The position numbers and the translations under genes were made by a program. Shown here piece after piece: positions 1-64,000 of a stretch of DNA of 64,000 bases; positions within the stretch are counted from its first letter, which is position 1; each line of letters starts with the position of its first letter. The stretch is from Rhodobium gokarnense. Lineage in GTDB: Bacteria; Pseudomonadota; Alphaproteobacteria; Rhizobiales; Rhodobiaceae. The notes under the pieces are model-generated. The model was given only the letters and a program-made list of their open reading frames with translations, made no database searches and was not told the origin of the DNA. Location: contig NZ_JAOQNS010000012.1 in assembly GCF_025961475.1 (NCBI RefSeq), forward strand, positions 62,001 through 126,000. The letters run 5' to 3'.

Positions 1-354
1 GGCCGCCGCGTTCTCCGCCTGGCGCTGGACGACGAGGCTTTTCGCCGTCTCCACGCCGATCCGCGCCTGTTTCAGGGCCGCCTCGGCCTCACGCAAGCGC
101 GCCTTCAGCGTCGCGGTCTCCATCTGGGCAACGGTGTCGCCCGCCGTGACGAAATCGCCGTCATTGACGGAAATCTCCTCGACCCGGCCCGCGGTCTTGG
201 TGGCGATGTCGATCTCCACCGCCTCGATGCGCCCGTTGGAGGCCGCGAACCCGTCCGGCAGCTCGTCGCGCTGCAGATAGTTCCAGCCGACAAAGGCGAG
301 CGCGCCGCCGATGACGACAACGAGGAGCCCGACGGCAAACCCCGGCTTCTTCAT
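1..354 (-). CDS. HlyD/EmrA-type membrane-fusion adaptor, N-terminal part (runs off window)
   Basis: This is the first 118 codons of a periplasmic adaptor that would link an inner-membrane exporter to an outer-membrane channel. The protein starts at 354 with MKKPGFAVG, has one membrane anchor at about residues 6-23, then a lipoyl-like half motif (NGRIEAVEIDIATKTAGRV, with DGDFVTAGD) and the start of an Ala/Glu-rich coiled coil. This order is typical of HlyD-family proteins such as YhiI or YbhG. The C-terminal half and the transporter partner lie outside the window, so the substrate cannot be inferred. Confidence 0.85.
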   Translation of the reverse strand, partial: MKKPGFAVGLLVVVIGGALAFVGWNYLQRDELPDGFAASNGRIEAVEIDIATKTAGRVEEISVNDGDFVTAGDTVAQMETATLKARLREAEAALKQARIGVETAKSLVVQRQAENAAA

Positions 355-769
355 GATCTCTCGCCTCTTCTTATGCGACCGGCCCGGCATCTAAGGCCGG
401 ATGCGTTCAAACGAACGTCCCCCGCCCTGCCCCGGTCGTCCCCATCGGCGCATGCCCCCATCCCGGGAACGCTCGCCGCTCCCCGCGAACGGCACGCGCT
501 TGCAGCCGTCTCTCCCCAAGACCGGTCCGGCTTCTGGAAGAGACGCTTGGGCGACGGCGAAACACTACGCGATTCGCAACGAAGACCGTCGTCCGTCGCT
601 TATCTGGGAAGCCCATCGGGGCCAACCAAGGGCGGCGGCCTGCGTTCAAGTGACGCCCGCCGTTTCGACGACGCCGCGCGGGGGCCCGGCGAAAAATCCG
701 GGGTTTGAAACGCGCTCACCGGTCAATGTCTTGCATTGTGCCGAACGCTCGGGCATATCTCGGCGAACC
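355..769. other. Intergenic stretch between adaptor gene and tRNA-Ser
   Basis: No convincing gene was found in these 415 bases. Short open frames on both strands have Arg/Pro/Ser-rich translations of the sort produced by GC-rich noncoding DNA, and one of them runs through the tRNA. The 3' part holds the probable tRNA promoter. Confidence 0.6.
731..759 (+). promoter_or_regulatory. Probable promoter of tRNA-Ser
   Basis: TTGCAT at 731-736 is followed after 17 bases by CATATC at 754-759, about 11 bases before the mature tRNA 5' end. The spacing fits a housekeeping sigma-factor promoter. The call rests on pattern only. Confidence 0.45.
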
Positions 770-861
770 GGAGACGTGGCCGAGTGGCTGAAGGCGCTCC
801 CCTGCTAAGGGAGTATACGCTGAACCGCGTATCGTGGGTTCGAATCCCACCGTCTCCGCCA
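770..861 (+). tRNA. tRNA-Ser (anticodon GCU)
   Basis: The 92-base gene folds into a full cloverleaf. The acceptor arms GGAGACG and CGTCTCC pair, the anticodon loop CTGCTAA carries GCT, and a long variable arm (about TATACGC/GCGTATC) is present as expected for a class II tRNA. The T arm is GTGGG-TTCGAAT-CCCAC, the discriminator base is G, and the CCA end is encoded at 859-861. It would read AGC/AGU serine codons. Confidence 0.97.
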
Positions 862-881
862 TTCGATGTATCTCGCGCCGG

Positions 882-1104
882 TTCGCTTTGCTCACGGCTC
901 CGATGGGGCGGCCTGGCCGGCCGACGCCCGGTCGGGCTTGCGAACCCGGTGGGTTCGAAGGTGCTCCGAATCCTCCGCCACTCACTATTGCGCCCACGCC
1001 AATCTCACTTCGTTCGATGGCTCCGCGGGGGCGGCCTGAGCGGCCGGCGCCTGTTCGGGCTTGCAAACCCGATGGGTTCGAAGGCGGCGCCTCCCTTTCT
1101 GCCA
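882..1104 (+). repeat. Two copies of a tRNA-end-like extragenic repeat
   Basis: Two related units follow the tRNA about 123 bases apart (core copies about 896-980 and 1019-1104). Each starts with GGCTCCG, continues through a GGGCGGCCTG...CGGCCG hairpin and a TCGGGCTTGC(G/A)AACCC block, then carries a (G/A)TGGGTTCGAA stretch like the T arm of the adjacent tRNA, and ends in GCCA. The AACCC/GGGTT segments pair with each other. This looks like a palindromic extragenic element that includes, or mimics, tRNA 3' ends. No protein-coding potential was seen. Confidence 0.6.
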
Positions 1105-1352
1105 TTTTTCGTCGTAAATTATTGAAAGTAATTTGTTTTTCTTTGGCGATCCGATGTCGATCTCATAGTTGCCGACATTTCAGGTTACATCCAACAGCAC
1201 TGTTTTGATCGCCGCTGCAATATGCGCGGTCTCTTTCCACGAAGGCGCCGTGACCTGCTTTCTGTGCTAAAAAGGCTGAGCAACGGTACCGCTCTCCATA
1301 GATCGGGTCGTCGTCGGACGACCGTCTTCGATTGACCTATTCCGCAGGCGAA
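1105..1352. other. AT-richer spacer upstream of the LysR gene
   Basis: This 248-base spacer is clearly more AT-rich than its surroundings between 1110 and 1145. It includes a small AAATTA/TAATTT inverted repeat (1116-1134) followed by a T-rich run, which could end transcription from the tRNA side. No gene was seen. Confidence 0.4.
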
Positions 1353-2309
1353 ATGCGCTCAAAGCGTCCCTCACCCCACACGCTCAACGCCTTCGAAGCC
1401 GCGGCACGCCTTGGATCGTTTTCCAAAGCGGCGGCCGAACTGGGGGTCACGCAGCCTGCCGTCAGCCGCGCGATTGCCGCGCTCGAGGCGGAGGTCGGGG
1501 AACAGTTGTTCCAGCGCTCGGGCCCGAATGTGCAGCTGACACCCAAGGGCGCGGAGCTCAGTACCTTGCTCTCGGACGCCTTCACGTCGCTCGAGACGCT
1601 GTTCGCGCGCTGGCGGGCGAACCGGGATCGCGGATCGGTTCTGCTGTCGATCTCCTCCTCCATGGCGACACATTGGTTGATCCCGAGATTGTTCGACTTC
1701 CGGCAGCTCTTTCCCAATGTCGATCTGCGGTTCGAGCTGATCGCGGGCGCTATCGGCAGCGCTCCCATCACTGCGGATCTGGGGCTGCGGCGGGTCGAAC
1801 CGGGACAGTCCGCCGAACCGGACTCGCTCTATGTCCCGGAGATCATCCAGCCGATCGCCTCGCCGGAATATCTGCGCCGCATGGGGCCCCTCGGGCGTAC
1901 GGGAGCGCGGCGGCCGCACACGCTGATCACGCTCAGCAACCACTGGTGCGACTGGCCGAAATTCGCAGCGGAAAGCGGACTTGCCCTGCCGAAAGAATTC
2001 AACGAGATGCAGTTTTCGGATTACTCGGTCGCACTGGAATCCGCCATCAACGGGCAAGGCGTCGTGCTGGGATGGCTTTCGGTCACCTCACGGCTGATCC
2101 GCATGCGGAAACTGGTTGGCGCCGCGGATGCCGCCTATTCCACCGGAGCGACCTACAACCTGATTACGAACAGTGCCTTTCCTCCGAGCGATCTCGTCAG
2201 GAAAGTTCGGGCCTGGATGCAGAAGGAGGTGCGCGCGGAGCTTGAGGCTATCGAAAAATCGGAACGCCTCTTTGCCGCGGCCTGCAATATCGCCCTCGCC
2301 ACGACCTGA
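1353..2309 (+). CDS. LysR-family transcriptional regulator (GcvA-like)
   Basis: A 318-residue regulator with an N-terminal winged helix-turn-helix (LGSFSKAAAELGVTQPAVSR) and a LysR co-inducer domain, of usual family length. I take the ATG at 1353; a TTG at 1332 in the same frame would add seven residues, and neither has a strong ribosome site. It lies just upstream of, and on the same strand as, the enolase/ABC/amidase genes, so it probably controls them. The 345-base gap that follows holds two palindromes that could be its sites. Confidence 0.88.
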   Translation: MRSKRPSPHTLNAFEAAARLGSFSKAAAELGVTQPAVSRAIAALEAEVGEQLFQRSGPNVQLTPKGAELSTLLSDAFTSLETLFARWRANRDRGSVLLSISSSMATHWLIPRLFDFRQLFPNVDLRFELIAGAIGSAPITADLGLRRVEPGQSAEPDSLYVPEIIQPIASPEYLRRMGPLGRTGARRPHTLITLSNHWCDWPKFAAESGLALPKEFNEMQFSDYSVALESAINGQGVVLGWLSVTSRLIRMRKLVGAADAAYSTGATYNLITNSAFPPSDLVRKVRAWMQKEVRAELEAIEKSERLFAAACNIALATT

Positions 2310-2469
2310 CCCTGGACAGTCCACGCCGCGCCGTTGTGGCCTGCGGAGCCTTTGCGCCGGGACCGGCCTGCAGCATTTCGGCTGAATCCTGCCTCAGGCT
2401 TGCGCCGAAACGTTCAAAAAAAGGAAAGGCGACGAAGGTCCAACCTCGATTTGGGCCGCAATGTGGCGC

Positions 2470-2492
2470 CATCATAACTGTCAGTAATGATG
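2470..2492. promoter_or_regulatory. 23-bp palindromic operator candidate
   Basis: The sequence CATCATAACTG-T-CAGTAATGATG reads the same on both strands except at one base pair. It sits about 160 bases upstream of the dehydratase start within the noncoding stretch 2310-2654, flanked by TGGCGC and GCGCCA. A dimeric regulator, possibly the LysR protein just upstream, could bind it. Otherwise nothing but an AT-rich promoter-like patch (TATAAT at 2553-2558) was seen in the gap. Confidence 0.5.
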
Positions 2493-2510
2493 ACTATGCG
2501 CCAGACTGGG

Positions 2511-2525
2511 CAGTGGCTGCCACTG
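2511..2525. promoter_or_regulatory. Perfect 15-bp palindrome, second operator candidate
   Basis: CAGTGGC-T-GCCACTG is a perfect 7-1-7 inverted repeat, 37 bases centre to centre from the palindrome at 2470-2492. It is just upstream of the AT-rich patch with TATAAT at 2553, where a regulator would affect a promoter for the 2655-9368 genes. Confidence 0.45.
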
Positions 2526-2654
2526 GTTATCCTATCCCATTGAAAAATATTATATAATTTTTGGTTTTTGGCGGTTTTGACACGTTTCTTCCGATCGCTG
2601 ATCGTCCTCTGGATGCCGCCTCTGCCGGCCTAGTTATAAAAACAGGACATCCAA

Positions 2655-3815
2655 GTGAAGATCACCTCTGCAACCGTCTACCATGTCAAAGGCGAAGGAC
2701 TGAAGCCGATTATCCTGAAGCTTGAGACCGATGCCGGCATCGTCGGGCTCGGCGAGCCCGCGCCCTCCTTTGGCTGCGGCGGCGGCGGTACGGTCGGGAT
2801 GATCAAGGATCTTTGCGAGCGCTTCATCGTCGGCCAGGACCCGACCCGGATCAACGCGCTGACGGCCGAGATGATCGACCAGTCCTTCTGGCTGCGCAAT
2901 CCCGGCGGCATCGCCAGCTCCGCTCTCAGCGCGATCGAACTGGCGCTGTGGGACATCCGGGCACGCGCCCTGGACGTCCCGGTCTACGACCTGTTCGGCG
3001 GGCGGATGCGCGACGGCCTCGATTACTATGCCAACGGCTGGTATTTCGGCGCGAAATCCAAGGCCGAGGTGATCAGCCAGGCCGAGGCGGCGGTCAAGGA
3101 CGGGCATCGCGCCCTCAAGATGTATCCCCTTGCGCGGATCCGGCCCAACGGCACGCTTTGCCACCCGAGCAACCGGTTCGCCGACGACCGCATGCTTGTC
3201 GCCGAAGCCGTCGCCTTCGTCCGCGATGTGCGCGCCGCGATCGGGCCCGACGTCCTGCTCATGCTCGACCTTGCCGGCGGCCTGTCCCATGGCGATACGA
3301 TCCGCTTCTGCCGCGAGATCGAGGACTACGACATTTCCTTCGTCGAAGAGATTATCGACCCCGGCGATTTGGGAGCGATGGCCCAAATCGCACCGCATAT
3401 CAACATTCCGATCGCGACGGGTGAACGGCATTTCCTGTTGAACGGCTACCGCGATCTCCTGGAGACCCGGTCGGTCAGCATCCTGCAACCCGATGTCGGC
3501 AGCGTCGGCGGCTTCGCCGAAGCGTTCAAGGTGGCGGCCCTTGGCGAGGCCTACGGGCTCAAGCTGCAGCCGCATGTCTGTGCAGGTTCGGTCGGGGTGG
3601 CCATCGGCATGCATCTGAGCGCCTGCATCCGCAACTTCTATATCCAGGAACATTTCCCCTACTGGTCGACCATCCCGGGCTACATCGAGGTGGCGACCGA
3701 GAGCTTCGAGTCCTGCGCGCGCAACGGTGCACTTCCGATCCCGGAAGGCCCGGGGTTCGGCGTCACGCTGAACGACGCGGTCATGCGCGACCACGTCTTT
3801 GCGCATCTCGATTGA
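2655..3815 (+). CDS. Enolase-superfamily acid-sugar dehydratase (mandelate racemase/galactonate dehydratase type)
   Basis: A 386-residue cytoplasmic enzyme that would abstract a proton next to a carboxylate and eliminate water from a sugar acid or similar compound. The Mg ligands are visible as D205 (MLDLAGG), E231 (FVEEII) and E257 (ATGERH). A His307/Asp280 pair (QPHVCAG, LQPD) and K155 (LKMYP) are the likely acid-base residues. Translation starts at a GTG with AGGACA upstream. It heads a row of genes with an ABC importer and an amidase, so the substrate is probably imported by that transporter. The exact substrate cannot be read from the motifs. Confidence 0.85.
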   Translation: MKITSATVYHVKGEGLKPIILKLETDAGIVGLGEPAPSFGCGGGGTVGMIKDLCERFIVGQDPTRINALTAEMIDQSFWLRNPGGIASSALSAIELALWDIRARALDVPVYDLFGGRMRDGLDYYANGWYFGAKSKAEVISQAEAAVKDGHRALKMYPLARIRPNGTLCHPSNRFADDRMLVAEAVAFVRDVRAAIGPDVLLMLDLAGGLSHGDTIRFCREIEDYDISFVEEIIDPGDLGAMAQIAPHINIPIATGERHFLLNGYRDLLETRSVSILQPDVGSVGGFAEAFKVAALGEAYGLKLQPHVCAGSVGVAIGMHLSACIRNFYIQEHFPYWSTIPGYIEVATESFESCARNGALPIPEGPGFGVTLNDAVMRDHVFAHLD

Positions 3816-3868
3816 AACGTGCCGGCACCCCAAACCAAAACAAACACCATCCAGCAAGGAGCACTACA

Positions 3869-4930
3869 ATGAGCAAGACGACCAAGACACTCCCGCCGAC
3901 CCCGACGCGCCGGCGCTTCCTCGAAGGGCTCGGCACCGGCATTCTGGCGGCGCCGTTCGTCCTGTCGGCGCGCCGCACGCTGGCCGCGGATGCCCTGGTC
4001 CTGGTCACCTGGGGCGGCGCCTATGCGGATGTCATCCGCAAGGCCATCACCACACCCTTCACCGAGGAAACCGGGATCGGCGTGACGCTGGTCAGCGGCC
4101 CGGACCTGTCCAAGGCCAAGGCGCAGGTCACCACCGGGAACCTGGAATGGGATCTTTACGACGGCAGCGGCGGCTCAATGCACAACGCCGCCAAGGAAGG
4201 GCTGTTCGAGGAGCTCGATACCAGCGTCATCGACACGTCCAACCTTGTGGGCGAGGCGACGGCGCACGCGATGCCGTTCCTGATCTATGCCGGCGGCATT
4301 GCCTTTGACCCGGAGCGCACGCCCAGCCCGCCCCGCACCTTCAAGCAGCTCTTCGATGGCGATGCCTATCCCGGCCGCATCGGCCTGCGCACCCGCGTTT
4401 CCGAAACGCTCGAGATCGCGCTCCTGGCCGACGGCGTCGACCCCAAGGATCTCTACCCGCTCGATGTCGACCGGGCCTTTGCTGCGCTCGAAAGGATCAA
4501 GCCGCGCGTGGCCAAATGGATTGCGCAGACCCCGCAGACCATCAGCCTCCTGAGCAGCAACGAGATCGACTATTCCTACACCTATAATGGCCGGGTCGCG
4601 TCTGCGAAGGCCGATGGCTTGAGCATCGACTTCTCGACGGATCAGACGATCCTCATGACCCAGTACTATTCGGTTCTGAAGGGCTCCCCCAAACGGGAGC
4701 AGGCAATGGCATACATCGCCTATGCCACCCGCCCCGAGGTGCAGACGCGCCTGTCCGAGGCCTATTATTCCGTTCCCGTGCGCCCCGGCGCGCTGGACCA
4801 GGTGGCGCCCGAGGTCAAGGCTCTGCTTCCGGACCCGAAGGACCCCCGCACGGTGCTGCTGAAGGAAGCCTTCTGGGCCGACAACTTCATCACGCTGGAC
4901 CGGCGCTTCAAGGAATTCCTGCTCGCCTGA
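3869..4930 (+). CDS. ABC importer periplasmic binding protein (PotD/PotF-like), Tat-exported
   Basis: A 353-residue solute receptor of the spermidine/putrescine-type family. The start chosen at 3869 follows AAGGA at 3856-3860; an in-frame upstream ATG (3812) overlaps the dehydratase gene and lacks a site. The N terminus carries a twin-arginine signal (TRRRFLEGLGTG) ending near LAA, then LVLVTWGGAYADV, which is typical of this family. Permeases and ATPase follow at 5045-7869. A stem-loop lies 16 bases after the stop. Confidence 0.9.
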   Translation: MSKTTKTLPPTPTRRRFLEGLGTGILAAPFVLSARRTLAADALVLVTWGGAYADVIRKAITTPFTEETGIGVTLVSGPDLSKAKAQVTTGNLEWDLYDGSGGSMHNAAKEGLFEELDTSVIDTSNLVGEATAHAMPFLIYAGGIAFDPERTPSPPRTFKQLFDGDAYPGRIGLRTRVSETLEIALLADGVDPKDLYPLDVDRAFAALERIKPRVAKWIAQTPQTISLLSSNEIDYSYTYNGRVASAKADGLSIDFSTDQTILMTQYYSVLKGSPKREQAMAYIAYATRPEVQTRLSEAYYSVPVRPGALDQVAPEVKALLPDPKDPRTVLLKEAFWADNFITLDRRFKEFLLA

Positions 4931-4946
4931 GGCGCATTCGCGGCCG

Positions 4947-4978
4947 CCGCAATGCCGGGAAACACCCCGGCATTGCGG
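4947..4978 (+). other. Perfect stem-loop between binding protein and permease genes
   Basis: The arms CCGCAATGCCGGG and CCCGGCATTGCGG form a 13-bp perfect stem with a 6-base loop. No T run follows, so it is unlikely to be a full terminator. Such a structure just behind a binding-protein gene usually protects the upstream mRNA, so that receptor is made in excess of permease. Confidence 0.75.
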
Positions 4979-5044
4979 GCATTTCGGGGGAAACGCATGT
5001 CGCCGCTTTTCCCGGATTGCCCTATGGAGGGTTAGGAGACCACC

Positions 5045-5917
5045 ATGACCACACCCCTGCTCCGGCGCGACGGCAGGACCCGGAAAATGCTGAACCGGCT
5101 GGGCTTCGGCAGCTTCCTGCTGCCGCTGACCCTGTTCATGCTCCTCGTCTTTTGCCTCCCTCTGATCGGGGTGATCCGCACAAGCATCTGCGACGGCGAT
5201 TGCTCGCTCGTGGCGTATTCGGATTTCGCCACCGGCAAGCTGTTTCACCGTGCGCTGACCAACACGCTTTCGATCGGCTTCATTACCGGGCTCGTCTCGG
5301 TGACTTGCGGCTATTTCGTGGCCTATCACCTGTCGCGCATGACCGCGCGCAGGCGACGGCTCTTTCTTGTGCTGGTCATGCTGCCGTTCTGGACCTCGAT
5401 CCTGGTCAAGAGCTTTGCCTTCACCGTGATCCTGGGCACCGACGGCATCATCAACAACGCCCTCCAGGCGGTGACGGGGACCGATATCGTTATCCCCATG
5501 ATCTTCAACCGTGCCGGTGTGATCATCGGCATGGCCCATTGGCTCATTCCCTTCGCCGTTTTTCCGATCCTCAGCAGCCTGCTGTCACAGGACAAGGCGC
5601 TGCGCGATGCGGCCGAGATCATGGGCGCGCGCCCGTGGGACATCTTCTGGAAGGTCACCTTTCCGCTGAGCCTGCCCGGCGTCATCGCCGGCGGCCTGAT
5701 GTCCTCGGTGATCGGCATGGGCAGCTTCGTCACGCCGGCGCTCCTCGGCGGTCGACGCGACATGATGATGGCCAACCTCGTGGATTTCTACGTCCGCGAG
5801 GCACTCGACTGGCGCATGGCCTCGGCCATCGCGGTGATCCTCGTTCTCATCGCGCTGTTGATCCTGTCGCTCGCCGCCTGGCTGCGGCAGCGCCAGGAAA
5901 GAGGAGCCGTGGCATGA
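5045..5917 (+). CDS. ABC importer inner-membrane permease 1 (PotB-like)
   Basis: A 290-residue permease with about six membrane segments and the EAA-type loop that contacts the ATPase (AAEIMGARPWDIFWKVTFPLS). A GGAGGGTTAGGAG site precedes the ATG. Its stop overlaps the start of permease 2 in an ATGA, so the pair is translationally coupled. It works with the binding protein at 3869 and the ATPase at 6775. Confidence 0.9.
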   Translation: MTTPLLRRDGRTRKMLNRLGFGSFLLPLTLFMLLVFCLPLIGVIRTSICDGDCSLVAYSDFATGKLFHRALTNTLSIGFITGLVSVTCGYFVAYHLSRMTARRRRLFLVLVMLPFWTSILVKSFAFTVILGTDGIINNALQAVTGTDIVIPMIFNRAGVIIGMAHWLIPFAVFPILSSLLSQDKALRDAAEIMGARPWDIFWKVTFPLSLPGVIAGGLMSSVIGMGSFVTPALLGGRRDMMMANLVDFYVREALDWRMASAIAVILVLIALLILSLAAWLRQRQERGAVA

Positions 5918-6744
5918 GCACCAATCCTTCCAGTTCGGGGACCCCGATGCGCTTCCTGACCAGAAACCTGAGCCTGCCCGTCCTTGTGACCTGGCTGATC
6001 TACGTCTTCCTGCTCGTGCCGTCGCTCGTCGTGATCCCGATTTCGTTCGGCACCTCGAACGAGCTGGTCTTTCCCCCGCAGGACTGGGGGCTGGACCTGT
6101 ATCGCCGCGCGCTCGATCCCGCCGAGGGTTGGCTCTCGGCGGCCGGCCGCAGCACGATGCTGGGCATTCTGGCGACCGCCATCGCCCTCTTAATGGGGGT
6201 GCCGGCCGCCTATGGCCTGTCGCGCTCGCGGTTTCCCGGCCAGAAGGCCCTGACCTTCATGCTGATGAGCCCGATCTTCGCGCCCACCATCGTGGTGGCG
6301 CTCGCGCTCTATCTCTATTTCGCGACACTCGGCATGACCGGGACGATGGTCGCTCTGGCGATGTCCCACGCGGTGGTGATCACGCCGTTCATTCTGGTGA
6401 CGACGCTGTCCGGGCTGAAGCATCTGGACCGCAACATCGAGAACGCGGCCATGGTGATGGGCGCGACGCGGCTCCAGATCTTCTTTCACGTGGTTCTGCC
6501 GGCGTTGAAAGGCTCGGTCCTGACGGGCGGGTTGTTCGCGTTCCTGCTGTCCTTCGACGAGGTGATCGTGTCGTGGTTCATCGCGCGCAGCGACCAGCCG
6601 ACGCTGCCCGTCAAGATGTACAGTTCGATCCAGTGGGAAATCTCGCCCGTGCTTTCAGCGATCTCCACCTTCCTCGTCGCGATCACGGTGGTTGGCTCCG
6701 TCGTGGCGGCATTCACCAGTTCGGCCGAAACCGACGGCATCTGA
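5914..6744 (+). CDS. ABC importer inner-membrane permease 2 (PotC-like)
   Basis: A 276-residue permease starting at the ATGA overlap with permease 1; the frame is open further upstream, but that part duplicates the other gene in a wrong frame. About six hydrophobic segments are seen. The coupling loop reads ENAAMVMGATRLQIFFHVVLP. It is the second half of the membrane channel of this importer. Confidence 0.9.
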   Translation: MSTNPSSSGTPMRFLTRNLSLPVLVTWLIYVFLLVPSLVVIPISFGTSNELVFPPQDWGLDLYRRALDPAEGWLSAAGRSTMLGILATAIALLMGVPAAYGLSRSRFPGQKALTFMLMSPIFAPTIVVALALYLYFATLGMTGTMVALAMSHAVVITPFILVTTLSGLKHLDRNIENAAMVMGATRLQIFFHVVLPALKGSVLTGGLFAFLLSFDEVIVSWFIARSDQPTLPVKMYSSIQWEISPVLSAISTFLVAITVVGSVVAAFTSSAETDGI

Positions 6745-6774
6745 CTGTCGACCGGATCCTCCAAAGGTGGCCCT

Positions 6775-7869
6775 ATGACGATCAACAAACTTTCGCTGCA
6801 ACAGGTTTCCAAGGCCTACGGGTATGTGGACGCCCTGCATCCGACCGACCTGAACGTCGCCGAGGGCGAATTCGTGACGCTTCTGGGGCCGAGCGGCTCG
6901 GGCAAATCGACCCTGCTCAAGATCATTGCCGGGATGGAACGGCCGAGTGGCGGCCGTGTTTTCATCAACGGGCGGGACACGACCGAGACGCCCGTTCGCG
7001 AACGCGACCTGGGCATGGTCTTCCAGAACTATGCGCTGATGCCGCATCTGAGTGTCTTCGACAACGTCGCCTTTCCACTGAAGGTGCGAAAGACCGGGGC
7101 CGAGGAGATCAGGCGGAAGGTCGGCGAAGCGCTGGGAACCGTGCAGCTGGCGCATCTGGCCGACCGCAAGCCCCAGGCGCTGTCCGGCGGACAGCAGCAG
7201 CGCGTGTCGATCGCCCGCGCCATCGTCTACAATCCGTCTCTGGTGCTGATGGACGAGCCCCTGGGCGCGCTCGACAAGAAGCTGCGCGAACAGCTTCAGC
7301 ATGAGATCAAGCAACTGCACGAGCGGCTCGGAATCACGATCCTCTATGTGACGCACGATCAGCAGGAAGCGATGTCGATGTCGGATCGGATCGCCCTGAT
7401 GAACGACGGGCGGATCGAGCAGCTCGGCGCGCCGCGCGAGCTCTATTTCTCTCCCAAGACCGCTTTCGCGGCCGATTTCCTGGGCAATTCCAACTTCATC
7501 GACGCGACCGTATCGGAAATCTCGAACGCCGGGACGCGTTGCCGCCTGTCCGGCGGCGCGGAATTGCTGGCTCCCCGGCGCGACGGCGTCCGGCAAGGCG
7601 ACGCGGTCCGGCTGATGGTCCGGCCGGAGCACATACACCTGATCGGCGACAACGGTGCCGCCGAGGACAACGTCCTTTCGGCGTCGTCGCTCGGCCCCAC
7701 CTTCTTCGGCGATGCCCTGGAAATCCGGGCGCAGATCGCCGGCGGTCCGGAGATATCGGTGAAGGTCGCGAACAATTTCGATGTGGCGGCGGCGGCACCG
7801 GGCCAGCCCTTACGGCTCGGCTGGTCGTCCGACCATACCCACCTGTTCGCATCCGAGTCCGGCCGATGA
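6775..7869 (+). CDS. ABC importer ATPase (PotA-like)
   Basis: A 364-residue nucleotide-binding subunit. It has Walker A (GPSGSGKST), the signature motif LSGGQQQR, Walker B with VLMDEPLGALD, and the H-loop (THDQQEA), followed by a C-terminal TOBE/regulatory domain as in PotA, MalK and UgpC. It ends in a 4-base ATGA overlap with the amidase gene, which ties that enzyme to the transported substrate. Confidence 0.92.
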   Translation: MTINKLSLQQVSKAYGYVDALHPTDLNVAEGEFVTLLGPSGSGKSTLLKIIAGMERPSGGRVFINGRDTTETPVRERDLGMVFQNYALMPHLSVFDNVAFPLKVRKTGAEEIRRKVGEALGTVQLAHLADRKPQALSGGQQQRVSIARAIVYNPSLVLMDEPLGALDKKLREQLQHEIKQLHERLGITILYVTHDQQEAMSMSDRIALMNDGRIEQLGAPRELYFSPKTAFAADFLGNSNFIDATVSEISNAGTRCRLSGGAELLAPRRDGVRQGDAVRLMVRPEHIHLIGDNGAAEDNVLSASSLGPTFFGDALEIRAQIAGGPEISVKVANNFDVAAAAPGQPLRLGWSSDHTHLFASESGR

Positions 7870-9368
7870 CCCGGCCAACCGCTCCGTGCGATCTCGGGGC
7901 GATCGAGGCCCGGGAGCTGATCGCGAGCGGCGCGCTTTCCGCCCGAGAACTGGCGGAATCCTGCATCGCGCGGGTCGAAGCGGTGGACCCCGCCGTCAAT
8001 GCCCTGGTCGCGCGCGATTTCGACACGTTTCGGGACCGCGCGAGAGAGGCCGACGCCAGGCAGGCGGCCGGCCTGCCGCTGGGGCCGCTGCACGGCCTGC
8101 CATTCGCGGTCAAGGACATGATCGACGTGGCCGGACTGCCGACGACCTTCGGCTCCGAGATCTTCAGAGACAATATCGCCAAGGCGGATGATCCGATCGT
8201 GACGGCGCTCCGCCAGGCCGGCGCATTGCCGATCGGCAAGACGAACACGCCGGAATGGAGTGCCGGGGCCAACTCCCGCAACCGCGTCTGGGGCACGACG
8301 GCAAACCCTTACGACCTTTCGCTCAATTGCGGCGGCTCTTCCGGCGGGTCGGCGGTGGCGCTTGTCTGCGGTTTCGCGCCCCTGGCGACCGGATCGGATA
8401 CGGGCGGCAGCCTCAGGACCCCCGCCGCCTTCAACGGCGTCGTCGGGTTTCGCCCCTCCCCCGGCGTCGTGCCCGGACATTCGCGGTCGATCGCGACACT
8501 GTCGATCACCACGGCGGGACCGATGGCCAGATCGGTCGCGGACTGCGGTCTCATGCTCTCCGTCATGGCGGTTGCGGACCGGTACGATCCCTTCACGACC
8601 GTGACGGCCGACGGGACGCCGTGGACATCGAGCCGCTTTGCCGATCTGCCGCGCGTCGACCTCTCCCGGCTGCGTTTCGCCGTCACCGAGGACTTCGGGT
8701 TTGCCCCCACCGAGGGCGCGACGCGCGCGACATTCCGCTCTGTCATGTCGGACCTTGCCTCCTTCCTGCCGAAGATCGACGAGCGCCACCCCGACTGCAC
8801 CGGCGCCGACCGGATTTTCGCGGTATTGCGGGCCTTGCTGTTTCTTGGCGCCCATGACCGCTATGTCTCCGAGCAGCCCGACCATGTCGGCCGGAACGTC
8901 ACCGACAATGTGATCGAGGCGCGTGGGTATTCCGCGGCCGACGTGGCAGAGGCGATGTATGCGCAGAGTGCCTATTACAGGCGTTGGCAGGATTTCTTTG
9001 AATCTTGCGACTATCTGATCGCGCCCACGGTCACCGCCGGCCCCCGCGACTGGCACGAAAACGCCCCGCTGGAGATCGACGGGCGCAAGCTCGACAGCTA
9101 CTACCACTGGCTTGCGCTGGCCTATGCCTCGACCATCGCCGGGCATCCGGCGATATCGATCCCCTGCGGCCGGTATCCGGGCGGCGTTCCCTTCGGGCTT
9201 CAGATCATCGGCCGGCGGCATGATGACCTCGGCGTCCTGGCGGTTACTGCACAGATCGAACGCCTCATCGCGGGATCATCGAATCTGGCGCCCGTGGCCC
9301 CGGACCTCAACGGTCTGATGGCCGCCCCGCCGCTTTCGTCCCGTCATGGGTTCCTGGACGTCGAGTGA
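7866..9368 (+). CDS. Amidase-signature-family hydrolase
   Basis: A 500-residue enzyme that hydrolyses a C-N amide bond. The Ser-cisSer-Lys triad is visible as K83 (FAVKDMID), S158 in GGSSGGS and S182 in GSDTGGSLR. It is coupled by an ATGA overlap to the ABC ATPase, so its substrate is probably an amide taken up by this system. A GatA role is unlikely because gatB and gatC are absent and the neighbours are transport genes. Confidence 0.88.
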   Translation: MTRPTAPCDLGAIEARELIASGALSARELAESCIARVEAVDPAVNALVARDFDTFRDRAREADARQAAGLPLGPLHGLPFAVKDMIDVAGLPTTFGSEIFRDNIAKADDPIVTALRQAGALPIGKTNTPEWSAGANSRNRVWGTTANPYDLSLNCGGSSGGSAVALVCGFAPLATGSDTGGSLRTPAAFNGVVGFRPSPGVVPGHSRSIATLSITTAGPMARSVADCGLMLSVMAVADRYDPFTTVTADGTPWTSSRFADLPRVDLSRLRFAVTEDFGFAPTEGATRATFRSVMSDLASFLPKIDERHPDCTGADRIFAVLRALLFLGAHDRYVSEQPDHVGRNVTDNVIEARGYSAADVAEAMYAQSAYYRRWQDFFESCDYLIAPTVTAGPRDWHENAPLEIDGRKLDSYYHWLALAYASTIAGHPAISIPCGRYPGGVPFGLQIIGRRHDDLGVLAVTAQIERLIAGSSNLAPVAPDLNGLMAAPPLSSRHGFLDVE

Positions 9369-9515
9369 CCCCAAAACGGGATCGCTCATTTTGAAAGACA
9401 GCCGAATATTGAGGGCCAGTTCAGACGGCAATCGCCCGAATCTGCCCGATCTCATGTCACGCATGTCATGCCATGGCGGCTCGAATATCGACGCCACATC
9501 TGGTCGAATTTGGCT

Positions 9516-10262
9516 TCAGCGCGTTTGTTCCGGTTGCTCGCTGCGCGAGGTCGCCCTGGCCTCTGCGTCGATCCGACCGCAGCTCAAGACTCTGCCGAGG
9601 ACGGGGACGACGTAGTCGAGGTCCGGCAGATTGCGCCGGGCGGTGCGTTCGACATAGGCGTATTGGTCGGCCGTCAGCGCGCCGGCCCGTTCGGCCAGCA
9701 GGTCGAGCAGGTCGTCGGCGGCGAGTTCGGGATGGGGTTGCAGGGTCAGGACCGGACCGGGGTAGCGGAGCGCCGCATAGGGGCAGTTCTCGCCGCTCGC
9801 CAGCACCTCGGCATCGGGCGGCAGATGCGTGACCTGGTCCCGGTGCCAGGCGTTGACCCAGAAGCTGCGGCCGGAGACCGTACGGTACTGCTGCGGGCCG
9901 ACGATCCAGCCGGCTGCCGCCCGCTCCACCTTGCCGCCGAGCGCCTGGGCGACGATCTGGTGGCCGAAGCAGATGCCGACGAGGGGCCGGCCGAGCGCGC
10001 GGATGTCGCGGATCAGCGCTTCCAACGGCGCGATCCACGGGTGGTCCTCATAGACCCCGTGGCGGGCGCCGGTGATCAGCCAGGCATCGGCGGCGTCGGC
10101 GCCGTCGGGGAAGACGCCATCCTCGACGGCAAATGTCGAAAACCGGAACGGCCCCGCACCGACCAGCAGCTCGCGGAAACAGGTGTCGTAGTCGCCTTTC
10201 CTGGCGGCGAGCCGTTGCGGCGCGCTGCCGGCCTTCAGGATGCCGATATGGATCGTCTCCAT
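9516..10262 (-). CDS. Class I glutamine-amidotransferase-like protein
   Basis: A 248-residue single-domain GATase1 protein with the catalytic triad in place: C98 in GICFGHQ, and H177/E179 in LQPHPEL. No synthase domain follows, so it may hydrolyse a gamma-glutamyl amide by itself, as PuuD-type enzymes do. The start is METIHIG, with GAAGAGAAAG upstream; an upstream in-frame extension has no site. It lies 149 bases downstream of the second importer's permease, probably in the same operon. Confidence 0.8.
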   Translation of the reverse strand: METIHIGILKAGSAPQRLAARKGDYDTCFRELLVGAGPFRFSTFAVEDGVFPDGADAADAWLITGARHGVYEDHPWIAPLEALIRDIRALGRPLVGICFGHQIVAQALGGKVERAAAGWIVGPQQYRTVSGRSFWVNAWHRDQVTHLPPDAEVLASGENCPYAALRYPGPVLTLQPHPELAADDLLDLLAERAGALTADQYAYVERTARRNLPDLDYVVPVLGRVLSCGRIDAEARATSRSEQPEQTR

Positions 10263-10411
10263 CGCTTTCTCTTCGTCGTTGGACGTGTTTCCCGGACGGG
10301 TGCGGTTGGCGCTTGCGCCGATCGTCGGCCCGGAAAAACGCTTGGCAGAACAAACGGACGGCGCGTGCCGCGTCAATATCGGGGCGAACGCGACAAGCAG
10401 TCAGGCGGGGC

Positions 10412-11209
10412 TCAGGGGGTCTCCTGCGGCAGGTTGCCCGTCGCCTTGCGGATCGCCCAGTCGGCGATCAGCACGATGACGGTGATTGCGACCAGGAAGC
10501 TGGAGACGGCGGCGATCGTCGGCTCGACCTCCAGGAGCAGGCTGTTCCAGATCCGGACCGGCAGCGTCTGCGTCGTCACCCCGGTCAGGAACAGGGCGAT
10601 GATCAATTCGTCGAACGAGGCCAGGAACGAAAACAGCGCGGCGGAAATGATGCCCGGCAGGGCGAGCGGGATGACGATCCGGCGGAAGATGCCGAAGCGC
10701 GAGCAGCCCATGCCGGCCGCCGCCTGTTCCAGCGAGACGTCGATGCTCTGCAGGGTCGCCAGCAGGATCAACAGCACGATCGGCAGGGCGATGACCGAAT
10801 GGCAGATGGCCACCCAGAACAGGTTGCCGACCAGGCCGGCACGCGACGAGGCGTAGAACATGGCGATCGCCGTGATCACCTGGGGGACGATCATCGGCGT
10901 CAGCGCGAGCGCCAGCAACGGTGTGCGCAGGCGCGACCAGGTGCGAACCAGGACATAGGACGCCAGAAAGCCGATGGTGGTGGAGACAAGGCTGGCGACC
11001 AGCGCGATCAGCAAGGACGACCACAGCGACCGCCACCAGCGCGGATCGCCGAAGAAGATGTCGTACCACTGCAGCGACAGCGAGGTGGGCGGGAACTTCA
11101 GGTAGCCGTCGCCGCCGAACGACACGATCAGGATGATGGCGATCGGCGCGATCATCAGGAGGCTGCCGAGGATGACGACGAACCGGAGGGCGAACGGCAT
11201 CTGCTTCAT
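10412..11209 (-). CDS. ABC importer permease (PotC-like), second system
   Basis: A 265-residue inner-membrane protein with about six membrane segments and an EAA loop (EQAAAGMGCSRFGIFRRIVIPLA region). Its start overlaps the stop of the upstream permease by ATGA. It is the last transport gene of a - strand operon that begins near 15465. Confidence 0.9.
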   Translation of the reverse strand: MKQMPFALRFVVILGSLLMIAPIAIILIVSFGGDGYLKFPPTSLSLQWYDIFFGDPRWWRSLWSSLLIALVASLVSTTIGFLASYVLVRTWSRLRTPLLALALTPMIVPQVITAIAMFYASSRAGLVGNLFWVAICHSVIALPIVLLILLATLQSIDVSLEQAAAGMGCSRFGIFRRIVIPLALPGIISAALFSFLASFDELIIALFLTGVTTQTLPVRIWNSLLLEVEPTIAAVSSFLVAITVIVLIADWAIRKATGNLPQETP

Positions 11210-12060
11210 TGCGTCTCGCTCCGGATCAGGGATTTCAGGCCACCGAAGCGGATGTAGACGGCAAACAGCAGCAGCGTCGCGGCCAGCAGCGTCAGCGACA
11301 GGATCGCGGCCAGCGGCCAGTTGAGCATGATCTCCACTTCGTGCTGGATCTGCATGGCGATCATCACGTCGCCGGGGCCGCCCATCAGCGCCGGCGTGAT
11401 GAAATAGCCGAGCGAGAGGATGAAGACGATCAGCCCGCCGGAGACGACGCCGGGAATCGACAGCGGAAAGTAGATCGTCCAGAAGGCGTAGAAGCTGCTT
11501 GCGCCCATGCCGCGGGCCGCCTGCATCAGCCGCGGATCGATCGATTTCATGGCGGCGTAGAGGGTGAGCACCGTGTAGGGCATCAGCACATAGGTCATGC
11601 CGATCAGGATGCCGCGCTCATTGTAGAGGAGATCGAGGGGCTGGCCGGTCAGGCCAAGGGCAATCAGCGTTTCGTTGACCATCCCCTTGCTGCCGAGCAG
11701 CGCCATCCAGGCATAGGTGCGCACGATCACCGAGGTGAAATAGGGCACGATCACGCACAGGATCACCAGGTTGAAGGCGAGCTTGCTGGCCCGCGTCAGG
11801 AAATAGGCGAGCGGGTAGCTGAAGAGGAGGCACAGCGCGGTGACGATGACCGAAATGCGCAACGTCGTCACGAAGGCGTCGACCACGGCCCTGGAGCTCA
11901 ACACCTTGGCGGCGTAGGTCAGGCCGCCGGACAGGCCGCGCTCCAGAAGGTCGCCGAACGACATCGCGAAGAACCACAGCAGCGGGCCGATGAAGACAAG
12001 CGCCAGCAGCGCCAGCATCGGCAGCAGCATCAGGACGATTGCGTTGCGCTCCAGCCTCAT
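11206..12060 (-). CDS. ABC importer permease (PotB-like), second system
   Basis: A 284-residue permease starting MRLERNAIVLML; I chose this ATG because it overlaps the ATPase stop by ATGA, while the longer frame would run deep into the ATPase gene. The coupling loop (MQAARGMGASSFYAFWTIYF) and several hydrophobic segments are evident. It is the partner of the permease at 10412. Confidence 0.9.
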   Translation of the reverse strand: MRLERNAIVLMLLPMLALLALVFIGPLLWFFAMSFGDLLERGLSGGLTYAAKVLSSRAVVDAFVTTLRISVIVTALCLLFSYPLAYFLTRASKLAFNLVILCVIVPYFTSVIVRTYAWMALLGSKGMVNETLIALGLTGQPLDLLYNERGILIGMTYVLMPYTVLTLYAAMKSIDPRLMQAARGMGASSFYAFWTIYFPLSIPGVVSGGLIVFILSLGYFITPALMGGPGDVMIAMQIQHEVEIMLNWPLAAILSLTLLAATLLLFAVYIRFGGLKSLIRSETQ

Positions 12061-13166
12061 GCCGCGCTCCAGCGGGCTTCGTCCTCGGCGCCGACCGGCA
12101 ACAGCCGGCAATCGTCCGCCCGCCAGGCGGCGTGGACCTCGCCGCCGGCCTCAAAGGCCGGCACGCCGCTGAGGTTGAGGACGTCGGCGGTCAGCTCGTA
12201 GCCGTCGAAATCGATGCCGTATCGGATGAAGTTGCCGAGATAGGACACGTGGCTGATCGTGCCGCGGACCTCGTTTTCCAGTCCGCTGCCGCCTTGCGCG
12301 CTGACGCGCAGCTTTTCCGGCCGCACGAACAGCAGCGCCGGTCCCTGGCCGGGGCTGGCCGGCGTGTCGCCGCAGGCGAAGTCCACGGCGCCGCGGCCGG
12401 CGGCCGTCGACGAGCGCGCGGTGACCGGAACGAGATTGGCCTCGCCCAGGAAGCGGCCGACGAAGGCCGAGGTCGGGTGCTGGTAGACCTCCGAGGGCGC
12501 GCCCATCTGGGCGATCTGTCCGTCGCGCATGATGGCGATCCGGTCCGACAGGTTCATCGCCTCTTCCTGGTCGTGGGTGACGTAGATCACCGTCATGCCG
12601 AGGCGGCGCTGGATGTCCTTGATCTCGGTCTGCATGTGGAAGCGCAGATTCTTGTCGAGCGCGCCGAGCGGCTCGTCCATCAGCACCACCTTGGGCTGGT
12701 AGACGATGGCGCGGGCGAGCGCGACCCGCTGCTGCTGACCGCCGGAAAGCTGGCGCGGCGAGCGCCCGGCAAAGTCGGTCAGCCGCACCGTCTCCAGCGC
12801 CCAGGCGACCCGCTCGCGCCGTTCGGCCGCCGTCACATTGCGCACCTTCAGCGGGAACGCGACGTTTTCGGCAACGCTCATATGGGGGAACAGCGCGTAG
12901 TTCTGGAACACCATGCCGAAGCCGCGATGCTTCGGCGGCACGGCGGAGATATCCCTGTCGCCGACGCGGATCTGGCCGCAGTCGACCTCGGCAAAGCCGG
13001 CGATCATCATCAGCGTCGTGGTCTTGCCCGAACCGGAGGGGCCGAGAAGGGAGAAGAACTCCCCCTCCTCGATCGTCACGTTCACGTCGCGAACGACCTG
13101 GACCGCACCGTAGGTCTTGCCGATGCCATCCAGCTCGATCCGGACGGGTGCGTCCGCTGCCATCAT
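12057..13166 (-). CDS. ABC importer ATPase (PotA-like), second system
   Basis: A 369-residue ATPase with Walker A GPSGSGKTT, signature LSGGQQQR, Walker B VVLMDEPLGALD, the switch His in THDQEEA, and a TOBE domain at the C terminus. It starts MMAADAPVRIEL in an ATGA overlap with the binding-protein stop. The four transport genes are coupled in the order receptor, ATPase, permease, permease, unlike the first system, which has the ATPase last. Confidence 0.92.
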   Translation of the reverse strand: MMAADAPVRIELDGIGKTYGAVQVVRDVNVTIEEGEFFSLLGPSGSGKTTTLMMIAGFAEVDCGQIRVGDRDISAVPPKHRGFGMVFQNYALFPHMSVAENVAFPLKVRNVTAAERRERVAWALETVRLTDFAGRSPRQLSGGQQQRVALARAIVYQPKVVLMDEPLGALDKNLRFHMQTEIKDIQRRLGMTVIYVTHDQEEAMNLSDRIAIMRDGQIAQMGAPSEVYQHPTSAFVGRFLGEANLVPVTARSSTAAGRGAVDFACGDTPASPGQGPALLFVRPEKLRVSAQGGSGLENEVRGTISHVSYLGNFIRYGIDFDGYELTADVLNLSGVPAFEAGGEVHAAWRADDCRLLPVGAEDEARWSAA

Positions 13167-14239
13167 TCGATGACCCAATCCGCCCAGCGACGGCTGATTT
13201 CCTCGCGATTGTCTTCCCAATAGACCACGTCCTGCAGGAAGCCCTTGGCCGCCAGCTCCGGACTGCCGGGCATCTCGGCGAGCAGCGCCGGGTCGATCAG
13301 GTCGTAGGCCTTGCGGTTGGCCGGACCGTAGTTGAGAGCGGTGGCGAAAACCTTGCCGGGTTCCGAACCACAGGCGAAATCGACGAGCTTCTGGGCATTT
13401 TCGGCGTTCGGCGCGTCCTTGAAAATACCATAGGCCTGGACCTGAAGCATGTTTTCGTTCCACTCGATGGCGAGCGGTGCGCCGCCCTTGGCCGCGGACT
13501 GCAGCCGGCCGTTCCAGATCGAGCCGAGCACCACTTCCTGGTCGGCCATCATCTGCGCCGACAGGGCGCCGCTATCCCAGAACTTCTTGATCGCCGGCCG
13601 GATCCTGGTCATCGACGCGAATGCCCGGTCGAGATCCAGCGGATAGAGGTCCTCCTTGGCGACGCCGTCGGCCAGGAGCGCGAATTCCAGGTTGGGCTGG
13701 CCCGAGGCGATGTCGGCCAGCATGCGGTCGCCGGGATATTTCTCCACGTCCCAGAATTCTGCCCACGACCCGGGATGGTTGCCGGCGCTGAACGCTTCGG
13801 TCGAGTAGCCCATCACGGTGGCGAACAGGAAGTTGCCGACCATGTGCGGACGGACCAGGTCGGGGGTGATGTCGGACGGGTCGGTGAACGTCCAACTGTC
13901 GTAATCGATCTTTTCGATCGCGCCCTCGCGCTCCAGCTTCACCAGCGCCCCGTCGGAGATGTCGATCACGTCGAGTTCGAGATGGCCCGCGCGGTACATC
14001 GCCATTAGCTTGGCGAAGGTGGCGGGAACCGAGATCACCTCGATGCCGGTCGCCGCGGTGAACGGGTCGTAGACCGCCTTGCGCATCGTGTCCTCATAGA
14101 CGCCGCCCGGATTGCGGACGACGACCTGATTGGAGGCCGCGCGTGCGCTGAGGTTGAGGAACGGGGCGGAGAGCACCGCAGCGCCGGTGCCTTTCAGGAA
14201 GTCGCGGCGCTTCATCTGCAGGAATGTCTTTCGTGTCAT
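13163..14239 (-). CDS. ABC importer periplasmic binding protein, second system
   Basis: A 358-residue PotD-like receptor with a Tat signal (MKRRDFLKGTGAAVLSAP) preceded by a few residues. The start at 14239 has AGAGGAG about 8 bases upstream. The mature part begins with SNQVVVRNPGGVYED. It would capture a small nitrogenous solute in the periplasm and pass it to the permeases encoded downstream. Confidence 0.9.
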   Translation of the reverse strand: MTRKTFLQMKRRDFLKGTGAAVLSAPFLNLSARAASNQVVVRNPGGVYEDTMRKAVYDPFTAATGIEVISVPATFAKLMAMYRAGHLELDVIDISDGALVKLEREGAIEKIDYDSWTFTDPSDITPDLVRPHMVGNFLFATVMGYSTEAFSAGNHPGSWAEFWDVEKYPGDRMLADIASGQPNLEFALLADGVAKEDLYPLDLDRAFASMTRIRPAIKKFWDSGALSAQMMADQEVVLGSIWNGRLQSAAKGGAPLAIEWNENMLQVQAYGIFKDAPNAENAQKLVDFACGSEPGKVFATALNYGPANRKAYDLIDPALLAEMPGSPELAAKGFLQDVVYWEDNREEISRRWADWVIE

Positions 14240-14277
14240 CGTGAGTTCTCCTCTTGGATCGGTTTGTTATTGAGTGG

Positions 14278-15465
14278 TCAGGCGTCCTCGTTGCCGGGAA
14301 AGGCGTCGCTCTCGAAAAGCTTGCGCGGCAGCGATGTCATCCGCCGCGAGCCGTCCGGCGTCACCAGGATCGTTTCGCTGAAGGCGATGCCGTCGGCGAC
14401 CAGGTACATGTGGAAGGTCATGCCGGCCTCCAGCACCCAGTCGGCGAAGGGATGGAAAATGCGGTTGAAGTCCGAGGTCCGCGGCGTCGCGGCGCCGTTG
14501 AAGCCGGCGGTGTAGCCGGAGATGCCGGTGAAATCGGGCCGCAGCCCTTCTTCGACCAGCGCCTGGCGCACGACCGCGTCCACCTCGCGCGCCGGAACGC
14601 CGGGCTTCATGGCGGCGAACTGCGCGTCCTGCAGGGCGATCAGCCGTTCGGCCACATGGGCCTGGCGCGCATTGGCCCGGCCGACGACGACCGGGCGCAT
14701 CATCCGGGCGCTGTAGCCGGAAAACTTCGGCAACAGCTCCACATGGCAGATCTCGCCCGGCGCCAGCGGCTCGGGCCGCAGATGTCCGTGCAGGAAGTCT
14801 TCGCCGACGCCGACGGTGATCGGCCCGACCGGCGCCGGGTCGGCGCCTTCGTCCAGATAGACCCGGTAGGCGGCCTTGACCACGTCGCGCAGCACGGTGC
14901 CCTGGCGCGCGCAGCCGAGCGCGGCCAGCATGGCCTTGTCGGCCGTCGCGGCGGACCGCGTCATGAGGGCCAGTTCCGCTTCGGACTTGATCATCCGCCG
15001 GCTGGTGACGACGTCGCCGACATCGACGAAATCGGCGTCCGGCAGGAGGCCGAGCAGCCGCTCCATGAACCCGACCGGCAGGGCGTAGGATTTCTTGTCG
15101 AGGCCGATCCGTGCGGCCCTGATGCCGCGCGCCTCGATCGCCGCGACGATCACCGCGATCGGGTCCTCCCAATCGCAGAACGTTGCCACGTCGTCGATCC
15201 AGCTCACCTGCCGGAACGGGGCGGCGTCGAGGGCGCGGATGACGAAGAACGGATCGCCGGACACCGGCAGGACGCAGCACCGGTAGATGTTCATCGCGCC
15301 GCCGAAACCGGTCAGCCACTGGACGGCTTCGATCTCGTCGTAGATCGCGAGGTCGACGCCGCGCTGTGCCAGCTCGGCCTGCACGGCGGCATGGCGCTGG
15401 CGATAGGTCGCTTCCGGAAACAGCAGCTTCTTGGGGGAGGAAAGTCCGGACGGCTGCTCGTTCAT
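14278..15465 (-). CDS. M24 creatinase/ectoine-hydrolase-like enzyme lacking the usual metal ligands
   Basis: A 395-residue protein with a creatinase N-domain and a pita-bread M24 domain. Where metallo-aminopeptidases have two Asp ligands, this protein reads CHVELLPKFSGYSARMMRP, and the usual EPG segment is replaced by GMTFHMYL; only the last Glu (FSETILV) is kept. Creatinase and DoeA/EutD-type ectoine hydrolases depart from the peptidase pattern in the same places. It is therefore more likely a C-N hydrolase acting on the solute imported by the coupled transporter than a peptidase. The start follows MNEQPSG, with a weak site. Confidence 0.75.
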   Translation of the reverse strand: MNEQPSGLSSPKKLLFPEATYRQRHAAVQAELAQRGVDLAIYDEIEAVQWLTGFGGAMNIYRCCVLPVSGDPFFVIRALDAAPFRQVSWIDDVATFCDWEDPIAVIVAAIEARGIRAARIGLDKKSYALPVGFMERLLGLLPDADFVDVGDVVTSRRMIKSEAELALMTRSAATADKAMLAALGCARQGTVLRDVVKAAYRVYLDEGADPAPVGPITVGVGEDFLHGHLRPEPLAPGEICHVELLPKFSGYSARMMRPVVVGRANARQAHVAERLIALQDAQFAAMKPGVPAREVDAVVRQALVEEGLRPDFTGISGYTAGFNGAATPRTSDFNRIFHPFADWVLEAGMTFHMYLVADGIAFSETILVTPDGSRRMTSLPRKLFESDAFPGNEDA

Positions 15466-15536
15466 GTATCGGGATCCGCTGCTTGTAAAAAGGACCCCGT
15501 CAGACTGGTCAACGCGACCAAAACGAGTCAAACATA

Positions 15537-15563
15537 ATGGAACATAGTTGCAATATATGGAAC
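15537..15563. promoter_or_regulatory. Direct repeats in the divergent M24/IclR promoter
   Basis: ATGGAAC occurs at 15537-15543 and again at 15557-15563, exactly 20 bases (two helical turns) apart, in the 91-base gap between the divergent genes. The second copy includes the IclR start codon. This is a plausible IclR-family autoregulation site. Confidence 0.4.
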
Positions 15564-16315
15564 TTATCGTGTCCTCAATCTCCAAGGCCGCCTCGATTCT
15601 GGCCTGTTTCGCGACCGAAAATACGGAGTTATCGGTCTCCTTCGTCGCCGAGAAACTCGCGCTGCCGAAAAGCTCCATATCGCGGTTGATGAAGGAAATG
15701 GCCCAGCTCGGGCTGCTGCAACGGAATGCCGACACCCGCTGCTACAGTCCTGGCTACCTGCTCTTCCAGCTCGGCTCGATCTACCAGATGCGTTTCGACA
15801 TCATCGAGATCGTCGACCGGATCGTGCGCGACCTGGTCAAGCAGACGGGCTGCACCGGCTATATCGGGCTTCTCAACGACGGCGAGATCGTCGCCATGCG
15901 CAAGCATATGGGCGTCGATGCGGTGCGCTACAGGATCGAGGTCGGGCGGCGCTATCCGGTGACCTACCTGTCCTTCGGCAAGGCGCTTCTGGCGCGCCGG
16001 ACGGATGCGGAAATCGAGGGCTTCTTCACCAAATATCCGAAGGACCGGCCGGCGAGGATGGGCGAGTTCCTGAAGGAAATCGCCGTCATCCGCTCGCAGG
16101 GCTGGGCCGAGGCCACCAAGACCTCCGTGCCCGGCGCCCACGGCCTCGGCGTCGCCGTGGTGAGCCCGCTTTCCAGCCAGTTGATCGGCTATTCACTCTC
16201 CTATCACGCCGACCTGGTGAGCCGGGAAAAACGCCGCGAGATCGCCATGGCCCTGGTCAACAGCGCCCGCCAGGCGGCGGCCCTGACCCGTGACTACTAT
16301 TGGCTGAACAAGTGA
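15557..16315 (+). CDS. IclR-family transcriptional regulator
   Basis: A 252-residue regulator with an N-terminal winged helix (LSVSFVAEKLALPKSSISRL) and a C-terminal IclR ligand domain (GYIGLLNDGEIV through GLGVAVVSPL). The ATG at 15557 is preferred to an in-frame TTG at 15548. It faces away from the M24/ABC operon across 91 bases and probably controls it in response to the imported solute. Confidence 0.9.
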   Translation: MELIVSSISKAASILACFATENTELSVSFVAEKLALPKSSISRLMKEMAQLGLLQRNADTRCYSPGYLLFQLGSIYQMRFDIIEIVDRIVRDLVKQTGCTGYIGLLNDGEIVAMRKHMGVDAVRYRIEVGRRYPVTYLSFGKALLARRTDAEIEGFFTKYPKDRPARMGEFLKEIAVIRSQGWAEATKTSVPGAHGLGVAVVSPLSSQLIGYSLSYHADLVSREKRREIAMALVNSARQAAALTRDYYWLNK

Positions 16316-16335
16316 CGGGATGAGGCCCGGCTGCT

Positions 16336-16461
16336 TCAACTGCGCAGATATTTGACGAGCGCGGCGATCGCCAGGACGGCGGCTATGAGGATCAGCAGTC
16401 CGCCGATCCATCCGAAGCCCATGCCAAATCCGCTCATCATTCCATACCCACCATTCATCAT
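16336..16461 (-). CDS. Small Met/Gly-rich single-span membrane protein (41 aa)
   Basis: The protein begins MMNGGYGMMSGFGMGFGW and then has one hydrophobic helix (about residues 18-36) and a KYLRS tail. A clear AAGGAGA lies 8 bases before the double ATG. Similar tiny proteins are often found near copper or silver resistance genes, sometimes with a SHOCT tail, which is absent here. It lies next to the EF-hand gene and the metal-type two-component system. Function is unknown. Confidence 0.65.
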   Translation of the reverse strand: MMNGGYGMMSGFGMGFGWIGGLLILIAAVLAIAALVKYLRS

Positions 16462-16579
16462 GGCGAAATCTCCTTGTTTCCTGGGCAATGTCGCCGGCTG
16501 CGCAATCCTTTCGATGCGCCGGGGCCGGCGGAGCGCGGGCACGGCATCGCCGCGCCCGCTTCTCTTTCTTGCGGCCCTG

Positions 16580-17203
16580 TTACTTGGCGTCCGGGGCGTC
16601 GGCTGGCGGGGTGCCGATGGTGTCGCCGGCGCCGATATCGTAGGGCGCGAACCGCGCCAGCATCTGGGCCGGGAACCGCAGCTCGTCGGCACTGACCTGA
16701 CCGTCCGCATTGCGGTCCATCATCTGGAACGGGCGCCTGGCGAAGTCGCGGGTCACCTCGGCGTGGAGTGCCTGGAACTCGGGGAAGGACAGGGTGCCGT
16801 TGCCGTCGGTGTCGAACTTCTTCTGCAGCGAGGCGACGCCCTTCTCGATCTCGTCGGCGCTGACGGTGCCGTCCTTGTCCGTGTCGAAGGCGCGGAAGAC
16901 GGCGCTGTTCATCGGGCCCATGCCGCCGCGCGGACCAAAGCCCATGCGGCCGTGCATGGCGCGCCCGCGCGGGCCGGGCATGTTGCCCCACTGGCCGCCG
17001 GGCATGCCGCCCTGCTGCTGCATCATGGCGCCGGGACCGCCCGTTCCGGGGCCCCACGCTCCATGGCCCCACGCACCGGGGCCGCGCATGCCGCCGCCGC
17101 AGTTGCCGGGGCCCCAGCCGCCGGCGAGCGCCGGGATTGCGAAGGCGCCACCGACCACGGTCGCGGTGACAAGGCTGAGGGCAAGGATCGTTTTCCGTTT
17201 CAT
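16580..17203 (-). CDS. Secreted EF-hand calcium-binding protein with Met/Gly-rich N-domain
   Basis: A 207-residue protein with a Sec signal (MKRKTILALSLVTATVVGG...ALAGG). A Gly/Met/Pro-rich stretch at about residues 27-95 contains motifs such as GPGAMMQQQGGMPG and RMGFGPRGGMGPM. EF-hand loops follow: DTDKDGTVSADE, DTDGNGTLSFPE and DRNADGQVSADE. The start at 17203 has GAGGTG upstream. It is divergent from the response regulator, and the Met-rich part suggests Cu(I) or Ag(I) contact in addition to Ca. Confidence 0.85.
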   Translation of the reverse strand: MKRKTILALSLVTATVVGGAFAIPALAGGWGPGNCGGGMRGPGAWGHGAWGPGTGGPGAMMQQQGGMPGGQWGNMPGPRGRAMHGRMGFGPRGGMGPMNSAVFRAFDTDKDGTVSADEIEKGVASLQKKFDTDGNGTLSFPEFQALHAEVTRDFARRPFQMMDRNADGQVSADELRFPAQMLARFAPYDIGAGDTIGTPPADAPDAK

Positions 17204-17250
17204 CACATCACCTCGTGTGTTTGTGTTTCGATGACGGAAAACTGGGGGGC

Positions 17251-17331
17251 GTCTGTCGCAGAAGCATGCCGGCAAGACGGGCGTTTTGTATCGGTCTGTC
17301 GCAAAATGCCGGCCTGATACGAACCGCGACA
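17251..17331. promoter_or_regulatory. Repeated boxes in the divergent EF-hand/response-regulator promoter
   Basis: GTCTGTCGCA occurs at 17251-17260 and 17294-17303, each followed closely by ATGCCGGC (17266 and 17306). An inverted GCGACA lies at 17326-17331. The duplicated two-part box in a 170-base divergent spacer is a good candidate binding site for the OmpR-type regulator encoded at 17374. Confidence 0.45.
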
Positions 17332-17373
17332 CAATCTTTTTCGATGCCGCCGGCGCCTCGCTATAGTGCGGCC

Positions 17374-18108
17374 ATGACCGAGCAGCCCTTCAGCCCCCAC
17401 GTCCTCGTCGTCGACGACCACCGCGAGATCCGCGATGCGGTCGCGCGCTATCTTGAAAAGAACGGCCTCAGGGTGACCTCGGCGCAAAACGCGGCGGAGA
17501 TGGATGCCTGCCTGAAGGCCGGCCGCTTCGATGTTATCGTGCTCGACGTCATGATGCCGGGCGAGGACGGCCTGTCGGCCGCCAAGCGGCTGACCGCGGC
17601 GGGCGGCCCGCCGATCCTCATGCTGAGCGCGCTGTCGGAGGAGACGGACCGGGTGGTCGGGCTGGAAATCGGCGCCGACGACTACCTCGCCAAGCCCTTC
17701 AGCCCGCGCGAACTGCTGGCGCGCATCAAGGCGATCCTGCGCCGCACGGAGCGGCGCGAACCGCTCGCCGGCAGCCTCGGCGGCCGGCGGCTGGCCTTTG
17801 CCGGCTGGGTGCTGGACACCGACCGGCGCGTCCTCACCCGCGGCGGGGACGACACGGAAGTGAGCCTGACGACGGCGGAATTCAAGCTCCTCACCGTGTT
17901 CCTGGAGCGGCCGCGCTTCGTGTTGTCGCGCGAACAGCTCCTGGACCTGACCAGCGGGCGGACCGCGGAGGTGTTCGACCGCACCATCGACAACCAGGTG
18001 AGCCGCCTCCGGCGCAAGATCGAGCCCACACCGTCAAAGCCGGAGATCATCACCACGGTCCGCGCCGGCGGCTACAGCCTTGCCGCCGATGTCGAGGTGC
18101 TGTCATGA
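17374..18108 (+). CDS. OmpR-family response regulator
   Basis: A 244-residue regulator. The receiver domain has acidic pocket DD (VVDDHRE), phospho-acceptor D58 (VLDVMMPGEDG) and the conserved Lys in DDYLAKPF. A winged-helix output domain ends with NQVSRLRRKIE and TVRAGGYSL. Its stop overlaps the sensor kinase start by ATGA. The flanking Met-rich and multicopper genes suggest a CopR/CusR-like role. Confidence 0.93.
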   Translation: MTEQPFSPHVLVVDDHREIRDAVARYLEKNGLRVTSAQNAAEMDACLKAGRFDVIVLDVMMPGEDGLSAAKRLTAAGGPPILMLSALSEETDRVVGLEIGADDYLAKPFSPRELLARIKAILRRTERREPLAGSLGGRRLAFAGWVLDTDRRVLTRGGDDTEVSLTTAEFKLLTVFLERPRFVLSREQLLDLTSGRTAEVFDRTIDNQVSRLRRKIEPTPSKPEIITTVRAGGYSLAADVEVLS

Positions 18109-19490
18109 AATGGCTCCTGCCGCGCAGCCTTCTCGGGCAACTGGTGCTCTTGATCCTTGCCGCCCTGGTCGCGGCGCAGGCCGTCAGCATCTGGCTGTTT
18201 GCCGACGAGCGCGGCCATGCCCTGCGCGCCGCCATCGGCCTTGAGACGGCGGACCGGGTTGCCACGGTGGTCCGGCTGATCGAACAGGCGCGGCCGGATG
18301 CGCGCGCGGCGATCCTTGCGGCGGCAAGCTCTCCGTCTGCCCGGTTCTCGATCGATGCCGAGCCGGAGGTTTCCGACGGCGACGACGATGCGCCTGGTAT
18401 TGCCGGGCGGATTCGCTCCCTTCTCGGCGACGCGGTGGACCGCGATATCCGGGCCTCGCTCGTGCGGACCGGTCCGGGCGGGCGTTCGGTGGTGCCCCCC
18501 GACATGCCGCGCGGGATGCACCAGCGGATGATGGGCTTCGGGCCAGTGCGGATGCAGGTCTCCGTACCCCTTTCGACGGGCGGCTGGCTGAACATGGCGA
18601 CCCGCGTCCGGCGCCCGGGCCTGCAGCGGCCGCCCGGCTTCCTGCTCACCACCGTGCTGTCGGTCGCCGGCGTCGTCGCCGCGCTTTGGTTCGGGCTCAG
18701 CCGGATCACCGGACCGTTGCGGCGCCTCGCCGTTGCCGCCGACCGGCTCGGGCGCGGCGAGGACTTGCCGCCGCTGCCGGCGTCCGGCCCGCGCGAGGTG
18801 CGGGCGCTGTCGGAGGCGTTCAGCGACATGCAGGACCGGCTGACGCGGCTTATTTCCGACCGCACGCGCATGCTGGCCGCCCTCGGCCACGACCTGCGCT
18901 CGCCGATCACGGCGCTGCGCCTGCGCGCCGAAATGGTCGACGACGCGGAGACGCACGACCGCATGGTCGCCATCCTCGACGAAATGCAGGAGATGGTCGA
19001 GGCGACCCTTGCCTATGCACGGGGCATCGCAAGCGACGAAGAGACGGAGACCGTCGATTTGACGTCCCTCGTCGACGATCTCGCCGCCGAAGTCTCGGAA
19101 GCGGGTCCTTCGGTGACCGTCGAGCCGGCGCCTCCCCTCTCCGTTCGCGCGCGGCGCACGGCCATGCGGCGCGCCCTGCGCAACGTCCTTGAAAACGCCC
19201 AGCGCTATGGCGGCGGTGCGGCCGTCAGGCTGGAGGCGGCCGGCGGCGATGCACGGCTTGTCGTCATGGACGACGGCCCCGGCATCGCCCCGGACGCGCT
19301 GGAGCATGTGTTCGACCCGTTCGTGCGGCTGGAGGCCTCCCGCTCGCGCGAGACCGGCGGCACCGGCCTCGGCCTGTCGATCGCCCGCGACATCCTGCGC
19401 GCCCATGGCGGCGACATAACGCTCGCCAATCGCGCCGAAGGCGGCCTTGCGGCAACGATCGTCGTGCCGCTCGCCCGCGACGGGCACTGA
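18105..19490 (+). CDS. Membrane sensor histidine kinase with Met/His-rich periplasmic segment
   Basis: A 461-residue kinase with TM1 at about 8-32 and TM2 at about 178-198. HAMP is followed by the phospho-acceptor H262 in ALGHDLRSP, then N-box (NVLENAQRY), G1 (DDGPGIAPD) and G2 (GGTGLGLS). The periplasmic loop carries DMPRGMHQRMMGFGPVRM (about residues 133-150), a Met/His cluster like those that bind soft metals. It is coupled to the regulator at 17374 and probably senses copper or silver; this is inference. Confidence 0.92.
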   Translation: MKWLLPRSLLGQLVLLILAALVAAQAVSIWLFADERGHALRAAIGLETADRVATVVRLIEQARPDARAAILAAASSPSARFSIDAEPEVSDGDDDAPGIAGRIRSLLGDAVDRDIRASLVRTGPGGRSVVPPDMPRGMHQRMMGFGPVRMQVSVPLSTGGWLNMATRVRRPGLQRPPGFLLTTVLSVAGVVAALWFGLSRITGPLRRLAVAADRLGRGEDLPPLPASGPREVRALSEAFSDMQDRLTRLISDRTRMLAALGHDLRSPITALRLRAEMVDDAETHDRMVAILDEMQEMVEATLAYARGIASDEETETVDLTSLVDDLAAEVSEAGPSVTVEPAPPLSVRARRTAMRRALRNVLENAQRYGGGAAVRLEAAGGDARLVVMDDGPGIAPDALEHVFDPFVRLEASRSRETGGTGLGLSIARDILRAHGGDITLANRAEGGLAATIVVPLARDGH

Positions 19491-19667
19491 ACCTCAGGAA
19501 AAACATCCAGATCCCTGCAGTGACGGCCCGCGCGCGGATGCCGGTCGCCGTGCCACGCAATCCCGTTTTTCCGCGCCAGAACCCCTCTTGATCTTCCAGT
19601 TACCGGAAGGTCTAGGGTCGCTTCGTGCGAATTCGACGCTTTCGGAACGACGTTGCCGCCGGATCGG

Positions 19668-19853
19668 ATGACAGAGCGAGACACCAAGCAAAGCGCCCTG
19701 ATGCCCGGCTCCATCGGCGCCGATTTTGTCGCGACGTCCCGAAAGATCGGATTTTCCTCGCCGGAACTGCGCGAACTGAACCGCCTCTACGGACGGTTCT
19801 TGCACAGCCGCGCGGGGAGCACATCAACCCCTATGGCAGATGAGGAACGATGA
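19668..19853 (+). CDS. Small hypothetical protein (61 aa) coupled to cytochrome gene
   Basis: This frame begins MTERDTKQSALMPGS and ends TPMADEER, with its TGA inside the ATG of the cytochrome c gene (ATGA). Codon use looks coding over its second half (RKIGFSSPELRELNRLYG). The ribosome site is weak and I recognise no family. It occupies part of the 359-base gap after the sensor kinase; 19491-19667 shows nothing else. Confidence 0.4.
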   Translation: MTERDTKQSALMPGSIGADFVATSRKIGFSSPELRELNRLYGRFLHSRAGSTSTPMADEER

Positions 19854-20257
19854 ACAAGTCCTTCTGGATCATAATGTCAGCCTTCGTCCTGGTGGTCGTC
19901 GGCGTCCGGCTCTATGTCGGCAACAGCACCTCGGACCCGGCCGTCACGATCGTCGACGTCAAGGTGCCGGAGTTCAGCCAGGTCGCCGCCCTCGGCGCGC
20001 GCGACTTTGAGGCCAATTGCGTGTCCTGCCACGGCGAGAACGCAAGCGGCACGGAGAACGGGCCGCCGCTCGTTCACAACATCTACCGGCCCGGCCACCA
20101 TCCGGACTACGCGTTCAGGACGGCCGCCAAGGCGGGCGTTCGGGCGCATCACTGGCGCTTCGGCAACATGCCGCCGCAACCTGAGGTCACGGCAGAGGAG
20201 ATCAATCGCATAATTGTGTATGTGCGTGAGCTTCAAAAGGAAAACGGAATCCTTTAG
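19850..20257 (+). CDS. Membrane-anchored class I c-type cytochrome
   Basis: A 135-residue protein with an N-terminal anchor (about residues 5-23), a heme site CVSCH at 57-61 and a probable axial Met107 in FGNMPPQP. AGGA precedes the ATG. It begins a run of redox genes leading to the multicopper oxidase, and would carry electrons in the periplasm. The short NMPP cytochrome type often shuttles electrons to or from copper enzymes. Confidence 0.88.
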   Translation: MNKSFWIIMSAFVLVVVGVRLYVGNSTSDPAVTIVDVKVPEFSQVAALGARDFEANCVSCHGENASGTENGPPLVHNIYRPGHHPDYAFRTAAKAGVRAHHWRFGNMPPQPEVTAEEINRIIVYVRELQKENGIL

Positions 20258-20266
20258 GGCTCAGCC

Positions 20267-20683
20267 ATGATGCGCCACCGCCGGACACCCCACGGACCGA
20301 AGGCCCGGATGCTGCACAGGCTGATCGTGCTGGCGTCGATGGCCTGCTTCGTGCTTTCCGGCGCGACCTTCACGCATGCCGCGGAGATCCAAACGCATCT
20401 GTCCGGCGACGGCCCTGAGGTTCATGGACAAGAGGTCCACGACCACGCGGTCCACGGCACGTCCGATTGCGGCGGGCATTCCTGCCCCCATCAGCACGGC
20501 AATAAGAAGGACGGCATGGGCGAATCCTCCGTCCATTGCGGCGCTTCCATCCTCGGCATCGTCCCGGTGCATTTCCGCTTCGGCCCCAGCGCCGGCGCCA
20601 TCCACGAGCACGTCCCGGCGGCCGATTTCACCGGCCGGCTCCATGTGCTCGACCCGCCCCCTCCCCGTCTCCTGTCCTCCTAG
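20267..20683 (+). CDS. Secreted His/Cys-containing protein, DUF2946/CopL-like
   Basis: A 138-residue protein with a signal sequence (MLHRLIVLASMACFVLSG...THA, starting at about residue 15). A His-rich stretch (GQEVHDHAVHGTSDCGGHSCPHQHG) and a proline-rich DPPPPRLLSS tail follow. The layout resembles small periplasmic DUF2946 or CopL-type proteins near copper genes, but identity is not certain. It sits 9 bases after a cytochrome gene and before another. Confidence 0.65.
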   Translation: MMRHRRTPHGPKARMLHRLIVLASMACFVLSGATFTHAAEIQTHLSGDGPEVHGQEVHDHAVHGTSDCGGHSCPHQHGNKKDGMGESSVHCGASILGIVPVHFRFGPSAGAIHEHVPAADFTGRLHVLDPPPPRLLSS

Positions 20684-20741
20684 TCGAGAAACGTCGCGGC
20701 CGACAAAGCCGCCTCCCAGACATCAAGACAGGACTCTTATC

Positions 20742-21398
20742 GTGACAAAGAAGACCCTTTTCGCCGGGGGGCTCGTCCCCGCGGCCCTCTCGCTGTCCAT
20801 CGCGGCGGCATTCGCCCATGGCGGCGCCGAAGGCGTCGTCAAGGACCGCATGGACGCCATGAAGGAGATGGGCAAGGCCGTCAAGGCGACGTCCGCCATG
20901 TTCAAGGGCGAAGCGCCTTACGATTTGGCCACCGTCCGGAAAGCGGCAGAGACCATCAACGCCCATTCAGGCGCCGCGCTTGTCAAGATGTTTCCGGAAG
21001 GAACCGACCACGCGCCCTCCGAAGCGCTGCCGAAGATCTGGAACGACCGGGACCGGTTCGAGGACCTCGCCAACCGGCTGAAAGTTCTCAGCGAGGGCCT
21101 TGCCGAGGCGGCCGACAACGGCCCCGGAGAGGACGGCTCCGGCGGCCACATGATGGAGCCCGGCAGCATGATGGGCTCGGACGGCACGATGATGGAGCCG
21201 GGCGCCATGATGGGCGACGGGTCCATGATGGACGGTTCGATGATGGGCGGCCAGTCGATGATGGATGGTTCGATGATGGATGGTTCGGGCATGCCGACGC
21301 CGGAGATGCTGGCCGCCATGCCGGCCGAGGGCGTCTTCAACATGGTCGTCCAGACCTGCTCGTCCTGCCATACCGAGTTCCGGCGCGACAAGGAATGA
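20742..21398 (+). CDS. Class II cytochrome c (c'/c556 type) with a Met-rich insertion
   Basis: A 218-residue secreted cytochrome starting at GTG 20742, with AGGA upstream. After a signal peptide ending AAAFAHG come helices of the c' bundle (about 30-125), then a low-complexity segment at about 136-184 with eight Met-Met pairs (MMEPGSMMG, SMMDGSMMG), then the C-terminal heme motif CSSCH at 206-210. Ordinary family members are about 150 residues without the insert. The insert sits just before the heme helix and could bind Cu(I). The stop overlaps the next gene by ATGA. Confidence 0.85.
   Translation: MTKKTLFAGGLVPAALSLSIAAAFAHGGAEGVVKDRMDAMKEMGKAVKATSAMFKGEAPYDLATVRKAAETINAHSGAALVKMFPEGTDHAPSEALPKIWNDRDRFEDLANRLKVLSEGLAEAADNGPGEDGSGGHMMEPGSMMGSDGTMMEPGAMMGDGSMMDGSMMGGQSMMDGSMMDGSGMPTPEMLAAMPAEGVFNMVVQTCSSCHTEFRRDKE
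21147..21293 (+). repeat. In-frame Met-Met/Gly repeat region inside the cytochrome gene
   Basis: The DNA is a degenerate short repeat built on ATGATG followed by GA(T/C/G)GG(T/C)(T/A)(C/G) units, most regular at 21225-21290, where ATGATGGATGGTTCG recurs. It encodes the Met-rich segment, and it could expand or contract by slipped replication. Confidence 0.7.
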
Positions 21399-22294
21399 AG
21401 ACGGCGATTGGCGTTGCCGCCCTGGTCCTGGTACTCGCCGGCGCCGGGGCGGTCGGGCTGTCGGTCTGGCCGATCGGCACCGCGGTCACGCTCGCCGAGC
21501 GCAACGGCGATGCCCGGCGCGGCGCCTATCTGGCGCGCATGGCCGGCTGCATCGCCTGCCACACGGACGTGAAGGGCGGCGGCAAGCCGCTCGCCGGCGG
21601 GCTGGCGCTCAAGACCCGGTTCGGAACCTTCTTCTCGCCGAACCTGACGCGCGATGCAGACCACGGCATCGGCGGCTGGTCGATCGAGGATTTCGCCCGC
21701 GCCGTGCGCCAGGGCGTGTCGCCGGACGGGGATCCCTACTACCCGGCCTTCCCCTATCCGTTCTACGCGGTGCTGTCCGATAAGGACATCGCCGACCTGT
21801 GGGCCGCGTTCCGGACCGTTCCCGCCGTCGCCGAGCCGTCGAAGCCGCACGAACTATCGTTCCCCTACGGCTTTCGCAGCGGCGTGAAGCTGTGGCGGGC
21901 CGCGTTCCTTTCCGATGCCGGATTGGCGGAAGCGCCGGACCGCAGCGATGCTTGGCGGCGCGGCCGCTACATCGTCAAAGGTCCGGCCCATTGCGGGGCC
22001 TGCCACACGCCGCGCAATTTTGCCGGCGCCCGCGACGCGGAGCTCGCCCTGCACGGCTCGGACGCCCTTCCGGACGGCGGCAAGTCGCCGCCGATCACGA
22101 CGGCCGCCCTCAAACGAAACGGCTGGACGCACAACGACATCGCCTATGCCCTGAAGACCGGCCTTGCGCCCGACGGCGATGCCTTCGGCGGGTCGATGGG
22201 CGACGTCGTCCGCCACGGCACGTCGTTTCTCACCGCGGGCGACCGCAAGGCCATCGCCACCTATCTCCTTGACGAGGACGAAGAACAGCCATGA
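21395..22294 (+). CDS. Diheme c-type cytochrome (alcohol-dehydrogenase cytochrome-subunit type)
   Basis: A 299-residue protein with an N-terminal anchor or signal and two heme sites, CIACH at 52-56 and CGACH at 200-204. The regions around them (GTFFSPNLTRD, GGWSIEDFARAVRQG) match cytochrome subunits of membrane dehydrogenases. Start and stop overlap both neighbours by ATGA, so cytochrome c', this protein and the multicopper oxidase are made together. Confidence 0.9.
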   Translation: MKTAIGVAALVLVLAGAGAVGLSVWPIGTAVTLAERNGDARRGAYLARMAGCIACHTDVKGGGKPLAGGLALKTRFGTFFSPNLTRDADHGIGGWSIEDFARAVRQGVSPDGDPYYPAFPYPFYAVLSDKDIADLWAAFRTVPAVAEPSKPHELSFPYGFRSGVKLWRAAFLSDAGLAEAPDRSDAWRRGRYIVKGPAHCGACHTPRNFAGARDAELALHGSDALPDGGKSPPITTAALKRNGWTHNDIAYALKTGLAPDGDAFGGSMGDVVRHGTSFLTAGDRKAIATYLLDEDEEQP

Positions 22295-23691
22295 CGATCG
22301 ATCGTCGCGCCTTTCTCAAACAAACCGCCGCAGCGTTCGCGGCAGCACCCTTCCTGACGGTCGGCGCCACGGCCGCCGACGGCTTTCGCGAGCTGACGGC
22401 GCGCAAGGCAAAGATCAAGCTCGCCGATCCGGACGGCCCGACGAGCGACCTGTGGGGCTATGACGGCACAGTGCCGGGCCCCATTATCCGGGCCAAACGC
22501 GGCGAAACCCTCCGCATCCGCTTTCGCAACGCGCTCGACGAGCCCACCTCGGTGCACTGGCACGGCATCCGCATCGATAACGCCATGGACGGCGTCTCGG
22601 GCCTCACCCAGGACGCGGTCGAGCCCGGCGAGAGCTTCGACTACGTCTTCACGGTGCCGGATGCCGGAACCTACTGGTACCACGCCCACAACAAGAGCTG
22701 GAACGAGGTCGCGCGCGGCCTCTACGGCCTTCTCGTCGTCGACGAAGACGAGCCGCTTTTTGCGCCGGAGGCCGACATCTCCTTCGTCCTCGACGACTGG
22801 CTCCTTGATGACAGCGGGCGCTTCGATGTGGCGAGCCTCGGCAACATGATGGACTGGAGCCACGGCGGACGCACCGGCAACCGGCTGACCGTCAATGGGG
22901 TGACCCGGCCCGACGTCGCCGTAGAGACCGGGCGCTGGTATCGCGTCCGCCTCCTCAATGCCTGCAATTCGCGCATCCTCTATTTCGACCCCAACCGCGT
23001 CGGCGGCAAAGTCATTGCCTATGACGGCCAGCCCGTCGGCGAGGCACGCAAGCTCGACTACAGCCCGCACCTCATCGGACCGGCGCAACGCGTCGACCTT
23101 GTGTTGACGTTCGACCGGCCGGGGTCGGTGCCGATTTCCCTGGAGACCGAGGACAAGGAGAAGCCGTACCCCTTCGCGACCTTCCGCGTCGCCAATGGAA
23201 GCGCCGCAGCGCCCGCCCTGCCGGCGATCCCCGGGACCGACCTGCCGGTGCCGGACCTTTCCGCGGCAAAGCACTTCAAGCTGTTGATGGAAGGCGGGGC
23301 GATGGGCCGGATCGGCCATCTCACCTATGAGGGCAAGCCGATCACCCGCCAGGTGATGATGGAGTCGCGGCGGATGTGGGGCTTCAACGGCATCACCAAC
23401 TTCCCGGACGAGCCGTTCTTCTCCGTGAAGCGCGGCGAGACCGTCGTCATCGACACGGTCAACCAGACCGCCTTTCCGCACGCCATGCATACCCACGGCC
23501 ACCACTTCCAGGTCATCGACCGCAGCGGCAGCGAGGTCGCGGAAACGCCGTGGCGCGACACCTTCCTGATCGGGCCGGAGCAGACGACACGGATCGCCTT
23601 CGTCGCCGATAATCCCGGCAAATGGCTCTACCACTGCCACATGCTGGAACACGCGGCGGCCGGCATGACGACGTGGTTCGAGGTCACCTGA
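22291..23691 (+). CDS. Tat-exported multicopper oxidase
   Basis: A 466-residue periplasmic oxidase with Tat motif DRRAFLKQ. All four copper-binding blocks are present: HWHGIRIDN (89-), YWYHAH (129-133), HTHGHHF (400-406) and HCHMLEHAAAGM (448-459), the last giving a type 1 Cu site with Met ligand. It would oxidise a phenol, Cu(I) or a protein donor with reduction of O2 to water. Translational coupling to the diheme cytochrome is unusual and suggests they exchange electrons. It resembles CueO/CopA-type and bilirubin-oxidase-type enzymes. Confidence 0.92.
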   Translation: MTIDRRAFLKQTAAAFAAAPFLTVGATAADGFRELTARKAKIKLADPDGPTSDLWGYDGTVPGPIIRAKRGETLRIRFRNALDEPTSVHWHGIRIDNAMDGVSGLTQDAVEPGESFDYVFTVPDAGTYWYHAHNKSWNEVARGLYGLLVVDEDEPLFAPEADISFVLDDWLLDDSGRFDVASLGNMMDWSHGGRTGNRLTVNGVTRPDVAVETGRWYRVRLLNACNSRILYFDPNRVGGKVIAYDGQPVGEARKLDYSPHLIGPAQRVDLVLTFDRPGSVPISLETEDKEKPYPFATFRVANGSAAAPALPAIPGTDLPVPDLSAAKHFKLLMEGGAMGRIGHLTYEGKPITRQVMMESRRMWGFNGITNFPDEPFFSVKRGETVVIDTVNQTAFPHAMHTHGHHFQVIDRSGSEVAETPWRDTFLIGPEQTTRIAFVADNPGKWLYHCHMLEHAAAGMTTWFEVT

Positions 23692-23776
23692 CGACCGCGA
23701 TGCCGGGGCGCCGATCACGGATGTTTGACCGCGATGTCAGTTCGGCCCGGGGGCCGGGATGGGATAGAAGGCGGCC

Positions 23777-24169
23777 ATGAAGAGAAGTGTTGTCGTTCTC
23801 CTGCTGGTCGTTGCCTTGCTCGCCAACGGCGTCGCCCACCGGTTCGCCATGGCCGCGATGCTGCCTTTGGCGACCGTGGCCGGCGTTGGCGATCAGGGTG
23901 CCGGTTCCGGCCGGGACGGGGCCGAACGGCAGGCCCGTGCCACCGGGAAATCCGCCGGCGCGGCCGTGCGGGCGTCGTCCCGCTGCCGGCCCTACACCGG
24001 CGGCCCGGCAATGCCCCGCAGCGCCTGCACGTCCGACCACAGCCTTCCGGCCGGCGACATCGCCGTGCGGACGCGGCAGATCCCGGCGCGTTTCGCGGTC
24101 GCGCAGGTGCGGATGCCGCCGGGGCGCGGCTCACCGCATCCTTTTCATCCCCCGCGCGTTTCCTCCTGA
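23777..24169 (+). CDS. Hypothetical secreted protein (130 aa)
   Basis: The frame starts MKRSVVVLLLVVALLANG, a clear signal peptide, and ends HPFHPPRVSS, like the PPPPRLLSS end of the protein at 20267. Between them is a low-complexity Ala/Gly/Arg-rich part with three Cys. GAAGG lies upstream of the ATG. It may be a second small metal-cluster protein. I do not recognise a family and the middle part is poor in coding features. Confidence 0.45.
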   Translation: MKRSVVVLLLVVALLANGVAHRFAMAAMLPLATVAGVGDQGAGSGRDGAERQARATGKSAGAAVRASSRCRPYTGGPAMPRSACTSDHSLPAGDIAVRTRQIPARFAVAQVRMPPGRGSPHPFHPPRVSS

Positions 24170-24238
24170 GACCTTCGTCCTTCAAGCCCGGCCGGCGCCC
24201 AGCCGTGCCGGAAACCGCGTTGTCTTCAGGAGAGTAGA

Positions 24239-25006
24239 ATGCCCTGCCGAATTGTATCGACCGGCGCCCGACAGACGGGCGACCAGGCCCGGTCGCCCGC
24301 CCCGCACCATGACACCGCCTGCGCCGGAACCGCACCGCCCTCGCCGGCGCGGCGCATGTTCCTCACCGGCAGCGCCAGCGCCGCCGGCCTCTTGCTTGCC
24401 GGCTGCGCCATCCGGCCGCCGCGGCAGCAAGGACCGACCGCCGAAGAACTGACTGAGCGGAATGCGGCCATGATGTACCGGGCGATGCCGGAAGAGCCGT
24501 TCCCGATCCCGGCCGTCGATCTGAAGAAGGTCGATGCGCGGTACTACCGCGCGACCGTGCCGGACCCGACGGGGGCGCCGCCGGGCACGGTCTATGTGGA
24601 TACCGCCAATTTCTATCTCTACCTGGTGCAGGAAAACGGCATGGCCCGGCGCTACGGCGTCGGCCTCGGGCGCGCCGGCTTTGCCTGGTCCGGCCGGGCG
24701 CGGATCGCCTGGAAGAAGGAATGGCCGACCTGGACGCCGCCGGACGAGATGATCGCGCGCCAGCCGGAACTCGCCCCCTACAGCGCCAAGAACGGCGGCA
24801 TGGCGCCGGGGCTCGGCAACCCGCTCGGCGCTCGCGCGCTCTACATCTTTGAGGGTAAGGTCGACACGCTCTACCGCATCCACGGCACGGCGGAGGCCTG
24901 GAGCATCGGCCGTGCCGTCTCCAGCGGCTGCGTGCGGCTCCTCAACCAGGACGTCATCGACCTCTACGACCGTGTCCCGCCCGACACGCCGATCATCGTG
25001 GCGTGA
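24239..25006 (+). CDS. L,D-transpeptidase lipoprotein (YkuD family)
   Basis: A 255-residue cell-wall enzyme that forms 3-3 peptidoglycan crosslinks or attaches proteins. The N-terminal region has an RRMFLTGSASAAG stretch and a lipobox LLAGC with Cys56. The YkuD domain shows H215 (RIHGT) and the catalytic Cys231 in SSGCVRL. A strong AGGAGAG site precedes the ATG. It is an ordinary alphaproteobacterial cell-wall gene with no visible link to the metal cluster. Confidence 0.92.
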   Translation: MPCRIVSTGARQTGDQARSPAPHHDTACAGTAPPSPARRMFLTGSASAAGLLLAGCAIRPPRQQGPTAEELTERNAAMMYRAMPEEPFPIPAVDLKKVDARYYRATVPDPTGAPPGTVYVDTANFYLYLVQENGMARRYGVGLGRAGFAWSGRARIAWKKEWPTWTPPDEMIARQPELAPYSAKNGGMAPGLGNPLGARALYIFEGKVDTLYRIHGTAEAWSIGRAVSSGCVRLLNQDVIDLYDRVPPDTPIIVA

Positions 25007-25104
25007 GGCAGGCGGCGCGTCCGCCGCGACGGACGCGCCTCTTCGCCATCGTTCGGCGGACGGAATCGCGGCCGAGACTAAGGGCGCGGAGCCTTTCGCA
25101 CGGC

Positions 25105-26319
25105 TCAACCGCGATGGGGATTGCTCGCACCGTGGCGCGGAAACCGCCCGAGCGCGGCCGCGATCTCGCGGAGCCGGTCGCCGGCATGGCGGAAGAACAT
25201 GGTGTAGCTTTCGCAGAAATAGTTGTGCCCCTTCTCGCCGTCTTTCGACGTGAGGATGCGGTGCTTGGGGCAGCCGCCATTGCAGGCAAAGCGGAAGTCG
25301 CAGGCGCGGCATTGGGCCGTCAGGGTGTCGCGCTTGGCGTTGCCGAAAGCCTCTGTCTTGTCCGACCACGCCAGGTCGCCGAGCGGCGCTTCCAGGATGT
25401 TGCCGAGCCTGAATTCCGGATAGACGAAGTGGTCGCAGGCGAAGAGATCGCCATTGTGCTCCATGGCAAGGGCGTTGCCGCAGGTCTCGGCAAAGACGCA
25501 CAGCAAGGCCGGGTGACCCATCCAGAGCGCGACCTGGTTCTCGAAGAACTGGACGAAGATCTTTCCGACATCCTTGCGGTGCCAGACGTCGAAGACCTCG
25601 CACAGGAACTTGCCGTAGGCGCGCGGCGTGACGCTCCACGGGCTGACGACGTTGGACGGGTCGTCATCGACCTGGGGCGCGGCGGCAAGGCCGCCCGACG
25701 GCGCGCGGCGCTCTACGATGGGGATGAACTGGATGTGCGGGGTGCCGAGGGTCTTCAGGAATTTGTAGACCTCCTTGCCCTTGATGGCGTTCTCGCGGTG
25801 GACGGTGGTGAGGATGTTGTACTCGACCCCGTGGCGCTTGAGCACCTCAAGCCCCGCCATCACCCGGTCGAAGGTGCCGCGCCCGGCCCGGTCGCGCCGG
25901 TAGCGGTCGTGGATCGGGCGCGGGCCGTCGATGCTGATGCCGACGAGGAATTTCTCGCGGGCAAGGAACGCGCCCCAGCCGTCGTCCAGAAGGATACCGT
26001 TGGTCTGGAAGGAATTGCTGATGGCGACGCCCGCCGGGCAATGGGCCTTCTGGAGCGCGACGGCGCGCGCAAAGAAGTCGACGCCGAGCATTGTCGGCTC
26101 GCCGCCCTGCCAGGCGAATGCGATCTCGCGCTGGCCGATACGCGTTCCTGCCGCGATGAGGTCGCGCACATAGCGCTCCAGCACGGCGTCCGACATGCGG
26201 AACCGCTTCTCGTCCGGATAGAGCTTTTCCTTTTCCAGGTAGTAGCAGTACGCGCAGTCGATGTTGCAGCGCGGCCCCATCGGCTTGGCCATGACATGAA
26301 AAGGATGCGGTCCGGTCAT
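25105..26319 (-). CDS. Anaerobic sulfatase-maturating radical SAM enzyme (anSME)
   Basis: A 404-residue radical SAM/SPASM protein. The 4Fe-4S site is C18NIDC22AYC25, and the C-terminal SPASM region has the Cys set CGNALAMEHNGDLFACDHFV and CRACDFRFACNGGCPKH. The family oxidises the active-site Cys or Ser of type I sulfatases to formylglycine without O2. The sulfatase at 29281, with a CTPSR motif, is the obvious client in the same - strand gene row. It is the last gene of that row, 7 bases after the TauE gene. Confidence 0.92.
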   Translation of the reverse strand: MTGPHPFHVMAKPMGPRCNIDCAYCYYLEKEKLYPDEKRFRMSDAVLERYVRDLIAAGTRIGQREIAFAWQGGEPTMLGVDFFARAVALQKAHCPAGVAISNSFQTNGILLDDGWGAFLAREKFLVGISIDGPRPIHDRYRRDRAGRGTFDRVMAGLEVLKRHGVEYNILTTVHRENAIKGKEVYKFLKTLGTPHIQFIPIVERRAPSGGLAAAPQVDDDPSNVVSPWSVTPRAYGKFLCEVFDVWHRKDVGKIFVQFFENQVALWMGHPALLCVFAETCGNALAMEHNGDLFACDHFVYPEFRLGNILEAPLGDLAWSDKTEAFGNAKRDTLTAQCRACDFRFACNGGCPKHRILTSKDGEKGHNYFCESYTMFFRHAGDRLREIAAALGRFPRHGASNPHRG

Positions 26320-26326
26320 GGGACGC

Positions 26327-27256
26327 TCAGCCTCGTGGCGTCGGCAGGGCTGAGATCGTGAACGCCTCGTGCGGCGACACGATCAGGCCGGCGGCGAAGC
26401 GGATGGCGACCGCAAGGACAAGGAGGGCAAGGAGCGCGCGCAAGTACTGTCCCTTCAGGTGGCGGCCGGCAGCGGCGCCGAACTGGCCGCCGAAGATGCC
26501 GCCGATCATCAGGCAGAAGGCGAGCACGATGTCCACGTTCCAGGACGTCGCGGCATGCAGCACCGTGGAGACCGCCAGGGTCGCCAGCACCTGAAGGAGC
26601 GCCGTGCCGATGACCACGGAGCCCGGGACCCTGAGGATATAAACGAGCGCCGGCACCAGCAGGAAGCCGCCGCCGGTGCCGAGCATCGCCGCCACGAAGC
26701 CGACGCTGAGACCGATCACCAGGACCGGCAGCACGCTGATATAGAGCTTGGAGCGCTTGAACCGCAGCCGCAACGGCAGGCCCTGGATGCGGTTGTGATG
26801 GCGCGCCAGCTTCGCATGGATGTCGGTGTCGTGCCTGTGGTTGAGCGCGGCATGCACCGCCTCGCGCAGCATCAGGATGCCGAGCGTGCCGAGGAGGACG
26901 ACATAGGAGGCGGCGATGACGAGGTCGAGCTGGCCGGCCGACCTCAGGGCATCGAAGGTCGAAACGCCGGCGATGGCACCGATGACGCCCGACAGGAAAA
27001 GATAGAGCGCCAGGTGCAGATCGATGCCGCCGCGACGCCAGTTGGCGAGGGCGCCCGGCGTCGAGGCGGCGACGATCTGGGCGCTGACCGAGCCGACCGC
27101 GACCGGCGCGGGAATCCCGGAAAAGACCAGGAGCGGCGTCAGCAGGAAGCCGCCGCCGACGCCGAACAGGCGCGACAGGAACCCGACCGACGCGCCGAGG
27201 GCGGCCAGATAGAAGACGTTGAACGAGAGGTCCGCGATGGGAAGGTAGATCTGCAC
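26327..27256 (-). CDS. TauE/SafE-family anion exporter
   Basis: A 309-residue membrane protein with about eight hydrophobic segments and the family halves GVGGGFLLTPLLVFSGIP and GTGGGFLLVPALVY. Members export sulfite, sulfate or sulfonates. The GTG start at 27256 has an AGGGACAGG-like site. Its place between the sulfatase-operon genes and the sulfatase-maturing enzyme suggests it removes the sulfate set free in the cytoplasm. Confidence 0.88.
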   Translation of the reverse strand: MQIYLPIADLSFNVFYLAALGASVGFLSRLFGVGGGFLLTPLLVFSGIPAPVAVGSVSAQIVAASTPGALANWRRGGIDLHLALYLFLSGVIGAIAGVSTFDALRSAGQLDLVIAASYVVLLGTLGILMLREAVHAALNHRHDTDIHAKLARHHNRIQGLPLRLRFKRSKLYISVLPVLVIGLSVGFVAAMLGTGGGFLLVPALVYILRVPGSVVIGTALLQVLATLAVSTVLHAATSWNVDIVLAFCLMIGGIFGGQFGAAAGRHLKGQYLRALLALLVLAVAIRFAAGLIVSPHEAFTISALPTPRG

Positions 27257-27275
27257 GGTCGACGCCTGTCCCTGC

Positions 27276-27372
27276 TAGAGCATTTCACGCGATTGTGGAA
27301 TCGCCTGAAACGCTCTAACCTTTTGTTTTTACGCGTATTCTTATCCGAAAACCGGTCCTCCACTTTTCGCTG
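27276..27372. repeat. Extragenic palindromic element of Rhizobiales type
   Basis: The arms TAGAGCATTTCACGCGATT (27276-27294) and AATCGCCTGAAACGCTCTA (27299-27317) pair over 19 bases with two mismatches. The following CCTTTTGTTTTTACGC and CCGAAAACCGG stretches to about 27372 match an element I know from many Rhizobiales genomes. Read along the - strand genes there is no T run after the hairpin, so it is not their terminator. A half-site is built into the ATPase gene end at 28246-28260. Confidence 0.7.
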
Positions 27373-27427
27373 TCGCAGACCTGTGGTTCGGGAATACGCT
27401 CCAGGGCGCGGACGCCCCGGCGCCGCC

Positions 27428-28201
27428 TCAGCTCATCCACTGCCCGCCATCGACGTTGAAGCACTGGGAGACGATGTAGTCGGCCTCGCTGGTGGCGAGG
27501 AAGATCGCCATGCCGGTGAGGTCCTCGGCCTTGCCCATGCGGCCGTAGGGAACACCGAGGCCGACCTCTTTCTTCTTTTCGCCGGGCTCCTTGTGCTCAA
27601 GCTTGGCGAAGAAGCCGTCGACCCCGTCCCAGTGCTCGCCATCGACGACGCCCGGCGCGATGGCGTTGACGTTGATGCCGTATTTGATGAGGTCGAGGCC
27701 GGCCGACTGGGTGAACGAGATCATCGCCGCCTTGGTCGCGCAATAGACCGCAACCAGCGCCTCGCCGCGGCGCCCGGCCTGGCTTGCCATGTTGATGATC
27801 TTGCCGCCGCCGCCGCGCGCGATCATGTGCTTGGCGACTGCCTGCAGGGTGAAGACCGCGCCGGTGAAGTTGACGGCGAAGACCTTGTCGTAGTCCTCGC
27901 GGGTGATCTCCACGATCGGCGCGGCAGTGAAGAGCGCCGCATTGTTGATCAGGATGTCGATGCGGCCGAGCTTTTCGACCGCCTCGGCGACGCCGGCATC
28001 GATGCTTTCCTGCTTCGTCACGTCCATGTCGATGGCGATGGCCGCCTCACCGATTTCGGCGGCAGCTTCCCGCGCCCTGGCGATGTTGATGTCGGCGATC
28101 GCGACCCTTGCGCCTTCGCGGACATAGGCCTTTGCATAGGCAAACCCGATGCCGCGGGCGGCTCCGGTGATCAGCGCTGTCTTTCCATCCAAACGTTTCA
28201 T
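27428..28201 (-). CDS. polS: Sorbitol/polyol dehydrogenase (SDR, SmoS/PolS type)
   Basis: A 257-residue classical short-chain dehydrogenase with TGAARGIG (NAD site), NNAALF, and catalytic S140, Y153 and K157 (YCATK). Long stretches (INMASQAGRRGEALV, GVVDGEHWDGVD, VPYGRMG and the C-terminal VDGGQWMS) recall the Rhodobacter sphaeroides sorbitol dehydrogenase. It would oxidise a hexitol such as sorbitol or galactitol to a ketose. In Rhodobacter this gene also lies next to a polyol ABC importer, as here. Confidence 0.88.
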   Translation of the reverse strand: MKRLDGKTALITGAARGIGFAYAKAYVREGARVAIADINIARAREAAAEIGEAAIAIDMDVTKQESIDAGVAEAVEKLGRIDILINNAALFTAAPIVEITREDYDKVFAVNFTGAVFTLQAVAKHMIARGGGGKIINMASQAGRRGEALVAVYCATKAAMISFTQSAGLDLIKYGINVNAIAPGVVDGEHWDGVDGFFAKLEHKEPGEKKKEVGLGVPYGRMGKAEDLTGMAIFLATSEADYIVSQCFNVDGGQWMS

Positions 28202-28245
28202 GTCGATCGGTCCTCGATTTCCGGCCGGACGGCTTTCGTCCCGGC

Positions 28246-29256
<1,011 letters not shown>

Positions 29257-29280
29257 GGGTCGTGCCGCTCCCTCCGGCGC

Positions 29281-30741
29281 TCAGTAGTCGGCGATCCGTT
29301 CCGGGCCGGCGCCGGAGACCATCATCATTGCCGAGAAGTGCTTCAGCACGAGATCGGCCCTGAGTGTCGCATGGTCCGGGTCGTCCCAGAGATCGTTCAG
29401 TTCGTCCGGGTCGATGTCCAGATCGAACAATTCGCCGGTGCCCTGGTCGTGATAGATCGCGATCTTGTAGCGCCCGTCAAAATACATGCTGCCGCGCGAG
29501 CCGACGAAGCCGGGGCTGCGCAGGGCGTCATAGTATTCGCTGAGGACGAAATCCTTGTGATGCGCCGCATCCGTCGCGCCCGTCAGAAGCGGCCAGAGCG
29601 ACAGGCCCTGGTTTTGCGCCGGGGGCGTGAGGCTCGCCGCCTCGCAGAGCGTTGCCGGCAGGTCGACCAGTTCGACCAGCGCATCGGAGCGCAGGCCCTC
29701 GCGCACCCGGCCCGGCATCGAGGCGATCATCGGCACATGGACAAGGCCCTCGTAGAAGCGGCAGCCCTTGTAGAGCAGGCCGTGGTCGCCGAGCATCTCG
29801 CCATGGTCCGACATGAAGAGGATCAGGGTATCCTTGCGCTGGCCGGTCTCGTCGAGCCAGGCGACCAGCCTGCCGACCATGTCGTCGATCTGGGCGACCA
29901 TCGCCGCATAGGCGGCGCGGATGCGGCCGACGTCGTAATGGTCCGGCGGCGTATCGTGGCTGATCTTTCCTGCCGGCTCGACCGGGGCAAGGGTCGGGTC
30001 GACCGGACGCTGGGTCTGCTGGTCGACGCCGGAAAGCTTCTTGTGGTGCTCCAGATCCGACGGCGCGAAGATCGGCGGCGGCATCTCCGCCGGATCGAAG
30101 CGGTCGTACCACTCCTTCGGCGGATCGAAGGGCGGATGGGGGTCGTAGAGATTGATCGACAGCAGCCAGGGTCGGTCGTCGGCGGCGCGGTTCATAAAGC
30201 CGAGTGCCCGGTCCAGCGCCCAGGCGACCTGGCTGTGCTCCGCGTCCACCGGATGGCTGACGATGTCGTTCGACGGCGTGTAGGCCTTGCGGATATCGAC
30301 GCCGCGCTCTTCAAGCCAGTCCTGGTAGTCGTGCCCGTCGGGCCAGTCGGGCCCGGGGTGCTGTGACCAGTAGAATTCGTCGTAGCCGTCTTCGGGCGGG
30401 CGCTGCTCGATCATGTCCTGTGCGGCGGACAGGTGCAGCTTGCCGATCAGGCCGGTGCGGTAGCCGGCCTCCTGGAACACCCGGGGCACCAGCTTCAGGT
30501 GGGACGGAAACCCGACATTGCCGTTGCGCTGGACCTGGTGGGCGATCGGATACATGCCGGTCAGGAACGAGGCGCGCGAGGGCGTGCAGATCGGGCTCTG
30601 GGTATAGGCGCGGGTGAAGGCGACGCCCTCGTCGGCCAGCCGATCGAGATGCGGCGTCCTGGCGCCGGCAAATCCGAGGCCTGAGAGCGTGTCCCAGCGC
30701 TGTTGATCGGTGCAGATCCACAGGATGTTCGGGCGGGTCAT
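29281..30741 (-). CDS. Cytoplasmic type I sulfatase (Cys-type)
   Basis: A 486-residue alkaline-phosphatase-superfamily sulfatase. The modification motif is C52-TPSR in SPICTPSRASFLTG, and metal-site residues appear in ICTDQQRWD and MSDHGEMLGDHG. No signal peptide is present, so the sulfate ester must be taken up first. I start at 30741 (MTRPNILW), with AGGAC upstream; another ATG at 30759 lacks a site. The gene lies between the importer's receptor and ATPase genes, which makes the imported compound its likely substrate. Choline-sulfatase-like enzymes are the nearest alternative. Confidence 0.88.
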   Translation of the reverse strand: MTRPNILWICTDQQRWDTLSGLGFAGARTPHLDRLADEGVAFTRAYTQSPICTPSRASFLTGMYPIAHQVQRNGNVGFPSHLKLVPRVFQEAGYRTGLIGKLHLSAAQDMIEQRPPEDGYDEFYWSQHPGPDWPDGHDYQDWLEERGVDIRKAYTPSNDIVSHPVDAEHSQVAWALDRALGFMNRAADDRPWLLSINLYDPHPPFDPPKEWYDRFDPAEMPPPIFAPSDLEHHKKLSGVDQQTQRPVDPTLAPVEPAGKISHDTPPDHYDVGRIRAAYAAMVAQIDDMVGRLVAWLDETGQRKDTLILFMSDHGEMLGDHGLLYKGCRFYEGLVHVPMIASMPGRVREGLRSDALVELVDLPATLCEAASLTPPAQNQGLSLWPLLTGATDAAHHKDFVLSEYYDALRSPGFVGSRGSMYFDGRYKIAIYHDQGTGELFDLDIDPDELNDLWDDPDHATLRADLVLKHFSAMMMVSGAGPERIADY

Positions 30742-30814
30742 GTCAATTCGGTCCTGCATGCCCCGGTGCTGCCGGGGTCATTCTCCCGGCCGGGCCGGGT
30801 TGGAAGAAGAAGAG

Positions 30815-30849
30815 GGAAGCGGCAGTGTGGGAGGAGCACCGCCGCTTCC
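30815..30849 (-). other. Stem-loop between binding protein and sulfatase genes
   Basis: On the - strand, GGAAGCGGC at 30849-30841 pairs with GCCGCTTCC at 30823-30815, with inner GTG/CAC pairing. The structure lies 16 bases after the receptor stop and is followed by a pyrimidine-rich but not T-only stretch. It probably stabilises receptor mRNA or attenuates read-through. Confidence 0.6.
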
Positions 30850-30865
30850 AGTTGGGCATCGGGTC

Positions 30866-32194
30866 TTATTTCAGATAGCCGGCCCGCTTCAGCAGCTTCT
30901 CGACATCCGCCTGGGCATCGTCGAGGGCTTCCTTGGCGGTCTTGTCGCCGGTGACGACCTGCTGCAGCGCAAGGCCAACGCGGTCGCCCATTTCCCGGAA
31001 TTCCGGGATCGGGAGGCGATAGTTGGGATCGCCAAGTTCGAGGGTCTTGGCATAGGCCTCGGTGAAGGACATGCCGTAGCCGAAGTCATAGCCATGGGCC
31101 TTGACGAACGCCGGATCGGACCAGACCGAACTGCGGGTCACCGCCAGGAAGGTCGAGTTCGCGGCGATATCGAGCACGGTGTCTCGCGACGTCACCCAGA
31201 GCACGAAGGCCTTGGCGGCATCGACGTTGCGGGATGCCGCGCCGACCGCGTAGCCCTGTGCGGTGAAGGGCGCGAAATGACCGGCCGAGCCGCCCGGGGG
31301 AGGCGCAAAGCCGACCTTGCCGACGACCTTGGAAAGCTCCGGATCGAGGATGCGGCCGGCAAGCGGGGCGCCTTCCACGACCATCGGCACGTTGCCCTGC
31401 TGCATGGCGACGACGACGTCGTCATAGCCGGCCGAGACCGAGCCGGGGATGCCGTGATTGTTGAGAAGCTCGGCATAGAGCTCCGCCGCCTTGATGGCCG
31501 CCGGGGAGTTGACGGTCGGCGTCATGTCGTCGGGGAAGTCTTTGACCCAGGTCCCGCCTTCGCCGAGCATGATCTGGGTCCAGTACCAGATGTTTTCCGA
31601 GGTCGACGGCTTGCCGCGAAGGGCCGTGCACGGGGCGACGCCCTTGTCCTTCAGCGCGCCGCAAAGGGTCAGCATGTCTTCCCAGGTCTCGGGAGGTGCG
31701 GTGAGGCCTGCCTCCTCGATCATCGGGCCGTTCCAGTAATAGAGCTGGGTGGCGGCGAAATAGGGAATGCCCATCACCTTGCCGTCATAGGTGAAGGCCT
31801 TGATGGTCGAGGGAATGAAGTCGTCGACGTCGAACTTTTCCGACGCGATGGCGTCGTCGAGCGGGCTCAGCCGGCCGGCCGCGGCGAAGCGCGAAACGTC
31901 GGAGGCCTCCAGGAAGAACACGTCATAGGCCGGCGAGCCGGTCGACAGTTCCACGGCGATCTTCTGGACCGCCTGGCCGAAGGCATAGAGGTCGTATTCG
32001 ACGTTGGCGCCGGTCGCCTCCTCGAATGCGGAGACCCGCTTCTGGACTTCGGTGTCCCAGGGCTGCTGGGTGGAGAGCACGCGGATCGTCACGCCGTCAT
32101 AGGGCTTGTCCTGTGCGCTTGCGGTACCGAGCCCGAGCGTCATGATACCGGCTGCCGCAAGGGCGGCGATCTTGCTGAGGTTTTTTCGTTGCAT
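30866..32194 (-). CDS. Polyol/sugar ABC importer binding protein (SmoE-like)
   Basis: A 442-residue periplasmic receptor of the carbohydrate family, with a Sec signal (MQRKNLSKIAALAAAGIMTLG...ASAQ) and GAGGAGGAGG before the ATG. The mature part begins with ITVR-like VTIRVLST and contains GSPAYDVFFLEASDV, as in carbohydrate receptors. It would capture a polyol or sulfated polyol. It is the third gene of the operon, after the two permeases. Confidence 0.92.
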   Translation of the reverse strand: MQRKNLSKIAALAAAGIMTLGLGTASAQDKPYDGVTIRVLSTQQPWDTEVQKRVSAFEEATGANVEYDLYAFGQAVQKIAVELSTGSPAYDVFFLEASDVSRFAAAGRLSPLDDAIASEKFDVDDFIPSTIKAFTYDGKVMGIPYFAATQLYYWNGPMIEEAGLTAPPETWEDMLTLCGALKDKGVAPCTALRGKPSTSENIWYWTQIMLGEGGTWVKDFPDDMTPTVNSPAAIKAAELYAELLNNHGIPGSVSAGYDDVVVAMQQGNVPMVVEGAPLAGRILDPELSKVVGKVGFAPPPGGSAGHFAPFTAQGYAVGAASRNVDAAKAFVLWVTSRDTVLDIAANSTFLAVTRSSVWSDPAFVKAHGYDFGYGMSFTEAYAKTLELGDPNYRLPIPEFREMGDRVGLALQQVVTGDKTAKEALDDAQADVEKLLKRAGYLK

Positions 32195-32240
32195 CGTTTT
32201 CCTCCTCCTCAGTTGGTTGGACGTTTGCTGGGGTAGTGCC

Positions 32241-33056
32241 TTAGCCCTTCACGCCTCCTGCGGCGGTCTGGACGAAGTATTTGCGGATGCCGATGGCGAA
32301 GATCGCGACCGGCAACAGGATGAGGATGCCGGCGGCGGCGATCTTGCCCCACTCGGTGCCCTCGTAACCCATGTAGTTGAGGATCGCGATCGCGGCGGTC
32401 TTGGCCTCAAAGCGCGTCATCGTCAGGGCGAACAGGAACTCGTTCCAGGAAAAGATGAAGACCAGGATGGCCGCGCTCGCGATCCCCGGCGCCGCCATCG
32501 GGATGGCGACCTTGGTGAAGGCCTGGAACCGGGTCGCGCCGTCGACGCGCGCCGCCTCCTCGATCTCATAAGGAATGCCGTCGAAGAAGGAGATCAGGAT
32601 CCAGATCGCCAGCGGCGCGGTGAAGACCGTGTTGATGAGAACGAGGCCGACGCGCGTGTCGATCAGGCCGACCTCGTTGAAGACCATGAAATAGGGGATC
32701 ACGTAGATCATCCCCGGCGCGGCGCGCACCAGGAGCACCCAGGACAGCAGCGGGATCTTCGCCGGCGAGCGTAGCCGCGACAGCCCGTAGGCCGCCGGCA
32801 GGGCGAGCAGCATGGAAAAGACCACGGTGAGCGAGGAGATGATGACCGAGTTCAGGAACGAGCCCATGAAGCGCCGGTCGGTCAGCACCTCGCGGTAGTT
32901 CTCCAGGGTGAAATCGCCGATCAGGATCGGCGGCTTGGCGAAGATGTCGAGCTGGCCCTTGAACGAGGTCGACAGCAGCCAGACGACCGGCGCCACGAGG
33001 AAGACGATGAAGATCGTCGCGACGACATAGGCAAAGAGCTTCTCGCCGGGCTTCAT
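32241..33056 (-). CDS. Polyol/sugar ABC importer permease (SmoG/MalG-like)
   Basis: A 271-residue membrane protein with about six spans and the EAA loop EIEEAARVDGATRFQAFTKV. It starts MKPGEKLFAYV in an ATGA overlap with the first permease; a longer frame upstream duplicates that gene out of frame. It forms the channel with the permease at 33053. Confidence 0.92.
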   Translation of the reverse strand: MKPGEKLFAYVVATIFIVFLVAPVVWLLSTSFKGQLDIFAKPPILIGDFTLENYREVLTDRRFMGSFLNSVIISSLTVVFSMLLALPAAYGLSRLRSPAKIPLLSWVLLVRAAPGMIYVIPYFMVFNEVGLIDTRVGLVLINTVFTAPLAIWILISFFDGIPYEIEEAARVDGATRFQAFTKVAIPMAAPGIASAAILVFIFSWNEFLFALTMTRFEAKTAAIAILNYMGYEGTEWGKIAAAGILILLPVAIFAIGIRKYFVQTAAGGVKG

Positions 33057-33940
33057 GACCGCGCCTCCCGCCCTTCGCGCCGGGCAATGTTGATGAGGAA
33101 CGGCGCTGTCGCGCCCATCATGGCGACGAAAAAGAAGAAGATAATCGTCGCGGCGTAGTCGACCCGCAGGTACTCGAAGCCGTTGACATAGGCGTAGTAG
33201 TTGATCGGCTCGGTCGAGCCGGCCGGGCCGCCGCCGGTCAGGACGAAGATGATCGGAAAGATCGCGAGCGCCTCCAGGATGCGGAAGACGGTGACCGTGA
33301 CGACCACCGGCAGCATCTCCGGAATGGAAATGTACCAGTGGCGCTGGAACCAGTTGGCGCCGTCGATGCGCGCCGCCTCGTATTGCTCTTCGCCGATGGA
33401 TTCCAGCGCCGACAGCATCAGGAGCGCGACGAAGGGCGTGCCGACCCATACCGAGGTGGCGATGACGACGGCAAGCGCGCTCGACGGCATCGACAGCAGA
33501 TCGAGGCTGAGGTTCATGCCGAAAAGGCTGGCGCCGTAGGTGAGGCCGCCCGCGCCCGGGACGATGAACAGCTTCCAGACGAGGCCGGAGACGGCGGGCG
33601 GGATGACGGCCGGCAGCAGGAAGGCGATGCGCATCCAGCCCATGCCCGGCAGCTTTTCCTTCAGGATCATCGCCAGCAGGAGCCCGATGACGATCTGCAG
33701 TGCCACGGGAATGAAGATCAGCTCGACCGTAACGACCAGGGAGTTGAGGAAACGGTCGTCGGTGAAGAGCTCGAAATAGTTCTCCAGCCCGATGAAAACC
33801 GGACCGGCCGTCGATGTCAGCTTGATATAGAACAAACTGATACCGAACGTAATCAAAATGGGAAGGACGGTGATGGCGACCAGCGTCAGAAAGGTCGGCA
33901 GAATCAGCGTCATTAGGCCTTTATTGGCCGGATTTTTCAT
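33053..33940 (-). CDS. Polyol/sugar ABC importer permease (SmoF/MalF-like)
   Basis: A 295-residue membrane protein with about six spans and the coupling loop EQYEAARIDGANWFQRHWYI. AAGGGAGGAAAA precedes the ATG at 33940. It is the first gene of the - strand operon that runs to 25105, and faces a LysR regulator across 96 bases. Confidence 0.92.
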   Translation of the reverse strand: MKNPANKGLMTLILPTFLTLVAITVLPILITFGISLFYIKLTSTAGPVFIGLENYFELFTDDRFLNSLVVTVELIFIPVALQIVIGLLLAMILKEKLPGMGWMRIAFLLPAVIPPAVSGLVWKLFIVPGAGGLTYGASLFGMNLSLDLLSMPSSALAVVIATSVWVGTPFVALLMLSALESIGEEQYEAARIDGANWFQRHWYISIPEMLPVVVTVTVFRILEALAIFPIIFVLTGGGPAGSTEPINYYAYVNGFEYLRVDYAATIIFFFFVAMMGATAPFLINIARREGREARS

Positions 33941-34000
33941 TATTTTCCTCCCTTAGCTCCGGTTTGTGACGCAAGTGCGACCATTGCGCAAATATCAATC

Positions 34001-34017
34001 TTCGATAATATATCGAA
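34001..34017. promoter_or_regulatory. LysR-type operator in the divergent promoter
   Basis: TTCGAT-AATAT-ATCGAA is a perfect inverted repeat that fits the T-N11-A pattern of LysR regulators. It lies 20 bases before the regulator start and about 60 bases before the first permease gene, where it could control both. Confidence 0.6.
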
Positions 34018-34036
34018 AAAGCTGATAACCGAGGCC

Positions 34037-34912
34037 ATGGAAGACTACATCCGTTTTCTCGCCGTCGCCGAGCACCGCTCGATCTCGCGCGCGGCCGAAG
34101 CCCTGCACGTCTCGCAGCCGGCGCTGTCGCGCACCATCAGCCTGATGGAAGAGGATCTGGGGACGCGGCTTTTCGTGCGCACGCGCCAGGGCGTGCAGCT
34201 CTCCGAAGCCGGCAAGACGCTCTATCTTTACGCCAGCCGCGCGGTCCGGGCGATCAACAATGCGCGCGAGGAGATCGACTATTCCCTGCGCCAGACGGAC
34301 CTCGTCCTCAGGATCTGTTGCGGCGACAGCTGGGGGTTCGGCATCCTGCCGCCGATCGTGCAGCGGTTCTCCGAGGACCATCCGGACGTCTTCCTCCAGG
34401 TCGACATTCTCGACCACGAAAGCCGCATCCAGGGCCTTGAGACGCGCAGCCACGCGATCGCCTTCGGGGTGATCTCCCCGGAGGTGCTGGCAACCCGCGC
34501 CTATGATTTCGAGCCGCTAATCAAAGCGCCCTACGACGTCTATTGCGACGAGACCCATCCGTTGCTGGCGAAGTCCGAGGTGACGGCCTCGGACCTGCTG
34601 TCATTCCACTGGATCAATCACAAGTTCGAGTACGATTACGACCCCTCGTCGGCGCTGAAGACCAAGCGGCATTTCGCGCTTCGCACCAACGCGATCCTGC
34701 ACGCCATCGGCGCCATGCGCGGATCGAAGTACCTGTTGTCCACGGCCAAGACGCTGAAGGGCCATTTCGCGCGGGCCGGCATCGTCCCGCTGATCGAGGA
34801 TCCGGAAAGCCCGGTGTTCGTTTCCGGCGCGATCACGGCGCGCAATGCGCACCTGCGCTCCACTGCCCGCGAATTCCTGTCCTATGTCCGCACCACGATC
34901 GCGAGCGGCTGA
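34037..34912 (+). CDS. LysR-family regulator of the sulfatase/polyol operon
   Basis: A 291-residue regulator with an N-terminal winged helix (RSISRAAEALHVSQPALSR) and LysR effector domain. It is divergent from the permease gene at 33940, with a LysR-type palindrome between them, and so likely activates the importer/sulfatase genes in response to the imported ester or its product. Confidence 0.92.
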   Translation: MEDYIRFLAVAEHRSISRAAEALHVSQPALSRTISLMEEDLGTRLFVRTRQGVQLSEAGKTLYLYASRAVRAINNAREEIDYSLRQTDLVLRICCGDSWGFGILPPIVQRFSEDHPDVFLQVDILDHESRIQGLETRSHAIAFGVISPEVLATRAYDFEPLIKAPYDVYCDETHPLLAKSEVTASDLLSFHWINHKFEYDYDPSSALKTKRHFALRTNAILHAIGAMRGSKYLLSTAKTLKGHFARAGIVPLIEDPESPVFVSGAITARNAHLRSTAREFLSYVRTTIASG

Positions 34913-34931
34913 GCATCAGTGCACAACGGGG

Positions 34932-34948
34932 TCGGTTGATCCGACCGC
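34932..34948. terminator. Small hairpin between convergent genes
   Basis: GGTCGG-TTGAT-CCGACC lies in the 42-base gap between the LysR gene end and the convergent dehydratase gene end. No T run follows on either strand, so termination is only suggested by position. Confidence 0.3.
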
Positions 34949-34954
34949 CCTGCC

Positions 34955-36877
34955 CTACGCCTCCTCCCGCCTGCCGATGCGCAGCGATCCGCGGTCCCCG
35001 GGAAACGGCATGGCGAGCCGCTTCAGGGCGGCGGTGCGGTAGGGGGCGTTGCGGGCGCCGTAGCCGTTATAGGTGCCGCGGCGCTCGACGATCTCAAAGA
35101 AGAAGCCGTCGCCATGGGGGCGCGAATAGAGCTGCAGGAAGCTGCCGCCCGTCTCGTCCCGGTCATAGAGGATGTTGAGGTCGCGCAGGAGCGCGATCTC
35201 GTCCGGGGCAAGATCAAAGTCGCTGCCGAGGTCGCTGTAGTAGCTGTCGGGAATCGAAAGGCTCTCGAAGCGGTTCTCGGCGAGCTTGCGGGCGCTCGCA
35301 ACGATGTCGTCGGTCAGGAACGCGAAGTGCTGGACCGAGGCGCCGTAGCTGTCGGACAGGAACCGGCCGGCGAAGGTGCGATAGGTGTCGACGCCGTTCA
35401 TGGTCAGCCGGAACGCGCCGTCGGAGCCCTGCAGGGCGCGCGAGCGCACGAGGCCGGAGGGATCGGACACGCCGACCTGGGGCGCCTTTTCCACGTCGAA
35501 CACCGAGGTGTAGAACAGGATCCAGCTCGGCAGTTCCTCCTGCTTCATGACCTGCGCCAGATGGTCGATGCGCCTCAACCCTGTCGACTGGATCGAGGTA
35601 TCGGGCGCAAGGGGCTCGAACTCGGTCTCCCAGACCTTGCCGAGTTCGGTCTTGCGGTCGAGGAAATGGAGCACCGAGCCGCCGACGCCGCGCACGGCCG
35701 GGATGTTCAATTCGCCCGAATAGCGACGCTGGGCGAAGCGGCGGGCGCCGAGCATTTCGGTCCGCGTCGCCGCGGCCTCCGCATCGCCGACCAGAAGCCC
35801 GATATCGCAGACGCTGGTGCCGTGCATGACATAGGCGGAGTGGGCGTAGCCGCGGGTCTCGGAATTGACGACGATGTTGATGCCGTTCTGCTGCCAGAGC
35901 GTCACCTTGCGGGCGATGTGGCGGGCGACCGGGGTAAAGCCCAGTTGCCGCAGCATTTCTCCAAGGGAGGCGGCGTCGTCGGCGCCCGCGGTGAATTCGA
36001 TGAACTCCACGCCCTCGATGTGCGCTTTTGCCGGCATGTCGGGAAGATCGAAGCGGCAGGTCGGCTCGGCCCGGCGTGCCGCATCGGCGAGCGCGGTGAG
36101 CGCCCGGTGGCCGTCGAGGGCGAGCTGGCGGGTGGTGGCCCGGCTGCGGTTTTCGACCAGGTCGAGGCTGTAGGCCCCGGCATAGCCGGTGGCGGCGACG
36201 GCGCGCACGAAATCGAGCAGCGGCAAGGCCCCCTCGCCCGGCAGCAGCCGGAAGCGGCGCGACTTGTACTCAAGGTCCATCGCCACGGCCGGCGCATCAG
36301 CAAGCTGGACGTGGAAGATGCGGTCTGCGGGAATGGCGCGGATGGCATCCGACGGCAGGCCGCGGGCAAGGACATGAAAACTGTCGAGGACGAGGCCGAC
36401 GGCCGGACGGTCGGCGCGGCGGATGACCTCCCAGGCATCGCGGTAGTCGGAGACGTGTCTGCCCCAGGCGCGGGCCTCGTAGCAGATGCGCAGGCCCCTT
36501 GCGGCGGCGCGCTCGCCAAGGAGGGCAAAGTCGTCGGCCATGCGGTCGACGCCGCCAAGGCTTGCCGCCGAGGTGGCCGAGCCGAGCAGCATAAGGTCTG
36601 TGCCGAGTTCGGCCATGACGTCGAACCGGCGCTCGATCCGGTTCAGTGCCTTTTCCCGCAAATCCTCCGGCAGGCCCTCGAACTCGACCGAGGGCTGGAA
36701 CAGGTGGATGGCCAACCCCTGATCGCGGACCATGTTGCCGATCTCGGCCGGGGTGCGGCCCTGGACGGCGAAGTCGAGTTCGGAGATCTCGATCCCGTCG
36801 AAGCCGGCGGCGGAGAAGGCCGCGAGCTTGTCCTCCAGCCCGTCGGCTGCCGAGAGGGTGGAAATGGAGGTCTTCAT
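34955..36877 (-). CDS. 3-Dehydroshikimate dehydratase, two-domain QuiC type
   Basis: A 640-residue protein. Residues about 1-285 form a sugar-phosphate-isomerase TIM barrel (DGIEISELDF, CYEARAWGRHVSD, LDSFHVLARG, HVQLADAP). Residues about 290-635 form a 4-hydroxyphenylpyruvate-dioxygenase-like fold (RIDHLAQVM, VQHFAFLTDDI, FFFEIVERRG). This fusion is the hallmark of bacterial dehydroshikimate dehydratases that make protocatechuate. It is the last gene of the TRAP/AroE-like operon, which fits growth on quinate or shikimate. No protocatechuate ring-cleavage gene is in the window. Confidence 0.88.
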   Translation of the reverse strand: MKTSISTLSAADGLEDKLAAFSAAGFDGIEISELDFAVQGRTPAEIGNMVRDQGLAIHLFQPSVEFEGLPEDLREKALNRIERRFDVMAELGTDLMLLGSATSAASLGGVDRMADDFALLGERAAARGLRICYEARAWGRHVSDYRDAWEVIRRADRPAVGLVLDSFHVLARGLPSDAIRAIPADRIFHVQLADAPAVAMDLEYKSRRFRLLPGEGALPLLDFVRAVAATGYAGAYSLDLVENRSRATTRQLALDGHRALTALADAARRAEPTCRFDLPDMPAKAHIEGVEFIEFTAGADDAASLGEMLRQLGFTPVARHIARKVTLWQQNGINIVVNSETRGYAHSAYVMHGTSVCDIGLLVGDAEAAATRTEMLGARRFAQRRYSGELNIPAVRGVGGSVLHFLDRKTELGKVWETEFEPLAPDTSIQSTGLRRIDHLAQVMKQEELPSWILFYTSVFDVEKAPQVGVSDPSGLVRSRALQGSDGAFRLTMNGVDTYRTFAGRFLSDSYGASVQHFAFLTDDIVASARKLAENRFESLSIPDSYYSDLGSDFDLAPDEIALLRDLNILYDRDETGGSFLQLYSRPHGDGFFFEIVERRGTYNGYGARNAPYRTAALKRLAMPFPGDRGSLRIGRREEA

Positions 36878-36949
36878 CGGGCCGCTCCTCTCAGAAGGGT
36901 TGGGACGGAATTTGGGGGCGGCAGCCTCGCGTCGCCGCCCCGCCGGACG

Positions 36950-38743
36950 TCAACCGGTCGCAGCGTGGCCGCCGCCGCCCTCGGGGGAGTAGATGTCGAG
37001 GATATTCCAGTGTCCGGAGGTCGGCGTCGGGTTGTTGATCATCGGCACGTCGATGACCGTCGGCTTGCCGCTGGCGATCGCCGCCTCCAGCGCCGGCTTG
37101 AAGTCCGCGGCCGAGGTCACGCGCACGCCCTCGCAGCCATAGGCGCGGGCGATCGCCGCATAGTCCGGCATCTGTTCCGCCGGGCTCGCGGCAGTCGGGA
37201 AGGTCGTGCCGTGGGTGAGGCCGTAATTCGACTGCTGCAGGCCGGCGATGGTGCCGTAGGCGTTGTTGTTCATGATGATCCAGATGACCGGCGTGTTCTC
37301 GGCCACGGCCGTTGCCAGCACCGCCGGGTTCTGGCCGAAGCCGCCGTCGCCAACGAGGGAAATCACCACCCGGTCCGGTTCCGCGATCTTGGCGCCGACC
37401 GCGGCCGGCGGGCCGAAGCCCATGGTGGCAAAGCCGCCGGGGATCAGGATCGAGCCGGGCGTGAAGATGTCGAACTGCTGGGCGACGCCGTTCTTGTTCC
37501 AGCCGACATCGGAGGTGAGGATCGCATCGCGCGGCATCACGGCGCGAAGGTCGGCAAGGATACGCTCCGGCATCATCGGGAAGGCATCGGAGACCTGCAT
37601 CTCCGTATTGGTTTCCGCAAAGGCCTTGCGCTCTTCGGCGATGCGGGCGGCGCGCCCGTCCGGCCGGCGGCCGTCGGGCAGCATCTCGCGGGCGACGCGG
37701 TTGAGCACCGTGAGCGCCGGCTTGAGGTCCGCGACGGCGCCGATCTCGACCGGATAGTTGCGGCCGATCTCCTGCGGCTCGATGTCGATATGGATCAGCT
37801 TGGAGCCGTCCTTGCCGATATCGAAGGTGTATTCCGGATACCAGCTCGAACTGTCGGCCTCCTTGAAGCGGGTACCGAGGGCGAGGATCCAGTCCGCGCC
37901 GAGGGTCTGCTCGTTGGTGAACTTCATGCCCCAGAACCCGGTCATGCCGAGCACCAGCGGATGGTCGTCGGGCAGGACGCCCTTGCCCATCAGCGAGAAG
38001 GAGACCGGGATCTGCATGTGGTCGACGAAATCGCGCAGCTCGTCATAGGCGCGGGCGAGCGCGATGCCGCCGCCGACATGGATCACGGGCGATGCCGCAT
38101 CGGCGAGCGCTGAGACGATCCGGCGGGCGGTGTCCTCATCGAGCGAGGGCTTTGCCAGTTTCTTGGAGCCGGTCTTCAGCCGGTCCCACAGGGCGACGTC
38201 GACCTCGGCGGAGAAGATGTCCATCGGCACGTTGACGAGCACCGGTCCCGGCTGGCCGCTCTCGGCCAGGATGAACGCCTTTTCGATGATCTCCGGCAGG
38301 AGTTCCGGCGTGTCGACGCGCCAGGCGCGCTTCACGAACGGGCGGTAGATCTCGTATTGCTGGGCGTCCGCATGGAGGTTGACCTCCTGGTGCGGGTGCT
38401 TGCCGTAGTAGTAGGACGGCACGTCGCCGGCGATGACCACCATCGGCGTGCAGTCGAGGGCGGCGTTGGCGACGCCCGTCGCGGCATTCGTGAGGCCCGG
38501 CGACAGGTGCGTCAGCAGCACCGAGGCCCTGCCGGTCGCCCTTGCGTAGCCGTCCGCCGCATGGGCCGAGATCTGCTCGTGGCGGACATTGACGAAGCGG
38601 ATCCTGGAGTTGGCCAGCGCCGAGAGGACGGCGATGTTGGTGTGGCCGCACAGGCCGAAGATGTGCGTAATGCCGCGCGCTTCCAGATAGCGCACCAGTT
38701 GCGGCGCCTGCTCCGCCGTCTTGGCGTTGGGGTCCCGGGCCAT
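36950..38743 (-). CDS. Thiamine-diphosphate-dependent enzyme (acetolactate-synthase superfamily)
   Basis: A 597-residue enzyme with the N-terminal Glu in VRHEQISAHAADGYARATG, which activates the cofactor, and a C-terminal TPP/Mg site GDGGFGQNP...NNNAYGTI. Family members ligate or decarboxylate 2-oxo acids. It directly abuts the acylating aldehyde dehydrogenase (TGA then ATG), so the aldehyde it produces is probably passed on. It is not a biosynthetic acetolactate synthase, given the catabolic neighbours and the lack of a small subunit. Substrate unknown. Confidence 0.8.
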   Translation of the reverse strand: MARDPNAKTAEQAPQLVRYLEARGITHIFGLCGHTNIAVLSALANSRIRFVNVRHEQISAHAADGYARATGRASVLLTHLSPGLTNAATGVANAALDCTPMVVIAGDVPSYYYGKHPHQEVNLHADAQQYEIYRPFVKRAWRVDTPELLPEIIEKAFILAESGQPGPVLVNVPMDIFSAEVDVALWDRLKTGSKKLAKPSLDEDTARRIVSALADAASPVIHVGGGIALARAYDELRDFVDHMQIPVSFSLMGKGVLPDDHPLVLGMTGFWGMKFTNEQTLGADWILALGTRFKEADSSSWYPEYTFDIGKDGSKLIHIDIEPQEIGRNYPVEIGAVADLKPALTVLNRVAREMLPDGRRPDGRAARIAEERKAFAETNTEMQVSDAFPMMPERILADLRAVMPRDAILTSDVGWNKNGVAQQFDIFTPGSILIPGGFATMGFGPPAAVGAKIAEPDRVVISLVGDGGFGQNPAVLATAVAENTPVIWIIMNNNAYGTIAGLQQSNYGLTHGTTFPTAASPAEQMPDYAAIARAYGCEGVRVTSAADFKPALEAAIASGKPTVIDVPMINNPTPTSGHWNILDIYSPEGGGGHAATG

Positions 38744-40150
38744 TCAAAGCACCTCGGTGTTGTAGAACTCGCCGAACAGCTCCTCGTCGGACGGCCGGTC
38801 CTCGGGGATCGGACGGGCGACCCAGGTGACGTTCATGTAGTGCTTCAGCGAGATGTTCTCGTTGGTGATGTTGCCGCCCCAGACGCCGCAGCCGAGGCTG
38901 GAGGTCATCGGCATGCCGTTGGTGAAGGAGCCGGCATTGGCCTTGGACTGCGGCTGGCGCACCATGACCCGGCTGACCGGGGCGTTGGCGGCATGGCGCA
39001 GGATGCGCTCCTCGTCGAAGGAGTAGATGCCGCAGGAATGGCCCTTGCCGCCGACCTCGTAGATGGCGCGCACCATCGGCAGGGTCGCCTCGAAATCCTT
39101 GGCCCGGTAGAGCGCCATGGTCACGCAGAGCTTTTCGCGGCTGAAGGGGTGCTCCTTGCCGATCCCCTCCTGCTCGACCATCAGGAACTTGGCGCCGTCC
39201 GGCAGCTCGAAGCCGGCGAAATGGGCGATGGTCTTGGCGTCGACCGCGACGGTCTCGATCTTGCGCGAGCCGTCGTCGTTCCACAGCGCCTTGGCGAGGA
39301 GCTCCTTTTCCTCCGGCGAGCAGAGGTAGCCGCCCTCGGCGATCAGCGCGTCCCTCATCTTGTCGTAGACCGCATCGACGATGATCAGATTGCCGTCGGC
39401 CGAGCAGCCGGAGCCGAAATCCGACATCTTCGACATGCGGGAGTTGGCGGCGGCCTCGGCGATGTCGGCGGTCTCGTCGATGACCATGGTGGAGTTGCCG
39501 GCGCCGACGCCGAAGGCGGGCTTGCCGGAACTGTAAGCCGCCTTGACCATCGGCTTGCCGCCGGTGGCGAGCGTCAGGTCGGCCGACGCCATCAAATAGC
39601 CGGTCGCCGGGATCGACGGCTTGCGCACGCACTGGAACAGATCCTCCGGCGCGCCGACCAGCTTGCAGGCATGGCGCATCACGTTGACCATCTCGTTGGT
39701 GGTCTCCTTGGCGCGCGGATGCGGCGAGAAGATCACCGCGTCCTTGCACTTGGCGGCATAGATGCCGGTGACCGGCGGGGTCAGTTCGGGGTTCGTCGTC
39801 GGGATCAGCGAGGCGATGACGCCGGCCGGCTTGCCGATCTTGGTGAGGCCCTTTTCCGGGTCCTCCTCGATGACGCCGACCGACTTGCCGCGCAGCGCGT
39901 CGCGCAGGATGCCGAGGATCTTGAAGCGCTTGCCGCCGCGGCCGGCGCGGTCGCCGATGCCGCTCTCGTCGACGCCCATCTGGGCGATGCGCAGGAACGT
40001 CTTCTCGTTGCCGCAATGCCAGCCGATGGCCTGGGCAAGGCGGTCGACCTGGGCCTGGTCCCAATCGGCGATCTCGTCCATCGCCTTGCGGGCGCGGAGC
40101 ATCATTTCGTCGATTGCGTCGATCTCTTCCTGTGTGATCTCGCGTGCCAT
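38744..40150 (-). CDS. CoA-acylating aldehyde dehydrogenase
   Basis: A 468-residue enzyme of the short acylating aldehyde dehydrogenase group (EutE, AdhE N-domain, SauS). Typical parts are VIASLIPTTNPELTP, AVIFSPHPRAKE, GVGAGNSTMVIDETAD and a Cys in DFGSGCSADGN, which is the likely nucleophile. It turns an aldehyde, NAD(P)+ and CoA into acyl-CoA. GGAGATAAC precedes the ATG. Sulfoacetaldehyde dehydrogenase is a possible relative, but the surrounding genes do not otherwise show sulfonate chemistry. Confidence 0.85.
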   Translation of the reverse strand: MAREITQEEIDAIDEMMLRARKAMDEIADWDQAQVDRLAQAIGWHCGNEKTFLRIAQMGVDESGIGDRAGRGGKRFKILGILRDALRGKSVGVIEEDPEKGLTKIGKPAGVIASLIPTTNPELTPPVTGIYAAKCKDAVIFSPHPRAKETTNEMVNVMRHACKLVGAPEDLFQCVRKPSIPATGYLMASADLTLATGGKPMVKAAYSSGKPAFGVGAGNSTMVIDETADIAEAAANSRMSKMSDFGSGCSADGNLIIVDAVYDKMRDALIAEGGYLCSPEEKELLAKALWNDDGSRKIETVAVDAKTIAHFAGFELPDGAKFLMVEQEGIGKEHPFSREKLCVTMALYRAKDFEATLPMVRAIYEVGGKGHSCGIYSFDEERILRHAANAPVSRVMVRQPQSKANAGSFTNGMPMTSSLGCGVWGGNITNENISLKHYMNVTWVARPIPEDRPSDEELFGEFYNTEVL

Positions 40151-40177
40151 TGTTATCTCCTTGTGCTCCTGTCGGCC

Positions 40178-41014
40178 TCAGATCGACTGCAGGGTCTCGG
40201 CCGGGTTCGCATCGAACACCGAGCGCGCCGCTTCGAGGCAGTTGCGGGCATGCTGCTCAAGCCCGAGTTCGGCAATCCGCTTGGCGTGGGGCAGCTCGAT
40301 CGACAGCGGAAGGTCGGGAAAGAGGTAGTTGACGGCCCAGAAGTCGATGGCCCCCTCGCCCGGATAAAGGCGGGCGTCGCGGGCGGTCTGGATCATCTTC
40401 TCGCGGGTGAAGGCGAGGTCTTCCGCATCGCAGATGTGCAGGAAGTTGATCCACTCCGGCGGCACCTTTTCCAGCGCCAGCAGCGGCGTCTTGTTGAAGT
40501 GCATGTAGAGCGTGTCGACCAGCATGCCCTGGTTCCGACGCCCTGCCCGCTCCAGCACCTCCATCACCTCCTCCAGCGTCGTCAGCCGCGAGAAGGCCGG
40601 GAATTCCAGGTTCACCGTCAGCCCGAAGGGCGCGGCGAGGTCGCAGATCTCCGCAAAGGTCTCGACGATGTATTTGCGGTCGTTGCGCACATCGGTCCAG
40701 GCCGAGCAGATGACCTGGCTGGCGCCGAGCTCCGCCCCGACCTCGAAGGAGCGCAGGAACTCGCGCGGCTGAAGCCCGCGCATGATCCGCATCAGCTCGA
40801 TGTCGAAGCATTTGAGGCCCGTATCGGCGAGCGCGCGCTTCGTCTCTTTCACGATCTGCGGGTCGGTCGGGTCGATGTCCGGTTCGCCGGCAACGCCGAG
40901 GTGGAACAGCCGGTAGCTGACATAGTCGTAGCCGGTGCGCGCGGCCATGTAGGTCTGTTCAGGCGGCGTGACGCCCGGCACGGTCAGGTAGGACAGTGAA
41001 TAGGGATGGCTCAT
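40178..41014 (-). CDS. Sugar-phosphate-isomerase-like TIM-barrel enzyme
   Basis: A 278-residue AP-endonuclease-2/xylose-isomerase-like barrel. Metal-site Glu/His positions are suggested by CFDIELMRI, VNLEFPAF, LVDTLYMHF, FLHICDAED and LSIELPH. It could be an isomerase, an epimerase or a small dehydroshikimate dehydratase. Start overlaps the lyase gene stop by ATGA. Its presence next to the larger QuiC-type dehydratase suggests two successive or alternative steps on related cyclic acids. Confidence 0.8.
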   Translation of the reverse strand: MSHPYSLSYLTVPGVTPPEQTYMAARTGYDYVSYRLFHLGVAGEPDIDPTDPQIVKETKRALADTGLKCFDIELMRIMRGLQPREFLRSFEVGAELGASQVICSAWTDVRNDRKYIVETFAEICDLAAPFGLTVNLEFPAFSRLTTLEEVMEVLERAGRRNQGMLVDTLYMHFNKTPLLALEKVPPEWINFLHICDAEDLAFTREKMIQTARDARLYPGEGAIDFWAVNYLFPDLPLSIELPHAKRIAELGLEQHARNCLEAARSVFDANPAETLQSI

Positions 41015-41943
41015 GCCTTCTCCTCCACGGCGCGCTCCCAGGGCGGAACGGGGACGTGGCTGACGCGGGCCGGCAGCGTGCGGCCGAGAAGCTCCTCCGC
41101 CTCGGCGACCAACGCCCGCAGCGCCTTCCAGTCGATGCCGGTCTCAAGGCCCATCTGCTCGCAGGCAAAGGCCGCGTCCTCGGTGGCGATGTTGCCGGTC
41201 GCCTTGGGCACGAACGGGCAGCCGCCGAGCCCACCGAGGGCGGCGTCGACGACGCGCACCCCGGCCTCGATCCCGGCGATCATGTTGGCAAGGCCGAGGC
41301 CCCGCGTGTCGTGCAGGTGGAGCGACAGCGCCACCTCCGGCGCAATCTCGCCGCGAAGCCGCGTGCACAGCTCGAACACCTGGCGCGGATTGGCGAGGCC
41401 GGCCGTGTCGGCGACGTTGATCTCATTGACGCCGAGGTCGGAGAAGCGGCGGGCGATCTCAGAGACCCGCTCCGGGTCGATCCGGCCCTCATAGCCGCAG
41501 CCGAGGGCGGACTGGATGCCGGCACGCACGGCGATCCCCTCGCCGAGCGCCTTTTCGATCACCGGCAGGATGCGCTCGATGCCGTCGTCGACGCTGCGGT
41601 TGGCGTTCTTTCGCGAATGGGTCTCCGAGGCCGAGACCGAGATCGACAGGTGCCTGACGCCGACGGCCATCGCGCGGTCGAGGCCGGCCTTGTTGAGGAC
41701 GAGCGCGGTGTAGACGACGCCCTCCTTCGGCACGATCCGCTCGAACAGCGCATCGGTGTCGGCCATCTGCGGCACGCGTTCGGGATGGACGAAGGAGCCG
41801 ACCTGGATGCGCCGCACCCCGGCCGCTTCCAGGGCCGTCAGGAAGTGCAGCTTTTCCTCGATCGAGAACAGCCGCTTTTCGACCTGCAGGCCGTCGCGCA
41901 GGAACGTGTCTTCGATCAGGATATCGTCCGAAAAGTCGTACAT
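41011..41943 (-). CDS. HMG-CoA-lyase-like DRE-TIM metallolyase
   Basis: A 310-residue enzyme with DTFLRDGLQ at the N terminus (metal and catalytic Arg/Asp), LHLHDTRGLG (metal His pair) and the G-loop GLGGCPFVPKATGNIATED with the conserved Cys. These are HMG-CoA lyase signatures, so it probably cleaves a 3-hydroxyacyl-CoA to acetyl-CoA plus a keto acid, or runs the reverse. It is coupled by ATGA overlaps to DctM upstream and the TIM-barrel gene downstream, which places it firmly in the catabolic operon. Confidence 0.88.
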   Translation of the reverse strand: MYDFSDDILIEDTFLRDGLQVEKRLFSIEEKLHFLTALEAAGVRRIQVGSFVHPERVPQMADTDALFERIVPKEGVVYTALVLNKAGLDRAMAVGVRHLSISVSASETHSRKNANRSVDDGIERILPVIEKALGEGIAVRAGIQSALGCGYEGRIDPERVSEIARRFSDLGVNEINVADTAGLANPRQVFELCTRLRGEIAPEVALSLHLHDTRGLGLANMIAGIEAGVRVVDAALGGLGGCPFVPKATGNIATEDAAFACEQMGLETGIDWKALRALVAEAEELLGRTLPARVSHVPVPPWERAVEEKA

Positions 41944-43217
41944 CAGAAGCCCAAAGCGTGCGGAAGCCAGGTGACCGTTGCCGGCACGAAGGTGAGGATC
42001 AAAAGCACCAGCACTTCGACGAAGAAGAACGGCATGATCTGCCGCACGATCCGCGACATGCCGACATTGGCCACCCCTTCGGCGACGAACAGGCACAGCC
42101 CGAGCGGCGGCGTGATCAGGCCGATCATCAGGTTGAAGATGACGAGAATGCCGAAATGGACCGGATCGACGCCCATGGAGACGGCGATCGGGTGCAGGAT
42201 CGGCACCAGCACCAGCATCGCCGCGATGCCTTCGAAGAACAGGCCGACGAACAGGAACAGGACAATGACGGCGAGCAGGAACATCGTCTTGCTGTCGACA
42301 TTGCCGATCACCCAGTCGGTCAGCATGTTCGGCACACGGTTATAGGTGAGCAGCCAGTTGGCGGCGGCGACGGCTGCGATGATGGCAAGGATCACCGCGC
42401 TGTCGCGCATCGCGTGGGCGAACAGGCGCGGCAGCATCGACGGCTTGATCTTGCGGTAGACGAAGAGGCCGAGGATCAGCGCATAGGCGACGGCAAAGCT
42501 GGCGGCCTCCGTCGGGGTGACGACGCCGAGCAGCATGGAGCCGACGACGAAGACGGGCATCAGGAGCGGCAGCACGCCGCCGAGGAGCGCGTCGCGGGTC
42601 GAGGTCCCGTCCTGCTTGGAGCCCGCGGAGGTCTCCTTCACCTTGACCCTCAGCGCGACATAGGCCGACAGGAAGAGCGCCAGCAGGAGGCCCGGCACGA
42701 CGCCGGCAAGGAACAGCACCGGCACGGAGACGCCGGAGACGATCAGCGCGTAGATGATGACCGGGATCGAAGGCGGAATGATCGGCCCGATGACCGAGGA
42801 GGCGGCCGTCAGCGCGGCGGCGAAGGCGCGGTCGTAGCCGTTCTTTTCCATCTCCGGGATGAAGACGCGGCCGATGGCCGAAGTGTCGGCGACGGCCGAA
42901 CCGGAGAGGCCCGCAAAGATCACCGAGGCCCAGATGTTGACATGGGCAAGGCCGGCCGGAAAGCGCCCGACGAGGATCTTGGCAAAGGCGATGATGCGGT
43001 GGGTGATGCCGCTCGCATTCATCAGCTCGCCGGCGAGGATGAACAGCGGAATGGCCAGAAGCGGGAAGGAGTTCAGCCCCTTGAACATCTCGGTCGCGAC
43101 GATGCGGATGTTGTAGGGCGGCTCGCCGGTGGCCATGAACCACAAGAGGGCGGCGAGGATGGAAACGGCGATGGGCAGGCCGAACAACAGACCGCCGAGG
43201 AGAATGGCATAGGACAT
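41943..43217 (-). CDS. dctM: TRAP transporter large permease (DctM)
   Basis: A 424-residue protein with about twelve membrane spans and family stretches such as FPLLAIPLFILAGELMNASG, GLSGSAVADTSAIG and IIPPSIPVIIYA. It works with the small permease 3 bases upstream and the receptor at 43841 to import an organic acid with Na+. Its stop overlaps the lyase gene start. Confidence 0.95.
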   Translation of the reverse strand: MSYAILLGGLLFGLPIAVSILAALLWFMATGEPPYNIRIVATEMFKGLNSFPLLAIPLFILAGELMNASGITHRIIAFAKILVGRFPAGLAHVNIWASVIFAGLSGSAVADTSAIGRVFIPEMEKNGYDRAFAAALTAASSVIGPIIPPSIPVIIYALIVSGVSVPVLFLAGVVPGLLLALFLSAYVALRVKVKETSAGSKQDGTSTRDALLGGVLPLLMPVFVVGSMLLGVVTPTEAASFAVAYALILGLFVYRKIKPSMLPRLFAHAMRDSAVILAIIAAVAAANWLLTYNRVPNMLTDWVIGNVDSKTMFLLAVIVLFLFVGLFFEGIAAMLVLVPILHPIAVSMGVDPVHFGILVIFNLMIGLITPPLGLCLFVAEGVANVGMSRIVRQIMPFFFVEVLVLLILTFVPATVTWLPHALGF

Positions 43218-43220
43218 CGC

Positions 43221-43766
43221 TCAGGCCGCCTGATCTTGGACGCCGGCGCGGATCTCCTGCAGCCGCGTCAGGAACCGGATAAGGGCGGCGAGCGCGAGAA
43301 GGACGCCGCCGATGGCGATGGCGGACTGCCAGGTGCCGACGTGGCCGATCCATTCCAGCCAGGCAAGGCCGGTGCTGTCGGCGAGCGCGCGGGCGGAGCC
43401 GATGAGGCCGGACGCATCGATGTGCGGGCGCCGCATGGCGAACAGGATGCCGGACCAGGCGAGCGCTGCACCCGTCACCATGGTGACGATATCGGTCGCG
43501 GCAAAGAGCTTCTGCGTCCAGGCCTCCGGCAGAATGTCGGTGACGAGGGCGAAGCGGATGTGCCGGTCGTTGAGATAGGCAAGGCCGATGCCGAACATGA
43601 CGCCGTAGATCATCAGGTAGATCGGCAGTTCCTCGCCCCATTCCAGGGAGCGGCCCGTGGTGTAGCGGCGCATCGAATTCACGAAGATGATGGCGAAGAC
43701 GAGGAACATCATCAGGCCGGCCCCGAAGGCCAGGATGCGTTCATAGAGCCGGCTGATACGGGTCAT
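43221..43766 (-). CDS. dctQ: TRAP transporter small permease (DctQ)
   Basis: A 181-residue protein with four hydrophobic segments and the family pattern FVNSMRRYTTGRSLEWGEELPIY (read in two parts: NSMRRYTTGRSL and EWGEELPIYLMIYG). It joins the receptor and the large permease. Confidence 0.92.
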   Translation of the reverse strand: MTRISRLYERILAFGAGLMMFLVFAIIFVNSMRRYTTGRSLEWGEELPIYLMIYGVMFGIGLAYLNDRHIRFALVTDILPEAWTQKLFAATDIVTMVTGAALAWSGILFAMRRPHIDASGLIGSARALADSTGLAWLEWIGHVGTWQSAIAIGGVLLALAALIRFLTRLQEIRAGVQDQAA

Positions 43767-43797
43767 GGGCGCCCTGTTTCTCCAGACATGCCGGGCT

Positions 43798-43826
43798 GGA
43801 GGGCAACGCGCACGGCGCTGCCCTCC
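43798..43826 (-). other. Stem-loop after the TRAP receptor gene
   Basis: GGAGGGCA and TGCCCTCC pair around a GCGC-containing core, 14 bases after the receptor stop and ahead of the permease gene. No T run follows. Position and lack of a U tract suggest mRNA protection or partial attenuation, as in the two ABC operons of this window. Confidence 0.6.
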
Positions 43827-43840
43827 GCCGGGGTGGTTGC

Positions 43841-44854
43841 TTATTCGGTCGCGGCGGCGACGGCCTTGTCGAGCTGGTCGATCCAGCCGGCGTCGTCACC
43901 GAGTTCGCCGGCGAGCCATTCCTTGACGGCGGGCTGGGCGGCGTTGCGGAACTGGGCGAGTTCCTCGGCGGTCGGCGAATAGACCTGCATGCCCTCGGCC
44001 TGGACGGCGTTGACGCCGAGCGCGGTCGAGAACTGCTGGATGGAGCGGCCCATATTGCCGGCGACGATGGCGGCCTTCTGGACCACTTCCTGCTCCGCCG
44101 GGCTCAGCGACTGGAAGAACTCGTCGGAGATCAGCAGGAAGTCGGCGCCGTAGACGTGACCGTCGAGGGTCATGTACTTCTGCAGCTTGTGCAGACCGTT
44201 GTTGTAGATCACGCCGACCGGGTTCTCCTGGCCGTCGACGACGCCGGTGGTCAGCGCGTTGGGAAGCTCGGTCCAGGCGATCGGGGTCGGCTCGCCGCCG
44301 AGGCCCTTGACCATCTCGATGTAGAGCGGGATCGGCTGCACGCGGAACTTCAGGCCCTTCATGTCCGCCGGGGTGCGGATTTCGCGCACGCCGTTGGTGA
44401 AGTTGCGGAAGCCGGTCTCACCATAGGCGAGCGTCCTGAGGCCGGTCTTTTCCAGGCAATGCTCGGCGAGGGCAGCGCCGAAGTCGCCGTCGAGCACCTT
44501 CCAGGCGACGGGCGCGGAGGGGAAGGTGTAGGGAATGTCCAGCACGGAGGCGGCCGGGCAGACCTTGGACATGGCGCCGGAGACCATCACCACCTGGGTG
44601 ATGCCGTCCTGGGCCTGGGCGACCAGTTCGTCCTCGTTGCCGAGCGCGCCGGCCGGGAACAATTCGACCGTCAGGTCGGTCTCGCCCTCGACGATGTTCT
44701 TGAAGATCTCCGCCGCGGCGCCCTTCTTGGAATTCTGCCAGTCAGCGGGGTCGACATGTGCAAAGCGGATGGTCTGCGCGTTGGCGACCGCCATCCCCAG
44801 CCCCATCGCCAGGGCGGCGATGGCCGATAGTGTCGTGGTGGTGGTGAAACGCAT
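43841..44854 (-). CDS. dctP: TRAP transporter periplasmic receptor (DctP)
   Basis: A 337-residue receptor with a Sec signal ending VANAQ and the family core FRNFTNGVREIRTPADMKG, with an Arg that binds a carboxylate in LKFRVQPIP. AAAGGGAGGAAAG precedes the ATG. Together with the shikimate/quinate-type dehydrogenase upstream, the expected ligand is a hydroxylated carboxylic acid such as quinate or shikimate. Confidence 0.93.
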   Translation of the reverse strand: MRFTTTTTLSAIAALAMGLGMAVANAQTIRFAHVDPADWQNSKKGAAAEIFKNIVEGETDLTVELFPAGALGNEDELVAQAQDGITQVVMVSGAMSKVCPAASVLDIPYTFPSAPVAWKVLDGDFGAALAEHCLEKTGLRTLAYGETGFRNFTNGVREIRTPADMKGLKFRVQPIPLYIEMVKGLGGEPTPIAWTELPNALTTGVVDGQENPVGVIYNNGLHKLQKYMTLDGHVYGADFLLISDEFFQSLSPAEQEVVQKAAIVAGNMGRSIQQFSTALGVNAVQAEGMQVYSPTAEELAQFRNAAQPAVKEWLAGELGDDAGWIDQLDKAVAAATE

Positions 44855-44886
44855 GGTCTTTCCTCCCTTTTGCGTTCATTGCTGTT

Positions 44887-45780
44887 TCAGTCGTTGGCAG
44901 CGGCCATCAGCCGGGCCTTTCTGGCGAACGCCTCGCGCATCGCCCGCTGGTCCGGCTTCTGGCCCGTAAAGAGTTCGAAGGCGCGCACGGCCTGCCAGAG
45001 GGCCATGCCGCCACCGCCCATGACCCGGCAGCCGCGCGCCCGCGCGGTCGCCAGGAACTCCGTCTCGATGGGGAAATAGACGACGTCGACGACCCAGGCC
45101 TCGCCCCGGATCGCTTCGGCCGGCAGCGGCAGGCCCGGCATCTTCTGCATGCCGACGGGCGAGGCGTTGACGATGCCGTCGCAGCCCTCGGCCGCCGCGC
45201 CGGCATCCTCGACCACGACGATCTCGGCCGCCTTGCCGAGTTCTGCCATTTCGCGGGCGAGCAGCTCGGCCCTGGCGCGGTCGGGGTCGAAGAGGCGCAA
45301 CTCGCCGACGCCCTCGCTGAGAAGACCGAAGGCCACGGCGGAACCGGCGCCTCCGGCACCCAGTTGCAGGACACGTGTCCGCGGCACGTCGGGGAGTTCG
45401 TTGCGAAAGGCCTCGGTGAAGCCCCAGATGTCGGTATTGTGGCCGAAGCGGCGCCCATCCCGAAGGACGACCGTGTTGACGGCGCCGACGCCGCGGGCGT
45501 TTTCCGACAATTCGTCCAGGTACGGCAGCACCGCCTGTTTGCACGGGTAGGTGACGTTGAGGCCGTCGAAGCCCATCCAGTCGGCGAGCTTCAACAGCTC
45601 CGAAAGGGGGATATCCGGCCCGAGGTCGAGATCGAGACGGCGATAGACGAGCGAGAAACCCGCCGCCAGTGCGGCAGCCTCGTGCATGGCGGGCGTTCGC
45701 GATTCCGCGATCCCAGCGCCAATTAAACCGATGAGCACCGAGCCGCGCCCGGCACCCCGATCATCCGGCAACCGTAACAT
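44887..45780 (-). CDS. Shikimate/quinate dehydrogenase family (AroE-like)
   Basis: A 297-residue NAD(P) enzyme with the substrate Ser/Thr site SRTPAMH, catalytic Lys in NVTYPCKQ, Asp in NTDIWG, and a Rossmann glycine motif LGAGGAGSA. GGGAGG lies 5 bases before the ATG. It is the first gene of an operon with a TRAP importer and a dehydroshikimate dehydratase, so it probably oxidises imported quinate or shikimate rather than making chorismate. Confidence 0.88.
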   Translation of the reverse strand: MLRLPDDRGAGRGSVLIGLIGAGIAESRTPAMHEAAALAAGFSLVYRRLDLDLGPDIPLSELLKLADWMGFDGLNVTYPCKQAVLPYLDELSENARGVGAVNTVVLRDGRRFGHNTDIWGFTEAFRNELPDVPRTRVLQLGAGGAGSAVAFGLLSEGVGELRLFDPDRARAELLAREMAELGKAAEIVVVEDAGAAAEGCDGIVNASPVGMQKMPGLPLPAEAIRGEAWVVDVVYFPIETEFLATARARGCRVMGGGGMALWQAVRAFELFTGQKPDQRAMREAFARKARLMAAAND

Positions 45781-45804
45781 GTATCCTCCCTAGTACCGAC
45801 GACA

Positions 45805-45852
45805 TTGGACCGTACGGTTAAAAGAGTCAATTGCTTTGGACCGGCCGGTTCA
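45805..45852. promoter_or_regulatory. Pair of TetR-type operators in the divergent promoter
   Basis: Two palindromes, ACCGTACGGT (45809-45818) and ACCGGCCGGT (45840-45849), are each preceded by TTGG and followed by T. Their centres are 31 bases apart, close to three helical turns. They lie between the AroE-like gene and the TetR gene and are probably bound by that repressor. Confidence 0.75.
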
Positions 45853-45885
45853 TTACCCTGACGTCAAGCAAGGAATCCGAAATCA

Positions 45886-46560
45886 ATGAGCGACATAGAG
45901 GCGGCGGACGAGGCTCCGGAGACGGAACCGAAGAGGCGCTGGAAACAGGATCCGGAAGCGGTGCGGGCCAATATCCTGGCGGCCGCGGCCGAGGAATTCG
46001 CCGAGCACGGCCTGACCGGCGCGCGGGTCAGCGAGATCGCCGCGCGCACGCGCACCTCCAAGCGGATGATCTATTATTATTTCGAGGACAAGGAGACGCT
46101 CTACCGGCGGGTCCTGGAAGAGGCCTACCGCAAGGTCCGCGGCGAGGAATCCACCCTCGACCTGTCGTCGCTGGCGCCGCTCGATGCGCTGCGCAAGCTG
46201 GTGGAGTTCACCTTCGACCACCACCGCGCCAATGAGAGCTTCATCCGCCTGGTGATGATCGAGAACGTCCACAAGGGCCGGCACCTGGCGACGTCGGACC
46301 TGATCGCGCGGGTCAATGCCAGCGCCATCGAACGCATCCACGAGATCTGCGCGCGCGGCCAGGAGGACGGCAGCATCCGCGCGACCGTGACGCCGCTGGA
46401 GCTGCACTGGATGATCTCAGCGCTCTGCTTCTTCAACGTTTCGAACCGGCCGAGCTTCGGCATCAGTTTCGGCGAGCACCTGTTCGATCCGGAGAACGAG
46501 GAGCGCCTGCGCGACCTCACCATCGAGGCGGTGCTGTCCGCGGCGCGGCCGCCGCGGTAA
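45886..46560 (+). CDS. TetR-family repressor of the TRAP/quinate-type operon
   Basis: A 224-residue regulator with an N-terminal TetR helix-turn-helix (EFAEHGLTGARVSEIAARTR...SKRMIYYYFEDKETLY) and a C-terminal all-helical domain. It is divergent from the AroE-like gene across 105 bases that hold two matching operators. Confidence 0.92.
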   Translation: MSDIEAADEAPETEPKRRWKQDPEAVRANILAAAAEEFAEHGLTGARVSEIAARTRTSKRMIYYYFEDKETLYRRVLEEAYRKVRGEESTLDLSSLAPLDALRKLVEFTFDHHRANESFIRLVMIENVHKGRHLATSDLIARVNASAIERIHEICARGQEDGSIRATVTPLELHWMISALCFFNVSNRPSFGISFGEHLFDPENEERLRDLTIEAVLSAARPPR

Positions 46561-46608
46561 GGGCGCAGGACGCGTACCCGACATGCGGGCAGCGCGGAGC
46601 GAACGCGG

Positions 46609-47382
46609 TCAGTCGAACACCGATGCGATCTCGTCGACGCTGACGCCTTCCTTGATCTCGCGCAGGCGCGCATAGATCAGGGCGATGACGATGCCGCCGA
46701 AGCCCATGAAGAAAGCCGTGAGGAGGGCCAAGGCGCCCGCGCCGATGAACAGGCTGCTGGTGCCGATCATGGCAATGATAACGCCGCCGGCGAGGCTGAT
46801 GAGGACCAGGATGATGCCGACGAGGACCAAGGTCCCGAGGATCGGCCAGCGGTACCCCTTGGTCAGCTGCGCGCTGCGGCCGAGGCCGCGAAAGCCGATG
46901 CCCTCGATGACGACGGCCGGCGCCATGACCGAGAACACGGCGTAGACCCAAAGGCCCGGAATGATCAGGGCCAGTGCGGCAATCACTGCGAGAAAGCCCG
47001 CGGCCAGGCCGAGAATCGCGATCGGCAGGGCCGAGCCGAAGGCGCGCGAGATGTACTGGCCCATGCGCAGCGGCCGCTTGAGCTTGGCGTCATAGGCCAG
47101 TTGCACCAGCAGAGCGGTCGCGATCGCATAGACGACCTGGTCGATCAGTGTCTGAAAGAAACTGGCGGCCGCCGCGCCGGCATTGGACGTGTTGACCTCA
47201 GTCAGGCCGAGGGTGACGCTCCAGCCGACGAGCATCGCGGAGATGACGAGCCCGATCACCGTCGGGATAAGGGCCATGACGATCACGGCGGGAAATTTCC
47301 GGAAAAAGATCGAAAAACTGTCGCCGATGATCGTGCCGACGCCAAGCGACGGCGCGGGCCGGTCCATGGACATATCCGTCAT
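46609..47382 (-). CDS. Multi-span membrane protein of unknown function
   Basis: A 257-residue protein with about six hydrophobic segments and a cytoplasmic N terminus (MTDMSMDRPAPSLGVGTI). The pattern (IIGDSFSIFFRKFPAVIVMA, YISRAFGSALPIAILGL, AQLTKGYRWPILGT) resembles the membrane domain found with some glycerophosphodiesterases and YciC-like proteins. It lies downstream of the MoxR/DUF58 operon on the same strand, after a 165-base gap. No catalytic motif was seen. Confidence 0.7.
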   Translation of the reverse strand: MTDMSMDRPAPSLGVGTIIGDSFSIFFRKFPAVIVMALIPTVIGLVISAMLVGWSVTLGLTEVNTSNAGAAAASFFQTLIDQVVYAIATALLVQLAYDAKLKRPLRMGQYISRAFGSALPIAILGLAAGFLAVIAALALIIPGLWVYAVFSVMAPAVVIEGIGFRGLGRSAQLTKGYRWPILGTLVLVGIILVLISLAGGVIIAMIGTSSLFIGAGALALLTAFFMGFGGIVIALIYARLREIKEGVSVDEIASVFD

Positions 47383-47547
47383 GACAAATCCTTTTCTCGA
47401 AAACGCCTTATCTGTTCAATCGGGCGCCCCGTCCCGGCCGCGAGGATGCGACCGCTCGCTCCAACCCATGAAAAGCCGGCCTGCCTTGCGCGCGCAACCC
47501 TTTTTGCCGAGGCGGCCTGTCTCAGTCAGCCGGCTGTGGCAAAAGCC

Positions 47548-48465
47548 TCACTCGTCCTCGCTCGATGCGGCGAAATGCTTGTCCTTGCGCCGGTCGCCGA
47601 AGAGCTGGCGCTGCTCCAGATGCTCGCGCTGCGCGTTGTAGAACGCGCGCAGGAACTCCCGGTGATCGGACGGCGGGATCGGGTCGGCATGGCCGATCTT
47701 GTGCTGGATCCTGTCGACGATCGCGGCCAGCGTCGCGCGGTGATTGGTGTATTCGGAGAGCGCCACGGATCGTTCTTCCACCCTCAGAAACTTCTCAAGG
47801 GTCTGCAGCTCGAACGCCCCATAGTGGTCCAGCTGGTGCGGCAGGAAGGTGAACCTGTCGCCGGTTGCCGCACCGCGTGGGGCCTCCGCCGCAAGGTCCT
47901 TCAGGAGGATCGGCACCGGCAGGTGGATCACATGTGTGCCCGCGATCATGTCGCCGAGCCGCATGCGGTACCGGTTGAGGAGCGGGACGAGCAATGTGAT
48001 GACGATCCACGCCAGGCCGAGCAGCATGAGGACGGGCTCGTCGGCGTCCAGCGCCAGGAGCAGGGTCGCGGGCAGCAAGACCTCCGCCTCCTTCATCAGG
48101 TTGCGCGCGACCACCGCGTGGGTCGTCAGCGGGCCGCCGTCATGGGCGACCACCTTGATCTTCATCAGCCGCTTGCCGAGCGTCTGGCCGTTCCAGACCA
48201 GTTCAGAGACCACGTAATAGGGCACACGGATCAGGAAGAAGAGCATGACGCCGATGGCAAGCGTGCTCGTCGGATCGGTGGCGCCAAGGGCAATCAGCAA
48301 CAGGAAGATGGCGAGCGCTCCGACGAAGGTGATCAGCACATCGGCGATCTGGGCGGCCAGGCGGACGCCGACGCCGGCCACCTTCAGCTTCAGCGGCACG
48401 CCTTCCGGCGGCATGATCTCGTCGACCGGCGGCCTTTTCTCAGATGGGCGGGACCGGCGGATCAT
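47548..48465 (-). CDS. RDD-family membrane protein with long C-terminal extension
   Basis: A 305-residue protein. The RDD domain (about residues 25-190) has RLAAQIADVLITF, the GQTLGKRLMKIKV loop and RLGDMIAGTHVI. An extra soluble tail of roughly 100 residues with many charged positions follows (YGAFELQTLEKFLRVEER...RDRRKDK type). The start overlaps the SpoIIM-like gene stop by ATGA. RDD proteins accompany MoxR/DUF58 operons and may transport ions or solutes. Confidence 0.85.
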   Translation of the reverse strand: MIRRSRPSEKRPPVDEIMPPEGVPLKLKVAGVGVRLAAQIADVLITFVGALAIFLLLIALGATDPTSTLAIGVMLFFLIRVPYYVVSELVWNGQTLGKRLMKIKVVAHDGGPLTTHAVVARNLMKEAEVLLPATLLLALDADEPVLMLLGLAWIVITLLVPLLNRYRMRLGDMIAGTHVIHLPVPILLKDLAAEAPRGAATGDRFTFLPHQLDHYGAFELQTLEKFLRVEERSVALSEYTNHRATLAAIVDRIQHKIGHADPIPPSDHREFLRAFYNAQREHLEQRQLFGDRRKDKHFAASSEDE

Positions 48466-49460
48466 CGCGGCGACCTTCCCGCCAGAACGACCCAGGCCAG
48501 CCAGAGAAGGCCGACGCCCCAGCCGAGCGCGAACCGCGTTTCCGGCTGCTGGATGAGCTGCCGGGCAAAGCCCTCCAGAACGGCGGCGACCAGCAGCATT
48601 GCGGCCGCGACGATCGCAAGCTTGGCGGCATCGCGGCCGGCATGGCGAAGCGCGTCCCGGCGCGTCCGGTCGCCCGGAAAGAGAACCGCCCAGCCGAGCT
48701 GCAATCCCCCGGCGCAGGCAACGCAGATCGCCGACAGCTCCGTCACCCCGTGGACCGAAAGCCAGGCGGCCAGATCGACCCCGAGGCCGCGGTCGACATA
48801 CAAGGCAAAGAACGCCCCGAGGGACAGGCCATTCTGGACGGTGAGCAGGATGGCCGGAACGCACAGGAAGACGCCGAGGCCGAAGACCAGAAACGCAACC
48901 TGCGTGTTGTGCGAAAAAAGGAAGGTCGCAAAGGCGCCGAGCGCCGACTTGTCGGGGGCCTCATCATAGAGCGCCCGGCGCAGGAACTCCGTGGTGGCCT
49001 CCGGCCCGCGACCCCCTGCAAGGCCGGACGGCATGAAGACGTGGTACCAGCCGGTGCTCTCCTGGTAGAGCAGGTAGCCGACGAAGACGCCGAGGCCGAG
49101 ACACAGATAGGCGGCGAGGATGAACGGCCACGAGCGGCGCATGGCCCGGGGCGCGCTCTGCGCGAAGAACCGCCGCAAGACGCCGCCGACACGCTCCTGC
49201 GGCGCGTAGACGCTGAGATAGGCCCGCGCCGTCAGCGCCTCCAGATACTCCAGCAGCGCCTTGTCAAGGGAGACCTCCCGGGCGATGGCAAGCGCGGTCG
49301 TCGCCTGCCGGTAGAGCGCGGAGAGGTCGCGGGCCGCGGCAAAGCTCATATGCTGGATGCCGTGCGTCTCGGCCTCGGTGACCAGCCGCTCCAGCCGCTT
49401 CCAGTCGGCTTCCCGCTCCTTGCGGAACCGGGCCGAACGCATGAGCTGGCCCTGGTCCAT
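48462..49460 (-). CDS. SpoIIM/DUF95-family membrane protein
   Basis: A 332-residue protein with a soluble helical N part ([17 protein letters not shown]...) and about five or six membrane spans in the C part (FATFLFSHNTQVAFLVFGLG, LSVHGVTELSAI). It starts in an ATGA overlap with DUF58. It belongs to the stage-II-sporulation-M-like family, which in non-sporulating bacteria is a fixed member of MoxR/DUF58 operons and has no settled role. Confidence 0.85.
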   Translation of the reverse strand: MDQGQLMRSARFRKEREADWKRLERLVTEAETHGIQHMSFAAARDLSALYRQATTALAIAREVSLDKALLEYLEALTARAYLSVYAPQERVGGVLRRFFAQSAPRAMRRSWPFILAAYLCLGLGVFVGYLLYQESTGWYHVFMPSGLAGGRGPEATTEFLRRALYDEAPDKSALGAFATFLFSHNTQVAFLVFGLGVFLCVPAILLTVQNGLSLGAFFALYVDRGLGVDLAAWLSVHGVTELSAICVACAGGLQLGWAVLFPGDRTRRDALRHAGRDAAKLAIVAAAMLLVAAVLEGFARQLIQQPETRFALGWGVGLLWLAWVVLAGRSPR

Positions 49461-50734
49461 CAGATCACCTCGCGCGCCTTGATATCGAGATAGGCCGAGA
49501 TCAGCCGGGCCGTCACCTGGTCCGGCCTGGCATCGACGACCGTGACGCCGAGCCGGGCGAGCCGTTCGTGCACCAGGCGGCGTTCGGCGATCGACTGGCT
49601 GGCGGCAACGAGGGTCGCGACGCCGTTGAGGGTCTCCGGCGCCGTCTCGACCAGCCCTTCGGTCTCGGGATCGCGCAGGGTCACGAAGATCAGCACGTGG
49701 CGCCGTGCCAGGATGCCGATGTTCTCGATCAGCAGTTCGGCCGAGGTGGTGTCGACGAAATCGGTGAAGATAACGATCAGGCTGCGCTTCGGCGTGCGCG
49801 CGTTGAGCTCGCTGAGGGCCAGCATGTGGTTGGTTTCGCGGCCGACATAGGTGAAATCCGCCATCAGGCTGCGCAGCCGCGCAAAGGCCGCGCGGCCGGC
49901 CTGCGGGGCGACGAAGACCCGGGGCTGGATGTCGTAGGCGTAGCAGGCGACGAGGTCGCCGCCGATGATCGCCGCCCATGCGGTGGCAAGGGCGGCGGTG
50001 ACGGCATGGTCGATCTTGGCAATGCCCATCACCTCCTCGCGCATCAGATAGCCGGTGTCGAGCGCGACAATGACCTGGTGGTTGCGTTCCGCCCTCAGCT
50101 CCTTGGCGACGAGCGAGCGGCGGCGGGCGGAGCGCTTCCAGTCGATGGTCTTGACGTCCATGCCTTGCACGAAGTCCCGGAGCTGGTGGAATTCGGACCC
50201 CTCGCCGATGATCCGGTTTTCCTTGACGCCGAACAGCGTGCTGGCAACGGTGGTGGTGATCTGGCCCGACTGGACGAGACGGATGTTCGGCACCACCCGG
50301 ACGCTGGCGCCGACGGCGATGCGCGGGACGAATTCAAAGAGCTTCAGGCGCGATTGCCAGGACAGCCACAAATACTCGAACGACCAGTTGCCGCGCCGGA
50401 CCGCCCGGCAGGGCACGCGTGCCCTAGCCGTCCGGTCGTCGCTGACCTCGAACGCAAACTCGCCGGGGCCGCTGACGCCGACCGGCCACTCGAGCCGGCC
50501 GCGCAGGGCGTCCGGCGCGTTCGCGACCGCAAGCTTCAGGTCGGCCGTCTCGCCGACGAAGATCTCCGGGACGAGCTCGAACGCGACCTCCTTGCGCCGC
50601 GACGGCGACAGCAGGAGGTCGGCGGCACCGGCGAACGCCAGCAGCGCCCAGGGCAACAGCGCCGCCTCGCGCAGTACGCCGCCGAGGACCGACGCCACGA
50701 CCGACAGGACCAGCGCCAGGGTTCCGGCCAACAA
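49460..50734 (-). CDS. DUF58 protein with von Willebrand-like domain
   Basis: A 424-residue protein with two N-terminal membrane segments (about residues 2-40) and the DUF58 core ...[21 protein letters not shown], followed by a vWA-like metal-site region ([11 protein letters not shown]). It is a known partner of MoxR ATPases. It follows the MoxR gene by 20 bases and couples to the SpoIIM-like gene by overlap. Confidence 0.9.
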
Positions 50735-50754
50735 CAGTCTGGGGGCGGGACGGA

Positions 50755-51700
<946 letters not shown>

Positions 51701-51711
<11 letters not shown>

Positions 51712-53017
51712 GCGTTATCTGCTCCAATATCCGTTCCAGTCTGTCGACATGTTGCATGGCTTCGTTGGCGCCGACCCGCTGGGGCAGCGCGTCGATGGCG
51801 GAGAGCGCGGCGGCCAGCGGCTCGGCATAAGCCGGATGGCGGCGGCGCAGATATTTCAGGAACGCATCGCTTCCCGCAATGCGATGCCCCTCGGCGGGAC
51901 CGACCATGGCGGCGGCCGTCGCCGCGAGCCGGGCCCTTGCGTAGTCCTTGACCATGGCGCCGTCCTGGTCGGCAAGGCGCATCAGGCGTGCCCGGGCGGC
52001 GATCGCCACGGTCTTGCTCGCCCCGAGGCCGCCGCCGCCGGCCCTGACCGGGCCGTAGCGCCGGGCGCCGCGCCACAGGAACAGGGCGAATGTAAGCGCC
52101 GCGCCGAGCCAGAGAAGCGTGAAGGGCGGCGAGAAGAAGCGCTTGAGGTCGGCCCAGCTCCGCTCGCGCCTTGCGGCATCGCGGGGGGCGTGCAGCCAGT
52201 TGCTGAGGCTGTAGTCGATGACGATGTTGCGATCGCCCGCAAGCTGCCGGAAGAGGTTCCTGGCGATGAACGCGTTGTCGCCGAGGCGCAGGCCGTGATT
52301 GTTGAGAAGGTCGGGATCGGAGAGGATCAGGACGCGCCGCTTGCCGTCCCTCGCCGCCAGCGGACAGTCGGCGAGGAGCATGGCGCCGGGCCGGCCGATC
52401 ATCGGCTTGCAGCCGGGAGCGTCGAACAGCTGGGCCGCGTAGACCTCCGCCGTCAGCGCCCTGCCCGCCTCCGTGCCGTAGCGGAAGCCGGTGAAGGCGC
52501 GGTTCGAATAGGTGATCCGGGCCGTGCGGGCGCCGATCAACTGCCGCAGCATGGCCTCCAGGCGGGACGGCTCGACACGCAGCAGGGGGTGGCCGAGCCG
52601 CTCCAGGCGCATGGCGCTGCGCCATTTCGGCAGGGCAATCAGGGCATCGACCCGGCGCGCCTTGTCGCGGATGACAGTGTAGGTCAGGTCGTTCTCGTCC
52701 TGCTGGAGGAGCAGTTGCTCGCTCGTCTCCGGCGTCGGGCGCGCCTTGTCCGGCCGGGTGTCGTAGATCGGCAGCACCAGGAGGCCGATGGTGCTCTGGT
52801 CGATCTGCCAGCCGCCGGAGAACCCTTGCGCGCTGAGGCCGTCGGAGGAGAGCCACGCCTGCAGGCCGTCGAACCCGGTCGTTGAGCTGCGCAGCGCCTG
52901 TTGCCGCAGCGTGAGCCCGTAGCCGACGATGCCGACGACGAGGACGACGAAGACCGCGATCAGGACCGTCTCGGCGCGCGGCCCCCGGGGCCGGCCGGTG
53001 ATGGTTGTCGCGCTCAT
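51701..53017 (-). CDS. DUF4350-domain membrane protein
   Basis: A 438-residue protein with one N-terminal membrane segment (about residues 18-36), a soluble periplasmic domain ([40 protein letters not shown]) and a second span at about 280-300 ([18 protein letters not shown]) before a cytoplasmic helical tail. This is the usual shape of DUF4350 proteins in MoxR operons. No enzymatic motif is known. Confidence 0.85.
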
Positions 53018-53727
53018 GGGCCGGTCGCCCCGAACAGCGGCCTGATGTCTTCGACAAGCGCGTCGAACTCGCCCTCGCTGACGTCGCGACCGCCGAAATG
53101 CACCCGCTCGCTGGCAAAGACCAGCGCGCGGAGCGCGTCCAGATGGGCCTGGCCGGCGGGAATGTGGCTGAGGGCATCCCGGGCAGTCCAGCTTCGCTGC
53201 GGCAGGACGCCGTGGGCGCCGAGCACCCGCAGAAGGGCCGACTGCGCCAGCAGCATGACGGCGCGGCGCCTGTCGGCGATCCGCAGCAATGCCTCAAGCG
53301 TGCCCGGCACGGGCTCCGCCTCGCTCTCCTCGCCGCCGCGCGCCCGGCGGCGGGATCGCCCGGGATTCGCCGCCTCCTGGCGCAGTGAGACGGAGATGCC
53401 GCCGCCATAGCGGGCCAGCAGATAGCCGAGGGCCGCGAGGATGGACGCCGTGACCACGACGACGATGATCCGCGGAGCGCTCCAGTCCCCGGCCGTCCAC
53501 TCCTTCGACGGGGGCTCCGGCTGCTGGCTCGTTTCCAGCGGCGGACGCGGGCCGAACGGATCGTAGTAGACGGCGTCGGTATCGATGCCCCGCAGCCGCA
53601 GGGACTTCAGGTAGGCGGACCCGGACTCGGTGATCTCCCGGCTCGGCTGCACGACCTCCTGCGCAACCACGGCGGATGCATGAAGGACAACCGCGACAAA
53701 GAGGATGAGCGCAACGCGCGGTCGCAT
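53014..53727 (-). CDS. DUF4129-like membrane protein
   Basis: A 237-residue protein, first gene of the MoxR operon. It has a signal peptide (MRPRVALILFVAVVLHASAVVAQ), a short extracytoplasmic part, one span (IIVVVVTASILAALGYLLA) and a cytoplasmic helical domain ending FGGRDVSEGEFDALVEDIRP. The start at 53727 has GGAG 8 bases upstream; longer in-frame starts lack a site. It overlaps the next gene by ATGA. Confidence 0.82.
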   Translation of the reverse strand: MRPRVALILFVAVVLHASAVVAQEVVQPSREITESGSAYLKSLRLRGIDTDAVYYDPFGPRPPLETSQQPEPPSKEWTAGDWSAPRIIVVVVTASILAALGYLLARYGGGISVSLRQEAANPGRSRRRARGGEESEAEPVPGTLEALLRIADRRRAVMLLAQSALLRVLGAHGVLPQRSWTARDALSHIPAGQAHLDALRALVFASERVHFGGRDVSEGEFDALVEDIRPLFGATGP

Positions 53728-53901
53728 CCCGAACTCCGATTGCTGAGACACTGGTCGGCCGCGATCCCGTTCGGACAGGTCCTCAAGCGTTGCCCGGACA
53801 TGCGCGGTGGTCAATGCGGCGTTATAGAACGCACCGCCGATCCGGAACAAGGCACGGGGCAAGAGCGGGCCGCGGCAGGTGCGCGGCCCGGCGTCATTTG
53901 C

Positions 53902-55536
53902 TCAGGGAAGCTGCGACATCCGAGGGGCCGGCATTTCCTGGACAGGAAGGCCTTCCGGCCGTTCCGCGACCTGCCGCCCCGGCGTGCGGGTCCAGAAGGC
54001 CCGGAGCGACGGTCCGTCCCTGATGCGACGCTCGCGGAAGAAGGAGACGATCTCATAGGGCCAGACGCGGCGTCCCATGGCGGTGTACCAGCGCATCGCG
54101 TGGCGCTGCTCCCGGTCCGGCTGCAGATAGGTGCGCCAGAGCGCTTTCGGCCGGCACTGCAGGGCCGCTTCGATGAATTTCACCCAGACGAGAACCCGCC
54201 AGGGCGCCATCTGCTGCGTCGCCAGCACCTGGTGCTTGTAGTCCCAGCGGCGCTGGTCGGGCTGGATGGTGGTCCGGTCCGCCTCCTCGTCGAAATAGGG
54301 CGTCCAGCGATGCGGGGTCGCATAGAGGATCTGGACCTGATCGGGGTCGTAGGCGAGCAACTGGCGCAGCATGCGCCAATAGTCCCGGTCCGCTTCCTCC
54401 CTGAACCCAACGACCGAGGTCGCCATGGAGATGATGCCGTGGCGGCGCAGCAGCCGGATGGCCTGGCGGTCGGTCGCCGTGGTCGAGCCCTTCCTGATGC
54501 GCTCAAGGGTGGCCGCATCGGTGTTTTCCAGCCCGAGCAGGAAGCGGATGACGCCGGCCTTCCGGTAGAGGTGCAGGATGTCGGCGTCGCGGACGATATC
54601 GCCGGCGCGGGTCGAGCCGACGAGGGTGAGGTCGACGTCCTCGGCGATGAGCGCTTCCAGGAACGCCTTCCAGGCGCGGCGCGACGACGTCGGGTTCTCG
54701 TCGGCGAGGTTGATGACCTTGACCCCCTCCTCGCGGTGCAGCCGGGCCAGTTCCCTGGCAAAGGCGACCGGGTCCCGGTGCCGCCAGCGCTTCCAGAAGA
54801 GGTTCTGGCCGCAATAGGTGCACTGGTGCGGGCAGCCGCGCGAGAACTGGGCGACGACGGCGCGCATCCCGCCCCAATAGCTGTAGCGCGCGTGGTCGAT
54901 CAGCTCCCAGCCGATCCGGTAGGCGTCGAGATTGCCGATCAGCGGCGCCGGAGCGGTGCGCACCGGCCGGCCGTCGCTGAGGAACGCCAGTCCGGGCAGA
55001 TGGTCGAACGGCTGGCGCTGCGCCATCGCCCGGACGAGCCGGCGGGTGGTTTCCTCCCCCTCCCCGCAGACGATCGCCGTCACATGGGGTTCCGTGAGCA
55101 GGACTTCGCGCCAGTGGTAGGTCGGGTAGACGCCGCCATAGACGATGGCGATGTCCGGGCGGGCCCGTGCAACCGCTGCCGCGACCTCGGCGATGACCGG
55201 GTGGCCGGAGGTCGAGCCGGAATGGCCGAACAGGACGATGTCGGGATCGAAATGGACCACGGCCTCGACGAGCGCCCGGGTCGGCGTCGGCGCAAGGTCG
55301 GCATCGATCAGGCGCACCTCGTGGCCGTCGTCGATCAGCGGGCCGCCGATGGCAAGCAGGCCGAGCGGCGGCAGGTGGTCGTCCGGGATGCGGCTGCCGA
55401 TGGCCGGGTGCGTGACGTTGATGAGCAGGATGCGCAGGACGGGCATACCCGCATGCCCTGAGGGCGCCGGCGAGGCCTCTCGAAGCGCGGGTGTCTGCGC
55501 CATGCACACCGAGCGGGCGGGGTACAGGTTTGTCAT
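53902..55536 (-). CDS. BchE-like cobalamin-binding radical SAM protein
   Basis: A 544-residue protein with a B12-binding domain at about 35-175 (GHSGSTSGHP, VYGGVYPTYHW, VCGEGEE) and a radical SAM domain with C235-PHQ-C239-TY-C242. It resembles the anaerobic Mg-protoporphyrin ester cyclase family in several blocks (FWKRWRHRDP, NLADENPTSSRRAWKAFLEA), but differs from the classical BchE N terminus. The start at 55536 is fixed by AGGAGGTG at 55541-55548 and by the ATGA overlap with the prenyltransferase gene. What it modifies is not clear. Confidence 0.82.
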   Translation of the reverse strand: MTNLYPARSVCMAQTPALREASPAPSGHAGMPVLRILLINVTHPAIGSRIPDDHLPPLGLLAIGGPLIDDGHEVRLIDADLAPTPTRALVEAVVHFDPDIVLFGHSGSTSGHPVIAEVAAAVARARPDIAIVYGGVYPTYHWREVLLTEPHVTAIVCGEGEETTRRLVRAMAQRQPFDHLPGLAFLSDGRPVRTAPAPLIGNLDAYRIGWELIDHARYSYWGGMRAVVAQFSRGCPHQCTYCGQNLFWKRWRHRDPVAFARELARLHREEGVKVINLADENPTSSRRAWKAFLEALIAEDVDLTLVGSTRAGDIVRDADILHLYRKAGVIRFLLGLENTDAATLERIRKGSTTATDRQAIRLLRRHGIISMATSVVGFREEADRDYWRMLRQLLAYDPDQVQILYATPHRWTPYFDEEADRTTIQPDQRRWDYKHQVLATQQMAPWRVLVWVKFIEAALQCRPKALWRTYLQPDREQRHAMRWYTAMGRRVWPYEIVSFFRERRIRDGPSLRAFWTRTPGRQVAERPEGLPVQEMPAPRMSQLP

Positions 55537-56345
55537 TCCGCACCTCCTGCCATCGCCTCTTGGCCTGCCGGATGGACATGACCCCGCACCGGTGCACCAT
55601 CGCAAGCGCCGCCATGCCGTTCGTGTGAAGCGACGGTTTCGCGACAGGGCTGCTCGGCGAGGCCACCGAAGCGGCGGTTGCGGCGGCGGTAGTCACGCAT
55701 CGCCGTTGCCAGCTCCTCGGCGCCGAAGTCGGGCCAGAGGCAGGGGGTGAAATAGAGTTCGGCGTAGGCGCATTCCCAGAGCAGGAAGTCGGACAGCCGC
55801 TGCTCGCCGCTGGTGCGGACGAGAAGGTCGACGTCGGGACAGGAGACGCCGCCCTTGAGATGGCGCGCGAAGGTCTCCGGGGTGAGCGGCGTGTCGCCTC
55901 GCGCCGACGATGCCGCCTCGAGGATAGCGTGGCGGGCGGAGTAGTCGAGGGCGATCCGCAGGTGCAGGCGTCTTCCGGCCCTCGTATCGGCTTCGAGCCC
56001 GGCGATCTCGTCCGCAAGGCCTTCGGGCAGGCGGTCGCGCCGGCCGATCACCGTCAGGCGGACGCCATTGTCGATGAGGTCCGGGCGCCGGGTGCGGAAA
56101 TACTGGCGGAACAGCTCAAAGAGCGCATCGACCTCCGCCGCCGGCCGCTGCCAGTTGTCCGACGAAAAGGCATAGAGCGTCAGGGTGCCGATGTTGAGGT
56201 CGGGCGCGGCACGGACGACGGCTTCCACGGCGTTGACGCCTTCCACATGGCCGTATGGGCGCGGCAGGCCCCGCTGCAGGGCCCAGCGGCCGTTGCCGTC
56301 CATGATGACGGCGACGTGGTCTCTTTTGCGTAAATAACTTTGCAT
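55533..56345 (-). CDS. cis-Prenyltransferase (undecaprenyl-diphosphate-synthase family)
   Basis: A 270-residue enzyme that elongates allylic diphosphates with isopentenyl diphosphate in Z configuration. It has the catalytic Asp16 in HVAVIMDGNGRWA, the TLYAFSSDNW block and the C-terminal RTSGEQRLSDFLLWECAYAE signature. AAGGAG precedes the ATG. The last 30 or so residues are variable. It is coupled by ATGA to the BchE-like gene and is probably not the housekeeping UppS, which normally sits with cdsA and dxr. Confidence 0.88.
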   Translation of the reverse strand: MQSYLRKRDHVAVIMDGNGRWALQRGLPRPYGHVEGVNAVEAVVRAAPDLNIGTLTLYAFSSDNWQRPAAEVDALFELFRQYFRTRRPDLIDNGVRLTVIGRRDRLPEGLADEIAGLEADTRAGRRLHLRIALDYSARHAILEAASSARGDTPLTPETFARHLKGGVSCPDVDLLVRTSGEQRLSDFLLWECAYAELYFTPCLWPDFGAEELATAMRDYRRRNRRFGGLAEQPCRETVASHERHGGACDGAPVRGHVHPAGQEAMAGGAE

Positions 56346-56352
56346 TGCAAAG
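56332..56352. promoter_or_regulatory. Operator over the prenyltransferase start codon
   Basis: On + the palindrome is CTTTGCA-T-TGCAAAG (56338-56352) with AAATAA ahead of it. The same 21-base site, 18 of 21 bases identical, occurs at 57566-57586. It covers the start codon and the first codons of the prenyltransferase gene. Confidence 0.65.
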
Positions 56353-56561
56353 CTCCTTTCCAAAAAAACACCCCGAACGCGGCGCGTCCGCGGTGAAGCG
56401 CACCCCCTGCCCTTTCTCTTGTCGTTGGCGCATCGGATCGTTGCGTTTGTCCAGATCCGATGCGCCGAAGCGCGTTGCCTTCAGACGCTTCTGGCGCCGC
56501 CTGTCTCAGGCGGTCTGTCGTTGCGTGTATCTTCGTCCCGGCTACCCTCCTCAGAGAGTCT

Positions 56562-56942
56562 TCAGACCGGCTTCAGTCCGAGCTTGCCCGGATCGGGTTC
56601 GTTGCTGCGTTCCGCGGCGTCGGCCGCGTTCCTGACCACCTGTTCCAGCACGGCCAGATAGTCGGCGAAACGCTTGCGGCCGAGGTCGGTGAGTTCGCAC
56701 CTGGTGTGCGGGCGATTGCGCTCATAGCCCTTGTGGACGGCGACCAGCCCGGCGTCCTGCAGCACCTGGATGTGGCGGCTGAGATTGCCGTCGGTGAGGC
56801 CGCAAAGCTGTTTCAGGTCGGAAAAGGCCAGCCCCTTCGGGTGGCCGACCAGCGACGTGACGATGCCGAGCCTAGCCTTTTCGTGAAACACCCGGTCGAG
56901 CCCGTCATAGGCAAAGGGCGCGTCCTCAGATCGCTTGGCCAT
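56562..56942 (-). CDS. Winged-helix transcriptional regulator (HTH_34/MarR-like)
   Basis: A 126-residue DNA-binding protein with a winged helix (KGLAFSDLKQLCGLTDGNLSRHIQVLQDAGLV, wing around GYERNRPHTR) and a helical tail. GGAGG precedes the ATG at 56942; the upstream ATG at 56954 has no site. It overlaps the membrane-protein gene by 17 bases, and so is made with it. It is the best candidate to bind the two shared CTTTGCA/AAAG operators. Confidence 0.88.
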   Translation of the reverse strand: MAKRSEDAPFAYDGLDRVFHEKARLGIVTSLVGHPKGLAFSDLKQLCGLTDGNLSRHIQVLQDAGLVAVHKGYERNRPHTRCELTDLGRKRFADYLAVLEQVVRNAADAAERSNEPDPGKLGLKPV

Positions 56943-57546
56943 CGTCGCCTCCATTGGCGCTGCGTAAGAGGATCGCCATCAGGCCCTGGCCGAGGGCGAA
57001 GGGGACGCCCATCATCCAGGGCGAAAGCTCGCGGCTGGTGCTTGCGAGGATGAAGACCGCGATCCCGGCAACGAGGTACCAGGCGCCAGCGAGCCCGATG
57101 GAGCGCGGCAGGCTGCGCAAGGAGGCGAAAAGGCCAAGCGCGACAAGGATCTGCCAGAGGCCGGGAAGCATCCAGATGGAGTCGGGCGCGTATTTCAGCA
57201 CCGCCGCGGTCACCGCCGCGCCGGCGACCCCGGCCGGCAGGAACTGCTCGACGGCGGCAAGGATCATCGCATCGGCCATGCCGCCATGGAGGCGCCGGGA
57301 GCGCGCAAACATCTCCACGCCGACGAGCGCCGCCGCAACGACGGCGACGACGATCCAGCAGACAACGAACCGCACCGGATCGTCGGCGAGCGCTGCCGGC
57401 CAGGTCGCCTGGGCAACGGCAGCGACGAGCGCCAGCCCGCCGGTCGTCGCGATCACCGCAGGGCCGAAGCCGCGAAACAGCGTGCCGGCGGCAAGCTGGC
57501 TGCGGATATTGGCAATGTCCGTCAAGGCCTTGTCGAATTCGCCCAT
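56926..57546 (-). CDS. Multi-span membrane protein, partner of the winged-helix regulator
   Basis: A 206-residue protein with about six hydrophobic segments, starting MGEFDKALTDIANIRSQLA. Its site is weak (GGGATCGG), and a TTG seven codons upstream is an alternative start. I know similar membrane proteins paired with small winged-helix regulators, but no function. Its promoter region carries the shared operator. Confidence 0.7.
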   Translation of the reverse strand: MGEFDKALTDIANIRSQLAAGTLFRGFGPAVIATTGGLALVAAVAQATWPAALADDPVRFVVCWIVVAVVAAALVGVEMFARSRRLHGGMADAMILAAVEQFLPAGVAGAAVTAAVLKYAPDSIWMLPGLWQILVALGLFASLRSLPRSIGLAGAWYLVAGIAVFILASTSRELSPWMMGVPFALGQGLMAILLRSANGGDDGQAI

Positions 57547-57901
57547 GCCGATCCCACGCAGGTGCAAATAACTTTATAATGCAAAGTACACGTCACTCCA
57601 AAGATTGGCAAGGGCGATCTTGCAGGCCGGGCGAAAAAGCGGCGCCCGGGGCAGTTGCGTGTTTTCGCCGACGTCGCAGACGGGCGGCCCTCGACCCTCC
57701 CGCGCCATCATCCCCTGCCTCGGGAAAACGGCACGGACTTATGAATGTCCGTCATGAGCGTCTGCATCCTGCGCGGCCTAATGCCGCCCGCTCCGGCGAC
57801 TTACATCAATAGAAACAATCACAAAGCCAAGGCCGCTCCAGACATCCAAGGGGCAAAGCGCCGGATCGGCGCCGGGCCTTGCGGCATGACAGGAGTTCAA
57901 G
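57547..57901. other. Intergenic region between divergent genes
   Basis: These 355 bases hold the operator at 57566-57586 and, further on, no gene that I can support. The stretch at 57800-57840 is AT-richer and may contain the DUF2255 promoter. Confidence 0.5.
57566..57586. promoter_or_regulatory. Second copy of the shared operator, at the membrane-protein promoter
   Basis: On the - strand the site reads CTTTGCATTATAAAG then TTATTT and overlaps a -10-like TATAAA, about 20 bases upstream of the ATG at 57546. It matches the prenyltransferase site at 18 of 21 positions. Confidence 0.6.
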
Positions 57902-58282
57902 ATGGCTTGGGAAAAACAGCAACTGGACGAGATCGCCAAGGCCGGGGATTTCCGGATCGCGCCGTTCCGCAAGGACGGCGAGACGCTCGGCACGCCGACC
58001 TATATCTGGTTCGTCACCGTCGGCGGCTCGCTCTATGTTCGGCCGTATAACGGCCGGAAATCGCGCTGGTACAAAGCCGCGATGGAACAGAAGGCCGGCG
58101 CCATCAAGGTCGATGGTACGACTCTCGACGTCGCCTTCGCGCCCGCCGACGCCGCCCTCAACGACAAGATCGACGCAGCCTATCGCGCAAAATACCCCGA
58201 CAGCCGCTACCTGCCGCCGATGATCTCGGAGCGCACCCGCGCCGCCACCGTCGAGGTGCTGCCGCGCGACACCGAGCGCTGA
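57902..58282 (+). CDS. DUF2255 family protein
   Basis: A 126-residue cytoplasmic protein with the family features TYIWFVTVGGSLYVRPYNGRKSRWYKA (given in parts: IWFVTVGGSLYVRP and GRKSRWYKA) and a C-terminal RYLPPMISERTR. The fold is predicted to be a small flavin-reductase-like barrel; no function is established. An AGGAG site precedes the ATG. It lies 118 bases upstream of the SDR gene and may share its transcript. Confidence 0.8.
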   Translation: MAWEKQQLDEIAKAGDFRIAPFRKDGETLGTPTYIWFVTVGGSLYVRPYNGRKSRWYKAAMEQKAGAIKVDGTTLDVAFAPADAALNDKIDAAYRAKYPDSRYLPPMISERTRAATVEVLPRDTER

Positions 58283-58400
58283 GCGCAGCACCGGCCGAGA
58301 CCCAACAGACATTTTCTGGACTCCGGCAACCGGCGCGCGACAGGCGCCGGAAGAGACCGCATCGCCGGACCCGTCGGAATTGCACATGAAAGGACCTCAG

Positions 58401-59168
58401 ATGAAGAACCTCCTAGACGGCAAAACCGCCATCGTCACCGGCGCCAGCAAGGGCATCGGCCTTGCCATTGCCGAGCTCTTTGCCGAGGAAGGCGCCAATG
58501 TGGTGCTGACCGCGCGCGGCAAGGAGCGCCTCGACAAGGCCGTGGAAGGCATCCGCGCCAAGGGGGCCAAGGCCATCGGCATCATCGCCGATTCCGCCGA
58601 CCCGGCAGCGCCCGCGCGCGTCTTCAAGGAGGCGATCTCGGCCTATGGCCAGGTCGACATCCTCGTCAACAATGCCGGCTCCGGCGACATGGTCGCCATC
58701 GAGGAGGCGAGCGACGAGCATTTCGCCAAGATCATGGAACTGAACCTCGTCGGCCCGTTCCGCTATTGCCGCGAGGCGGTGAAGCACTTCATGCCGCGCA
58801 ACGAGGGCCGGATCATCAACGTCTCCTCGGTCAACGGCACCCTGCCGATCTGCGGCGTCGCCTACACCTCGACCAAGGGCGGCCTCAACACGATGACCAA
58901 GAACATCGCCATCCGCCTATCCGGCACCAGGATCCGCTGCAACGCGATCGCCCCCGGCGTCACCGACACGGACGCCGCGCGCGCCTGGGCCGCCGGCGAG
59001 CAGGAAGGCGGCGACGTGATGCTGGAATTCTCCGACAAATACACCAACACCACCGTGCCGATGACCGAACCGCGCGACCAGGCCTATGCCGCGCTCTATC
59101 TTGCCAGCGAGATGGGCAAGGCCGTCACCGGCCAGGTCATCCAGGTCGACAACGGCGCCTTCCTGTAA
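58401..59168 (+). CDS. Short-chain dehydrogenase (SDR)
   Basis: A 255-residue classical SDR with TGASKGIG, NNAGSG, catalytic Ser in NVSSVNG, and YTSTK as the Tyr/Lys pair, ending in VIQVDNGAFL. AGGACC lies 8 bases before the ATG at 58401; two upstream in-frame starts are weaker. The substrate is not evident. With the tautomerase behind it and two more reductases and an aldehyde oxidase nearby, it may serve carbonyl or aromatic metabolism. Confidence 0.88.
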   Translation: MKNLLDGKTAIVTGASKGIGLAIAELFAEEGANVVLTARGKERLDKAVEGIRAKGAKAIGIIADSADPAAPARVFKEAISAYGQVDILVNNAGSGDMVAIEEASDEHFAKIMELNLVGPFRYCREAVKHFMPRNEGRIINVSSVNGTLPICGVAYTSTKGGLNTMTKNIAIRLSGTRIRCNAIAPGVTDTDAARAWAAGEQEGGDVMLEFSDKYTNTTVPMTEPRDQAYAALYLASEMGKAVTGQVIQVDNGAFL

Positions 59169-59265
59169 TGCGGTCGGGCTTTCCCGCCCGACACGAACAC
59201 CCCTGCCCACGGACCGGGCCCGGCGGCACGCCAGGCCCGGCCTTTCATTGAGGAGAACCCCACCC

Positions 59266-59493
59266 ATGCCCCACGTCATCGTCAAGGCCTGGCCCGGCAA
59301 GAGCGAGGACCAGAAGAGGCGCCTGGCGGAAGCCATCACCAGGAACGTCATGGAGATTTTCGATTACGGCCGGGACCCGGTCTCGGTCGCCATCGAAGAG
59401 GTCCCGGCGGAACGCTGGAAAGAGGACGTCTTCGATCCGGACATCGAGGCGTTTCCGGAACGTCTCTACAAGAAGCCCGGCTACCGGATGTAG
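59266..59493 (+). CDS. 4-Oxalocrotonate-tautomerase-like protein
   Basis: A 75-residue protein with Pro at position 2 (MPHVIVKAWPG), the catalytic base of the family after Met removal, and the expected KRRLAEAITRNV helix. It is preceded by GAGGAG and followed by a strong terminator. It is a small tautomerase of the PptA/YdcE type acting on a keto-enol substrate, 97 bases after the SDR gene. Confidence 0.85.
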   Translation: MPHVIVKAWPGKSEDQKRRLAEAITRNVMEIFDYGRDPVSVAIEEVPAERWKEDVFDPDIEAFPERLYKKPGYRM

Positions 59494-59502
59494 CGGGAAC
59501 GA

Positions 59503-59545
59503 AAAGAGCCGGGCGACAGGGATGTCGCCCGGCTCTTTCTTTTTG
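59503..59545 (+). terminator. Strong Rho-independent terminator, possibly bidirectional
   Basis: AAAGAGCCGGGCGACA and TGTCGCCCGGCTCTTT form a perfect 16-bp stem with a 4-base loop, followed by CTTTTTG. The complementary A tract before the stem would also give U residues for the convergent gene ending at 59569. Confidence 0.95.
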
Positions 59546-59568
59546 TCCAATGGACCGTGCGGCCCGAC

Positions 59569-60417
59569 CTATTCGCCTTCGGGATAGTCCGTGGATAGCG
59601 TCAGGTCCTTCCAGGTCTCGAAGTTGTCGCGCAGCTCCTCCAGGCGGTCCATGGCGCGGCCATAGGCCTGCGCGCTCATCAAGAGCCGCAGCGGCGGGTT
59701 TTCCGCCTCATAGGCGGTGAGGACGGCCGCGGCCAGGCGCACCGGATCGCCGTCCTGGTGGCCCGAGCCTTCCTTCAGGCCCTTCCTCAGGGCGCCGGCG
59801 GTCTCGGCATAGTCGTCGATGACGGTCTTGGATTCGATGACGGAGCGGCCGGCCCAGTCGGTGCGGAACCCGCCCGGCTCGACGATCGTCACCTTGATGC
59901 CGAGCGGCGCGGCTTCTTTCGCCAGCGCCTCGGACAGCGCCTCGACGGCGAATTTGGTGGCGTTGTAGTAGCCGAGCGCCGGATAGGCGATCAGCCCGCC
60001 GATGGAGGAGAAGTTGAAGATGTGGCCGCTGCGGCGGGCGCGCATGCCCGGCAGCACCTTCTGGGTCAGCGTGTTGAGGCCGAAGACGTTGGTCTCGAAC
60101 TGGCGCCGGATCTCCGCGTCCTCACCCTCCTCGATGGCCGAGAAATAGCCGTAGCCGGCATTGTTGACGAGAACGTCGATGCGCCCGAAACGGGCTTCGG
60201 CGTCGGCAACGGCCTTGTCGATCATCGCCGGGTCGGTGACGTCGAGTGTGAGGGCAAGGGCATGGTCCTCGTTGCCTTCGACGAGGTCGGCGATGCTCTC
60301 AAGGCGGCGGGCAGTCATCGCCACCGGAAAACCGCGCGAGAGCAGCAGCTTGGCGATTTCGCGGCCGAAACCGGTCGAGCAACCGGTGACGAACCATACG
60401 GGTTTGTCTGTCGACAT
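59569..60417 (-). CDS. SDR oxidoreductase (retinol-dehydrogenase-like)
   Basis: A 282-residue SDR with TGCSTGFG, NNAGYGYF, catalytic Ser (FSSIGG) and YNATK. The C terminus is longer than that of the SDR at 58401. The start MSTDKPVWF has AGGA 8 bases upstream. It is convergent with the tautomerase gene and shares its terminator. Substrate unknown. Confidence 0.88.
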   Translation of the reverse strand: MSTDKPVWFVTGCSTGFGREIAKLLLSRGFPVAMTARRLESIADLVEGNEDHALALTLDVTDPAMIDKAVADAEARFGRIDVLVNNAGYGYFSAIEEGEDAEIRRQFETNVFGLNTLTQKVLPGMRARRSGHIFNFSSIGGLIAYPALGYYNATKFAVEALSEALAKEAAPLGIKVTIVEPGGFRTDWAGRSVIESKTVIDDYAETAGALRKGLKEGSGHQDGDPVRLAAAVLTAYEAENPPLRLLMSAQAYGRAMDRLEELRDNFETWKDLTLSTDYPEGE

Positions 60418-60476
60418 AATGAGTCCTTTCAAATGTCGGGGTCTTGGGAAGAAGGGCGTTGGCGGCAATCTCCGCC

Positions 60477-61478
60477 TCAGCCGAAGGGTTTGGTCTTCAG
60501 CCAGTCGAGCGTCTCCTTCAGCGTCGTCGGAATGTCGCGAAGGGTGACGCCGAGGCTGTCGCGGCGCGTGAAGTCGAACCCGGTCGGCGTCTCCGGCTCG
60601 CCCTTAAGAGGGGCCGGCAGCGCCGAAACGGGAACGTCCTTGGCGATCTCGGCGTAGATGTCGCGCCAGGGCCAACTGTCATAGACCGCGAAATAGCGCC
60701 CGGAGGCATCACGGTTCTCATAGCCGGCCAGGAACAACGCCGCCACGTCGTCGAGATGCGAGACGGACATGGAGCCGGCCGGCACCTGGTCGTGCCAGCC
60801 CTGTTTGCCCTCCAGCATATCGGCGAGCGCCTTGTGGAAGGAGCGGTTCGCATGTTCGGGAAGGATGGTCGGGCCCAGCATCATGGTCGGCAGGAAGATC
60901 ACCAGCCGCTGGCCGTGCTCCTCGGCAAAGGCCTTGGCCGAGGCCTCCATCACGGTCTTTTCTGCCGCCGTGTACTTCTTCTGGGAAAGCTGGTGCTGGA
61001 GGTCGGAGGGGTGGTCGATCTCGTTCTTCACCGCCACCGGCTCGCGCGGATTGGTGCTGCTGGTCGAGGAACAGACGATGACATTTTTGACGCCCTGCCG
61101 GTCGGCGGCCTGCATGATGTTGAGGCAGCCGTCCTCGATCGGCCGGATGATCTCGGACCAGCCCCGATCCTCGTCCATCTCGCGGGCCGGCGTGCCGTCG
61201 CGGCCGGCATAGATCGGTACGAGGCAGGCGATGAACACGGCGTCGCAGCCGGCAAGCGGCGCGTCGAAGTCGGCGCTCGTCGCCATGTCGGCGGAATAGA
61301 GGACCAATCGCTCCGCCGCGCCGGGCAGCGCCATCAGGTAGGGCGCCTTTTGCGGGTCTGCGGCGTTCCTGAGCGTGCCCTTGACGCGGTAGCCGGCCGC
61401 CAGCGCCGCCTTGACGATGTGCGAGCCCACGAGCCCGCTGGCGCCGACGACGCAAAGGGTCTTGTCGCTGTTGCTCAT
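60477..61478 (-). CDS. NAD(P)-dependent extended SDR (dihydroflavonol-4-reductase/epimerase-like)
   Basis: A 333-residue extended SDR with VVGASGLVGSHIV at the NAD(P) site and a catalytic Tyr/Lys in QKKYTAAEK. The plant dihydroflavonol or cinnamoyl-CoA reductase group and nucleotide-sugar epimerases share this form. GGGAG precedes the ATG at 61478. It lies 59 bases upstream of the SDR at 59569 and is likely co-transcribed with it. Confidence 0.85.
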   Translation of the reverse strand: MSNSDKTLCVVGASGLVGSHIVKAALAAGYRVKGTLRNAADPQKAPYLMALPGAAERLVLYSADMATSADFDAPLAGCDAVFIACLVPIYAGRDGTPAREMDEDRGWSEIIRPIEDGCLNIMQAADRQGVKNVIVCSSTSSTNPREPVAVKNEIDHPSDLQHQLSQKKYTAAEKTVMEASAKAFAEEHGQRLVIFLPTMMLGPTILPEHANRSFHKALADMLEGKQGWHDQVPAGSMSVSHLDDVAALFLAGYENRDASGRYFAVYDSWPWRDIYAEIAKDVPVSALPAPLKGEPETPTGFDFTRRDSLGVTLRDIPTTLKETLDWLKTKPFG

Positions 61479-61872
61479 GTCGGGTCTCCCTTTCTGGCTT
61501 TCCGTTTCGGCAGGAGCGGCCTCAAACCGCCGCAAGCAGGCCGCAAATGCGTTCCGCACACAGCGCGAGCCGCCTTCCGCCATCCGGAGAAATCGTCTGA
61601 AGCACAGATAATACCGCCTTGCGGCGCCGTGTAGGCGCGGCAAATGGCATTGAGAGATGAATGCCGCTCATGAATGGGACGGCTCGGAAAACGGCATCCC
61701 GGCGGGCGCCGGACGCATTCCAATGCTTTTAAACGCTCGGCGCCATGTCCGGTTCCATGAGTGAGATCGATAAGTGCAATGAGCCAGGCAGAACTACAGA
61801 CACCGGGCGGGCACCCTACCCTTTTACATATGCATCCGTCTGAATGACGCGGACCGACAGGAAGGACTTTCC
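61479..61872. other. Divergent promoter region before the paoABC-like operon
   Basis: No gene was found in these 394 bases. An inverted repeat GGCATT-N8-AATGCC at 61646-61665 could be a regulator site. The last 60 bases are AT-richer and hold the likely promoter of the aldehyde oxidoreductase genes. Confidence 0.5.
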
Positions 61873-62535
61873 ATGAGCCCACCCATCCAATTCGAGCTCC
61901 GGCGCCGGACCCTGCTCGCCGGAACGGCGGCGGGCGCGGTGACCGCTGCCCTCGGCCGCTTCGGCGTCGACAAGGCGAACGCCGCAACGGGCGGTTCCGG
62001 CGGTGCTGCCCCGGTCGGCCCGGAGACCAGTACCGTGACGCTCACCGTCAACGGCGAAAAGCACGCGTTGACCCTCGACAACCGCACGACGCTGCTCGAT
62101 GCGCTGCGCGAGCATCTGCACCTCACCGGCACCAAGAAGGGCTGCGACCACGGCCAGTGCGGCGCCTGCACCTGCACGGTCAACGGCACCCGCGTCAATT
62201 CCTGCCTCAGCCTTGCCGCCATGCATGACGGCGACAAGATCGAGACCATCGAGGGCATCGGCACGCCGGACAACATGGACCCGATGCAGGCCGCGTTCCT
62301 GGAGCATGACGGCTTCCAGTGCGGCTACTGCACGCCAGGGCAGATCACCTCGGCCCGCGCCGTGCTTGAGGAAATCAAGGCCGGCATTCCCTCGCACGTC
62401 ACCGACGACCTGACCGCCGCGATCGCCCTCACCGATGCGGAGATCCGCGAGCGCATGTCCGGCAACATCTGCCGCTGCGGCGCCTATTCCAACATCCTTG
62501 CCGCAATTACCCAGGTCGCGGAGGAACAGTCGTGA
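61873..62535 (+). CDS. paoA: Aldehyde oxidoreductase 2Fe-2S subunit (PaoA type), Tat-exported
   Basis: A 220-residue small subunit of a xanthine-dehydrogenase-family enzyme. A Tat signal ([13 protein letters not shown]) is followed by a plant-type 2Fe-2S domain with C91, C96, C99 and C111 ([12 protein letters not shown]), then a second cluster domain (CGYCTPGQI and NICRCGAYS). The three-subunit layout with a Tat leader matches the periplasmic PaoABC aldehyde oxidoreductase of Escherichia coli. GTGA overlap couples it to paoB. Confidence 0.92.
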
Positions 62536-63482
62536 AAGCCTTTTCCTACGAAAAAATGACCGATCCGGCCAAGGCCGCGGCCCGCGCCGCCGAGGTCGAG
62601 GGCGCAAAATTCCTCGCCGGCGGCACCAATCTGCTCGACCTCATGAAGCTTGAGATCGAGGCGCCGGTGCACATCATCGACGTCAACGGGCTCGGCCTCG
62701 ACGAGATCACAGAGACCGAGGACGGTGGCTTGCGCATCGGCACGCTGGTGACGAACACCGCGCTCTCCGCCGATCAACGCATCCGCCGTGACTATCCGCT
62801 GCTGACGCGGGCGATCGCCGCGGGCGCCTCCGGCCAGCTTCGCAACAAGGCGACGACCGGCGGCAACCTGCTGCAGCGCACGCGGTGCCCGTATTTCTAT
62901 GACCCGGCCCAGCCCTGCAACAAGCGCGAGCCCGGCTCCGGCTGTGCGGCGCTCTCCGAAGGTGCGTTCTCGCGCCAGCTCGGCATCATCGGCACGTCCG
63001 ATTCCTGCATCGCGACGCACCCCTCCGACATGGCCGTTGCCATGCGGGCGCTCGATGCCACGGTGGAGACCGTGACGCCGACCGGCATGACGCGCCGCAT
63101 CGCGCTGGAAGACCTGCACGTCCTTCCTGGCGACACGCCCGACAAGGAGACGTCGCTCCTGCCCGGCGAGTTGATCACCGCAGTGACGCTGCCCGCCCCT
63201 GTCGGCGGCGAACAGAAGTATCACAAGGTGCGCGACCGGGCGTCCTACGCCTTTGCGCTCGTCTCGGTCGCCCTCATCCGCCAGCCGGACGGCAGCGGAC
63301 GTGTCGCGCTCGGCGGCGTCGCCCCGAAGCCCTGGCGTTCCCCTGAGGCCGACGCGGAGCTGCCGAACGGCGCGCGCGCGGTGATGGCGAAGCTCCTCGA
63401 CGGTGCCCGCCCCACGGAAGAGAACGCCTTCAAGATCACCCTGGCCGAGCGCACGCTCGCGGCCATGCTGGCAGAGGAGTAA
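62532..63482 (+). CDS. paoB: Aldehyde oxidoreductase FAD subunit (PaoB type)
   Basis: A 316-residue FAD-binding subunit starting at a GTG in the overlap with paoA. FAD contacts are suggested by [14 protein letters not shown] and [20 protein letters not shown]. Cysteines in that stretch and in [14 protein letters not shown] match the extra 4Fe-4S site known for PaoB. The IATHPSDMA block is also conserved. Confidence 0.92.
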
Positions 63483-63487
63483 TCCCA

Positions 63488-64000
63488 TGGAGTTCAATCA
63501 ACCGGCAGGAAAGAACCTCTTCGACACCGCCCGCGTGGTCGGCAAGCCGCTCCACCGGGTCGACGGGCCGCTGAAGGTCACGGGAACCGCGCCTTACGCC
63601 TATGAACGGCACGACGTGGTCGCGAAACAGCTCTATGGCTATCCCGTCGGCAGCGCCATCTCGCACGGGCGCATCCTCAGCATGGAGACGGAAGCCGCCA
63701 GGGCGGCGCCCGGCGTGCGCGCGGTCGTGACCACCCTCGACATCGAGCCGCTCGGCATCTGGAACTACAACGTTGCCCGCCTCTTCGGCGGCGACAAGGT
63801 GGAGCACTACCACCAGGCCATCGCCGTCGTCGTTGCCGATACGTTCGAGCAGGCGCGCGCCGCTGCCGCCCTCATCAAGACCGAGTATGAGGAAGGCGAT
63901 CCGGCCGATTTCGATCTCGACGCTGCCTTCGAGCGCGTTCAGGGATCGGGCGAGCCGGGCACCCTCGTCGGCGACGTGGAGGGCGCCTTCCGAAGCGCCG
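63488..64000 (+). CDS. paoC: Aldehyde oxidoreductase molybdopterin subunit (PaoC type), 5' part
   Basis: The first 171 codons of the large subunit, beginning MEFNQPAGKNLFDTARVVG; the rest is beyond the window. GAGGAG precedes the ATG, 5 bases after paoB. The segment VGKPLHRVDGPLKVTGTAPYA is the usual N-terminal start of the molybdopterin-binding subunit. Confidence 0.9.

Follow-up and report, generated by a model that had tools for sequence, protein, structure and literature searches.

Gene content and layout of the locus

The window, that is, the whole 64,000-nucleotide stretch of Rhodobium gokarnense DNA that was analysed, carries four same-strand genes spanning 53902-57567. These encode a membrane protein, a winged-helix protein, a cis-prenyltransferase (UppS2) and a B12-binding radical SAM protein, and are accompanied by two copies of a palindromic site, termed O1 and O2. 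The features are:

57606..57611, minus strand: TTGCCA, the likely -35 box of the cassette promoter (CTTGC is kept upstream of O1 in the logo)
57572..57586, minus strand: putative operator O1, whose 15-bp core departs from the consensus at two positions and overlaps the -10-like element in the promoter of the membrane-protein gene
56926..57546, minus strand: membrane protein, likely ATG at 57546, with a predicted N-terminal helix and six long helices
56562..56954, minus strand: winged-helix regulator with an HTH_34 (PF13601) domain match, probable repressor
56338..56352, minus strand: putative operator O2, a perfect CTTTGCAATGCAAAG centred on the ATG of uppS2 (56345-56343)
55533..56345, minus strand: uppS2, second cis-prenyltransferase gene, whose product has intact catalytic motifs (PF01255, NF011412)
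53902..55536, minus strand: B12-binding radical SAM protein, a BchE-like paralog and not BchE, conserved core from near 55446

The uppS2 stop and the radical SAM start overlap in an ATGA (55533-55536), and AGGAGGTG is found at 55541-55548, by the radical SAM start. The 21-mers at 56332-56352 and 57566-57586 are identical at 18 of 21 positions. All three features had been reported in a preliminary description of this DNA and were confirmed from the sequence. In the promoter logo a -10-like TATACT, which is TGTACT in the window, overlaps the edge of O1. A strict sigma-70 scan of the window gave no promoter match, including upstream of the membrane-protein gene, and terminator-like matches in the window numbered three against 2.7 expected.

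The two sites are conserved in related genomes

Within the window alone the number of sites is not significant: three matches with up to three mismatches were found where 1.21 are expected, and that number was also reached in 14 of 100 shuffles. The O2 core (56338-56352) is the only site found without a mismatch in the genome (5.1 Mb), where six places match with up to two mismatches and a reversed control pattern matches at four. This genome scan gave no support for a wider regulon, and no other operator was evident; one of the extra two-mismatch sites, in L002, was inspected.

Comparison with relatives was more informative. We collected 117 loci by likeness to the uppS2 clade or to the winged-helix protein; the set is dominated by Bradyrhizobium and includes at least six duplicates, so that these related loci are not independent trials. 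A best site with at most three mismatches is present at the O1 position in 115 of the 117 loci and at the O2 position in 113 (two loci lack a good O1 and four a good O2), and the recurrence of both sites first seen in the window is thus upheld. As a control, 1764 random 150-bp windows from the same genes gave no site at two mismatches or fewer and two sites at three. An ATG stands at the centre of O2 in 108 of the 113 sites. In these 108 loci codon 2 of uppS2 is CAA in 107, while CAG outnumbers CAA by 1301 to 317 elsewhere in these genes, and codon 3 is AGT in 90, a triplet that otherwise makes up 101 of 3325 serine codons. Since CAA-AGT is held against codon use, the constraint is on the DNA, and on these codon counts selection at O2 acts at the DNA level.

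A three-gene core

The membrane-protein, winged-helix and uppS2 genes occur together in all 117 loci, and comparison shows that they form a conserved unit in which a single palindromic site appears twice. The winged-helix and membrane-protein genes and both sites travel together, making the winged-helix protein the obvious owner of the sites. This is the part that stands of the earlier proposal that the winged-helix protein controls two units; the two units themselves needed correction, because the membrane-protein/winged-helix pair and the uppS2/radical SAM pair run in one direction, and the cassette mostly resembles a single operon that has an operator inside it. Between the winged-helix stop and the uppS2 start lie 23-49 nt in 105 of 113 loci; the window has 216 nt there.

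The winged-helix protein combines an HTH_34 domain with a conserved palindrome on its own promoter and is a probable repressor. It shares domain and length with other PF13601 proteins, among them the solved relative PH1061 (1ub9). Elsewhere there are also HTH_34 genes that have a membrane-protein gene (about 190 aa) in front but no uppS. The cassette clade is well separated from the others, scoring above 188 bits (alignment A1; five of 337 class genomes) against at most 83 bits for other HTH_34 proteins. The membrane protein belongs to no Pfam or NCBIfam family, and its fold matched no PDB or viral entry at E 0.001. A literature search on PF13601 or HTH_34 found no paper.

UppS2 scores 245.9 bits on PF01255 and passes the NF011412 cut-off. 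The motifs and residues MDGNGRW, H33, RP..E71, RT[S]GE and E196, which we take to be catalytic, are conserved in 105 uppS2 sequences (those of at least 220 aa with a good O2). The genome has one other PF01255 gene, a separate UppS at C4:449562. The two are paralogs, 44% identical over 227 residues, and uppS2 has the whole domain and the catalytic motifs of UppS (PF01255, TIGR00055, NF011412). What sets it apart, when the 105 sequences are compared with the genome's single UppS, are clade-wide changes beside the motifs (DYS for NYG, SDFLLWE for SNFLLWQ). An operator over the start codon is likewise a feature of uppS2, unlike UppS and other cis-prenyltransferases.

The radical SAM protein and its relation to BchE

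This protein matches PF02310 and PF04055 above their cut-offs, the cysteines of its CxxxCxxC motif (C227, C231, C234) are invariant in alignment A3, and its structure model matches CysS, MgmA, AprD4, TsrM, OxsB and TokK; it is thus assigned to the B12-dependent radical SAM proteins. It also exceeds the cut-off of the BchE model TIGR02026 (514.8 against 481.35 bits), and like BchE it has B12-binding and radical SAM domains. According to an excerpt of PMC13142503, BchE is a B12 radical SAM enzyme catalysing a six-electron oxidation, with the oxygen proposed to come from water, and its activity is severely diminished by O2. The response to oxygen proposed for the cassette in the preliminary description found no support in our analysis.

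The second-best NCBIfam match is HpnR (135 bits against a cut-off of 650), and HpnJ is weaker (70 against 578). HpnR and HpnJ act on hopanoids and are a precedent for B12 radical SAM proteins acting on lipids. None of the nine window proteins scanned passed a hopanoid cut-off; an epimerase-like protein reached 48 on HpnA (cut-off 368).

The pairing with uppS2 pointed out in the preliminary description does recur. Among 34 order-level cassette genomes nine have the radical SAM gene (broken in G217), and 27 of 28 tree rows of its clade lie beside uppS2, one genome being counted twice. G214 has a radical SAM gene of this clade with no uppS2 in the 615 bases before it. The distance from uppS2 to the conserved core is 2-294 nt in 31 loci. 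Of 18 order genomes with a relative at E<=1e-80 only six have it in the cassette, and in two genomes from outside the class, G814 and G873, the relatives are not near any cassette gene. The tree was based on matches of at least 240 aligned residues and E no higher than 1e-8, and of the 49 sequences then extracted seven were removed because they contained stops or fell short of 430 aa; the tree carries a long-branch warning, above all for L219. Judged from this distribution the core does not include the radical SAM gene, whose presence is optional, though the clade of that gene is cassette-bound.

Other genes in the slot after uppS2

Several lineages have different genes in this slot. An unrelated B12 radical SAM gene is found in G658, a linalool dehydratase/isomerase family gene (Ldi) with dgkA in G543, Ldi, DgkA and DUF4153 genes in G191 and G075, and a DUF4153 gene in G255, G366 and G625; four of the 34 order-level cassette genomes have DUF4153 or Ldi sets. 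Some arrangements are mixed: in G008 the Ldi and DgkA genes come after what is left of the same radical SAM gene, its N-terminal part, and in G068 DUF4153 precedes the radical SAM gene. Ldi is rare, with one of 289 class genomes and four of 279 order genomes having it, and three of these five have it in the cassette; that of G235 adjoins no cassette gene. A PF18566 search of the window's own genome gave no match. The slot proteins of G191, G075 and G543 match PF18566 at 222-254 bits; they are about 650 aa long, and the domain takes up only a portion of that length (242-536 of 653 in G543). They score about 34 bits against the solved LinD and, unlike LinD, are encoded beside uppS2 and dgkA.

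That the slot can also be occupied by Ldi and DgkA-type genes or by an unrelated B12 radical SAM gene lends support to the earlier suggestion that UppS2 and the radical SAM protein make or modify an isoprenoid, with the reservation that the latter is optional. In the majority of cassettes no isoprenoid enzyme is recognised in the slot, and the core must therefore work without slot genes.

Proposed function

We interpret the locus as a probably autorepressed cassette for a cis-polyprenyl lipid that is modified in some lineages, and put the probability of this reading at roughly 0.6; product, signal and binding are inferred. A winged-helix dimer would repress its own promoter via O1, and at O2 would block entry into uppS2, either as a roadblock or by masking an internal promoter. 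The membrane protein may report the state of the membrane or of polyprenyl lipids and release the repressor. UppS2 would then make cis-polyprenyl diphosphate beyond the supply from the housekeeping UppS, and the slot enzyme, where present after uppS2, would act on the chain, or on its alcohol, to modify it. The BchE-like protein of the window might oxidise, hydroxylate or methylate an unactivated carbon; in other lineages its place could be taken by another B12 radical SAM protein or by a protein of the linalool dehydratase family together with a DgkA-type kinase.

The same core could instead serve as an envelope-stress switch in which a second UppS raises undecaprenyl phosphate as a backup carrier-lipid supply, the genes behind it being passengers that exploit a regulated promoter. 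The commonest form of the cassette, the core without a recognised slot enzyme, fits this explanation, as do the catalytic motifs of UppS2, which could make the ordinary product. We consider it rather unlikely, since the slot genes recur non-randomly (two unrelated B12 radical SAM types, the rare Ldi with DgkA, and DUF4153, some of them interlinked) and since the clade-wide changes beside the UppS2 motifs are unexpected in a mere duplicate. O2 might also act in RNA: as read from the sequence, the palindrome can form a 6-bp stem around the start codon, and such a hairpin would hide it, the winged-helix protein being irrelevant there. This is improbable because the same 17-bp palindrome with its flanks lies across the -10-like box at O1, where at least half of it presumably precedes the transcript start, and because the 5' arm of O2 varies in ways that break the pairing, for example by a G-to-A change seen in 12% of the 80 distinct sites.

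The least probable alternative, which we regard as very improbable, is that the radical SAM protein acts as a true second BchE in bacteriochlorophyll synthesis and lies behind uppS2 only incidentally. Its score on the BchE model would favour this, as would reaction-centre genes in the window's genome, in R. orientis and in four of six cassette-plus-radical-SAM genomes tested. However, both the window's genome and R. orientis already have a BchE of about 800 bits, in each about 26 kb from reaction-centre genes (801 bits, at G000:C5:139226, in the former). The cassette copy is only about 30% identical to it, is not its ortholog and falls far away in the tree, outside the true-BchE clade (100/100, three rows). 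Clade members also occur in genomes with no match to PF00124, namely G214 (99% complete), G211 (88%) and G161 (58%). A link to photosynthesis was accordingly rejected, given the higher-scoring BchE elsewhere and the absence of PF00124 in two of the six genomes tested (58% and 88% complete; G310, G351 and G388 were outside this test).

A fuller version of the preferred reading, in which the cassette makes an undescribed tailored cis-polyprenyl lipid, is tentative and somewhat short of an even chance. UppS2 would supply the chain. Enzymes that can stand in for one another (B12 radical SAM proteins, BchE-like or unrelated; Ldi with a DgkA-type kinase; DUF4153) would oxidise, methylate or isomerise it, while a membrane-coupled winged-helix repressor would gate the pathway through the operator at the uppS2 start codon. 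Literature searches combining cis-prenyltransferase, radical SAM and cobalamin, or undecaprenyl pyrophosphate synthase, Bradyrhizobium and transcriptional regulator, found no paper; none was found linking linalool dehydratase with undecaprenyl, and none among the matches listed names the cassette.

If the proposed function is correct, the carrier-lipid pathway, which bacterial envelopes rely on, would gain a regulated branch, and a modified polyprenyl lipid would be predicted in some rhizobia and purple bacteria. The cassette would then also expose an annotation trap, for its radical SAM gene and the relatives of that gene score above the curated BchE cut-off even where the genome gives no reaction-centre match.

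A conserved cis-prenyltransferase cassette

Four genes lie together on the minus strand of the window:

57546-56926, minus: membrane-protein gene
56954-56562, minus: winged-helix (HTH_34) gene
56345-55533, minus: uppS2, cis-prenyltransferase
55536-53902, minus: B12-binding radical SAM gene

On re-reading the sequence, the coordinates of this region in the preliminary description proved correct, as did the ATGA overlap between the last two genes, the AGGAGGTG site of the radical SAM gene and the match of two 21-base sites at 18 of 21 positions. The first three genes (the core) were found in all 117 loci compared, which had been picked by uppS2 or winged-helix match. These loci comprise the window, 33 order-level loci (32 with uppS2 scores of at least 240 bits, the next score being 222, plus the stop-broken G028), 80 loci from named organisms (mostly Bradyrhizobium; the best 80 of 542 by winged-helix match) and three from other orders; at least six genomes are counted twice. 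The cassette is a conserved, apparently self-regulated cis-prenyl unit, accompanied in some lineages by recurring lipid-type accessory enzymes.

The membrane protein is predicted to have an N-terminal helix and six long helices; structure comparison gave no match. An HTH_34 gene is also preceded by a membrane protein of ~190 residues in L226, L230, L231, L232, L233 and L236, and no uppS was found in the 8.5-9 kb read there. The two together appear to be a regulatory module of wider distribution that has received little study.

The window's genome (5.1 Mb) and that of Rhodobium orientis, of the same genus, each have two genes of the reaction-centre family PF00124, by inference L and M, and both organisms are therefore probably phototrophs. 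Directly downstream of the cassette (window 49460-53862) are a DUF4129 protein gene and three others that we take to be MoxR- and DUF58-like; by clustering, three of these four keep their order in R. orientis.

Candidate operators

In the window alone the site is no more frequent than chance, although only one perfect copy was found in the genome; that the sites are real follows from comparison across loci. O1, at the promoter of the membrane-protein gene, has at most three mismatches in 115 of the 117 loci (exceptions L097 and L099) and O2, over the uppS2 start, in 113 (exceptions L095, L097, L098 and L133). Among 1764 random 150-bp control windows from the same genes, none had two mismatches or fewer and two had three. 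The palindrome centre at O2 is ATG in 108 of the 113 loci (GTG in three, TTG and ATA in one each). Where it is ATG, codon 2 of uppS2 is CAA in 107 of 108 loci, against a CAG:CAA ratio of 1301:317 elsewhere in these genes, and codon 3 is AGT in 90, a triplet making up 101 of 3325 serine codons. This sequence bias is not explained by protein selection and shows selection on the DNA.

The extended consensus common to both sites is ACTTTGCAATGCAAAGT. The O1 logo includes CTTGC, resembling a -35 box, and TATACT, resembling a -10 box and overlapping the left edge of O1, with an additional ACTTTGC half-site between them; a strict scan of the window itself found no promoter. This half-site is conserved 17 bp before O1, and a TTTG is conserved ahead of O2, ~13 bp from its matching part (for example in L119 and L141), hinting at a second regulator dimer. 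The layout is the anatomy of autorepression. Since the winged-helix stop lies 23-49 nt before the uppS2 ATG in 105 of 113 loci, O2 is usually inside an apparent operon; the distance is 144 nt in R. orientis and 216 nt in the window. The window's unusually long gap holds a terminator-like hairpin and T run (56368-56390), of a kind that the scan matches at chance level, immediately 5' of the uppS2 ribosome site.

The slot after uppS2

Is the radical SAM protein of the window simply BchE? Against the BchE model it reaches 515 bits, over the cut-off, but the genome encodes a separate 801-bit BchE (C5:139226, ~26 kb from the reaction-centre genes). The two are about 30% identical and far apart in a tree that carries long-branch warnings, and the identification was rejected. 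The cassette radical SAMs form a single clade (support 99/97), of whose 28 rows, R. orientis being counted twice, 27 adjoin uppS2; the other, G214, has no uppS2 match in the 615 bases before the gene. More distant relatives without uppS2 occur in other genomes of the order. Of 297 order genomes, 18 have a relative at E<=1e-80, which is in the cassette in six. BchE-like genes without uppS2 nearby were also seen in L112, L115, L235, L238 (incomplete) and L239, beside genes that presumably encode an Lrp-like regulator and a protein resembling aromatic-amino-acid hydroxylases. Three of them were tested as complete genes (G228, G135, G104); all score above the cut-off of the BchE model, and their genomes have no PF00124 match.

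The radical SAM gene is optional, being present in nine of the 34 cassette genomes (from 397 genomes; broken in one, G217) and in 22 of the 80 loci from named organisms; two others keep short remnants of it. Remnants lie near uppS2 in two Bradyrhizobium loci (L137:6166-6252, L167:7231-7332) and before a linalool dehydratase/isomerase-family (Ldi) gene in G008 (L245:7614-7913), suggesting repeated loss. In G658, from outside the order, the gene directly after uppS2 encodes another kind of B12 radical SAM, which is 24% identical and whose best family match scores 77 bits. This points to more than one origin of the pairing.

Other genes also occupy the slot: Ldi and a DgkA-family kinase in G543, both with DUF4153 in G191 and G075, and DUF4153 in G255, G366 and G625 (families by Pfam for G543, G191 and G366, otherwise by sequence likeness, with a family search also for the G075 Ldi). 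G068 has DUF4153, then the radical SAM gene. Ldi is rare (one of 289 class genomes, four of 279 order genomes), and three of these five have it in the cassette. In G008, Ldi and DgkA stand behind the N-terminal remnant of a cassette-type radical SAM, on an 8.1-kb contig from which the core is absent; no cassette gene was found within the 12 kb read around the G235 Ldi. By gene neighborhood, the four slot families are linked to one another as well as to uppS2. Most cassettes, most of those in Bradyrhizobium included, have none of them after uppS2.

Possible function

We propose that the winged-helix protein acts as a repressor, of its own promoter via O1 and of entry into uppS2 via O2, that the membrane protein would relay a membrane signal, and that the slot enzyme may alter the chain made by UppS2. 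The catalytic motifs of UppS2 are intact, but throughout its clade (105 sequences) DYS and SDFLLWE stand where the genome's other UppS has NYG and SNFLLWQ, so the product of UppS2 may differ. The response to oxygen that the preliminary description envisaged found no support in this analysis. BchE itself carries out a six-electron oxidation, with water proposed as the oxygen source, and loses activity in oxygen (PMC13142503). A BchE relative could oxidize or methylate a polyprenyl chain.

Literature searches found no description of this cis-prenyl cassette. The activity class is known for every enzyme and regulator family in it except the membrane protein and DUF4153; the chemistry of the cassette, if real, would be new.
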